NCBI GenBank assembly: GCA_009782495.1
Contig: WRIX01000012.1
Span: 1-39,808, forward strand
DNA: 39,808 bases
Direction of reading: 5' to 3'
From: Treponema sp.
GTDB taxonomy: Bacteria; Spirochaetota; Spirochaetia; Treponematales; Breznakiellaceae
The translations under genes were made by a program, and so were the position numbers. A model generated the notes under the pieces. It did no database searches. It was not told the origin of the DNA and saw only the letters and a program-made list of their open reading frames with translations. Of the stretch, positions 1 to 39,808 are shown piece by piece; position 1 is the first letter of the stretch; each line of letters starts with the position of its first letter.

Positions 1-1
1 C

Positions 2-508
2 AAAGCAATTTACAAAGAAGAAATATCCACCTGGGATATGGATTTCGTATTGCCTTCAACTCAGCTCCATGACGTAGGGAAAATTGCCATTAGTGATTTA
101 ATTCTGAACAAGCCCGGCAAGTTAACGGGAGACGAATTCGAAATTATGAAAACTCATGTAATCGCGGGAGTGGATGCAATAGAAAAAATAATCAGCGTTA
201 CCCAGGAACATGCTTTTTTAAAACATGCGCTGTATATTGCCGGAACGCATCACGAAAAATGGGACGGGACCGGATACCCAATGAAGCTCAAAGGCAAAAG
301 TATTCCTCTGGAAGGCCGGCTTATGGCCATTACCGATGTATACGACGCATTAACTTCCGAGCGCCCCTACAAAAAACCGTTTAACCACGAAGACGCATGT
401 AAAATCATTATAGAAAACGCCGGAACGCACTTTGATCCCGTTTTAGTGGAAATATTCCGGGGAGTTTCGGATCAATTTGACAGGATTGCCCAAGGCACAG
501 GTAAGTAA
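2..508 (+). CDS. HD-GYP domain cyclic-di-GMP phosphodiesterase, C-terminal part (5' end off window)
   Basis: This is the C-terminal part of an HD-GYP metal-dependent phosphohydrolase, the family that hydrolyses cyclic di-GMP. The reading frame is open from base 2, before the ATG at 38, so the gene begins outside the window. The N-terminal part, often a receiver or GAF domain, is not visible. The metal and substrate motifs are intact: HDVGK near the start, then THHEKWDGTGYP (the HHExWDGxGYP signature), then TDVYDALTSERPYKKP. Those motifs indicate an active enzyme rather than a degenerate one. The stop at 506-508 is followed by a strong stem-loop, and the next gene is convergent. Domain identity is near certain; the full architecture is unknown. 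Confidence 0.9.
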   Translation, partial: KAIYKEEISTWDMDFVLPSTQLHDVGKIAISDLILNKPGKLTGDEFEIMKTHVIAGVDAIEKIISVTQEHAFLKHALYIAGTHHEKWDGTGYPMKLKGKSIPLEGRLMAITDVYDALTSERPYKKPFNHEDACKIIIENAGTHFDPVLVEIFRGVSDQFDRIAQGTGK

Positions 509-529
509 TTGTTAGCGGGCAGGGATTTT

Positions 530-563
530 AAATATATTGTATTATTTTATTAACAATATATTT
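530..563. terminator. AT-rich stem-loop between convergent genes, probable bidirectional terminator
   Basis: AAATATATTGT (530-540) pairs perfectly with ACAATATATTT (553-563) around a 12-nt loop, and the plus strand continues into TTTCTCCC. The stem lies between the stop of the HD-GYP gene and the stop of the minus-strand gene at 572. That placement fits a terminator for both. The stem has only two G-C pairs, so it is weak thermodynamically. Confidence 0.55.
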
Positions 564-571
564 TCTCCCTA

Positions 572-1549
572 TCACATAACAGTCACATACACCAAAGTTT
601 GGTTCACAAGCTGATAGGCAATCTCGCCGAATGTAATTGGTCCGGCAAACGCTTCAATTTTTTTATGCTCAAGATCGCCGTAGAGGAAATTTAAAATACA
701 GTTACAGGAAAACGCAGATGAATCATCGGTATGTTCCAATATATGCTTGTTAAACAACTCTTCATAGTCAGATACGGGTTTGGCGATCCTGTACTTTATT
801 CCCTGAAATACAGGTGCGTAAAAATTTACAATGTCATCGTCAATTGATTTGAATGAAATGTTGACGCCGCTTCCTGAATAATCACCGACAATCGGGAGCT
901 TTGTGTCTATTTTATTTTTAGCTATATAATCGGCAAAAACAACCTCTTTTCCGTTTACGAGGCATTTTTTAACATGAAACCCTTCTTCGGAAAACTCTAT
1001 TACAGGGGATGAGGTATCTTGTTCAAAAATATTGATTATGTTGACGGATATGGTCTTATCTTCTTTGGTTTGCAAATGAAGCGCAACCGCTTTACCGGAA
1101 AATACTTCCCCTGTAAACCCATTAACCGCCATAGGTGTTTGTCCTTCTTTTTCAAGATTAAGTCCGGCGATCCATCCGACAATGTGGCGTAAAAACATAT
1201 TTTCATACCCTGATGCATTTTGTGCGTATTCCTTATGAACCGCACTGTCAAAAGGAACAATAAGGACTGAAAAACCGTTTTCATAAGCGTCGGATGACAC
1301 TTTGCAGATATTCTTTTCGTCATAAGATTGAATTTTAAATTTCTCATAGACGGAACTCGTTTCAGAAAAATCCGTAACAAACAATAAATCACTGGAAACT
1401 TTTCCGCCTTCTTCTGCCATAAAATACTCGGTGGAACCGCCGATCCATTTCCCTTTAGGAAGTTTTTTAAGAAGAGCCTCTGTACCCGCGATATGCAGAA
1501 TCCTCCCTTCTTCAATCATTTGTGCTGCTTTTTCATAAGATATTAACAT
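572..1549 (-). CDS. FIST-like / uncharacterised signalling-associated protein (325 aa)
   Basis: I do not recognise a characterised function. The C-terminal segment (CNCILNFLYGDLEH..., then GPITFGEIAYQLVNQTLVYV) resembles the end of FIST-C sensory domains, where a GEI motif is followed by an N-x-T strand. The N-terminal GGSTEYFM region is compatible with the matching N-terminal half, but this is fold-level resemblance only. No signal peptide or membrane segment is visible, so it should be cytoplasmic. A good Shine-Dalgarno (GGAGAAG) sits 6 nt before the ATG. The gene starts 12 nt after the response-regulator gene at 1562-2191, so the two are probably one operon. This suggests a sensory or output role linked to that regulator (inference). 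Confidence 0.75.
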   Translation of the reverse strand: MLISYEKAAQMIEEGRILHIAGTEALLKKLPKGKWIGGSTEYFMAEEGGKVSSDLLFVTDFSETSSVYEKFKIQSYDEKNICKVSSDAYENGFSVLIVPFDSAVHKEYAQNASGYENMFLRHIVGWIAGLNLEKEGQTPMAVNGFTGEVFSGKAVALHLQTKEDKTISVNIINIFEQDTSSPVIEFSEEGFHVKKCLVNGKEVVFADYIAKNKIDTKLPIVGDYSGSGVNISFKSIDDDIVNFYAPVFQGIKYRIAKPVSDYEELFNKHILEHTDDSSAFSCNCILNFLYGDLEHKKIEAFAGPITFGEIAYQLVNQTLVYVTVM

Positions 1550-1561
1550 CTTTTCTTCTCC

Positions 1562-2191
1562 TTATAATTGCCCGATAGTTTCATAGTCTGCTGCCATAAG
1601 CACTTTTGACTTTTCAATAAACCCGGTAATTTCCTCTGCAAAAGTTTGCAGGGTTTCTTTTGTATGGTATTTGGCATAGAGCGTTTTCATGCGTGTAACC
1701 AGCATGGAAAATGCCAGTTGTGAAAATTTTGTGTCTGTGGTTAAAATCTTTTCTGTTTGCGCTATTGTTACCGTTACCGGCGACAGCAAGTAATTAATCT
1801 TTCCAAGCAAGACAACCTTGCTTGGAGGTTTAACGATAACACCGCCGCCGCCGCATTTAATCGCGTTTGTAATTGTCTCTACCTTCGCTACTGCCGTCAT
1901 AAATAAAATTTGAGTTTTAGCGAACTTGGGCATTTTGCGAATCTGCCTCGCTATATCAAAACCGCTTGAAATTTCTACATTTCCAGCCGAATAAAATGAT
2001 GGTCTTGATATTTCCGTATCCAATAAAAACAATGATGGGTTGCAATTAGGCATTGTCTTTAACAAAGTGCCGAAACTGGTTACCCCTATTACATGATAAT
2101 AGTTGTCGAGCATTTCCGTAACAGTGTCTAACATTACCTGCATCTCGTCGAGAACAATTATTGTTGGTGTACTATAATGAGTAACAGCCAT
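1562..2191 (-). CDS. response regulator with receiver domain and unclassified C-terminal region (209 aa)
   Basis: Residues about 9-135 form a CheY-like receiver domain. The acidic pair is D15-E16 (IIVLDE), the expected phospho-acceptor is D58 (FLLDTE), and the conserved Thr (FMTA) and Lys (VKPPS) are present. Phosphorylation is therefore plausible. The remaining ~70 residues are helical and match no DNA-binding or enzymatic output domain that I recognise, so it may act by protein contact. The ATG at 2191 has a GGGAGA ribosome site 6 nt upstream. It is the first gene of an apparent two-gene operon with the FIST-like gene. An HD-GYP gene lies convergently beyond that, hinting at a local signalling cluster. 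Confidence 0.85.
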   Translation of the reverse strand: MAVTHYSTPTIIVLDEMQVMLDTVTEMLDNYYHVIGVTSFGTLLKTMPNCNPSLFLLDTEISRPSFYSAGNVEISSGFDIARQIRKMPKFAKTQILFMTAVAKVETITNAIKCGGGGVIVKPPSKVVLLGKINYLLSPVTVTIAQTEKILTTDTKFSQLAFSMLVTRMKTLYAKYHTKETLQTFAEEITGFIEKSKVLMAADYETIGQL

Positions 2192-2241
2192 TTTGTTTCT
2201 CCCTTTTTTCGCTAAAAATATATTATATTTACATTATATTT

Positions 2242-2913
2242 TCAATGCATATTATTGTCAACCCCCAATTTTATTCCATTTTTTTTCATATATTCTTCTA
2301 TTTTTTCTATTCTTTCCTTTCTATTTTTTCCTTCCTTTTCAATATAATAACGTTTTAATAATGGATATACTTTTATTTCATAATTTTCCCATGATATATT
2401 TTGATATTCATTATTTTCTTCATTCAATTTTTCTTCCGCAACTACATCAATCATTATTCCGTCAATACATATTCTGCCAAAATATTGTACAACCCATGTT
2501 TTTTTATTATCTACAAATGGTTCCATTAAATATTCCAAAAACAATTTTTCCACTTTGTAAAAATGATCCACATGAATTATTATATCTAAATCAAATGGTT
2601 CTATATCAACTCCAATAATGGTTTCACTTGCACTTCCAAATACATACCATTTTATTTTTTCTTGACAACATTTTTCTGCAAATATTTTTAGTGAGTGTTT
2701 CCAATTTCCTTCCGATTTAAACATTGATTCACCATATTTCACAAAATTATTTTTTATTATATCTTTATGTTCAATATTATTTGGATATTCTTTGGTAAAT
2801 TTTCCATTTTCCCTTTTAAACCATGCGTGTTCAATATTTTGAACATATTTTTCTTCTGCATTTTCAACACAATAGATAAATTTTTCTTCGTTTTCTGTAC
2901 AATAACAATCCAT
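2242..2913 (-). CDS. nucleotidyltransferase-fold protein (223 aa), AT-rich, probably horizontally acquired
   Basis: The central motif is a polymerase-beta-type nucleotidyltransferase signature: FGSASE (G93-S94) followed by FDLDIII (D108 and D110), with a further Asp in GIMIDVVAE as the likely third metal ligand. This fold covers aminoglycoside nucleotidyltransferases, MNT-type antitoxins and GrpB/AadA-like proteins; the substrate here cannot be told. No HEPN partner gene lies beside it. The gene is much richer in A+T than every neighbour, with long runs of T on the plus strand and AAA/GAA/ATA codons throughout. AGAGGA lies 5 nt before the ATG. A stretch of odd repeats follows upstream (2914-3489). 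Transfer is the likely origin. Confidence 0.75.
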   Translation of the reverse strand: MDCYCTENEEKFIYCVENAEEKYVQNIEHAWFKRENGKFTKEYPNNIEHKDIIKNNFVKYGESMFKSEGNWKHSLKIFAEKCCQEKIKWYVFGSASETIIGVDIEPFDLDIIIHVDHFYKVEKLFLEYLMEPFVDNKKTWVVQYFGRICIDGIMIDVVAEEKLNEENNEYQNISWENYEIKVYPLLKRYYIEKEGKNRKERIEKIEEYMKKNGIKLGVDNNMH

Positions 2914-3138
2914 TTTATCCTCTATAATTGTTTTATTGTAAATATCCTATTTTAACAATATATTTCTATTAATATTTCGCATAACTCCATGTATACGCAA
3001 CAAACCAATACACGCAATGGCTCCCCATGCTTCATGTACATAATAACACGCACATTTCGCTGCTTATCATGCAAGACTTGAATAAATTTCCCTGCAAGAT
3101 GCTATGCTAATCGCCAATTCAGTGGGTTTACCACCGAA

Positions 3139-3169
3139 TTTACCGGGTAAAATGGGTCATTTTGACCCA
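3139..3169. repeat. two adjacent perfect inverted repeats (TTTACCGGGTAAA and TGGGTCA-TTT-TGACCCA)
   Basis: TTTACCGGGTAAA occupies 3139-3151 as a perfect 13-bp dyad. It is followed at once by TGGGTCA (3153-3159), a TTT loop, and TGACCCA (3163-3169). They directly precede the 21-bp tandem repeats and share the GGTAAA/TTTACC core with them. They could be an operator, a replication or recombination site, or part of a dispersed repeat. Confidence 0.7.
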
Positions 3170-3172
3170 AAA

Positions 3173-3256
3173 ACGGTAAATAAACGCCTAAAAACGGTGG
3201 ACATTTGCCTTAAAACAGTAAGCGTTTGCCTCTAAACGGTAAACGTTTACCGCCGC
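3173..3256. repeat. four-copy 21-bp tandem repeat ending in a perfect 16-bp palindrome
   Basis: The core ACGGT (ACAGT in the third copy) recurs at 3173, 3194, 3215 and 3236, giving an exact 21-bp period. Consecutive units are degenerate: ACGGTAAATAAACGCC, ACGGTGGACATTTGCC, ACAGTAAGCGTTTGCC and ACGGTAAACGTTTACC. The last copy contains CGGTAAACGTTTACCG (3237-3252), a perfect palindrome. Reading from an ATG at 3153 gives a 27-codon peptide with K-T-V every seven residues, but no ribosome site supports translation. Confidence 0.8.
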
Positions 3257-3321
3257 CAAAGCAACCGAACAAATCGAAGTGGACGATAATAGCAAAAGAC
3301 GGAAATAATGTAAAGGAAATA

Positions 3322-3399
3322 TCACACGGAGCCACGGAGGCACGGAGCTTTATTTATGATTACCTCAGTGTCCTCTGTGATCTCTGAGCCTCCGTGTGA
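3322..3399. repeat. long inverted repeat of the 'cacggag' type
   Basis: TCACACGGAG (3322-3331) is matched by CTCCGTGTGA (3390-3399). Between them each arm carries further degenerate CACGGAG/CTCTGTG units, so the whole 78 bp can fold into a long imperfect hairpin. Similar 'cacggaggcacggag' dispersed repeats are known in many bacterial genomes. It probably has no gene function and may be a non-autonomous repeat element. Confidence 0.65.
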
Positions 3400-3489
3400 A
3401 ATTCTTCTTCTCTTTGCTCTTTATTCTTTGTTATTTGCTCTTCCACTGACCACTTCTTCTGCGGGGGTTGCCCGTGCTAGACTGTTTCC

Positions 3490-4698
3490 GTGCAGCAAAG
3501 TTTTACCGTCTCCGAACTAACCGGTCTTATCAGGCACAATTTGGAAAGCTCCTTTCCGCAGATCACGGTAGAAGGAGAGCTGTCCAATTTTCGTCCTTCC
3601 GGTTCAGGCCATCTGTATTTTTCCTTAAAGGATCCGGAAGCAAAAATAGACGCTGTAATGTTTAAAAACCGTCTGCCTGCGCTGAACTTCGAGCCAAAAG
3701 ACGGAATGCTCCTGAGAGTCCGGGGGCGGATTTCGGTGTATCCCCAGCGCGGAAATTATCAGCTTGTATGTGAAGATATGGAGCTGGCCGGCGCAGGGGA
3801 TATCCTGGCAATGCTGGAAAAGCGAAAACGTGCACTGGCAGCCGAAGGGCTTTTTGACAAAGACAGAAAAAAACCAATCCCGCTGTTTCCGGAAACTGTC
3901 GGAATAGTCAGTTCACAAACAGGGGCTGCGGTACAGGACATACTTAACATACTGCGGCGCAGGGCTTCCGGCATTCATGTAGTTATCTTTCCGACACTGG
4001 TTCAGGGGGATGATGCAGCGGAAAGCATCGCCCGGCGTATCGAACAGGCAAATCAATGGAAACTGGCAGACGTGCTTATTGTCGGAAGAGGCGGAGGTTC
4101 TCTGGAAGATTTACTTCCCTTTTCCGAAGAAGCCGTGGTTCGTGCAGTGGCGGATTCGGAAATCCCCGTAATCAGCGCGGTAGGCCACGAGATAGATAAT
4201 GCTCTTTGTGATTTGGCGGCGGATCTCCGTGCACCTACCCCATCGGCGGCGGCGGAACTGGTCAGCGCAAACAGAAAAGAAACACTGGAACGGGTTATCT
4301 TTCTGAAAGAAGAAATTAAAACCGCACTACAATCAAAACTGGACAGAGCCAGGCTTTTATTGCGGCCTTTTGGTATTGATGATCTGGAACAGCGATTCCG
4401 GTCCATACTGCAGCCCGTTCTGGTCCGTTTCGATGACGCCAAGGAAACATTAATTTTTTCCCTGCAGGAAAGACTTGACAAATATCGTATGCGGCTGGCG
4501 CTGACCAGGACAAGCCTTGAAGCGGGAAGCCCTCTTGCAATACTCGAACGCGGTTTTTCCGTTGTAATAAACGAACGCTCGGGTAAAATACTGCGGCGCG
4601 GACAGGATGCAAAGCCAGGCGATAAACTAAGAATCAGACCTATGGAAGGACTTGTCCTGGCAGTTACGGAAAAAACAGAAAAATTACAGGAATCATAA
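3490..4698 (+). CDS. xseA: exodeoxyribonuclease VII large subunit
   Basis: Large catalytic subunit of exonuclease VII, which degrades single-stranded DNA from both ends and acts with MutL-directed mismatch repair and other repair pathways. Residues 1-100 form the N-terminal OB-fold (FTVSELTGLIRHNLE, VEGELSNFRPSGSGHLYFSLKD). The catalytic region carries GRGGGSLEDL (about 199-208) and VGHEIDNALCDLAADLRAPTPSAAAE (about 231-256), both hallmarks of the family. At 402 aa the length is normal. The start is a GTG at 3490 without a clear Shine-Dalgarno; a weak TAGACT lies exactly 6 nt before it. xseB follows after 9-12 nt and mutL overlaps xseB, so the three form one operon. Confidence 0.97.
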   Translation: MQQSFTVSELTGLIRHNLESSFPQITVEGELSNFRPSGSGHLYFSLKDPEAKIDAVMFKNRLPALNFEPKDGMLLRVRGRISVYPQRGNYQLVCEDMELAGAGDILAMLEKRKRALAAEGLFDKDRKKPIPLFPETVGIVSSQTGAAVQDILNILRRRASGIHVVIFPTLVQGDDAAESIARRIEQANQWKLADVLIVGRGGGSLEDLLPFSEEAVVRAVADSEIPVISAVGHEIDNALCDLAADLRAPTPSAAAELVSANRKETLERVIFLKEEIKTALQSKLDRARLLLRPFGIDDLEQRFRSILQPVLVRFDDAKETLIFSLQERLDKYRMRLALTRTSLEAGSPLAILERGFSVVINERSGKILRRGQDAKPGDKLRIRPMEGLVLAVTEKTEKLQES

Positions 4699-4710
4699 GA
4701 GGATAATGTG

Positions 4711-4947
4711 ATGAAAAACTTTGAAGAACGGCTGGAAAAACTGGAAAACCTGGGTGAAACAATCAGGAAAACCGATATTTCGCTGGAGGATTCCCTTAAA
4801 GCTTTTGAAGAAGGGATCAAATTGGCCCGTTCTCTGGAAAAAGACCTTGAAAAAATCGAAAGCCGCATAGAAATACTCCTTAACTCTCCGGATGCAAAAT
4901 CACAGGAAAGCCCGGAGCTGGATCTGTTCAACGGCGCAGATCAATGA
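4711..4947 (+). CDS. xseB: exodeoxyribonuclease VII small subunit
   Basis: Small subunit of exonuclease VII. It is a helical protein of about 79 residues that binds the XseA C-terminal helices in several copies. The sequence FEERLEKLENLGETI... and ISLEDSLKAFEEGIKL matches the family's two-helix pattern exactly. The tail after residue 60 is acidic and variable, as usual. I prefer the ATG at 4711, 8 nt after AGAGG; the GTG at 4708 is the track's alternative and adds one residue. Its stop overlaps the mutL start (ATGA at 4944-4947), indicating translational coupling. Confidence 0.95.
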   Translation: MKNFEERLEKLENLGETIRKTDISLEDSLKAFEEGIKLARSLEKDLEKIESRIEILLNSPDAKSQESPELDLFNGADQ

Positions 4948-6686
4948 TTAGGATCCTTGAACCGGATGAAGCAAAAAAAATTGCCGCCGGAGAAGTAATT
5001 GATCGTCCTGCAGCTCTTGTTCGCGAATTAATAGATAACGCACTCGATGCCGGAGCGGCAAATATCGAACTTTCAATTGAAGAAGGCGGTATAAAAAAAA
5101 CAGAGCTTATTGACGACGGCTGCGGAATGAACAAAGAAGACCTTTCTCTTTGCATTAAAACTCATGCTACCAGCAAAATACAATCGCTGGATGATCTTTC
5201 GCGCATTACTACATTGGGCTTTCGGGGTGAAGCTCTGGCCGCCGCTGCGGCTGTTGCCAGACTTGAAATAATTACCAGTACAGACGGCAGAGAAGCATGG
5301 CTCCTTGAAACAGAACCATACAAATTAACCCAAACCAGAAGAAAGCGCGGAACCAGTGTCAGAATCTTTGGCCTTTTTGATTCAATCCCTGCCCGTAAGC
5401 GTTTCTTAAAGCGGGCATTAAGCGAAGCAGCCTTGTGCCGCCAAATTTTTACGGAAAAAGCATTGGCTTTTCCCGGCGTTTCTTTCTGTTTTGTTCAGGA
5501 TGGTGTATTAAAACTCCAACTCCAGCCTTGCACAGATACAGGAGAAAGTATTCCTGTTTTGCAAAAACGTTTCGGAGAACTGTTACTTGAGCCTCAGGAA
5601 CGTCCGTTCCTGCACACCGTAGAAACAGCCGGCAAGGGTTTTAGAGTAACAATCGTATTCGGCGGCCCTGAATTATTCCGCAAAGATCGAAGGCAGCAAT
5701 ACATCTTTGCAAATAAGCGGCGTATCCAGGATTTCGGATTGATGCAGGCTCTGGAATTCGGCCTTGCCGGATTCTTCCCCAACGGTACTCATCCGCTGGG
5801 AGCAGTATTTGCAGAAGTTGATCCTGCCCTGACGGATTTTAATATCCATCCGGCAAAACGGGAAGTCCGCTTTGTTGATGCCGGAGCAATTCACCACAGC
5901 ATTACAACGGCGCTGCGCAATTACACACATATTAATACATACGGCGATACACACAAAAGCCAGGACAACAGACTTGCAATGCAAGCCCTGCTGGAAAGAC
6001 GGGAAGAATTTACTCCGCTGCCGTCAGGTAACAGAACACAAGAATTATTTGCGGCAGAAAAAGCTACAAACTATGATCCGATTGAACATTTAAGCGCAGG
6101 TTCCCCATACAGTGAAAATCCGCGTAATAACATAAGATTTGCAGGAAGAGTATTGGATCTCTTTATCATCGTAGAACGGGAAGACATTATTTATCTAATC
6201 GACCAGCATGCCGCCCATGAACGGCTTCTCTATAATAAATTTTTAGACGGCCGTATTGGCACGCAGGAATTGCTGGTACCAATTCTGTTTAACACCGGCA
6301 ATGACGAAGAAGATCGCTTTCTTCTGACAAAAAAAGAAGAACTGGCCGCTCTTGGCATAGTACTGAAAAACGAAGGCGGCGACTCGTGGCGCATAGAGGC
6401 TCTCCCTGCCGGATGGAAAATGTCAGACAGTGAAACGGTTGAAGCTATTCTGGCGCTGCAAAAAGCCAAAGAAAACATTGTAGAACGCTGGGCTGCGACT
6501 TTTGCATGCCACGCTGCCGTAAAAGACAAGGATTATCTGGACGATAAATCGGCGCTTGCATTGGCGGAATCAGTTCTGGCACTCTGTAACAAGGAAACAT
6601 CGCTGCCCCGGTGTCCTCACGGCCGGCCTCTTTGGAAAACATTAAGCCGGGACGAACTATTTAAAGCTGTGCGAAGAAAAGAATAA
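4944..6686 (+). CDS. mutL: DNA mismatch repair protein MutL
   Basis: MutL couples mismatch recognition by MutS to strand incision. The GHKL ATPase half (about 1-330) has RELIDNALDAGA (E28, N32), ELIDDGCGM, HATSKI and TLGFRGEAL, and ends with DFNIHPAKREVRF. The C-terminal half shows the endonuclease-type motifs of bacteria lacking MutH: DQHAAHERLLYN (from D420), ACHAAVK and CPHGRP. The metal-binding motif is normally DQHA-x2-E-x4-E. Here the last position is Asn431, which is unusual. At 580 aa it is full length. The start overlaps xseB by 4 nt. The operon joins two repair activities known to act together. Confidence 0.97.
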   Translation: MIRILEPDEAKKIAAGEVIDRPAALVRELIDNALDAGAANIELSIEEGGIKKTELIDDGCGMNKEDLSLCIKTHATSKIQSLDDLSRITTLGFRGEALAAAAAVARLEIITSTDGREAWLLETEPYKLTQTRRKRGTSVRIFGLFDSIPARKRFLKRALSEAALCRQIFTEKALAFPGVSFCFVQDGVLKLQLQPCTDTGESIPVLQKRFGELLLEPQERPFLHTVETAGKGFRVTIVFGGPELFRKDRRQQYIFANKRRIQDFGLMQALEFGLAGFFPNGTHPLGAVFAEVDPALTDFNIHPAKREVRFVDAGAIHHSITTALRNYTHINTYGDTHKSQDNRLAMQALLERREEFTPLPSGNRTQELFAAEKATNYDPIEHLSAGSPYSENPRNNIRFAGRVLDLFIIVEREDIIYLIDQHAAHERLLYNKFLDGRIGTQELLVPILFNTGNDEEDRFLLTKKEELAALGIVLKNEGGDSWRIEALPAGWKMSDSETVEAILALQKAKENIVERWAATFACHAAVKDKDYLDDKSALALAESVLALCNKETSLPRCPHGRPLWKTLSRDELFKAVRRKE

Positions 6687-6774
6687 TGCCGCCCACAGGC
6701 ATTGTGCCGCCCGCCACTTGACAAGAAAAAACTGTTTTTCCATGATTATAAAATCATGTGGGGCTTTGCCCCGC
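6685..6774. repeat. cluster of three stem-loops downstream of mutL
   Basis: The mutL stop lies in AATGCC (6685-6690), which pairs with GGCATT (6698-6703). CATGAT (6741-6746) pairs with ATCATG (6753-6758). GTGGGGC (6758-6764) pairs with GCCCCGC (6768-6774) around TTT, counting one G-T wobble. None is followed by a run of T, so they are not obvious intrinsic terminators. They may protect or process the mRNA between mutL and the DUF4912 gene. Confidence 0.45.
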
Positions 6775-6798
6775 GATCGCAAGGAAATTATTATAGTT

Positions 6799-6816
6799 TA
6801 CCGCCAGGAGGCGGTA
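6799..6816 (+). promoter_or_regulatory. hairpin enclosing the Shine-Dalgarno of the DUF4912 gene (shared motif, copy 1)
   Basis: TACCGCC-AGGA-GGCGGTA forms a 7-bp stem with an AGGA loop, so the AGGAGG ribosome site (6806-6811) is half in the loop and half in the 3' arm. The same element with different outer base pairs precedes the chromate transporter gene at 25987-26004. Both are followed by TGTGCATGA. Likely roles are RNA-level control of translation or a dispersed translation-initiation cassette. Confidence 0.65.
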
Positions 6817-6821
6817 TGTGC

Positions 6822-7598
6822 ATGATAGACAGTGAAACAGTAAAATATAAAATGTTTTTGGAAAGTTCAACAACAAAAGAATTGATAAAATTGGCAGATC
6901 AGGCGGGGATCAGTATTCCTCCCGATCTGGACAGGATCTTTATAATCAGGGAATTACTGGATAATGTACTTGATGAAGAAGCAAATTCAAAACCATTATT
7001 CGACAAATATTATTTGCATGAGAAAAAGAACATTGAAACATCAGCAATGTTCAGTTCATCTTTAAATACAGCTTCCGGGCCGAAAGGCGCAGTGAATGAA
7101 AGCCATCGCAATTCTTCTTTGAATTCAAAAACAGCATCTTTGCCGCAACAGTATCACATTACCTATCTGGAAGTACTGTCCAGGGACCCTCAGTGGGTTT
7201 ATGTTTTTTGGGAGATTAAAGCCCAGGACAGAGAACGCTACGAAGCGGCTCCCGGTTTTGAAGGGTATGCCCTTAAAGCACTGGAAAACAAAAAAACCAA
7301 TGAAAGCAGTCCGGAAAACTGCAGAGACGGCGATTTTACAGAGTCATTTACCGTACCTGTCGGAAACGATGATAATTCCTGGTATCTTGGTTTTCCTGCT
7401 TTCGGAATTTACCGCATCGCTCTTTGGGTTCGGGGACTGAATACTACGGTTATTATGTCCCGTCCATTTATAATTCCGAAATTTTTAAATAACCCCGAAA
7501 ATACAAACTATTTATCCAGTCCGTTGATCCGGCTTTCCGGCGTATCGGAATTTTCGATACTTCGATCTGCAGACAGGGTTTCATACAATCGTTCATGA
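6822..7598 (+). CDS. DUF4912 domain protein, partner of the GH57 gene
   Basis: A cytoplasmic protein of about 258 aa. The DUF4912 signature is YHITYLEVLSRDPQWVYVFWEI in the middle, followed by beta-rich sequence ending FGIYRIALWVRGL, consistent with the small beta domain of this family. The N-terminal ~100 residues include a helical segment and a low-complexity Ser/Asn linker. DUF4912 genes often sit beside GH57 alpha-glucan branching enzymes, and here the stop overlaps the GH57 start by 4 nt, so a role in glucan metabolism or binding is likely (inference). The track start at 6702 lacks a ribosome site. ATGs at 6816 and 6822 lie 4 and 10 nt after AGGAGG; I chose 6822, and 6816 adds two residues. 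Confidence 0.85.
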   Translation: MIDSETVKYKMFLESSTTKELIKLADQAGISIPPDLDRIFIIRELLDNVLDEEANSKPLFDKYYLHEKKNIETSAMFSSSLNTASGPKGAVNESHRNSSLNSKTASLPQQYHITYLEVLSRDPQWVYVFWEIKAQDRERYEAAPGFEGYALKALENKKTNESSPENCRDGDFTESFTVPVGNDDNSWYLGFPAFGIYRIALWVRGLNTTVIMSRPFIIPKFLNNPENTNYLSSPLIRLSGVSEFSILRSADRVSYNRS

Positions 7599-9187
7599 AG
7601 CAGAAATACATTTCCTTAATTATTTTTTGTCATCACCCGTTCGTTTGCACAGAACCAAAAGGTGATTTTTCCGAAGAAGAGCATGATTTTTTTGAAGCGC
7701 TTTCCGAAACATGGCTGCCCATACTTGATTTGTTTGAACTGCTTGAAGAAGAAAATTTGCCGTTTCGCCTGGGAATGGTTTTATCTCCTTCCCTTTGCGG
7801 TCTCCTTCAGGATAACAGGCTTTTGGAACGTTTTCTTGAATGGATGGAAAAAAGAATTGACTTTGGAAAAAAAGAACTAAAACGCTGTGCAGCAAACGAA
7901 GAAATGAAAATTCTCGCCGAACAGTATTACAACAGGGATTGCCGCATAAAAACCGCGATGACTGAAAAATACAATATGGATATTCTGGGAGCCTTTGCTG
8001 ATTATCATGAAAAAGGCAAAGTAGAATTCCTGTTAACCACAGCTACAAACTCCTACCTTCCTTTTTACGCTTCTATGGGAGAAGCGATCCGCGCCCAAAT
8101 AGAAACTGCATTAATTCACCACCGGAAATATTTGGGAAAGAATCCAACCGGTTTTTGGCTGCCTGAAATGGGATGGACTGCGGAACTGGGAAATTATCTG
8201 AGTGAATACGGATTAACATATACAATAGCCGATACCCATGCCCTTGTTATGGGAAATCCTCCGGCGGAAACCGGTTTTTTTTATCCGGTAAAAACTTCGT
8301 CCGGCTTCCTGGTATTCGGCCGGGACAGTACTGCCCAGCAGGATTTGGAAAATCACATAACAGCAGAAAGCGGAATATACCGATCCTGCCATGATGCGGG
8401 ATTTGAACTTTCCCCCAGAACTCTTAAACAATTTTTGGGCGGGGGGAAAACCCGGTACTCTACAGGTTACCGGTATTGGACGTGCGGTGTTGAAAAAAAA
8501 CATCAGCCGTACAACCGGGAAGCGGCAAAAACCTGCGCTGCCGCAGCGGCAAAAAAATACCTTGACCTCCGGCTTTCGCGCCTGGAAGCTGCATCCGAAT
8601 ACATGGACAACCCTGTATGTATCTGTACTTTAAATGCCGACGAATTACTCCGTACATGGCATGAAGGAATATTTTTTTTAAAGACTTTAATAAGCGAAAT
8701 CGATCAAAGAAAAACTCCCTGTCTTTGCACTCCGTCAGATTACCTTGCACAAATAACCAGCTCGTCCATTCAGACTGTTGAACCGGGATATTCTTCAAAT
8801 CTTTTAAACGGTTATGCCGAATTGCTGCTGGACGCTTCCAATGACTGGATTTACCGACATATTTTCCGTTCCATTCAGCGCATGACGGAGCTGACGGAGA
8901 GGTTTACCGGCGATACAGGGCTAAAAGAAAGGACATTAAACCAGGCGGCAAGAGAACTCCTTTTTGCCCAGAGTACCGACTGGTCAAAAGCATTAAACCC
9001 TCAATATCAAAGCAGAGTAAACAGGGATCATGCCAAACAGGAACTGGAAGGAGCGCTGAGAAATTTTACCACCATTTACGAAGCATTGGGATCAAGTCAT
9101 ATCAGCACAGAATGGCTTACAGCCCTTGAACGAAAACATTACTTTCTTCCTTTTATCAATCACCGGGTGTTTGCACGAAAAAAATAG
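7595..9187 (+). CDS. glycoside hydrolase family 57 protein, 1,4-alpha-glucan branching enzyme type
   Basis: The 530-aa protein has the GH57 layout. It starts with a beta strand and the H-containing motif FCHHPFV, then SPSLCGLL and the nucleophile motif GFWLPEMGW (E191). A DUF1957-like C-terminal helical domain follows (about 420-530). Branching enzymes of this group make alpha-1,6 branches in glycogen-like polymers in the cytoplasm. The usual acid/base region (P-x-DTELFGHWWxEG) reads CTLNADELLRTWHEG here. In an ungapped alignment from memory the catalytic Asp falls on N347 and the His on Arg, so activity may be altered or lost. It is coupled to the DUF4912 gene and ends 2 nt from the convergent UPF0164 gene. 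Confidence 0.88.
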   Translation: MKQKYISLIIFCHHPFVCTEPKGDFSEEEHDFFEALSETWLPILDLFELLEEENLPFRLGMVLSPSLCGLLQDNRLLERFLEWMEKRIDFGKKELKRCAANEEMKILAEQYYNRDCRIKTAMTEKYNMDILGAFADYHEKGKVEFLLTTATNSYLPFYASMGEAIRAQIETALIHHRKYLGKNPTGFWLPEMGWTAELGNYLSEYGLTYTIADTHALVMGNPPAETGFFYPVKTSSGFLVFGRDSTAQQDLENHITAESGIYRSCHDAGFELSPRTLKQFLGGGKTRYSTGYRYWTCGVEKKHQPYNREAAKTCAAAAAKKYLDLRLSRLEAASEYMDNPVCICTLNADELLRTWHEGIFFLKTLISEIDQRKTPCLCTPSDYLAQITSSSIQTVEPGYSSNLLNGYAELLLDASNDWIYRHIFRSIQRMTELTERFTGDTGLKERTLNQAARELLFAQSTDWSKALNPQYQSRVNRDHAKQELEGALRNFTTIYEALGSSHISTEWLTALERKHYFLPFINHRVFARKK

Positions 9188-9189
9188 TT

Positions 9190-10497
9190 CTACAGATAAT
9201 CTTCATCCAGGCTTTGCATTGATTCAATGCGCGTATCCAGAATTCCGGAATTCTGAATCAGGGATAATCCTTCTTTTGCAGGATCAAATCTGGGATCAAT
9301 ACTCAACGCTTCTTGCCAATCAGAACGGGCCTGGGAATAATTGCCGGCATTATAAGCTTCAAGTCCCGAAAGGTAGAGGGCGTCAATATGGTCGGCCTTT
9401 TCTTTCCTGCCCTGATCGCCCAAATTGATCCGTGCCCCCAGACTTATCCGGTTAAGGGGGGTAAACTGAGTCAGAAGATCCAGCGAATAATTCAAATCCA
9501 GGGCAATTTTGCCCAGGTCTACGGAACTTCCAATGGTAAAACGGTAACCGCCGTAACGGCCCAGCAAACCTGCCCGCATTGAAAGAAAATCAGTAATGTT
9601 TACATTAAATCCCGCTGCCCAGGAAGGTTTTTCAGACAGGGCAATATCCTGCATATTAAGGGGATAGGTAAAATCAACAGCAATGGTTAATGGCCGAATC
9701 GGTTTATATGATAAACCCGCCGTAATTGAAGTCGGTAAAGGTTCGTCTTTGGAAGGAGGCCCTAAATTGGATACCACAAGAGCGGCTGAAGTGTTTTTTT
9801 CTCTGGCATTGTAGAATTTCAATACATTAAACCGGACTAAAGCCCCCAAATCCACCATACCCATTATTGCCGACTGGGAAAGCCCCGACCCGGGAATTAC
9901 CGAGCCTTCGTTTTCTCCTTTGTCATCGGCGGTCGAATAATCCGGCATAAAGCGAAAAGCGCCTTTCAGATTTGCTCCCAGAGAGATTCCGGAAAAGTAG
10001 TATCCGGCCAAAAAATTATAAGAAATGTTGAGGGTTACCACTCCTTCCGAGTAATAACCCTTGGAAACCCGGTTTCCGTACATATTGTACTCGGAAAAAG
10101 GAGTGTAAAGCCATTTTACTCCCGCCGCATAACCTAAATGGTTCAGCCGGGATGCAAAAACGATGCTTTCTATTTTGGTATCAGCTATCCAGTTATTATG
10201 AAAAAACCCCGCCTCGGTGTTGGCAAGCATGGAAGAACCGGCAGGGTTCCACTCAATAAATGTCAGATCATTGGCTACGGCAGTATAGGCTGTTCCCATA
10301 CCTTCCGCCTGGCCTCCCATTGGAATCCGGAGTATGGGAAAGGCGGTTAATCCTGCATTACTGTCCACTGCGTAAATATCCGACAGGGAACCGTAAGCAT
10401 CGGGGCTAAAATCTATCGCTCCAAGTGTATCATTTTCCGCTAAAATCAAGCCAAAAATGAGTAAAAACACTATAAAAAAACGTTTAAATTCAGCCAT
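9190..10497 (-). CDS. UPF0164 / PorV-FadL-like outer-membrane beta-barrel protein
   Basis: A 435-aa exported protein of the UPF0164 group found in treponemes, where relatives are modelled as FadL-like outer-membrane transporters for hydrophobic nutrients. It has a signal peptide (FFIVFLLIFGLILA). Near the N-terminus of the barrel is the characteristic PMGGQAEGMGTAYTAVANDLTFIEWNPAG. Alternating strands continue to ISLGARINLG. The last ~60 residues form a TPR-like helical pair (DALYLSGLEAYNAGNYSQARSDWQEAL), a soluble periplasmic tail. I prefer the ATG at 10497; the track's TTG at 10515 lacks a ribosome site. It diverges from the large envelope-signalling operon, separated by 109 bp, and may be functionally linked. 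Confidence 0.87.
   Translation of the reverse strand: MAEFKRFFIVFLLIFGLILAENDTLGAIDFSPDAYGSLSDIYAVDSNAGLTAFPILRIPMGGQAEGMGTAYTAVANDLTFIEWNPAGSSMLANTEAGFFHNNWIADTKIESIVFASRLNHLGYAAGVKWLYTPFSEYNMYGNRVSKGYYSEGVVTLNISYNFLAGYYFSGISLGANLKGAFRFMPDYSTADDKGENEGSVIPGSGLSQSAIMGMVDLGALVRFNVLKFYNAREKNTSAALVVSNLGPPSKDEPLPTSITAGLSYKPIRPLTIAVDFTYPLNMQDIALSEKPSWAAGFNVNITDFLSMRAGLLGRYGGYRFTIGSSVDLGKIALDLNYSLDLLTQFTPLNRISLGARINLGDQGRKEKADHIDALYLSGLEAYNAGNYSQARSDWQEALSIDPRFDPAKEGLSLIQNSGILDTRIESMQSLDEDYL
9238..9255. repeat. perfect 18-bp palindrome with two GAATTC sites inside the UPF0164 gene
   Basis: CAGAATTCCGGAATTCTG is its own reverse complement. It encodes Q-N-S-G-I-L in the minus-strand gene, about 50 bp from its stop. 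It lies just beyond the convergent GH57 stop, so a cruciform or a transcript hairpin there could affect 3' ends. Chance is also possible. Confidence 0.6.
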
Positions 10498-10606
10498 GTC
10501 AATACTAATATACAATAATTTATCGGAAAATTCGATTGTTTTCTATCCTATTATTTAGTATAGTGTAGTAATTGTGCAACCGATAGTTAATTAAGGTACT
10601 ATATTA

Positions 10607-13600
10607 ATGAGGCTATACCGTCCAATAAGGCGGAACCGCACCCAGCAGCGTACAGCGGGGCAGTTGCTCCGCCGGACAGTACTTATACTGACTCTTTTTT
10701 TGGCTGTTCCTGTTTTAAATTATGCCCGGGGACAGCAGGATGATGTTTTATCCAGAGTAGACGAGTTAATTACCCAGAAACGGTATAATGAAGCGCTGAA
10801 TATACTTGTTCCCTACATGAAAGATAATCCCAAAGATTTTGACGCTGCTCAGAAAAGGGTACAACAGATACTGTTCTTTAAAGAGGAGTACAACAGGGTT
10901 GCCCAGAAACTTTTGGATGTAATGGAAGAGGAAGAACCTGACAATGAGAAAATTTTAGCTCTGACCAACCAGCTTTACGAGCTTGACCCAGAGCGTATAG
11001 CCGAAACCCAGGATTTTATAAACAAAACCAGAGAACTGGCCCTTTTCAGATCCAACATGAGGCGGCTGGATCGTATTCTTACCCAGGGTCAGGAATTGGT
11101 TAACCAGGGCCGCCATGCCGAAGCCCTGCGAACCTATACAGAAGGATTTACCATATACCAGGCGGAATTCTTTTCGGGCCAATACGGACCTGCAATGGAA
11201 AGCCGCGCCCGGCAGGGAATTACCAATATAAACAGTAATATTGCCGCTGTTACATCCGCGGCAAACGCTCTCCAAGAAGCGGTTAATGCACTGGAAGCTC
11301 TTTCAAACCAGGGCATTGAACCGCAGAATCTTGTTACTTACAGGAATGCCTATAACCGTCTTGCCGCTGAAATGGATCGTTTTACCGCACTGAGGAATAC
11401 TTTTGCAAATACCGACACGGCTTTCAGGGAAGATCTGGTTTTACTGCGGAGGAATTTTCCGCAGCAGGGCGACCGGAATTTCCTGGCTTTTGCAGTACGC
11501 CTTATGGAAGGCCGGGGAGAAAATCTGGGGGGCATGCTAAATGTTTTTGATACAATTTGGTATAAATCCATACCTCAAGCCAGAGAGTTATTGGATCAAA
11601 AATCCCGGGTCGTATTTACCGCTATTGTAAATGATGCTTCAACAGAGGAATACGGAAGACTTGGTTCTCGTTCGGATATCCTGGCCGCTTACGGATCATT
11701 TCCGGAAGATCTGGAAGAACACTGGGGACGCTATGATTTGGCACAAAAAGAAACCATATTTGACCGGAGTGTACCGGTTGCAGAAGCGGGATTTTACCTG
11801 AAATTCCGCTATCTTACAGAATCTTCCGCTCTATGGCGTACATTGGGACAGTTGGGAACCCGTTATAATGCCGTTCCAAATCAGGAATCAATAATACTCT
11901 GGAGAAACGGAGGAAACGGCGATGAACTTGTCCGTGCGGAAACAAATACAATAAATACACTCAGACAGATCCGGACAGATGCCGGATCTCTTCTTAATAC
12001 TATCCAACAGGGAAGCGCCAGATATCAAAATATTGAAAGTAGGATTCGCGATCCCGGATACAGGACTTATCTGGAAGGAATCGGTTCATCAACGGAAGAT
12101 TTGCTCAGGCTGATAGGCGATCAGGAAGAAGTATCTTCTTTCCGGCGGTATACAATAGCAAACGGCATAATAGAAAACAGTGTAAAAGCCCGTGAAAACG
12201 AATTTATAGAGAGTAAGGTTTTTTTTGAGGGAACACGGCGGGATGATTATCTGGCCAAATTTCCTACACGGGCTGCTGAACTCCTGACCCAAATGGACAG
12301 ATCCATGGAGACTGACAGACAGGCTCTTCAAACCCTTCTGGGGCAGTATAATACCGAAAATGCCGGTGTAGCCGGAAGCTTCCGAATAAGGACTCTTCAG
12401 GAAGAAGCATCAGCCATGCTAAGCCGCCTGGACAATACACGTTCCGAAGGAAGAAGCATGGCGACTATTGCGCGTTCCCAGTCTACGGATGCGGCAAATC
12501 TGCGCCGCGAAGGAGACCGTTTTTATGCCGAAGCACAGGCGGCGCTGGCCCGGGGTGATTTCACAACCGCTCTGCAAAGGGTTGAGAGGGCCGCTCAGTC
12601 CTACGATCAATCTCTGGAACGGGAATACGATGAAAACACCTGGTTTATGCGGAATACATCAATACATGACCTGGACGAAAAAATTTCGGAAGCATATAAC
12701 CAGGAAGTAATCCGCCAGGTAGCAGAACTTATAGAACAAATCCAGGGGAGTTATTACGGCAACGACTTTGATCAGGCCGAAAGGCTTATTTCCCGCGCAC
12801 AGAACATCTGGAAACTGACACAGGCCCAGGATCATCCTGACCTTGTATACTGGAACAATATGATCGTGGCCGGGATTCGTTCAGGTAGAACTATACCGCC
12901 CACCGCACCCCTCTATGCCGAAATGAGCCAGTTGTTAAGCGACGCCCGGAGAAATTATGAAGAAGGAAGGGTACTAATCCTTACATCCGAAACCCAGGGA
13001 AGACGCCGGCTTAACAGCGCCAAGCAGGATCTTGAAAAGATAAAACTTGTGTATCCCATGAACGAAGACGCAGGAATACTGGATTTAATGATAGACCGGG
13101 AACTGGATCCGAATTTTGCCGCAACCCTGAATGCAAAAATACAAGGCGCCATACAAATAACCAGAACCGGATCAATTGCCGCCAGAATTCAAGCGGTAAA
13201 CGATCTTCGCAATTACAGGACTGTTTTCCGGGATTTCCTCCCCAACTGGGAAGCCATTATTTTCCAGGCGGAAGTAGACGCCCAACTCAGGCCGCGGCCG
13301 CCTAGTCCGGAAGAAATAGCCGAAGCGGCGGCCATTGTTGCCAGATCAAGGTCAATAATTGCCGGAAACAATCTGGACGCCATTATCGGAGCGCGGGACG
13401 AATTGAGCAGGGCCAGGCGCATTGATCCCAATAATCGTGATGCAGGCCCCCTCTTTGATGAAGCTTCCAGAAAAATCAGGATTATAGGAACTGTACTTGA
13501 TTCTGAAGCGGAACGGCTTTTCCAGCAGGCTTCCCAGGCATTAACACAGGACAACCCTGTCCGGGCCCGGCAGCTGCTCAGTCAAATCTATGCACGAAAC

Positions 13601-13663
13601 CCGGATTACCGCTATATAAGTAAAGTAATCACACTTCATCAACGCGTGGAATCAAGGTTATGA
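10607..13663 (+). CDS. large exported TPR/helical-repeat protein (1018 aa)
   Basis: An Arg-rich N-terminus is followed by a hydrophobic signal segment (about 23-40, TVLILTLFLAVPVLNYA), so the protein is exported and probably periplasmic. The rest is almost entirely helical with TPR-like pairs: VDELITQKRYNEALNILVPYM near residue 50, GDFTTALQRVERAAQSYDQSL near 650, and NPVRARQLLSQIYARNPDY at the end. No enzymatic motif is visible. The stop overlaps the ATG of the SpoIIE phosphatase gene (13660-13663), so the two are translationally coupled and the products probably work together. A reasonable guess is a periplasmic scaffold or ligand-presenting partner for the phosphatase's outer domain. The ATG lacks a strong ribosome site. 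Confidence 0.85.
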   Translation: MRLYRPIRRNRTQQRTAGQLLRRTVLILTLFLAVPVLNYARGQQDDVLSRVDELITQKRYNEALNILVPYMKDNPKDFDAAQKRVQQILFFKEEYNRVAQKLLDVMEEEEPDNEKILALTNQLYELDPERIAETQDFINKTRELALFRSNMRRLDRILTQGQELVNQGRHAEALRTYTEGFTIYQAEFFSGQYGPAMESRARQGITNINSNIAAVTSAANALQEAVNALEALSNQGIEPQNLVTYRNAYNRLAAEMDRFTALRNTFANTDTAFREDLVLLRRNFPQQGDRNFLAFAVRLMEGRGENLGGMLNVFDTIWYKSIPQARELLDQKSRVVFTAIVNDASTEEYGRLGSRSDILAAYGSFPEDLEEHWGRYDLAQKETIFDRSVPVAEAGFYLKFRYLTESSALWRTLGQLGTRYNAVPNQESIILWRNGGNGDELVRAETNTINTLRQIRTDAGSLLNTIQQGSARYQNIESRIRDPGYRTYLEGIGSSTEDLLRLIGDQEEVSSFRRYTIANGIIENSVKARENEFIESKVFFEGTRRDDYLAKFPTRAAELLTQMDRSMETDRQALQTLLGQYNTENAGVAGSFRIRTLQEEASAMLSRLDNTRSEGRSMATIARSQSTDAANLRREGDRFYAEAQAALARGDFTTALQRVERAAQSYDQSLEREYDENTWFMRNTSIHDLDEKISEAYNQEVIRQVAELIEQIQGSYYGNDFDQAERLISRAQNIWKLTQAQDHPDLVYWNNMIVAGIRSGRTIPPTAPLYAEMSQLLSDARRNYEEGRVLILTSETQGRRRLNSAKQDLEKIKLVYPMNEDAGILDLMIDRELDPNFAATLNAKIQGAIQITRTGSIAARIQAVNDLRNYRTVFRDFLPNWEAIIFQAEVDAQLRPRPPSPEEIAEAAAIVARSRSIIAGNNLDAIIGARDELSRARRIDPNNRDAGPLFDEASRKIRIIGTVLDSEAERLFQQASQALTQDNPVRARQLLSQIYARNPDYRYISKVITLHQRVESRL

Positions 13664-16600
13664 GAGCCAGAGGGGAACTTTCGACCTTCGGGCCCGGCGT
13701 ATTATTTCTGCTGATTACCGGTATTCTTGGCGTATTTTTTATCCCGGAATTGGCTGCACAGGATATGTATTGGGAAGACCCGCATCTCTTTTCTTCCCAA
13801 AGCGGGAGTTTTCCCGTATCAGCCTACAGAGGAAACATTGCGGCTGTTGCCTGGCAGGAAGCGACTGCAGAAACCGGCGGAGGCAGGATCAGGGTTAATG
13901 TAGCGGTAAAACAAGGCAGAGGAGACTGGATAATCCGGCCCCAAATAACCGAGTATGCCTATTCAGGCCCGGCCGAGCCTGCAACACTCAGTATTGCTGT
14001 AGACGATCTGGGCAGGATTCTTGTCGCCGCAGCGGTATCCGCCGGAGAAACAGAGATTCTTATTTCTTCGGATTTAGGTGCTACGTTTACACAGCGCAGG
14101 CTGGAAATGGGTTCCGAAAGTTCGGTAGCTCCGCGTATTTATACCCGATCAGACGGCGGTTACCTTCTTTTTGTTACCCGCGGAAGCAGCAGAGAAAGCC
14201 TTACGCTTTACTACTCACGTTCTGACAACGGAAATACCTGGTCGGCATTTCAGCCTTTTATTAACGAACAGGGACGAACAATAAATTTTCTTCCCAGTCA
14301 TGTCAGTTTAGGCGGACGGGAATATGTGATATACCAGTCCCAGGTCAGAACTGCCGATCTGACATTCCAGCTCTTTTTTAAATCTTCAAATGATAACGGC
14401 AGAACCTGGTCCAACTCGGTACGAATTACCAGTTTTCGCGATCCTTTTGTCCAGGACTCCCAACCCGATCAATTTGACAACCAGCGTCCTCATTTATCAG
14501 TTCAGCAAGGCCAGCTTTTCGCAGTATGGGAACGGCGGTTCAGAAGCGGCCCTCCTCAAATTTACGGAACAAAACTACAAACCAACGGTTCCATATCCGG
14601 CGCACCGGACAAGATCAACTTTAACAACGCTTACTGTAATAATCCCATAGCTTTGGAATTAAGGGGAAGAACCTCCGTTGTCTGGTTTGATAACAGCCAA
14701 TACGGAAGCAACCGTATTATGATGTCTTCCCAGAGCCAGTACGGCTGGGAAGCCGGCACAGATCTTTCCCGCGATGCCGGAGGAGAAGCAACCTTCGGAC
14801 GGCCGGTTATTTCGAATGATAACCTGATAATATTCTGGCAGGCGACAAGACAAAACCAAAACCGGATCTATTCACTGGCGCCGGATACTTCCGTACTCAA
14901 GCCCCAGCTGATTGCGCGGAATTTTACACCCGGCAGGCGAAGCGCAAACAGTTCGGCTATTATTGGCTGGACTCCCCCCCGGACAGGATCCGGTATACAG
15001 GGCTATGCATGGTCCTGGAGCAAAAATATTAATGATGAGCCGCCACATGAAGTAATGAGCAATACGGTAATGTCTGCAATGGAACAAACCGCTACCGAAG
15101 ACGGGACATGGTATTTCTCGATCATTGCACAGGACTTCAGCGGTACATGGTCCGATCCGGTACAGATTTCATTTATCCGTGATACAACTCCTCCGCCTGC
15201 AGCCCGGATTATTCCTCCCGAAATGGATGATAACGGTTACCTGATTTCCAATACCTTTTCCATGCGCTGGAATACTCCTCCCGCTTCGGACATAGCAGGA
15301 TATACCTGGAGCCTGGAATTTCTTGGCGCTTCTTCCACGTTACCGGAAACCGGAGAGGCACTGAACCGGACAGCGGCGGAACGGTTTCCCAATCTGGCAC
15401 AAGCACCGCGGACTATTATGGGGCCGGGAAATCTTGCAGCCTATACCAATCAGGACAATGGATTGTGGGTTTTTACCGTTTCCGCAGTTGACGAAGTAGG
15501 AAATATAGGCCCTGCATCCCGGTATTTCTTTAAAACCAATAAATTTATTCCCTTTACCATTATTACTTATGCCGAAGCCCGCCAGGACGAAACAGGCAAC
15601 ATGATGATGCGTATCCTCGGCCGCGGTTTTTCAGACGGGGGACGAGTAACAAGGGTTATCCTTGATCAGGACGGGCAGGAGCCCTATGACAGGGAGTATC
15701 ACCTTGAAGCCGGAGAGTTCCGGCTTCTTAACAACAGCGAAATAACCGGAATCCCGGTAAACGATGTTCCGGCAGGAATTTATCGTATACTTTTGGATCA
15801 CAGCGGGCGGGGAATGTATGTTTCGCCGCCTATGGTTTCCATAGACAGAACAGGAACCGTTAAGTTCGGTGATTATACTCAAATCTGGCAGCCTTCATGG
15901 GCACAGAGACAGGTAAGAAAGTTCCCGATAGATATGACTATACTCGCTCTGATTGCAATCCTTATATTCTGCGTAGTGGGATTCTTTGCATCAGTCAGAG
16001 GAATCAGCAATGCGGCGGCGGAAGGCGCAGCAATCCGGATGGAAACAATTGCTCTTATCACAGGAGATATTATGCCCTCGGAAAAGAAAAGACGTATGAC
16101 ACTGATCAAACGGAAGGGCGGAGGACTTCGCCTTAAGATGGCTTCTTTTACCATAGCCCTGGTAATTCTTGTAGTAGTAATGATCGCAAGTCCTCTCTAT
16201 GTGATGATGGGAAGAACCCAGGAAGCAACCCTGCTCCAGGGCCTTTACGACCGTACAAAAGTACTTTTGGAAGGTATTGCCACCGAAGCAAGGGTATTTA
16301 TGCCCGCCAACAACTATCTGGAACTCGGGTATCTGCCTTCTCAATCAAATGTAATACCCGAAGCTCACTATATAACCATTACAGGGCAGGGCCAGGAACA
16401 AACAATCTTCTCCGATTATGTCCTGGCAACCAACGATCCTGCTATTGCCGAAAAAATTAATACTGCTGAACTGGAAATTGGCCGTTCCCGGCTGGATGAT
16501 ACCCTTACTTACAGGACAGGCGACATAGAAAAGGAAATAAATTCGCGGGCTGCGGCGGAAGTAGGAGATACATCAGAAACGATAAATGCATTTACCCGGG

Positions 16601-18270
16601 AAGCGATTCAATTGATTGAATTGTCCAATCCGACGGAAGAACAAAGAAACCGTATTGACGAAATTGCCGTAACCACTCAGGCGCTTCAAACAAGAATCAG
16701 CGAAGCCCTTACGGGAATCAGCGGTGATATCGGCTCTGAGCCGGCCTTCTCCACGAGTTCTGTCAAGGAAAATGCCGCTGAAAATTACACTTTCTTTAAG
16801 CCAATCCTCTATCGATCGAGTTCTGATAATATCTATTACCGCGGACTTGTAAGGCTGGAAGTAAGCATTGAATCCATCATTGAACAGATCCGCGCAGCCC
16901 AATGGAACATACTCCGGGTAATCCTGCCTATTGCCCTCCTGGCCATTGCTATAGGTACAGTCGGCGCTCTAATACTCTCTACCCTGATTATCCGTCCTAT
17001 CACCCGTCTGGTAAGCCATGTTGAGCGGATTCGTGATACGGATGACAAAACCAAACTGGAAGGCGTGGATATTGTTATTAAAAGCAAGGACGAAATCGCC
17101 ACTCTGGGAAACACCATAAATGACATGACTCACGGTCTTGTTAAAGCAGCAATCGCAGCATCGGACCTTTCTCTTGGCAAGGAAATCCAGAAAAAATTCA
17201 TACCGCTGGATATCGACAGGGAGGGGAATAAGCTGACCAGCGGCTATAAAGATACCAAAAATGTCCAGTTCTTCGGTTACTATGAAGGCGCCAAGGGCGT
17301 TTCAGGAGACTATTTTGACTACCAAGATCTTGACGGACGGTTTTTTGCAATTATCAAATGCGACGTTGCAGGCAAAGGCATACCTGCCGCGTTGATAATG
17401 ATTCAGGTTGCAACCATGTTCCTTGGCCACTTCAGGCGATGGAAACCAACCGAAAAAAATATGCACATAGAGGATTTGGTTTATCAGATCAACGACTTTA
17501 TAGAAGCCCTGGGGTTTAAAGGCCGGTTCGCCGCCTTTACACTCTGCCTCTTCGATTCCCAAACCGGTGTTGTCCGGTTCTGTAATGCCGGTGATAATAT
17601 TGTCCACTGGTACGACGCATCGGAAAGAAAAATGAAAATTGTTACGCTTAGGGAAACACCGGCAACCGGGGTACTTCCCAATTTCCTTGTAGAATCCAAA
17701 GGCGGATATGCGGTACAAACATTGACCATTGATCACGGAGATATACTCTTCCTCTACACTGACGGCATAGAAGAAGCCAAACGACGCTTCCGCAACACAT
17801 CATTTCAGGAAATTCTTTGTGAAGAAGGAGAAAAAGATACACCCCATGCTACACATACCGTAGGCCAGGGTGATGAGGAAATGAGCCCGGAACGGGTACA
17901 GGATATTATTAATGCGGCAATGAACAAGGAAGTCTATACTTTGCACAAGTACCATAATCCGGAAGGCGAAAATCATGATCTGAAATTTGATTTTACAAAC
18001 TGCGAAGGCAAGGTAGAAGAAGCAATAATGGCTATGGTGTCGGTGGAAAAAATGTTCCGTATGTACAAGGATCCAAAAACAGGGGCCGATTCCCGGGTTC
18101 TTGTTGATAAAAAAGTTGATGATTTTCTGCGAAAACACTTTGTTCAATACCGGGATTATTGCTATGATACCATGGAAAACCCCGGCAATGATGCGTATAT
18201 GTACTATACTCATGTAAAAGAGGATGACCAGTACGACGACCTGACCATCCTGGGCGTTAACAGGAAATAA
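13660..18270 (+). CDS. membrane SpoIIE-family PP2C phosphatase with extracytoplasmic beta-propeller and HAMP domain (1536 aa)
   Basis: In order: signal segment (about 12-34); sialidase-like beta-propeller with three Asp-boxes (SSDLGATFT near 135, SRSDNGNTWS near 187, SSNDNGRTWS near 243); two Ig/FN3-like repeats (about 440-630); a further beta domain to about 755; a transmembrane helix (760-780); a basic KKRR loop; a second helix (827-848); an extracytoplasmic sensor (850-1080); a third helix (1083-1107); HAMP; and a SpoIIE phosphatase. All metal-site motifs are present: GDYFD, DVAGKGIPAALIM, LYTDGIEEAK and DDLTIL. An extra ~150-residue insert separates the last two. Related enzymes dephosphorylate anti-anti-sigma factors, and none is encoded nearby. 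It is coupled to the upstream repeat protein. Confidence 0.92.
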   Translation: MRARGELSTFGPGVLFLLITGILGVFFIPELAAQDMYWEDPHLFSSQSGSFPVSAYRGNIAAVAWQEATAETGGGRIRVNVAVKQGRGDWIIRPQITEYAYSGPAEPATLSIAVDDLGRILVAAAVSAGETEILISSDLGATFTQRRLEMGSESSVAPRIYTRSDGGYLLFVTRGSSRESLTLYYSRSDNGNTWSAFQPFINEQGRTINFLPSHVSLGGREYVIYQSQVRTADLTFQLFFKSSNDNGRTWSNSVRITSFRDPFVQDSQPDQFDNQRPHLSVQQGQLFAVWERRFRSGPPQIYGTKLQTNGSISGAPDKINFNNAYCNNPIALELRGRTSVVWFDNSQYGSNRIMMSSQSQYGWEAGTDLSRDAGGEATFGRPVISNDNLIIFWQATRQNQNRIYSLAPDTSVLKPQLIARNFTPGRRSANSSAIIGWTPPRTGSGIQGYAWSWSKNINDEPPHEVMSNTVMSAMEQTATEDGTWYFSIIAQDFSGTWSDPVQISFIRDTTPPPAARIIPPEMDDNGYLISNTFSMRWNTPPASDIAGYTWSLEFLGASSTLPETGEALNRTAAERFPNLAQAPRTIMGPGNLAAYTNQDNGLWVFTVSAVDEVGNIGPASRYFFKTNKFIPFTIITYAEARQDETGNMMMRILGRGFSDGGRVTRVILDQDGQEPYDREYHLEAGEFRLLNNSEITGIPVNDVPAGIYRILLDHSGRGMYVSPPMVSIDRTGTVKFGDYTQIWQPSWAQRQVRKFPIDMTILALIAILIFCVVGFFASVRGISNAAAEGAAIRMETIALITGDIMPSEKKRRMTLIKRKGGGLRLKMASFTIALVILVVVMIASPLYVMMGRTQEATLLQGLYDRTKVLLEGIATEARVFMPANNYLELGYLPSQSNVIPEAHYITITGQGQEQTIFSDYVLATNDPAIAEKINTAELEIGRSRLDDTLTYRTGDIEKEINSRAAAEVGDTSETINAFTREAIQLIELSNPTEEQRNRIDEIAVTTQALQTRISEALTGISGDIGSEPAFSTSSVKENAAENYTFFKPILYRSSSDNIYYRGLVRLEVSIESIIEQIRAAQWNILRVILPIALLAIAIGTVGALILSTLIIRPITRLVSHVERIRDTDDKTKLEGVDIVIKSKDEIATLGNTINDMTHGLVKAAIAASDLSLGKEIQKKFIPLDIDREGNKLTSGYKDTKNVQFFGYYEGAKGVSGDYFDYQDLDGRFFAIIKCDVAGKGIPAALIMIQVATMFLGHFRRWKPTEKNMHIEDLVYQINDFIEALGFKGRFAAFTLCLFDSQTGVVRFCNAGDNIVHWYDASERKMKIVTLRETPATGVLPNFLVESKGGYAVQTLTIDHGDILFLYTDGIEEAKRRFRNTSFQEILCEEGEKDTPHATHTVGQGDEEMSPERVQDIINAAMNKEVYTLHKYHNPEGENHDLKFDFTNCEGKVEEAIMAMVSVEKMFRMYKDPKTGADSRVLVDKKVDDFLRKHFVQYRDYCYDTMENPGNDAYMYYTHVKEDDQYDDLTILGVNRK

Positions 18271-18273
18271 ATC

Positions 18274-18296
18274 CATTCCCGCTATAGTGCGGAATG
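18274..18296 (+). terminator. stem-loop in the gap after the phosphatase gene (attenuator candidate)
   Basis: CATTCC(C)GC pairs with GCGGAATG around a TATAGT loop, with one bulged C. It sits in the 48-nt gap between the SpoIIE gene and the small helical-protein gene. No T-run follows, so it is more likely a partial terminator or an mRNA end-stabiliser than a strong stop. Confidence 0.4.
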
Positions 18297-18318
18297 ATAA
18301 AAACAGAGGAGAATTAAT

Positions 18319-18699
18319 ATGGGTTTTAGTGAAACACTGAAAGAATTATTGGATCAGGGTATGGTGGTTTCCAAAGAATTGGGAACCAAAGCCAGTGAAA
18401 AAGCGCAGGACTGGGGAACAAAAGGTCTGGAAGCTTCCAAAGAATTTGCTTCCAAAGCCGGAGCAAAACTTCAGGAACTTGGAGAAAAAGGCGCCCTTAT
18501 GCTGGAGATAAAGCAACTTGAAGGGAAAACAAAAAAACTCATCAGTCTTTTGGGAGCCGAAGTTTACAGTTTATTTGAACAGGAAAAACCTTTTTCGGCT
18601 GAAGAACCTGAAATCGGAACAATACTCGGCCAAATAACTTCCCTGAAGGAAACTTTGGAAAAAAAGGAAACCGAGCTTAAGAATATTGGCAAAACCTGA
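18319..18699 (+). CDS. small helical coiled-coil protein (126 aa), function unknown
   Basis: I do not recognise a family. The protein is soluble and almost all helix. Residues 1-60 are Ala/Lys/Glu-rich with a loose 11-residue repeat (SKELGTKASEKAQDWGTKGLEASKEFASKAG), resembling phasin or LEA-like amphipathic helices. Residues 60-126 form a likely coiled coil (LEIKQLEGKTKKLISLLGAEV, SLKETLEKKETELKNI). There is no signal peptide. A clear GAGGAG ribosome site lies 7 nt before the ATG. It is the third gene on the strand after the repeat protein and phosphatase, so it may belong to that operon. The next gene is convergent. Confidence 0.8.
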   Translation: MGFSETLKELLDQGMVVSKELGTKASEKAQDWGTKGLEASKEFASKAGAKLQELGEKGALMLEIKQLEGKTKKLISLLGAEVYSLFEQEKPFSAEEPEIGTILGQITSLKETLEKKETELKNIGKT

Positions 18700-18744
18700 T
18701 AGTTCCAAAGCAGAAAAAATTTTAACAGCCGCAATTGCAGGAAC

Positions 18745-19962
18745 TTAATTCAAAAAAGTACCGGCAACAGGATCATTCGGATCCATCTCAAGTACAGTGC
18801 GGAAAAAAGCTTCCGCTTCTTCTTTGTTTCCCTGTTTCATTGCAAGAATTCCCATATTGCTGATTATCTTTACATTGTCCGGATCAAGCTGCAGCGCTTT
18901 TTCCAGTTCTTTTTCCGCAACGTCAAGAGCGCCTGTTTCCAGGAGGCATATTGACATTTCATTATGCGTGTCAGCATTTTCACAGCCCAGTGTCAGTGCT
19001 TTTCTAAAACACTCCACAGCATTATCCCAGCGGGAAAGGCATCGAAGCCCCCAGCCAAGAACAAACCAGCCTTTTCCAGCTCCCGGATGACGCTCCAAAA
19101 AGTCTTTTGCTTTGTTGATTCCTTTTTCTGCATCACCCTTTCGTATTAAAGAAACCGCTTCGGTAAAATCATCATCATCCAAACCGTTATTTCTTATCTC
19201 GGCCAGTAATTCCCTTGCCTTAATTTGCTTGTTTTTCTCGGAATCAAATAATTCTTCTTCAAAAATAGCATCTAAATAAGCTTCCAGACAGGAAGCGGCT
19301 CTGGAATAATCCCCCTGCTTTTCATAAAATAAAGCCGCATAAAAAAGTGTATCGGGAACCGGATTTGCAAGGGCTTTTTCGTAAGCGGTTTCAACTTCAT
19401 CCGGCGCAAAGTCCGCTGCCAGGACAACAGAAGCCGCCGGAGAGGCAGCACGCTCTTCCAGAATCAGCGCCCGGTTAAGGAGTAAATAAGGATCCTGTCC
19501 CTTAAGCCCAAACAGCAGATCAAAAATCTCAAGAGCTGTTTTAAAATCTCCATTTCCGGCTTTTATAATTGCAGCTTCCTGTAATTCGGAAACAATTGCC
19601 GGTTTGGCGGCAAAAATCAAATTACGGTAATATGTGTTGTTATCACTGTCCGAATTTTGGGTTTTAAAATCTCCATTTCCGGCTTTTATAATTGCAGCTT
19701 CCTGTAATTCGGAAACAATTGCCGGTTTGGCGGCAAAAATCAAATTACGGTAATATGTGTTGTTATCACTGTCCGAATTTTGGGCCAAATGCTGAAGAAT
19801 TCCCGAAAAAATCATTTCCGGGGTAATTTGTTCTATTTTTGTATCAGGCGCCAATTCAACCGGCAGGGGAACGGCGGGGTTAAAAGCAAAAAATTCCTTT
19901 CCAATAACTTTCTTTTGCAGTTTTTCCGGAATTGCAATATAAACAAGCGGAAAGGTTTTCAT
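18745..19962 (-). CDS. TPR protein with a perfect 41-residue internal duplication (405 aa)
   Basis: A cytoplasmic protein made mainly of tetratricopeptide repeats: ALEIFDLLFGLKGQDPYLLLNRALILEE, then AVECFRKALTLGCENADTHNEMSICLLE, ALDVAEKELEKALQLDPDNVKIISNMGILAM and EEAEAFFRTVLEMDPNDP. Such repeats mediate protein contacts. Residues 61-101 and 102-142 (from QNSDSDNN to GDFKT) are identical copies arising from an exact 123-bp tandem duplication. This unit is not one TPR length (34). The reading frame is kept. The gene overlaps the upstream PilZ gene by 4 nt (19959-19962), implying a shared mRNA and possibly a c-di-GMP-responsive partnership. Confidence 0.9.
   Translation of the reverse strand: MKTFPLVYIAIPEKLQKKVIGKEFFAFNPAVPLPVELAPDTKIEQITPEMIFSGILQHLAQNSDSDNNTYYRNLIFAAKPAIVSELQEAAIIKAGNGDFKTQNSDSDNNTYYRNLIFAAKPAIVSELQEAAIIKAGNGDFKTALEIFDLLFGLKGQDPYLLLNRALILEERAASPAASVVLAADFAPDEVETAYEKALANPVPDTLFYAALFYEKQGDYSRAASCLEAYLDAIFEEELFDSEKNKQIKARELLAEIRNNGLDDDDFTEAVSLIRKGDAEKGINKAKDFLERHPGAGKGWFVLGWGLRCLSRWDNAVECFRKALTLGCENADTHNEMSICLLETGALDVAEKELEKALQLDPDNVKIISNMGILAMKQGNKEEAEAFFRTVLEMDPNDPVAGTFLN
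19538..19784. repeat. perfect 123-bp tandem duplication within the TPR gene
   Basis: Copy 1 is 19538-19660 and copy 2 is 19661-19783, identical base for base, with one further matching base at 19784. The period is 41 codons, so the frame survives. Zero divergence means a very recent event, an actively homogenised repeat, or an assembly or sequencing artefact. Confidence 0.92.
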
Positions 19963-20846
19963 TCTTTATTGCCGGCAGCAGCCTCTGTTGCCGGCGGTTT
20001 TTCCGCTGCTTTTTGTACCGGTATTTCACTGACAGAAGTCTCTCCCTTTAAATCGGTTTTTAACCCGAAAAATTCATTAAGCCGTACTTTAAATCCCATC
20101 GGTACCGGATCATTAAACTCAACAGCCAGAGCTATAAGATCTTTTCTGCCTTCAACCGTCTCGCTTCGTACAAAAATACCTTTTATTAAAAAACTTTCTT
20201 TTGGGTCTTCAAAATCAATCCGGAGTCCTGCGTCCCTGTTCACCAGAAATTTAGCAACCCCTACCATGATGATTTTTGCTCCGGAAAAAGAAACATCACG
20301 CAGCATACAGCGCCGCGGTACACCCTGGATAAAGACTGCTGCTTCCTTTGCAACAATCTTCAGCCTTCGGATTGTATCGGGCGATAAATTGATCCGCTCG
20401 TCCTTTCTTTTGGCGGAATTGACATTGGCATCCAGCACCCTGCCTATTATTTCAATCAGATCATCCGGCGGGCGCTGTGTATATTGAAGGTTAAAAAGGG
20501 CTACTCCCTCCGAACCGCCGTAGGGAGAATATCCGGCTACCCTGGCAGAAACAAAAAAAGTTACAGGCGCGCCGCGATCGGATAACTTAAAACAAAACCG
20601 GAGGCTTGTTGAGTTGTTTGTTGCCTGAAGTTTTTGGATCAACCCTGACTGGGTATTGGCCGCAACCTTGGCGCCCTGAAAAGAGCTGGAATAGATAACA
20701 CAGGGCCAGAAATCACTGCCGCACTTCAGGTGTACCTGCTGGGTAACAAGCCCTGTAACCTGGATTATTTCTTTGGAAAAGGTTACATCTATGGATTTAT
20801 ATTTTTCGTAAAAAGTGGTAATTTTCTGACTTGTTATAACACCCAT
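19959..20846 (-). CDS. PilZ domain c-di-GMP receptor with N-terminal beta domain (295 aa)
   Basis: Both cyclic-di-GMP binding motifs of PilZ are intact: RKDER (R147-R151) and DVSFSG (D184, S186, G189). The domain runs to about residue 265 and is followed by an Ala/Pro/Glu-rich tail. Residues 1-140 form a second beta-rich domain similar in layout to the N-terminal PilZ-like domains seen in spirochete proteins, beginning KITTFYEKYKSIDVTF. No signal peptide is present, so it senses c-di-GMP in the cytoplasm, perhaps to adjust motility or surface traits. It is the first gene of a two-gene operon with the TPR gene. The ATG at 20846 has only a weak AAGAAA upstream. Confidence 0.92.
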   Translation of the reverse strand: MGVITSQKITTFYEKYKSIDVTFSKEIIQVTGLVTQQVHLKCGSDFWPCVIYSSSFQGAKVAANTQSGLIQKLQATNNSTSLRFCFKLSDRGAPVTFFVSARVAGYSPYGGSEGVALFNLQYTQRPPDDLIEIIGRVLDANVNSAKRKDERINLSPDTIRRLKIVAKEAAVFIQGVPRRCMLRDVSFSGAKIIMVGVAKFLVNRDAGLRIDFEDPKESFLIKGIFVRSETVEGRKDLIALAVEFNDPVPMGFKVRLNEFFGLKTDLKGETSVSEIPVQKAAEKPPATEAAAGNKE

Positions 20847-20900
20847 ATTTCTTATACTATAAATACCTTTTCAACAGAAGTCAATTATGAATAAACTGTT

Positions 20901-20913
20901 TATAATGAAAGTA
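20901..20913 (+). promoter_or_regulatory. TATAAT box six bases before an ATG (possible leaderless start)
   Basis: TATAAT at 20901-20906 is followed by GAAAGT and then ATG at 20913. Transcription from this -10 box would begin at or beside the start codon. The matching -35 position (AAGTCA) is poor. A perfect AAGGAG lies inside the ORF at 20918-20923, 7 nt before an in-frame ATA codon, an alternative but rare kind of start. Confidence 0.45.
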
Positions 20914-21515
20914 TGGAAAGGAGAAAATCCATAAAAAAACGGTCTTTAAAAGATCTGTTATCCGATCGCTTTTCTGATACATGGAAGCTGCTTTCAGAAA
21001 CATCCGGCTTTTTAAGCAAAACTCCGGTTTTTTCGCACTATGAAGAAGAACTTCGTTCCTGGCGCCATGAACTGCAGAATGCAAATAACAGCGGAGAGAC
21101 GTCCAATGGAATCCGGCAGAAAATAGTTTATCTTCGAAAATCGCTTCGGGAACAGGGATACGATCTGAGTCTTGCCAGACAAAACCTGATTCTGGACGGT
21201 TTCCGCAATGATGCTTCTCTGGGCGAAGGTTTCCGGCGCGTGGTGATTTATTTTGGAGAAGATGATGTATACTGGCTTTCAGGAGAAGACAACCATGTAA
21301 CTTTGGCTGAATTTCTGGAACGGCAGATGTTAACCCGGGATCAAAAACAACCTTGCAGAATCCGTTCCAAACATTATTTGTGGTACTGCAGAAAGGGGAA
21401 CGATCTTGTTCTTTCCGGCTCAGATACCGAAACCAAGGACGACTTTGACCGGCTTAAAACAATGGCCGAAACAAACAGCCTTGTAATCCTGGCCAAATTG
21501 AGAGGATTAAAATGA
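20913..21515 (+). CDS. conserved-type hypothetical cytoplasmic protein (200 aa)
   Basis: I do not recognise this protein. It is basic at the N-terminus (MERRKSIKKRSLKDLL), then helical (about 40-90, with a basic amphipathic YEEELRSWRHEL and QKIVYLRKSLREQG). A compact alpha/beta-looking half follows, containing FRRVVIYFGEDDVYWLSGED and LWYCRKGNDLVLSG. There is no signal peptide, membrane helix or catalytic motif I can name. It diverges from the PilZ gene, with 66 bp between starts. It overlaps the following lipoprotein gene by 4 nt (21512-21515), so the pair is translationally coupled. The start is uncertain: see the TATAAT entry just upstream. Confidence 0.75.
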   Translation: MERRKSIKKRSLKDLLSDRFSDTWKLLSETSGFLSKTPVFSHYEEELRSWRHELQNANNSGETSNGIRQKIVYLRKSLREQGYDLSLARQNLILDGFRNDASLGEGFRRVVIYFGEDDVYWLSGEDNHVTLAEFLERQMLTRDQKQPCRIRSKHYLWYCRKGNDLVLSGSDTETKDDFDRLKTMAETNSLVILAKLRGLK

Positions 21516-22852
21516 AAAAACACTTTGTATTATTATTACCGGCGTTAATTACTGCACTTGTAAACTGTAATACCACCGCTCCAACAGTGCAATTACCGGC
21601 AGAATTGTTCTTTATTTCACAAACCCTGCCTGATCTGGGTATACCGGCCGAGGTGGGAGGGCGATCTGAAAACCCCGAAGATGAAACCGGAATGTTACGG
21701 AACGCTTTTCGGGAAGCATACGCGGAAGCCCTGCTCAGAAATCTGAACCTTAAAGGAGTTCTGGGAAGTGACAGGGTCAGCCCCTGGCCCGAAGCGGCGC
21801 CGGAAAGCTGGAGTCAGAATTGGGTCAATGAAGAAACAATTCTCAACTCATGGGGCATAGATAACCTGGTATTGGCCCTTGGAAGCTTTAAATTTCTTGC
21901 AGAACTTTCCGAATTTTCAGGAAAAGAAAAAGCCTTTGCTTACATTTTCAGCGTACACGGACCAATTCTGGATATGTACGGTAAAAGCGCCGGATACAGC
22001 AGAGCCAACGGCGTAACAGGTTACGGTATTCCGCTGGGGGAAACATTCTACTCAGACGGAGCGGCAGTTCAGCGTTTCAGCAGGGGAAGGATGATCATAG
22101 CGCCCGAAGGAAGCCGTTTTAGTTTCGAGGATGAATTATTTACACATATGATAGAGAACCTTGAACCGGAAGAAATTGAGAATGAGTTCGGCGGAAAGAA
22201 TATACCACTGGAGGTAAGCAATGCCTTTATTTATACCTGGGCTTTTTTTATTTCCGAACAGAGCGGAACAAGCGACGGCCCAATAGTTAAGATTTCTTTT
22301 CCCAAACCCTGGATCATCGAAGCCGGAGAGGAGTCAATAACCATAAAAGGGTTTTACTACAAAAGTTATAACAAAAGCAGCGAGGCTCTTGTTCTTATTG
22401 ATTCGGAGCAGCTCCCTTCGCGCGCCCATTACCTTTATGGTTCTTTTTTCAAAGCTATCCTTTCAAATAAACGTCTTCCCGGTCTAGAAACACAGAAAAA
22501 ACTGGGCTCCGGTACAGGAACGGGTTTGGGCAAATCTTTAGCAGACGGCTTTGCCTTATACGGTCCGCCATTAAGCGATCCTCTGCCCCTGCCTGCATCA
22601 AAAATCAGGGAACTATCACCTGAAACTTTCGGCAGTTCTGAACCCGCCGATGATCCTTCCGGTCTTCTCTTTTTGGAAGCCCAGCGTTTTGCCCGGGGAT
22701 GGATTGTGATTAATCCTTCCAAAAAATCCGAAGCACATGATGATGAACCTGCTATGATATGGATCAACGAAGAGGAAGAAAAAAATACAAAGGCGGAAAT
22801 GCAGACAGAAACAGAAATCAAAACAGAATATGAAGATGAAGATGAAACCTAA
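21512..22852 (+). CDS. lipoprotein with an LGFP-like repeat (446 aa)
   Basis: The N-terminus is a lipoprotein signal: MKKH, a hydrophobic core, and a spirochete-style lipobox ALVNC with C19 as the lipidated residue. Around residues 145-200 lies GYGIPLGETFYSDGAAVQRFSRGRMIIA. It resembles the LGFP repeat of secreted and cell-wall-binding proteins, which carry the same G-x-P...Q-x-F-x-x-G-x-I pattern. The C-terminal ~40 residues are strongly acidic and low in complexity (EEEEK..., EDEDET). The protein is likely anchored to a membrane facing the periplasm or surface. It is coupled by ATGA overlap to the hypothetical gene before it. A glucosaminidase gene lies convergently downstream, which fits a cell-wall theme. 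Confidence 0.82.
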   Translation: MKKHFVLLLPALITALVNCNTTAPTVQLPAELFFISQTLPDLGIPAEVGGRSENPEDETGMLRNAFREAYAEALLRNLNLKGVLGSDRVSPWPEAAPESWSQNWVNEETILNSWGIDNLVLALGSFKFLAELSEFSGKEKAFAYIFSVHGPILDMYGKSAGYSRANGVTGYGIPLGETFYSDGAAVQRFSRGRMIIAPEGSRFSFEDELFTHMIENLEPEEIENEFGGKNIPLEVSNAFIYTWAFFISEQSGTSDGPIVKISFPKPWIIEAGEESITIKGFYYKSYNKSSEALVLIDSEQLPSRAHYLYGSFFKAILSNKRLPGLETQKKLGSGTGTGLGKSLADGFALYGPPLSDPLPLPASKIRELSPETFGSSEPADDPSGLLFLEAQRFARGWIVINPSKKSEAHDDEPAMIWINEEEEKNTKAEMQTETEIKTEYEDEDET

Positions 22853-22872
22853 GAAACTGAACAAAAAGGAAC

Positions 22873-22903
22873 ATAAAGCATTTTAAAAACTAAAGCGCTT
22901 TAT
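22873..22903. terminator. weak stem-loop between convergent lipoprotein and glucosaminidase genes
   Basis: ATAAAGC (22873-22879) pairs with GCTTTAT (22897-22903), and TTTCC follows on the plus strand. The loop is 17 nt, so the structure is weak, but the location between convergent stops is right for a terminator. Confidence 0.35.
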
Positions 22904-23633
22904 TTTCCTCAGGTTTATAAGAGAAAAGACGGTCAAGGATCAGCTTAATTTTATCGGCATACAATTTATCAGCAGCCCATGTACCGGCCAGCCCATTAAT
23001 TGTTAATGCCGATCCCCGGCGGACAAAGCGATATCTGGGATCTACCAATTCTCCTGTCAGGGGATCTTCGCTTGCATAAGCTTTTAAATGCTGAATATGA
23101 GCCCTTACTCCAAGTTCAACAGACGGAAACCAAATACCCTCTTCACCGGGACCAATGGAACCCAAACCGCAAAAATTGTTCATTTCGGGAATTACAAGAC
23201 CTCCAAAACGGAGAAACCCTGTTTCCAGACACATCTGCGCAAAGGCAACATCGTGGTTTATTCCTTCTTTGTCCGCTTCAGCGATATAATGTGCAGCAAG
23301 CGTTTCCGCAAACGCCCTGTCGGCATTAATATTTTCATTCAATAAAAAAGAAGCCAGTTGTTCAGCCCTCACCTCGCCCTTCCCCATGATAAACCACGGA
23401 ACGGCCGGTAAATCGTTTATTGCAATATCAGGAAACGATTCATCGGGAAAAACAGCATCTATTACAACAGGAAAATCATTTACCGGTTTTGTTATGAATT
23501 TTTCCGGAACGGCAAAAACACGCTGGGTTTCAAAAGGAACTATTTCACCAACAAGAATCTGGGACTCAGCCTGTATAATAGTACAAAACAGAAAAAAGAA
23601 CACAAAGGGACGCATTATTATTGTATCGGTCAT
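22890..23633 (-). CDS. exported glucosaminidase-domain (GH73-like) peptidoglycan hydrolase
   Basis: Residues about 105-240 match the Flg_hh/GH73 endo-beta-N-acetylglucosaminidase domain: HYIAEADKEGINHDVAFAQMCLETGFLRFGG with the expected catalytic E137, then NNFCGLGSIGPGEEGIWFPSVELGVRAHIQHLKAYA. Such enzymes cut the glycan strands of peptidoglycan, for example during flagellar rod passage or daughter-cell separation. An N-terminal hydrophobic segment (MRPFVFFFLFCTIIQA) is a signal peptide, placing it in the periplasm. Residues 30-85 form a proline-rich linker. The track start is a TTG at 23645. I prefer the ATG at 23633; another ATG at 23615 is possible, and none has a clear ribosome site. Confidence 0.88.
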   Translation of the reverse strand: MTDTIIMRPFVFFFLFCTIIQAESQILVGEIVPFETQRVFAVPEKFITKPVNDFPVVIDAVFPDESFPDIAINDLPAVPWFIMGKGEVRAEQLASFLLNENINADRAFAETLAAHYIAEADKEGINHDVAFAQMCLETGFLRFGGLVIPEMNNFCGLGSIGPGEEGIWFPSVELGVRAHIQHLKAYASEDPLTGELVDPRYRFVRRGSALTINGLAGTWAADKLYADKIKLILDRLFSYKPEENKAL

Positions 23634-23636
23634 GGC

Positions 23637-23665
23637 TTGACACAACTTAAAGAGGATCGTTAACT
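23637..23665 (+). promoter_or_regulatory. putative promoter TTGACA-N17-TTAACT for the exported 162-aa protein
   Basis: A perfect TTGACA (23637-23642) is followed after 17 nt by TTAACT (23660-23665), then ATATAT and ATG at 23672. The -10 box is a poor match (3 of 6) but the spacing is ideal. The element sits in the 38-bp gap between divergent start codons. Confidence 0.4.
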
Positions 23666-23671
23666 ATATAT

Positions 23672-24160
23672 ATGAAGCGTTTATTTTTTCCGTTGCTGTT
23701 GGTTTTTCTGGCAGCGGAGCTTTTTGCCCAGAATCTTACTGCTTTGGAAACACGGATTATTTCTGCGGGACCGGAAGAAATGCTTCGTATGGTAATGGAC
23801 CGCAATCTGGAACAGGATTTTTTGGACATCTACTATAAGTTTGAAGACAGGGAATTTCATGAATTCTTCCCCGAGTACATGGCCGTTTTTTCCGGAGTTA
23901 CCGAAGAAGAATGCCTGTTTATTGTACTTAAAGTGGCATTAGTTGCAGCGCTTGGTTCCGGGGATATATACAGCACGGAAGAAGCACTGGACTTCCTGGA
24001 TTTTTTCGGTGAAATCTCTTCCGCGGAAAATCGTTCGGAGATGCCGGATGATTTATTGGAATTAATGGAAAGCAGCCGCTATTGGCAGGATATCATTGCA
24101 TTTTACCGGATACTTGATCCCGAAGCATTTTTTAGAAAACGTTTTCCGGAAAATTTTTAA
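23672..24160 (+). CDS. exported hypothetical protein (162 aa)
   Basis: A clear signal peptide (MKRLFFPLLLVFLAAELFAQ) indicates export to the periplasm. The mature part is acidic and helical, with repeated short motifs such as ISAGPEEMLRMVMDRN and EALDFLDFFGEIS, and ends RKRFPENF. I cannot name a family. The gene begins 38 bp from the divergent glucosaminidase start and ends 20 bp before aspS, so it may be the first gene of an aspS-containing transcript. An AAAGAGG lies 17 nt before the ATG, too far for a normal ribosome site. This supports either a leaderless start or weak translation. Confidence 0.78.
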   Translation: MKRLFFPLLLVFLAAELFAQNLTALETRIISAGPEEMLRMVMDRNLEQDFLDIYYKFEDREFHEFFPEYMAVFSGVTEEECLFIVLKVALVAALGSGDIYSTEEALDFLDFFGEISSAENRSEMPDDLLELMESSRYWQDIIAFYRILDPEAFFRKRFPENF

Positions 24161-24180
24161 GACAAACGGATAAGCTTACG

Positions 24181-25980
24181 ATGGAACAGTACAAACGGAC
24201 TGAAGACTGCGGTTCATTAAGAAAAACTGACGCCGGAAAAACCGTTATTCTGAACGGATGGGTTAATAGAAAACGGGATCACGGCGGCATAAGTTTTATT
24301 AACCTGCGCGATCGCTATGGAATAACCCAAACAGTAGTCGGGGAAGATGCATCTTCCGAACTTACTGCATTGGTTTCCGAACTTCATAACGAATACTGCA
24401 TTGCCGTAGAAGGCGTGGTCAGACAAAGACCTGATTCAATGATAAACCCGGAAATGGCAACCGGCGAAATTGAGGTTGTTATTAAAAATCTTGTAATACT
24501 GAATAAATGCGATGTACTCCCGTTCCAAATCGAAGATAAAACAAATGCAAGCGAAGAACTGCGTCTCAGTTACCGTTACCTTGACCTTCGCTCGGCAGGA
24601 ATGCAGAAACGAATCCGGCTGCGGCATGAAGTAGTTTTTGCCGTGCGTGAATGGATGAATGCCAACGGTTTTTACGAAATTGAAACTCCTGCTTTTATCC
24701 GTTCCACTCCGGAGGGCGCACGGGATTATTTGGTTCCTTCACGGTTATACCCCGGCAGGTTCTACGCTCTGCCCCAATCCCCACAATTGTACAAGCAGCT
24801 TCTTATGGTATCGGGCTTTGACAAATACTTTCAGATTGCACGATGTTACAGGGACGAAGATGCCCGGGGAGACAGGCAGCCGGAGTTTACCCAAATTGAC
24901 ATTGAAATGAGTTATGTAAGCCGGGACGATGTACTTGCCATGACCGAAGCATTTATAGGCCATGTATTCAAAAAAACCCTGAAGCTTGACCTTCCGCCCC
25001 GGTTTAAACGGCTTACATTTGAAGAAGCCATGGAAAAATACGGCACAGACAAGCCCGACCTTCGTTTTGATCTTCCGTTGCTCGACTTTAGCTCATATGC
25101 TTTAATGGGGGATTTTCAGGCATTCAAGGATGCTTTGGAATCCGGCGGAGCTGTAAAAGCTCTGGTCGTTCCTTCCGCGGCATTTGGAAGCAATTCTGCC
25201 TATTCACGCAAGCAAATTGAAGAACTTGAAGCCCATGCAAAAATCTACAAGGCTCAAGGGCTTGCCTGGATGAGAGTAACAGGAACCGGAACTGAACCGG
25301 TTCTGGAAGGCGGTGTTTCAAAATTCTTTACCGAAAATCACAAGGCAATAATTGCCGGTTTGAATGCAAAACCGGGTGATTTAATACTTATTACCGCAGA
25401 TATAAAAAAGAAGACGGCCAATGTTGCTCTGGGGGCAGTCCGTTCCAAACTTGGCAAAGACCTTGGCCTCTGCGGACAGGACGCTTTTGAATTTGTGTGG
25501 ATTATCGACTTCCCTCTCTTTGAATACAACGAAGAAGAACAGCGGTGGGAGGCCGCACACCATATGTTTTCCCGGCCTCAGGAACAATACCTGACAACCC
25601 TGGAATCCGATCCGGGCCCGGTTAAAGGGGACCTCTACGACCTTGTTCTTAACGGCTATGAATTGGCATCAGGCTCAATCAGGATTCACGAGCCGGAATT
25701 GCAAAAACGGATTTTCTCCATTGTTGGAATAAGCAGGGAAGAAGCGGAAACAAGATTTGGTTTTTTAACCAATGCATTTAAATACGGAGCGCCTCCGCAC
25801 GGCGGCATAGCTCCGGGGCTGGATCGTCTGGTAATGCTTATGGCAGGAGAAACATCAATAAAAGAAGTAATTGCGTTTCCAAAAAATTCTTTCGCCGTAA
25901 ATCCTATGGACAACTGTCCCGGCGAAGTAGAACAGAAACAACTGGACGAACTTCATCTTTCAGTTATCAAAAAAGAATAA
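24181..25980 (+). CDS. aspS: aspartyl-tRNA synthetase
   Basis: Class II aminoacyl-tRNA synthetase that charges tRNA-Asp. The N-terminal anticodon-binding OB domain (about 1-105) includes ILNGWVNRKRDHGGISFINLRDRYG. The catalytic core has motif 2 RCYRDEDARGDRQPEFTQIDIEMS (about 222-245) and motif 3 GGIAPGLDRLVML (about 541-553). Between them is the large bacterial-type GAD insertion (about 290-420), which places it in the bacterial AspRS group. The total of 599 aa is typical. Whether it also charges tRNA-Asn cannot be told from the sequence. The ATG has only a weak GGA upstream. The next gene, a chromate transporter, follows after a shared hairpin element. Confidence 0.97.
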   Translation: MEQYKRTEDCGSLRKTDAGKTVILNGWVNRKRDHGGISFINLRDRYGITQTVVGEDASSELTALVSELHNEYCIAVEGVVRQRPDSMINPEMATGEIEVVIKNLVILNKCDVLPFQIEDKTNASEELRLSYRYLDLRSAGMQKRIRLRHEVVFAVREWMNANGFYEIETPAFIRSTPEGARDYLVPSRLYPGRFYALPQSPQLYKQLLMVSGFDKYFQIARCYRDEDARGDRQPEFTQIDIEMSYVSRDDVLAMTEAFIGHVFKKTLKLDLPPRFKRLTFEEAMEKYGTDKPDLRFDLPLLDFSSYALMGDFQAFKDALESGGAVKALVVPSAAFGSNSAYSRKQIEELEAHAKIYKAQGLAWMRVTGTGTEPVLEGGVSKFFTENHKAIIAGLNAKPGDLILITADIKKKTANVALGAVRSKLGKDLGLCGQDAFEFVWIIDFPLFEYNEEEQRWEAAHHMFSRPQEQYLTTLESDPGPVKGDLYDLVLNGYELASGSIRIHEPELQKRIFSIVGISREEAETRFGFLTNAFKYGAPPHGGIAPGLDRLVMLMAGETSIKEVIAFPKNSFAVNPMDNCPGEVEQKQLDELHLSVIKKE

Positions 25981-25986
25981 ATAATT

Positions 25987-26004
25987 CGCCGCCAGGAGGC
26001 GGCG
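25987..26004 (+). promoter_or_regulatory. hairpin enclosing the Shine-Dalgarno of the chromate transporter gene (shared motif, copy 2)
   Basis: CGCCGCC-AGGA-GGCGGCG forms a 7-bp stem. Compared with copy 1 at 6799-6816, the inner five pairs and loop are identical, while the two outer pairs changed from T-A and A-T to C-G and G-C. Both members of each pair changed together. AGGAGG is at 25994-25999 and TGTGCATGA follows, as in copy 1. Confidence 0.65.
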
Positions 26005-26009
26005 TGTGC

Positions 26010-26570
26010 ATGAAAGAGTACCTCGATCTTTTTTGGACTTTTATCAGAATCGGAGCGGTGACCTTCGGCGGCGGATATGCAATGGTCCCTGTACTGGAAA
26101 GGGAATTAATCCGGGGCAAGGGCTGGATAACCATGGATGATGTGCTGGATTACTATACCATCGCCCAGGTAACTCCCGGGCTTATTGCAATTAATGTTTC
26201 TACTTTTGTCGGCTACAAGCGAAAAGGACTTCCCGGCGGTATTGCTGCCACAATTGGTTTTATTATACCCGGCGTAACCCTGATGACAATCATCTCTGTT
26301 TTTATCAGCCGCTTTGCTGAATTTGAAACTGTTCAGCACGTTTTTGCAGGCATCCGGGTTGCTGTCGGCGCCCTTATACTCAATACAATATTCCGTATGA
26401 TAAAAGGTTTCTTTAAGGATATAAAAAGCGTGGCCATTTTTGCTGTTGCCTTTGCCCTTTCCGCCCTTATGGGACAATCTCCTGTATATATAATACTTGG
26501 CGCAGGTTTTTTGGGATGGCTGCTGTATATGCCAAAAAACCATAAAGAACAAAGTAACGGCAACACATGA
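26010..26570 (+). CDS. chromate transporter (CHR family), first half of a split pair
   Basis: A 187-aa short-chain CHR-family membrane protein. The family signatures are present: FGGGYAMVPVLERELI with GKGW near the N-terminus, and AQVTPGLIAINVSTFVGYKRKGLPGG. Hydrophobic helices follow to the end. Short CHR proteins come in pairs that together equal one long ChrA, and the second half is encoded by the next gene, overlapping by 4 nt. They export chromate in some bacteria, but the natural substrate in anaerobic spirochetes is unknown. Start options are the GTG at 26004 and the ATG at 26010, which lie 4 and 10 nt after AGGAGG in a hairpin. I chose the ATG. Confidence 0.92.
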   Translation: MKEYLDLFWTFIRIGAVTFGGGYAMVPVLERELIRGKGWITMDDVLDYYTIAQVTPGLIAINVSTFVGYKRKGLPGGIAATIGFIIPGVTLMTIISVFISRFAEFETVQHVFAGIRVAVGALILNTIFRMIKGFFKDIKSVAIFAVAFALSALMGQSPVYIILGAGFLGWLLYMPKNHKEQSNGNT

Positions 26571-27130
26571 ATTATTTAGCGCTTTACGTTAAATTTTTTA
26601 AAATAGGTCTTTTTTCCGTAGGCGGAGGGCTTGCAACCCTTCCCTTCCTGTACGAAATGGCGGCTAATAACGGTTTTTTTACAGCGGAAGATATTGGGAA
26701 TTTTCTTGCCATAGCCCAGTCATCTCCGGGTGCAATCGGAGTTAATACCAGCGCCCAGATAGGCTATCTTGCAGGAGGCATACCCGGAGCAATTCTTGTT
26801 GCTTTGGGTTTGGTAAGTCCGGCGATCATTATAATCACGATTGTATCCCGCGTTCTTCCGGCCTTTAAGGAAAACATAACCGTTAAAGCCGTATTCTCTG
26901 GACTCCGTCCGGCTGCTACGGGATTGATCTTTGCCGCAGGTTTTGGAGTAATGGCATTATCGCTGTATTCCGCGGATATTATCAGTCAGGGAGGAATCTG
27001 GTACGAAGGCATAAGATGGAAAGAAATGATCTTGATGCTGGTTCTATTTATCCTGGTTTTAAAATTTAAAAAACATCCAATACTGTATATCACCGCAGCG
27101 GGAATTGCCGGGGTCATATTTGGTTTATAA
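26567..27130 (+). CDS. chromate transporter (CHR family), second half of a split pair
   Basis: A 187-aa membrane protein homologous to its upstream neighbour. It has the same motifs in the same order: VGGGLATLPFLYEMAANNGF, then AIAQSSPGAIGVNTSAQIGYLAGGIPGA, then several hydrophobic helices. In short-chain CHR systems the two halves insert in opposite orientation and work as a heterodimer. The ATGA overlap (26567-26570) provides equal translation of both halves. The 3' end overlaps the convergent radical SAM gene by 17 bp, leaving no room for a separate terminator. Confidence 0.92.
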   Translation: MNYLALYVKFFKIGLFSVGGGLATLPFLYEMAANNGFFTAEDIGNFLAIAQSSPGAIGVNTSAQIGYLAGGIPGAILVALGLVSPAIIIITIVSRVLPAFKENITVKAVFSGLRPAATGLIFAAGFGVMALSLYSADIISQGGIWYEGIRWKEMILMLVLFILVLKFKKHPILYITAAGIAGVIFGL

Positions 27131-28307
27131 TTGTTTTTAACGCATCCTCCAATTCCGGTTTTGGTATACCCCAATTCCTTCCAAACCTGTCCAGCAATTT
27201 TTGCGATACATCCATAAAACGGGCAAACACAGCTTCTCCGGGTATTGTTAACCGGGAAAGCAGGTCAGGAAAAGAACGGCGGTTTACAATTTGTTCCCAA
27301 AAACGGGCAAAGTTCTTTATTTTTTCCATATCAGATGCCGGGAGGCAATCTGTTTCTGTCACTTCGTATGGTGCAACCGTATTATGCACTATGGAAAAAT
27401 GATCTTTTATAGCTTTGTCATAAATTGGTGTTCCCGGCAGACACTTGAGTATACCCAACTGTATTTCAAACGGCGCGGAACTGCCTGCTCCGCTAAGAGT
27501 TATCCATAAACGATCAAATCCATTTCCGAATGATCCAATGTCTTCGCCGGGAAGACCGGCGATAAGATCGACATGAAGTATTGCATTGGTTTTTTCCCTT
27601 AAAAAACGCAGAACTTCCAGTTCTTTTTCGGGGTTGCTGATCCTGTGAATCAAAGCGTTGGTTTTAGCGTTAAAACTTTGTATACCTATCTCCAGCCTGA
27701 TTGTTTCCGGCGGAAATAATGCCAGAATATTACACAATTCTTCCGGAAAAACAGCGGGGATCATCTCAAAATGAAATTGAACGCTGTAATGTTCTGTCTT
27801 TAAAAGACAGAATTCCAGAATTTTTACGGCTCTTGTCAGCTTAATATTAAAACTGCGATCAAGAAATTTAATGGTCTTTATTTTACCCCGGCACCGTTGC
27901 AACAGCCTGTCAAAATCGTTAAAAAACGACTCAAGAGGGAATTCCCTGAGCGAAACATTAGCAGCACTTTGGCAGAACGCACAACTGTAAGGACAACCTC
28001 TGGATGATTCTGCATAGATTAGCTTATGCTCGAGATCTTCTTCGGTATATAAATTATAGGCATTTTTAACAATATTTAGATCGGCTTCCCCTCCCTCAAT
28101 GAATTTACCGTAAGTTTTTTTTGCCGTAATCAAATCTTCCGACACAGCCCGGCATAGTTGTGCAAAAATCAACTCTCCTTCACCGCGTATCACAAAATCC
28201 GCATAATTAAAAATTTCGGTCTCTGGCGGCAAAGGCGTAAGCTCAGGACCGCCAAGAACAATCACAGGTTTTTTTTCCGGCCATTCATTTTCCAGGTCAC
28301 GAAGCAT
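27114..28307 (-). CDS. radical SAM protein of the B12-binding type, lacking the N-terminal half of the B12 domain
   Basis: The [4Fe-4S] motif is intact: C105, C109 and C112 in SSRGCPYSCAFC. The barrel that follows has EIGIQSFN and HVDLIAGLPGED, typical of radical SAM enzymes with an upstream cobalamin-binding domain. Only the end of that domain is encoded (VIVLGGPELTPLPPETE...DFVIRGEGE). Roughly 70-80 residues, including the usual DxHxxG cobalamin loop, are missing. An in-frame TAA stands immediately before the ATG, so no simple upstream start restores it. The start codon lies inside the last codons of the sensor gene (28297-28307), so the two are translationally coupled. The substrate is unknown. 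Confidence 0.88.
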   Translation of the reverse strand: MLRDLENEWPEKKPVIVLGGPELTPLPPETEIFNYADFVIRGEGELIFAQLCRAVSEDLITAKKTYGKFIEGGEADLNIVKNAYNLYTEEDLEHKLIYAESSRGCPYSCAFCQSAANVSLREFPLESFFNDFDRLLQRCRGKIKTIKFLDRSFNIKLTRAVKILEFCLLKTEHYSVQFHFEMIPAVFPEELCNILALFPPETIRLEIGIQSFNAKTNALIHRISNPEKELEVLRFLREKTNAILHVDLIAGLPGEDIGSFGNGFDRLWITLSGAGSSAPFEIQLGILKCLPGTPIYDKAIKDHFSIVHNTVAPYEVTETDCLPASDMEKIKNFARFWEQIVNRRSFPDLLSRLTIPGEAVFARFMDVSQKLLDRFGRNWGIPKPELEDALKTIINQI

Positions 28308-30294
28308 TTAACTCTTCCAGGCGGCCCGAAGTTTTTACTTTCTTGTTCTCATCATCATCAGCGCTAAAACTGCCCTGATCATCAAACTCGGAACGCATAC
28401 TGGCAAAAGGAGAAACGATTTCAAAATCACTTTCTGCGGCCGGCTCTGCAGGATCCTCTGATTTAGCCGAAACTTCAAATTCTATCTTGCTTGCAACATC
28501 CTTTTCAGAGTCAGAAAAAGAAAGAGGAACGGGACCGGTTGATTCCGGTTCATCCAATTCTTCCAGTTCTTCAAGCTCTTCCAGCTCTCCGTCATCGCCG
28601 GATATTCCGCCTTCATCCATTAAATTATCAACCAGTTCAAGATCGGAAGATTCAACAATAATTGGGATCGATGAAGATGTTACCGTTGTTGTACCGGGAG
28701 CTTCATCCAGCCCGGCAATTTCTTCCGGTTCCGAAAGTTCATCCACTTCCAGCGGTTCTTCGGAATCAGAGAGCTCTTCCAGTTCTTCCAATTCTTCCAG
28801 AGCGTCTTCTTCGGAAACTCCTTCATGTTCAACCAAATCTTCTTCAAATATTTCCGATTCACTGCCCAGCTCTTCAACTTCTTCTTCATCTCCCAGTTCT
28901 TCCAAAACCTCTTCTGCTTCGGAAGAAAGACCGGCGCCGGAAGAATCTGCCGGAGCGCCGGCATTGGCAAACGGCATTAATGCAGCCATTGTATCTGAAG
29001 CTGGCCCGCCGCCCGGAATTACCGGAGAGGTTCCGGCTGCCAGGAGCATACGGTTCAGAATATTCTGGAGTTTATCCTCGTCTATTGCCAAACGGGTTTC
29101 ACGCTTGCCGCCAATAGCAGTAAGTATTTCATCCCAGGATTTATCAATAAGATTATCTATATCTGTAACAAGTTCCTGCTTTCCCTTAACACCGCGCTTT
29201 AATTCGATCCTTACATCTTCCCTGCGCTGTTCCAGTTCCCTGTACCAATGGTTCCAGTCCATTTCACCTTTACGTTCGTAGTATTCCCGAATCAATGAAA
29301 GCTGGAGGTTTTTCAGCCGGTTCTGAACGATGGTCATGGTATCCGGCTGGAGGTTAAGTGCAAGAAAGATGGAAAGGAAAATGGTCAGAAAAATAGCAGT
29401 AAGCAGAATTACCTTCATGGACTGAGGGAAAGCGAAGAGGGATTCGTCCACTACCCGGCCGATAAAAAGACCTTGTTCGGTTTTTTCTGAAATCAGAGCC
29501 AAAGCGGAACCGGACATACTGGAATCCAGAGTGGTAAGGTTTAAAAGACCTTCATTCCATATTGAAGAAATAACCGGAATTAACACATCCGCTTCATCAA
29601 GAGCATGGGGAAGACCTGAAACCATTCCGGGGGGATCAGAAACAACCGAAAAATTTTCCCCTATTTTAACCCGGCCTTCAGCGATCAGCCGGTCAGCCAC
29701 TGCCCGGACAGAAACAGAATAAAACACCGTTCCCCGGTATACTTCCATGGAATCGTAAAAAGGAAATGAAAAAATAATTCTTTCATTCTGCTGATCCAGG
29801 GTGATTTTGGGATTCCCTCCGGAAGGAACCGCAATTTCCGGATAGGGAACATACGGAGAGGTCTCGTCATAATTTCTGTAAGAAATGGTTTCGGCGCTTC
29901 GGTTAAGAATGTCAGCAACGCTGGTAGAAAAGTGAATCCTTATACCCCCGGCGTCGACAAAGCGTACCGATTGGATCCCCTTTTGTGATTCCAAAAGCAA
30001 GCCATAAACACGGGTACGTTCAAAAATATCCTGGGCTGCCTGGTTGGGCAGAAAACTTCTCTTAACCGCATCGGTAGCAAGAGCAGCAGAAAACCGGTCA
30101 CTCAATTCATTAAAGAAGTTTTGAATCGTACCGGCATCCTGCTCAGTTTCCCTTTCCAGGGATCTGGTTATGGAAGGATTATAAAAACGGGTTTCTACAA
30201 GATTGAAGAAGCCGGTGAATGCCAGAACAGAAAAACCCGCTGCCAATACTACCGCTATTAGGAGTGAAAGAGCAGCTTTTTGAGAAACAGTCAC
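28297..30294 (-). CDS. membrane protein with extracytoplasmic sensor-like domain and long acidic cytoplasmic tail
   Basis: From the GTG at 30294 the protein has 665 residues. A helix at 7-30 and another at about 292-315 (VILLTAIFLTIFLSIFLAL) bracket a ~260-residue extracytoplasmic region resembling a Cache-type sensor. After the second helix comes a basic coiled coil (LIREYYERKGEMDWNHWYRELEQRRED). A ~230-residue acidic low-complexity tail follows, dominated by EELEELEEL blocks. There is no HAMP, kinase, chemotaxis or cyclase domain. The track start at 30483 would overlap hflX on the other strand. The GTG at 30294 has GGTGGGG just upstream; the ATG at 30402 is the alternative. It is coupled to the radical SAM gene. 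Confidence 0.83.
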   Translation of the reverse strand: MTVSQKAALSLLIAVVLAAGFSVLAFTGFFNLVETRFYNPSITRSLERETEQDAGTIQNFFNELSDRFSAALATDAVKRSFLPNQAAQDIFERTRVYGLLLESQKGIQSVRFVDAGGIRIHFSTSVADILNRSAETISYRNYDETSPYVPYPEIAVPSGGNPKITLDQQNERIIFSFPFYDSMEVYRGTVFYSVSVRAVADRLIAEGRVKIGENFSVVSDPPGMVSGLPHALDEADVLIPVISSIWNEGLLNLTTLDSSMSGSALALISEKTEQGLFIGRVVDESLFAFPQSMKVILLTAIFLTIFLSIFLALNLQPDTMTIVQNRLKNLQLSLIREYYERKGEMDWNHWYRELEQRREDVRIELKRGVKGKQELVTDIDNLIDKSWDEILTAIGGKRETRLAIDEDKLQNILNRMLLAAGTSPVIPGGGPASDTMAALMPFANAGAPADSSGAGLSSEAEEVLEELGDEEEVEELGSESEIFEEDLVEHEGVSEEDALEELEELEELSDSEEPLEVDELSEPEEIAGLDEAPGTTTVTSSSIPIIVESSDLELVDNLMDEGGISGDDGELEELEELEELDEPESTGPVPLSFSDSEKDVASKIEFEVSAKSEDPAEPAAESDFEIVSPFASMRSEFDDQGSFSADDDENKKVKTSGRLEELNAS
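28554..28800. repeat. period-9 nucleotide repeats encoding E-E-L runs
   Basis: Two blocks (28554-28588 and 28771-28800) repeat TTCTTCCAG-like 9-mers, reading E-E-L on the minus strand. Such short-period repeats can expand or contract without losing frame. They also create a spurious serine-rich ORF on the plus strand. Confidence 0.7.
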
Positions 30295-30409
30295 CGAACC
30301 CCACCTGAGAAAAAGATTATTCCTTACAATTATCGGAATAAAAGCAGGCTTTATAATAGTATACAAAGATAGTATATCTAAAAGATGATATTTATGCCAC
30401 ATTAATCCA

Positions 30410-31537
30410 GTGAAACCTTTGCATACAGTCGAAACCGAACCAATCAGGGTCTTTTTGGCGGAAATAAGGTCCGGCGCCGACACAGAACCACTGACTGCGG
30501 AACTGAGAGGGCTGACAAATACCCTGGGACTGAATATTGTCGGGTCAGAAACCGTTGTTATCAGGGATCGTAAAGGCTTTTTTCCGGGCAGCGGAAAACT
30601 AAAGGAATTATCGGAAAAAGCGCTCTCGGCCGGGGCTCAGTGTATTATTTTTGACAGTGAATTAAGCCCATCCCAACAGCGGAAATGGGAAGCATTGTGC
30701 GGCCTGTCCGTTTTGGACCGGCAGGAGCTGATTATAAGGATTTTTGCAAGCCGGGCAAAAACCAGAGAAGCCGGACTCCAGGCGGAGCTGGCAGAACTTC
30801 TCTATGCCCTGCCCCGGCTTTCTCACAAATACATAGATTTATCCCGGCAACGGGGCGGCCGTTACGGTACCCGCGGCTCCGGCGAAACCCAGTTGGAAAC
30901 CGACAGACGGCAAATACGCGAACGAATCGGTTCTTTGCGAAAAGAAATTGAGGATGTACGAACCAACCGGATGCTTCAGCGTAAACAGCGAAAAAAACAG
31001 GGAATTGCAGTTTGCGCCCTGGTTGGTTATACCAATGCAGGGAAATCTTCCCTTCACCGGGCATTAACCGGCTCGGAAGCATTGGTAGAAAACAAACTTT
31101 TCGCCACTTTGGACCCCACAGCCCGCAGGGTATACCGGCAGAGTCCTTCCGGAAAAGGAAAAACCATCATTTTTGTCGATACCGTTGGTTTTATCCGCCG
31201 GCTTCCTCATAATCTGGTTGACGCCTTTAAATCGACACTGGAAGAGGTCTGCCAGGCGGATATTTTAATTCATGTGCTGGATGCCTCCGATCCTTCATGG
31301 AAAGAACATTCCGGGACGGTTCAGGGACAGCTTAAAGAGCTGGGAGCGGAAAACATTCCCCTTATCACAGTTTTGAACAAAGCGGATCTTCTGACAACTG
31401 AGGAACTTATTGCGTTAGAAACAGCTGTCAGCAGGGAAATCCCGGCCTTTTCGTCCGCCATTACAGCTGTTTCCGCCAAAAACAAAGAAGGCCTGGAGCC
31501 GCTATGGAAATTAATTGAAAAAAGACTTAAGTTTTAA
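30410..31537 (+). CDS. hflX: GTPase HflX (ribosome rescue/splitting)
   Basis: HflX is a translational GTPase that splits stalled ribosomes. The N-terminal domain (about 1-170) has GSGKLKELSEKA and the family marker GERGPGETQLE in the variant form RYGTRGSGETQLETDRR. The coiled region (ERIGSLRKEIEDVR) leads to the G domain: G1 GYTNAGKSS (206-214), G3 DTVGFIRRLPH, G4 NKAD (about 323) and G5 SAKNKEG. At 375 aa it is slightly short but complete. The start is a GTG at 30410 with no evident ribosome site. The gene diverges from the sensor gene, and its 3' end carries the sigma-28 promoter of fliS. Confidence 0.95.
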   Translation: MKPLHTVETEPIRVFLAEIRSGADTEPLTAELRGLTNTLGLNIVGSETVVIRDRKGFFPGSGKLKELSEKALSAGAQCIIFDSELSPSQQRKWEALCGLSVLDRQELIIRIFASRAKTREAGLQAELAELLYALPRLSHKYIDLSRQRGGRYGTRGSGETQLETDRRQIRERIGSLRKEIEDVRTNRMLQRKQRKKQGIAVCALVGYTNAGKSSLHRALTGSEALVENKLFATLDPTARRVYRQSPSGKGKTIIFVDTVGFIRRLPHNLVDAFKSTLEEVCQADILIHVLDASDPSWKEHSGTVQGQLKELGAENIPLITVLNKADLLTTEELIALETAVSREIPAFSSAITAVSAKNKEGLEPLWKLIEKRLKF

Positions 31538-31553
31538 TTTTCCCTGCCGATAC
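31527..31553 (+). promoter_or_regulatory. sigma-28 (FliA) promoter of fliS
   Basis: TTAAGTTT (31527-31534), 11 nt, then GCCGATAC (31546-31553). The sigma-28 consensus is TAAAGTTT-N11-GCCGATAA, so 14 of 16 positions match with exact spacing. It overlaps the hflX stop codon. Transcription would start near 31560, about 28 nt before the fliS ATG. Confidence 0.8.
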
Positions 31554-31588
31554 TGGAGTGGTAAAGATCTAACTTGGGGAGGGTTATT

Positions 31589-32029
31589 ATGGCATATACC
31601 AACGCATTATCCGCTTATAAAGAAACGAGGATTCGTACCGCCAGTCCCGGGCAGCTTATAGTCATGCTCTATGACGAAGCGGTAAAACAACTGGATCAAG
31701 GTCTTGAGCTTCTGAGTTTGAATAAATCCAGCAAACAAGATCCGTCCAGAATCGAGGTAATCGGCAAGGCAATTATCAAAGCCAGGGATATTGTTACAGA
31801 ACTAATGGTTTCTCTGGACTTTGAACAGGGCGGCGAAATTGCCCAGAATCTTTTTGCGCTGTATACATGGTTTAACAAGGAATTGCTGGAAGCACATATA
31901 GCAATGGACATAGCCAGGATTGGAGCGGTCAAAAACCAATTGGCTGATCTTAGATCCGCCTGGGTTGATATTGCAGTCAAAACCAATACCGAAAACCGTC
32001 CTGTTGAGGGCGTTAATATAGCAGGTTGA
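31589..32029 (+). CDS. fliS: flagellar export chaperone FliS
   Basis: FliS keeps flagellin unfolded in the cytoplasm and delivers it to the flagellar export gate. The N-terminus AYTNALSAYKETRIRTASPGQLIVMLYDEAVKQLDQG is diagnostic, followed by the four-helix bundle with AIIKARDIVTELMVSLDFEQGGEIAQNLFALYTWFNKEL. At 146 aa it is normal in length. The track began at a TTG (31574). The ATG at 31589 is right because GGGGAGGG ends 5 nt before it. A sigma-28 promoter lies upstream, and the FlgN-like gene starts 2 nt after the stop. This fits late flagellar expression. Confidence 0.96.
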   Translation: MAYTNALSAYKETRIRTASPGQLIVMLYDEAVKQLDQGLELLSLNKSSKQDPSRIEVIGKAIIKARDIVTELMVSLDFEQGGEIAQNLFALYTWFNKELLEAHIAMDIARIGAVKNQLADLRSAWVDIAVKTNTENRPVEGVNIAG

Positions 32030-32031
32030 TA

Positions 32032-32538
32032 ATGCTTACCACACCGAAGAATGCAGAAACACAAACGGAAATCAGCGCACAGGAACTGGAAAGAAGAGTA
32101 GCCATTCTAAAGCGGTTCCGGGAACTCCTTTCCCAGCAGCGGAACCATTTCCAGGAATACCTTACAGTACTGGATAAACAGAAAGATGTAATCGAAAAGG
32201 GAAATCCCGACGACTTAATCGTTCATGTTGATCTGGAAGAAAAAATAATCGGTGATATTTTTGCCATCCAAAAGGTGATCGATCCGCTGGAAGCAATGTA
32301 CCAGACCCATGTAACAGAAACACTGCCCGGTGAAGTCCGCGAAGTACCCAGTCTGAAAGCCGCGCTGGAAGAGCTCCGTTCCGAAGCGGTAATCCGCTCT
32401 GCGCGAAACCGTGACCTTCTGTCCAGACGCATGGAAGATCTGCGGCATGAAATGAAAACACTTCGTGCAAATCCTTATGCAATTCACCGATCAGTTTTTT
32501 CCCAGCAAAGCGCCGCACTGGTTGATATTAAGGGATAG
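32032..32538 (+). CDS. FlgN-like flagellar chaperone (168 aa)
   Basis: An all-helical cytoplasmic protein with the FlgN/FliT layout: a long first helix (LERRVAILKRFRELLSQQRNHFQEYLTVLDKQKDVIEKGN), a second helix, and a basic C-terminal helix (ARNRDLLSRRMEDLRHEMKTLR). FlgN chaperones the hook-filament junction proteins FlgK and FlgL. Similarity is at the pattern level, so the assignment rests mainly on its position 2 nt after fliS. I use the ATG at 32032; the track's TTG at 32026 overlaps the fliS stop. It probably shares the sigma-28 promoter of fliS. Confidence 0.8.
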   Translation: MLTTPKNAETQTEISAQELERRVAILKRFRELLSQQRNHFQEYLTVLDKQKDVIEKGNPDDLIVHVDLEEKIIGDIFAIQKVIDPLEAMYQTHVTETLPGEVREVPSLKAALEELRSEAVIRSARNRDLLSRRMEDLRHEMKTLRANPYAIHRSVFSQQSAALVDIKG

Positions 32539-32562
32539 ACTGTTTTTACATAAATAACCATA

Positions 32563-32591
32563 TTGACTAACAGGAAAATGTTAAGTATCTT
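32563..32591 (+). promoter_or_regulatory. putative promoter for the lipoprotein-protease operon
   Basis: TTGACT (32563-32568), 17 nt, TATCTT (32586-32591). A second possible -10, TATAAT, lies at 32595-32600. The leader then contains GGGTTCGCACCC, a small hairpin followed by TTCGTTTTT, which could attenuate transcription before the ATG at 32651. Confidence 0.45.
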
Positions 32592-32650
32592 TCATATAAT
32601 GTAAAGTATACTCCTGGGTTCGCACCCTTCGTTTTTATTGGAGGAAACCA

Positions 32651-33106
32651 ATGAAAAAGCTTTTTATTCTTTTAACAGCGGTTTCAATTCTGGCATCCTG
32701 TATGTCATATCCAAAGAATCCTGAAACACTGGCAAAGAAAATTATCTATTGGGACGAAAACATACCAAAAGAAGAATGCGCCGCCGTGTTTATTCAAAGA
32801 GGATTAACCGCTACAAATTATAACGGCATATCTGTAGACTGGGGGAAAAGCAATATCCTGGTGTATCTTCCCCCGGGACAGGTAATCTTCCTTTTTGACG
32901 CAGATTATGACTATGGTTACACACATTTTTCCGGAAAAAATGTTCCGTTCCTGTGGACCTTTAATGCAGGAGATATCCGTTACCTCCAGGGGTGGGCAAG
33001 AGACGGGGAGCCGGTAATCCTGGTAGTCGATCCCCATGACACAACAAGGTGGGATAAACAAAATGCTTTTATAATTCCAAAAGGCGGAAGAACCGTTTTA
33101 GAATAG
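32651..33106 (+). CDS. small lipoprotein (151 aa), paralogue of the next, frameshifted gene
   Basis: A lipoprotein signal peptide (MKKLFILLTAVSILASC, C17) anchors the product to a membrane. The mature region is beta-rich: CAAVFIQRGLTATNYNGISVDWGKSN, then ILVYLPPGQVIFLFDADY. I know no characterised family. GGAGG lies 7 nt before the ATG. The following ORF pair encodes the same layout (VVFEE...YNGIDV...TLPAGNTSVIF), so the two are tandem paralogues 9 nt apart. A trypsin-like protease gene follows on the same strand. The three probably form an envelope operon. Lipoproteins of this shape may be ligands, inhibitors or substrates for the protease (speculative). Confidence 0.83.
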   Translation: MKKLFILLTAVSILASCMSYPKNPETLAKKIIYWDENIPKEECAAVFIQRGLTATNYNGISVDWGKSNILVYLPPGQVIFLFDADYDYGYTHFSGKNVPFLWTFNAGDIRYLQGWARDGEPVILVVDPHDTTRWDKQNAFIIPKGGRTVLE

Positions 33107-33115
33107 GAGGAAAAA

Positions 33116-33614
33116 ATGATACGGCACAAATATTTATTACCGGTTATTCTGGTTTTCGCAGTACTGTTGATTTCAGGCTGCAGTACCCCTCCGGGAAAAA
33201 TTGTCTATGATCCGGGGTTCCCGCCGGAAAAAACAACTGTGGTGGTTTTTGAAGAACCAATACAAAGTCAGTCAATACAATGGGATCGATGTTCTTGACG
33301 CATGGTATCCAAATGGAAAATTCCGAAAAAACACAGTTACTCTTCCCGCAGGAAACACGTCTGTAATCTTTAATCTTAGCGCAGTTATTTCAGTCGGAAA
33401 TACCAATTTCCTTATTAAAGCCGAAGATATTGAGCTGCGTTTCGACTTTGAAGCAGGAAAAGAATATCAACTGGGCGTTTATAGAGAAAACATGGGCGCA
33501 CAAACCTTTTTCCTGGGAAGAATAAAATACGGTATCGCTATTTGGGATAAAGCTGTCAGCCACAACTACAAATTGGATAAAGCCATAAAACACTGGGAAC
33601 TGGGTCAAACCTAA
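33116..33614 (+). pseudogene. frameshifted paralogous lipoprotein gene (two ORFs, 60 and 137 codons)
   Basis: The first ORF (33116-33298) has a lipoprotein signal (LLISGC, C22) and continues KTTVVVFEEPIQ before ending. The remaining homologous sequence (YNGIDVLDAWYPNGKF..., TLPAGNTSVIF...) is read in the next frame (track ORF 33201-33614). The neighbour at 32651 has both parts in one frame. One extra base between about 33255 and 33285, near the repeated CAATACAA, explains the break. It may be a true pseudogene, a sequencing error or, less likely, a programmed shift. The AGGAGG ribosome site (33107-33112) still looks functional. Confidence 0.82.
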
Positions 33615-33655
33615 TCAATAGTGATGTCTGAACAGGTATTGTCAAAGGAGGCTGC

Positions 33656-35383
33656 ATGATTCGCCGTTCGGTTTTTGTTTTGCTTATTTTGGTTTTTGTC
33701 TTCCCGCTTTGTGTTTTCTCCCAGCAAATTCCCGCAAGCGGCGGTCTTCGGGATTATGTTGGATTAATAAACCAAACCTACCACCCCGATATCGTTGCGT
33801 TCTTTGGCAAGATCAAGGCCGATCTTGCCAAGAGAGGCGGCAACGAAACGGCGATTAAGGCAATAGATATCTTCCTCAGGGGAGATACCGGATCGGGTTT
33901 TCTTTACAACGACGCCCGCGGAAACCTTTATGTAATTACCAACAACCATGTGGTCGCCCAGGCATATTCTCTCTCAATAACCTTTGAACGGCAGGACGGT
34001 TCAAAAAGAAAGCATGAAAACATCAGGATCATTGCCGCCGATGAAGAAAATGACATTGCCATACTGGGCTTTTCCGCCGCAGACAGGCCTGCAGGAAGAG
34101 GATTAACGCTGCTAACCCGCGCAGTGGACGAAGGGGTTGATGTATATTCCGCCGGATTCCCCGGTTTGGGAACAACACCTCTTTGGCAGTTTGGCCGCGG
34201 TATGGTTTCAAATGCAAACGCCCGTTTTCCAAAGAGCTTTGATGATGACACATTAATAGGCCCTTTTATTCAGCATACCGCAGAAATAGATCCCGGCAAT
34301 TCAGGCGGCCCGCTCCTTGTAGTTGACAGGAATGCTGCAGCGGGTTATACAGTAGCCGGAATCAATACCTTAAAAGCAGTCAGAAGGCAGGCGGCAAACT
34401 ACGCTATTCCGGTAAGCACCATTCAGCCCTTTATCACCGGCGCCTTGAATCCAAGGCCCGAAACCTACAGAGCCGCCCTGGATACACGGCTTGCTGGCTT
34501 TGCAGAAGGCCTGAGTGTCAACAAGGCAGTATATCCTCATATTGCACGTTATCTTTCATCCAACTGTATCGGGGAAAATGCCGAATATGCCATGTCGGAA
34601 ATGTACGACAAGGGCAGTTCGCTGATAAGGCGGGCATTTATAGATAAATGTGAAGACAGCGTTGTTGAAGCAATGGGTTATGCTGTAGCCTGGACAATCG
34701 AAAACAGTATCCGGGGTCAGGGAGTGATCAGAGCTTCCATAAAAGAAGTTACCGGCGCAGGTGAAGAGTATACCGCTGTCTTTACCATTAACAACAAAGA
34801 CTTTAGTTCCAAGTGGGTATGGGAATACGGCAACTGGCGGATCAGGAGCTTCGGTACTGTCGCTGCCGGAGACAAAGAACTGCTTGCCAAGAAAGAGAAA
34901 GCCAAAAAAACGGCAGAAGACCTGCGCATCGACAGGTACAATGTACATTTAGAAGCCGGTTATGCCTATCTCTTTGACAGGGCTTCTGCCGCCGGGTATG
35001 TTTCGTTTGACTATGCAGGTTTTGGCGCAAAAGCATACTTTGCAGGATCGGACTTCTTCAGCATAGGTGCATTTGCCGGGATTCGCGGCGGCTTCGCCCT
35101 GGGAGGAAGCGTAGGTATAATGCCTTACGCAAGAATTGGTATTGATTACCAGCATGATCAGAAATATAAAGACTTTTTTAAAGACGCATCGGATTCAGAA
35201 CTTGGTTTTCCTATTACAACTATGGTACAGGCCGGGGTTAAAGTAACTACAGCCAAAGTACCCGGCCTCTTTGCGGGTATGGCATTCCAATACAATATTT
35301 TTAATATGCATGATACCAGGGTTTACGATAAAGACAACCTTATGAAAATGGGGTTATGCTTTACCGCAGGGTACGCATTCTAG
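33656..35383 (+). CDS. exported trypsin-like serine protease with C-terminal beta-barrel-like region (575 aa)
   Basis: A signal peptide (RSVFVLLILVFVFPLCVFSQ) is followed by an S1/HtrA-type protease domain (about 60-260) with a complete triad: H98 in TNNHVV, D133 in NDIAIL and S216 in DPGNSGGPLL. There is no PDZ domain. Residues 260-420 form a helical and beta linker. From about 425 onward the sequence alternates in short amphipathic strands (VHLEAGYAYLF, AGYVSFDYAGFGAKAYFAG, GIMPYARIGIDYQH) and ends with phenylalanine, as outer-membrane barrels do. It may be a barrel-anchored protease. AGGAGG precedes the ATG. The 3' end overlaps convergent recQ by 23 bp. Confidence 0.88.
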   Translation: MIRRSVFVLLILVFVFPLCVFSQQIPASGGLRDYVGLINQTYHPDIVAFFGKIKADLAKRGGNETAIKAIDIFLRGDTGSGFLYNDARGNLYVITNNHVVAQAYSLSITFERQDGSKRKHENIRIIAADEENDIAILGFSAADRPAGRGLTLLTRAVDEGVDVYSAGFPGLGTTPLWQFGRGMVSNANARFPKSFDDDTLIGPFIQHTAEIDPGNSGGPLLVVDRNAAAGYTVAGINTLKAVRRQAANYAIPVSTIQPFITGALNPRPETYRAALDTRLAGFAEGLSVNKAVYPHIARYLSSNCIGENAEYAMSEMYDKGSSLIRRAFIDKCEDSVVEAMGYAVAWTIENSIRGQGVIRASIKEVTGAGEEYTAVFTINNKDFSSKWVWEYGNWRIRSFGTVAAGDKELLAKKEKAKKTAEDLRIDRYNVHLEAGYAYLFDRASAAGYVSFDYAGFGAKAYFAGSDFFSIGAFAGIRGGFALGGSVGIMPYARIGIDYQHDQKYKDFFKDASDSELGFPITTMVQAGVKVTTAKVPGLFAGMAFQYNIFNMHDTRVYDKDNLMKMGLCFTAGYAF

Positions 35384-36959
35384 GGTTCACCGTAATTTTG
35401 TTTTTCCAAAAGGGATCCTTGCATTTTGCAAAGATCCCTTTTTTAATAAGTATATTTATTGCTTCTCCTGCCTCTTCTTCTGACCATGTTTCTAAATCCA
35501 CAAGGAGCCTGACCGCTTCTTCAACCGAATAGGAGCGGCGGTTTCGGCGGAAGAAATCTACCATACTGTCTTCTTCCCGAAGCTTTGTACTGCTTTCACC
35601 TGCACAAACATCACAGCATTGTCTTTCCGGTTTACCGTTGTCTCCTTCGTAATTTAGCAGATTCAGCAAAGCTTCCCGCCGGCATTGAATATTATTCCTG
35701 GCATAGGCAAAGAGCTGCTCAAGCCGTATTTTATCCTGCGCTGTTTTAGCCCTTTTAAGCTGGATTGTATCTTCCGGCCCCCATAACAGGATAGCCCGTG
35801 ATTGTTTTCCGTCCCGGCCTGCCCTGCCCGATTCCTGAAGGTACGATTCTACCGTTGGAGGACAATCCCGGTGTATTACCGTGCGAATATCAGCTTTATC
35901 AACACCCATGCCAAAAGCGCACGTCGTAATTAATGCCGCATCTTTGTTTCCAAAGTACCAGTTTTCCGTTTCTTTTTTTTCTTCCCGGCTTAACCCTGCA
36001 TGATAAAACCGTATTTCTTTTGCCCAGCTTAATCCCATTTCCATAAAACGGTTTCGTAAATATTTTGCAAGACGTTCGGTTCCCGGCCGGGAAGAACAAA
36101 AGACAATGGCCGGCCTGGAGTTTGCCAAAAGAAAATCCTGTACCGCCATGTTGCGTAATATACAGCCAACTGCACGGTATTCAATATTGGGCCGATCCGG
36201 ATTACCGGTAATACATCTGACATCTTCGTCGTTAAAAATGTACTTTTTTATTTTTTCCAGCACCGCTTCCGATGCTGTTGCGGTAAAAGCAGTTACCAGA
36301 GGAGAACCGGCCGCTTTTAAAATAGTATGTATCTCCAGATACGAAGGACGGAAGCTTTCTCCCCATTCACTGACACAATGGGCTTCATCAATCACCGTAT
36401 GGATTATTCCCAACTCAGGCAGCCGTTCCTGAACTTTGCGCGTTAATAATACTTCCGGATTGGCTATAATAAACTTGCTTTCGCCGGCACGAAGTTTTTT
36501 CCAGACAGCTTCCCGCTCTTCTTCACTTTGTCCTCCGCGAAGCAACACAGGCGAAAACCCTTTTGCCGCAAGACGCCGTTCCTGGTCCGCCATCAGAGAA
36601 AGGATAGGATATATTACCAGTGTCGGACCGGTTCTGGCGCTGTTCGTTCCGGGTAAAGGCTTTGCGCCGGCAAGAAGCATGGCGGGAAGCTGGAAACACA
36701 GCGATTTTCCGGCTCCTGTGGGCAGGATTACAATTTGCCTGCCGGGGCTTTCTCTGTCATGTTGCGTTTCATCATTTACGCTGTCATTAACCGGAACAGT
36801 ATCTGTTCCCGGCCAATGTACGGCTATACCCGCTGCCCCGGCAGCTTCAAGCAAATTGGAAATCACCAGACGCTGATAGGGAAAGAGATACGGTAACCCA
36901 AAAAGTTTTTGTGCAGCATTACTCAAAGGATCAAAGTTGTTATTATGTTCCGTTTCCAT
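35361..36959 (-). CDS. recQ: RecQ-family ATP-dependent DNA helicase
   Basis: A 532-aa 3'-5' DNA helicase used in recombination and replication-fork repair. It has Walker A LPTGAGKS (80-87), DEAH in VIDEAHCVSEWGESFRPSY, FTATA, the helicase C motif GMGVDKADIRTVIH...ESYLQESGRAGRDG and the zinc site ending CCDVC. A ~30-residue insertion separates the FPYQ motif from Walker A. The C-terminus is a short winged-helix segment with no HRDC domain. The track start (37088) would add a false signal-like peptide; the ATG at 36959 has AGGA 6 nt upstream. The last codons contain a terminator for the opposite strand. It diverges from radC. Confidence 0.95.
   Translation of the reverse strand: METEHNNNFDPLSNAAQKLFGLPYLFPYQRLVISNLLEAAGAAGIAVHWPGTDTVPVNDSVNDETQHDRESPGRQIVILPTGAGKSLCFQLPAMLLAGAKPLPGTNSARTGPTLVIYPILSLMADQERRLAAKGFSPVLLRGGQSEEEREAVWKKLRAGESKFIIANPEVLLTRKVQERLPELGIIHTVIDEAHCVSEWGESFRPSYLEIHTILKAAGSPLVTAFTATASEAVLEKIKKYIFNDEDVRCITGNPDRPNIEYRAVGCILRNMAVQDFLLANSRPAIVFCSSRPGTERLAKYLRNRFMEMGLSWAKEIRFYHAGLSREEKKETENWYFGNKDAALITTCAFGMGVDKADIRTVIHRDCPPTVESYLQESGRAGRDGKQSRAILLWGPEDTIQLKRAKTAQDKIRLEQLFAYARNNIQCRREALLNLLNYEGDNGKPERQCCDVCAGESSTKLREEDSMVDFFRRNRRSYSVEEAVRLLVDLETWSEEEAGEAINILIKKGIFAKCKDPFWKNKITVNPRMRTLR
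35408..35444 (+). terminator. strong intrinsic terminator of the protease operon, embedded in recQ coding DNA
   Basis: AAAAGGGATC (35408-35417) pairs perfectly with GATCCCTTTT (35433-35442). An inner TTGCA/TGCAA stem follows after one C-A mismatch, with a TTT loop. A run of six T ends the element on the plus strand. It begins 25 nt past the protease stop but lies wholly within the antisense of recQ codons (K-K-G-I-F-A-K-C-K-D-P-F). Confidence 0.88.
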
Positions 36960-36997
36960 TACGTTTCCTATTGATAACAGGGAAAAAAATAACATGG

Positions 36998-37032
36998 CGC
37001 TTGTATAAAAAAATATTTTTTTCATACAAGCG
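36998..37032. promoter_or_regulatory. 35-bp near-perfect palindrome in the divergent recQ/radC promoter region
   Basis: CGCTTGTAT (36998-37006) is mirrored by ATACAAGCG (37024-37032). The A/T-only centre (AAAAAAATATTTTTTT) is itself symmetrical apart from one pair. It is 39 bp from the recQ start and 74 bp from the radC start. A second dyad, TACAG-N11-CTGTA, follows at 37034-37054. Both could be operator sites for a repair-gene regulator, or a cruciform. Confidence 0.6.
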
Positions 37033-37105
37033 GTACAGTCATTTTTACCCTGTAGATAGTACAATGTCCAATTTTCAAAACAATACAAATTACTACAGGA
37101 CGAGC

Positions 37106-37801
37106 ATGGATCTCCTGTCCGCCAATTCTGTCAGGGTTGCCTGTGTTCGTGATCTTCCAAAAGAAAAAAGACCGCGGGAACGGCTCCTGTGCGAAGGGCC
37201 GGAAAAACTATCCGACAGGGAACTGCTCAGTATTCTTCTGAACACAGGCATTAAAGGAAAGAGTGTCCATATCCTGGCCGAAGAACTGCTGAACAAACTG
37301 GACGGAAACAACGGTATTCCTTCATGCAAGGAATTGACAGAAATTGCCGGACTGGGAGAATCCAAGGCCGCGACTATTGCAGCCGTACTTGAGCTGGGAC
37401 GGCGCCGTTGGGGTGTAAGGGAAATCAGTCTCCGTTCCCCCGAAGATGTTTACAATTTAATTAAACATTATGCAGACCGCAGGCAGGAACGGTTCCTGTG
37501 CATTTCGCTGAACGGCGCCCATGAAGTGCTTGCGGTTCGTGTAGTAACCGTTGGACTGGTAAACAAAACAATAATTCACCCAAGGGAAGTTTTTTCCGAT
37601 CCCCTGCAAGACCGAGCAAGCGCTATTTGCGTAGCCCATAATCACCCTTCGGGAAAACTAAAACCATCCGGAGAAGATAATGAGATTACACGTCAGCTCA
37701 GAGACTCAGCAGATATTCTTGGCATAAACTTTCTTGATCACATAATTTTTTCCGCTGAAGGGTATTACAGTTACAGCCAGGCTGCCCTTCAGAAGAATTA
37801 A
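37106..37801 (+). CDS. radC: RadC family JAB/MPN domain protein
   Basis: The N-terminal segment VRDLPKEKRPRERLLCEGPEKLSDRELLSILLNTG is the standard RadC opening, followed by a helix-hairpin-helix (GLGESKAATIAAVLELGRR). The C-terminal MPN domain has the metal motif HNHPSG (178-183) with SGEDNEIT after it, and YYSYSQ near the end. The family was once linked to repair, but its biochemical role is unsettled. The track's start at 36911 runs through the divergent promoter. The ATG at 37106 has AGGA 5 nt upstream and gives 231 aa, typical for RadC. An ATG at 37064 is possible but has no ribosome site. Confidence 0.94.
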   Translation: MDLLSANSVRVACVRDLPKEKRPRERLLCEGPEKLSDRELLSILLNTGIKGKSVHILAEELLNKLDGNNGIPSCKELTEIAGLGESKAATIAAVLELGRRRWGVREISLRSPEDVYNLIKHYADRRQERFLCISLNGAHEVLAVRVVTVGLVNKTIIHPREVFSDPLQDRASAICVAHNHPSGKLKPSGEDNEITRQLRDSADILGINFLDHIIFSAEGYYSYSQAALQKN

Positions 37802-37819
37802 AACGAACCCTGGGGAGCC

Positions 37820-37849
37820 GCTGATTTATTCTCGATTGAATAAATCAGT
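37820..37849. terminator. stem-loop between convergent radC and pgi, probable bidirectional terminator
   Basis: CTGATTTATTC (37821-37831) pairs with GAATAAATCAG (37838-37848) around a six-base loop, giving an 11-bp perfect stem in the 54-bp gap between convergent stops. There is only a weak T-rich tail on the plus strand (GCTTTCC), so termination efficiency is uncertain. Confidence 0.6.
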
Positions 37850-37855
37850 GCTTTC

Positions 37856-39442
37856 CTATGTTTTTATTCCCAGTAAAGCGCTGTAAGCATCCAAAGCTCC
37901 GTCACCGGAATTCCCTGAAAGGACTTTTTTGGTCAGAATCTTGCCTAACTGAACCCCTTCCTGATCAAAGCTGTTAAGATTCCATACAAAACCCTGAAAC
38001 ATTACCTTGTTTTCAAAGTGAGCCAAAAGGCTTCCAAGAGCTGCAGGGGTTAGCTGCTTTCCGTGAATAAGGCTTGACGGGCGGCCGCCGGGGAAAAACT
38101 TGTTTTTGTCTGCATCATCTTTTCCTTTGGCAAAGGCCACAATCTGCGCTGCAAGGTTTGCTTTAAGCTTGGTCTGGCTTACCGAGCCGTCTACTGTTAC
38201 ATCATCGTCCCGCTGACTGTCTTCAAAGCCTACAAACTGAAGGGGAATTATATCCGTTCCCTGATGAAGAAGCTGATAAAACGAATGCTGTCCGTTGGTT
38301 CCCGGTTCGCCGAACACCACCGGCCCTGTTGCATAGCTTATTTCGCCGCCTTCCCGGTTGGTACGCTTGCCGTTGGATTCCATGTCTAATTGCTGCAGAT
38401 GTGCGGGAAAGCGGGAAAGAGCCTGGCTGTAGGGAAGCACCGCAGTCGACGGGTATCCCAGGAAATTACGTTCCCAAACGCCAAGCAAGGCATCAAGGAG
38501 CGCAGCATTTTTCCGTATGTCTTTATCCAGGGCGCTTTGATCAGCTTCGTGGGCGCCCTTGAGGAAGTCTGCAAAAACATCGGGACCAAAAGCCAGGGAA
38601 AGGATCACCCCGCCTACTGCGGAAGTAGAAGAATAACGGCCTCCGATAAAATCATCAATATAGAATGAATCAAGGTAAGCCGGATTTCTGGCAAGAGGAC
38701 TTGTTTCGCTCGTAACCGCTACTATATGCTTGCCGGGATCAAGAGAAGCTCCGGAAAGTTTATCCTTTACAAAAAGTTCGTTTGCCAGGGTTTCCTGGGT
38801 TGTACCGCTTTTGGACACAAGCACAAAGACCGTTTCCGAAAGATCAAGCGACGAAACAACAGCGGAAGGATCATCGGGATCGACATTGGAAATAAAATAC
38901 GCATTGATTTTTTTCCTGCCGTTTTTAACAGCCCAGTTGTCCAGAGCAATATACATGGCCCTTGGCCCTAAATCCGACCCCCCAATACCAATCTGAACGG
39001 CATTTTTAAATACCTTACCGGTAGAACCTTTAATCTTGCCGGCTCTTACCAATTCGGCAAAAGCCGAAAAGCGGCCGAGCTCTTTTTTATAAAATTCACC
39101 CAGATCCTTTCCTTCATACACAACATTTTTGCCGGATTGACCCCTCAAAAGGTGATGAAGCACCATTCGCTTTTCGCCGGTGTTCATAACTTCACCGTCC
39201 AAAAGCAGCCGGTATTTACCTATAAGTTCCTGTTCGTCCGCCAGGCTTTGAAGCGCAGCCAAAACCGGCTCGTCGGCCGCTTTTGCCGCCCAATTGTAAG
39301 AAAGATCGCCTGCCATAGGAACAGTACAGTTCTTTACCCGCTGTGCATCAAGAAGCGAGGCAAAATCAAAGTTTTTCCCGGCAGGAACCAGCGATTGCAG
39401 CTTTGTCCAGGCTGCGGTTTTATCCAAATTGGTGTAGTTCAT
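37856..39442 (-). CDS. pgi: glucose-6-phosphate isomerase
   Basis: Interconverts glucose-6-phosphate and fructose-6-phosphate in the cytoplasm. The SIS-fold motifs are clear: IGIGGSDLGPRAMYIAL (about 150), VSKSGTTQETLANE (about 210), GGRYSSTSAVGG (about 265) and the active-site signature GEPGTNGQHSFYQLLHQGT (about 376-394). The C-terminus has the conserved NSFDQEGVQLGK. At 528 aa it is standard length for the long bacterial form. It stands alone on the minus strand. The ATG has no ribosome site; instead TATAAT lies exactly 6 nt upstream (39449-39454), which suggests a leaderless transcript. Confidence 0.97.
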   Translation of the reverse strand: MNYTNLDKTAAWTKLQSLVPAGKNFDFASLLDAQRVKNCTVPMAGDLSYNWAAKAADEPVLAALQSLADEQELIGKYRLLLDGEVMNTGEKRMVLHHLLRGQSGKNVVYEGKDLGEFYKKELGRFSAFAELVRAGKIKGSTGKVFKNAVQIGIGGSDLGPRAMYIALDNWAVKNGRKKINAYFISNVDPDDPSAVVSSLDLSETVFVLVSKSGTTQETLANELFVKDKLSGASLDPGKHIVAVTSETSPLARNPAYLDSFYIDDFIGGRYSSTSAVGGVILSLAFGPDVFADFLKGAHEADQSALDKDIRKNAALLDALLGVWERNFLGYPSTAVLPYSQALSRFPAHLQQLDMESNGKRTNREGGEISYATGPVVFGEPGTNGQHSFYQLLHQGTDIIPLQFVGFEDSQRDDDVTVDGSVSQTKLKANLAAQIVAFAKGKDDADKNKFFPGGRPSSLIHGKQLTPAALGSLLAHFENKVMFQGFVWNLNSFDQEGVQLGKILTKKVLSGNSGDGALDAYSALLGIKT

Positions 39443-39454
39443 GGGGAAATTATA
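39443..39454 (-). promoter_or_regulatory. TATAAT box six bases before the pgi ATG (possible leaderless start)
   Basis: On the minus strand the sequence reads TATAAT-TTCCCC-ATG, the same geometry as at 20901-20913. No Shine-Dalgarno is possible in the CCCC spacer. The -35 position (TATTCG) is poor, so either the -10 box acts with an activator or the match is fortuitous. Confidence 0.45.
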
Positions 39455-39515
39455 GCAGGTTTTTTTTGCCGCGAATAGCCGCGAATTTTAAAGGATATAT
39501 GTTTAAAAACAATAT

Positions 39516-39544
39516 TTGACAAGTATTCACAATATGTATACAAT
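39516..39544 (+). promoter_or_regulatory. strong sigma-70 type promoter of the antitoxin gene
   Basis: TTGACA (39516-39521), 17 nt, TACAAT (39539-39544): a perfect -35, a five-of-six -10 and ideal spacing. A GTAT...ATAC dyad overlaps the spacer and -10, a plausible autoregulation site for the AbrB-type product. The leader has AGGGGA 8 nt before the ATG at 39566. Confidence 0.75.
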
Positions 39545-39565
39545 TAATCACAGGGGACGCAATTT

Positions 39566-39793
39566 ATGGTTAAAAAATTGATCCGGCATGGAAACAGCGC
39601 CGCTTTGGTAATTGATAAGCCTATAATGGAAATACTAAATATAACAAACGAAACAACTTTTGGATTAAGCACCGATGGAAGAAATATAATTCTATCGCCT
39701 CAGACTGAACATAGTCAGGAAAATAATATTCTGTATTCTCTTGAAAAGATAAATAAACAATATGGGGCAGTTTTAAAGAAACTTGGCGAATAA
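39566..39793 (+). CDS. AbrB/MazE-like antitoxin (75 aa)
   Basis: The first ~45 residues match the swapped-hairpin AbrB/SpoVT DNA-binding fold of MazE-type antitoxins: VKKLIRHGNSAALVIDKPIMEILNI, then TTFGLSTDGRNIILSP. The tail (LEKINKQYGAVLKKL) is helical and would bind and neutralise a toxin. Such proteins repress their own operon, and a strong promoter with an overlapping dyad lies upstream. A second ORF begins 2 nt after the stop and runs off the window, as expected for the toxin gene. Codon use is more AT-rich than the neighbours, a common trait of mobile toxin-antitoxin pairs. Confidence 0.85.
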   Translation: MVKKLIRHGNSAALVIDKPIMEILNITNETTFGLSTDGRNIILSPQTEHSQENNILYSLEKINKQYGAVLKKLGE

Positions 39794-39795
39794 AA

Positions 39796-39808
39796 ATGAT
39801 TATTTTTT
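39796..39808 (+). CDS. start of a downstream ORF, probable toxin gene (cut by window edge)
   Basis: ATG-ATT-ATT-TTT begins 2 nt after the antitoxin stop, with only four codons visible. Position alone suggests a toxin partner. No family can be assigned, and the ribosome site is weak. Confidence 0.35.

Follow-up and report, generated by a model that had tools for sequence, protein, structure and literature searches.

The stretch of DNA analysed here (hereafter the window) comprises 39,808 nt of contig WRIX01000012.1 (assembly GCA_009782495.1) from Treponema sp. and carries two genes, one for a DUF4912-domain protein and one for a chromate transporter, which are preceded by the same hairpin (Table 1). 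The core of this hairpin, the 14-mer CCGCCAGGAGGCGG, occurs exactly at positions 6801-6814 and 25989-26002, and a search of the window allowing 2 mismatches returned 2 matches versus 0.16 expected. As originally predicted, the outer base pairs differ between the two copies while remaining paired (T-A/A-T versus C-G/G-C), as seen in the extended copies TTACCGCCAGGAGGCGGTATGTGCATGA and TCGCCGCCAGGAGGCGGCGTGTGCATGA. The original prediction placed the hairpin correctly but drew the element too short: a folded repeat of ~63 nt ends, on its 3' side, in the 26-base hairpin and further comprises a second hairpin and a long-range helix, with an ATG at both flanks. The 26-nt boundary was therefore dropped, and 69 nt including both ATG triplets were adopted instead. 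The consensus order is left ATG, hairpin 1 (hp1), CGA, GCGCA, AGGAAATTATTATAGTT, hairpin 2 (hp2) with AGGAGG, TGTGC and right ATG. The distance from the Shine-Dalgarno (SD) motif AGGAGG to the right ATG is 10 nt, a spacing that exceeds the usual optimum.

The copy at the chromate transporter gene directly follows the stop of the upstream gene at 25980 and is truncated, with hp2 at 25987-26004, AGGAGG at 25994-25999 and the right ATG at 26010-26012. Since it keeps only hp2, the 3' arm of the long-range helix P2 and the ATG, P2 is unable to form at 25987; that the SD hairpin is the sole survivor at this gene fits a role as a ribosome site. Longer variants of ~90-105 nt, carrying an extra inner hairpin (AAAGAAGCTGCTATCGCAGCAATTTTA) between the linker and hp2, were found at other loci (L046, L103, L104, L106, L139). 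The window also contains repeats of other kinds, namely a perfect 123-bp tandem duplication (19538-19783) inside the minus-strand ORF 18745-19962, and imprecise repeats with a 9-base period (28541-28909) inside the minus-strand ORF 28297-30483.

Table 1. Coordinates in the window of the two element copies, their parts and the genes that follow them.
Feature	Position	Strand	Evidence
Complete element copy with both flanking ATG triplets	6756..6824	+	Covariance model match, 92.1 bits, E 9.7e-18; empty site in the relative G003
Left ATG, putative original start codon and target	6756..6758	+	Aligns to the start codon of the G003 DUF4912 gene; 5' flank homologous up to there
hp1, GTGGGGC TTT GCCCCGC	6758..6774	+	Covarying stem; two-sided changes in 5/7 pairs (alignment A3)
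5' arm of P2, TCGCA here (consensus GCGCA)	6777..6781	+	Partner TGTGC
hp2 (hairpin of the original prediction), TACCGCC AGGA GGCGGTA	6799..6816	+	Two-sided changes in 4/7 pairs; 96.8% of cells paired
SD AGGAGG, within hp2 (loop plus 3' arm)	6806..6811	+	Counts of strong SD at start-codon copies
3' arm of P2, TGTGC	6817..6821	+	Sequence and pair counts
DUF4912-domain gene, starting at the right ATG (6822-6824)	6822..7598	+	Pfam PF16258, E 1.5e-10
5'-truncated copy (part of linker, hp2, SD, TGTGC, right ATG)	25979..26012	+	Covariance model match, 34.2 bits
Chromate transporter gene, start supplied by the truncated copy	26010..26570	+	Pfam PF02417, E 6.8e-49, match from residue 5

The fold consists of three helices: hp1, hp2 and P2, in which GCGCA pairs with TGTGC. 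When 27 copies are aligned without gaps, 93.8% of the cells are paired, as opposed to only 25-55% when the partners are slid by 1-3 columns, and two-sided changes occur in 11 of the 19 pairs (54 cells; 14 +/- 3 in shuffles, of which 0/500 reach 54). Among 34 more diverse copies, including ones without an SD, such changes affect 14/19 pairs. The proposal that an RNA structure is under selection, first made from the two copies in the window, is thus upheld by compensatory changes in all three helices. Within P2, a G.U pair is kept in 31/34 copies and the neighbouring pair switches from C-G to U-A in 11/34, a pattern in keeping with a structure that functions in the sense-strand RNA. Folds of individual copies agree in most cases. 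Away from genes, the hairpin persists with other loops (AAAG, TTCG, TAAC, CATACG), and since hp2 is retained where both the SD and a downstream gene are missing, the hairpin belongs to the element and does not specifically serve as a trap for the ribosome site. A known RNA family was considered as well and rejected: the Rfam search gave 0 matches at the gathering threshold and elsewhere only chance-level scores.

The host genome assembly (2.41 Mb, 150 contigs, 86% complete) contains 7 copies of the exact 14-mer and 19 of a relaxed pattern, versus 0 for the reversed-pattern control in each case. A covariance model seeded with SD-bearing copies retrieved 28 matches in this genome, 26 of them with E<0.01, far more than the two copies that had been noticed initially; the same model gave 39, 21, 9 and 1 matches in other genomes of the genus. 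With a second model, matches were detected in 38 of 254 genomes of the order, most of the genomes being metagenome assemblies. High copy numbers are found in the genus of the window and in g58, a second genus whose genomes have 15-20 each, with 17 copies in genome G207 of g61, and three other families yielded weak matches. Copies also occur in tandem arrays whose units share the ATG. In G207, a subfamily (L316-L326) has a TTA end in place of the ATG and GATCG/CGATT as P2; its members lie off gene starts and never possess the SD. A close relative, Treponema sp. MAG Nt197P3bin20, carries the same element, and judging from this genome and PMC13067680 the environment of the group (family Breznakiellaceae) is probably the termite gut.

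Gene starts were compared with ~1.2 Mb of the relative G003. Empty start-codon sites were recognised in G003 at the DUF4912 gene itself, at ppk, at lysS and at three further loci: the 5' flanks are homologous as far as a single G003 start codon, which is TTG at one locus and ATG at the others, and the genus of the window has ATG-element-ATG at the same place. Flank alignments score 15-26 at these sites versus a shuffled maximum of 10-13. At three other starts (L093, L098, L108) homology of the 5' flank to G003 was too indistinct for them to be counted as empty, and for L038 the orthologous start was not found among the relatives searched. The insertion measures 66 nt, i.e. 63 nt plus the duplicated ATG.

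Two insertions were found inside conserved protein genes of the host genome. In ptsI (L035/L147) the sequence reads GCA-ATA-[63 nt]-ATA-AAC, in frame, where relatives have LAMNK or similar without an insert; in copA (L033) it reads GCT-ATG-[63 nt]-ATG-GTA-GGA, where a 95%-identical relative has GCT-ATG-GTA-GGA. Both inserts are in frame, free of stops and 22 residues long, and the one in copA lies immediately ahead of the invariant GDGIND motif. Identity between flank and element stops at the triplet, so that the repeated unit is 3 bp, ATG or ATA, a unit defined mainly by ATG/ATG pairs with few ATA/ATA cases. Together, the exact empty sites and the in-gene copies identify a small mobile element with a 3-bp target repeat. 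The copA insert falls in an expected core strand, yet the gene stays open. A relative-rate test on copA and ptsI detected no excess of amino-acid changes on the lineage of the window, a result that a recent insertion would also give. A further five copies (L124, L126, L297, L315, L327) contain stops that follow long open frames, and these resemble insertions at the ends of genes or unannotated frames. In several genomes the element is nested at the ATA of a second palindromic repeat (TTATTCGAAAGTCTGGTTTAATACCCCG...GGTATTAAACCAGACGG; L047, L059, L105, L134), and similar nesting is seen in another family (L071, L076).

Matches of more than 40 bits with flanks were divided into start-codon copies, in which the right ATG opens a long ORF (judged by ORF length, not by full gene calling), and copies elsewhere. 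A strong SD is present in hp2 of 44/45 start-codon copies versus 6/30 elsewhere in the first sample (g1; p=5e-13), while in genus g58, fetched independently, the figures are 27/28 versus 2/15 (p=4e-8); the counts include some orthologous copies common to sister species, which means that independence is overstated by the Fisher p-values, and g58 is the better replication. Two of the six SD-bearing copies elsewhere are inner members of tandem arrays leading to a gene, and both in-gene copies have a mutated SD (AGGTGG, GGAAGG). The left start codon is blocked by a stop, a frame change or loss of the start in 30/45 (g1) and 27/27 (g58) start-codon copies, in which the right ATG must therefore start the protein. 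In keeping with this, Pfam domain matches begin at residue 4 (polyphosphate kinase) and residue 5 (chromate transporter). The genes downstream are unrelated: they encode a HAD hydrolase, a bactofilin, polyphosphate kinase, the DUF4912 protein, class I LysRS, a PfkB protein and the chromate transporter. These data are most economically explained by an element that provides a ribosome site and whose SD is kept by selection only where the gene needs it; judging from sequence, ribosomes probably use this SD and the right ATG.

The original prediction had left a choice between a translation switch and a mobile initiation cassette, and the latter has gained strong support from what is directly observed: exact insertions at start codons with empty counterparts, the repeated triplet, in-gene insertions, tandem arrays, the conserved three-helix fold and the retention of the SD only at gene starts. 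We consider it likely (with a probability of roughly 0.8) that the repeat is a small non-autonomous mobile element that acts as a self-contained, mobile translation-initiation region. According to this model, the 63-nt element inserts at an ATG (sometimes ATA) and leaves a copy of the triplet on either side; where it sits at a gene start it has hit the gene's own start codon, resulting in ATG-element-ATG; the element would bring a strong SD (AGGAGG) in its last hairpin, 10 nt 5' of the right ATG, which would then become the working start codon. ATG and ATA triplets number ~68,000 per Mb on both strands, and assuming ~2,000 genes, start codons would make up of the order of 1% of the possible targets; the concentration of copies at starts must consequently stem from selection, targeting or both. 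Mobility that is itself aimed at initiation codons, for example by insertion at AUG on the RNA level or coupled to the initiation complex, would explain the location at starts by target choice beyond later selection, with in-gene copies perhaps skipped by ribosomes; relatives of the fold in the tRNA-Met(CAT) leader (see below) form part of this variant, which we regard as unlikely.

A cis-acting switch, in the manner of a riboswitch or thermometer-like leader, would hide the SD and answer a signal, its copies having spread because such regulation is useful. The position of the SD, which occupies the loop and 3' arm of a hairpin whose stem is stable and covaries, would suit it, as would the presence of the element at essential genes such as lysS. 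The target genes, however, are unrelated and no common regulon was found among them, the hairpin is equally conserved where both the SD and the gene are absent, and at the chromate transporter hp2 alone still stands at the start; as neither an alternative fold nor an Rfam match was found, we judge a switch to be very unlikely. The repeat could instead be a selfish one of the kind described in Rickettsia, inserted in frame in proteins, in which case the SD and the start position would be incidental and translation from the left ATG would yield N-terminally extended proteins. The stop-free 66-nt inserts of ptsI and copA do encode peptides of the type PFGPRAxGNYYxSPPxGGVC, a degenerate but open 75-nt insert is found in the gene for an FAD-binding subunit in G004, and 15/45 start-codon copies of g1 are continuous in frame from the left start codon. 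Against this stand the stops and frame changes that block most start-codon copies (30/45 in g1 and 27/27 in g58), and the confinement of the SD to gene starts, with mutated versions in both in-gene copies, which make this reading improbable.

Translational bypassing as in phage T4 gene 60, whereby ribosomes would leave the left AUG or AUA and land on the matching right codon so that in-gene copies are skipped, draws on several features of the element: the flanking codons match, including ATA/ATA in ptsI, the fold brings the two ends together, and the landing codon has an SD-like sequence in front of it, a trait known from gene 60 as well (PMC5009743). It would also account for copA, where 22 extra residues would interrupt the strand before GDGIND although the gene is open and amino-acid changes are not in excess. 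Yet both intact in-gene copies (only two such cases) are in frame and stop-free, which preserves the frame without bypassing, they are the very copies with mutated SDs, and the left codon is not followed by a stop codon. Bypassing of in-gene copies is very improbable, and a mobile initiation region remains our preferred reading.

Variants of the fold, single or in tandem (~5 units in G009), were also seen directly 5' of the tRNA-Met(CAT) gene; of 30 loci inspected, about one third have them (L178/L050 in G000, L062/L198 in G009, L177 in G016, and L186, L197, L200, L202, L204, L205). At the 3' end they run into the tRNA itself, sharing its nucleotides 1-9 (GGCGGCATA), and the 5' arm of P2 (TGCCGC or GAGCCG) can pair with the 5' acceptor strand of the tRNA.

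Mobile elements are known to bring promoters; if our reading is correct, this one would be a portable signal for translation initiation, able to rewire protein synthesis one gene at a time, even that of the essential lysyl-tRNA synthetase. The empty and filled starts would offer many natural before/after pairs in which the effect of a single insertion on translation can be measured, and they make one ask by what means an element of 63 nt, for which no transposase is known, finds an ATG. In the open-access literature we found no description of any mobile element with insertion at start codons and a Shine-Dalgarno sequence of its own to supply. A phage origin was considered and set aside after an exact-pattern search of viral contigs with one pattern gave 0 matches.

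Among known systems, miniature inverted-repeat transposable elements (MITEs; PMC10969869) are likewise small and non-autonomous, repeat their target triplet on both sides (here a 3-bp ATR repeat at the empty/filled pairs) and can alter the expression of neighbouring genes; unlike them, the element has no terminal inverted repeats in the alignment of its ends. The same review does not describe a start-codon position with a supplied ribosome site. GTAG- and CGTC-tagged REPs are short dispersed hairpin repeats of several phyla, sometimes located within or at the ends of ORFs as is the present element, and CGTC repeats are known from Spirochaetes without a dedicated transposase (PMC3733652). The element differs from REPs in its three helices with the long-range P2, and its CGTC letters are not an invariant unpaired tag at the end of a palindrome but lie in the hp1 stem, where they vary with compensation (CGTC, AGGG, TGGG). 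A RAYT/IS200 transposase, the partner of GTAG REPs, was rejected as the mobilising enzyme: Y1_Tnp (PF01797) is absent from G000-G003, among them the genome of the window, and one is present in G004, making four of five genus genomes (MAGs 64-86% complete) that lack it. Byp elements and the T4 gene 60 coding gap (PMC5009743) share the short structured insert, the matching codons and the SD-like sequence before the second codon, but the element resides mostly at start codons, and its copies inside genes keep an open reading frame. Rickettsia palindromic elements (RPE; Ogata 2000), coding inserts of ~150 bp (reviewed in PMC10969869), resemble it in being short, structured, many-copy repeats that sit in frame within conserved protein genes and encode a conserved peptide. 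The element is similarly dispersed with empty sites in relatives, and its in-frame insertions lie in unrelated protein genes, ptsI and copA, although these are a minority of its copies; by description, RPEs do not share its length of 63 nt, its location mostly exactly at start codons, the duplicated ATG or the SD kept only there, and the host phylum differs. In the defining features that were tested, the element departs from RAYT-REPs, CGTC-REPs and inverted-repeat MITEs, and it works partly like RPEs (PMC10969869) and partly like small REP-type repeats (PMC3733652).
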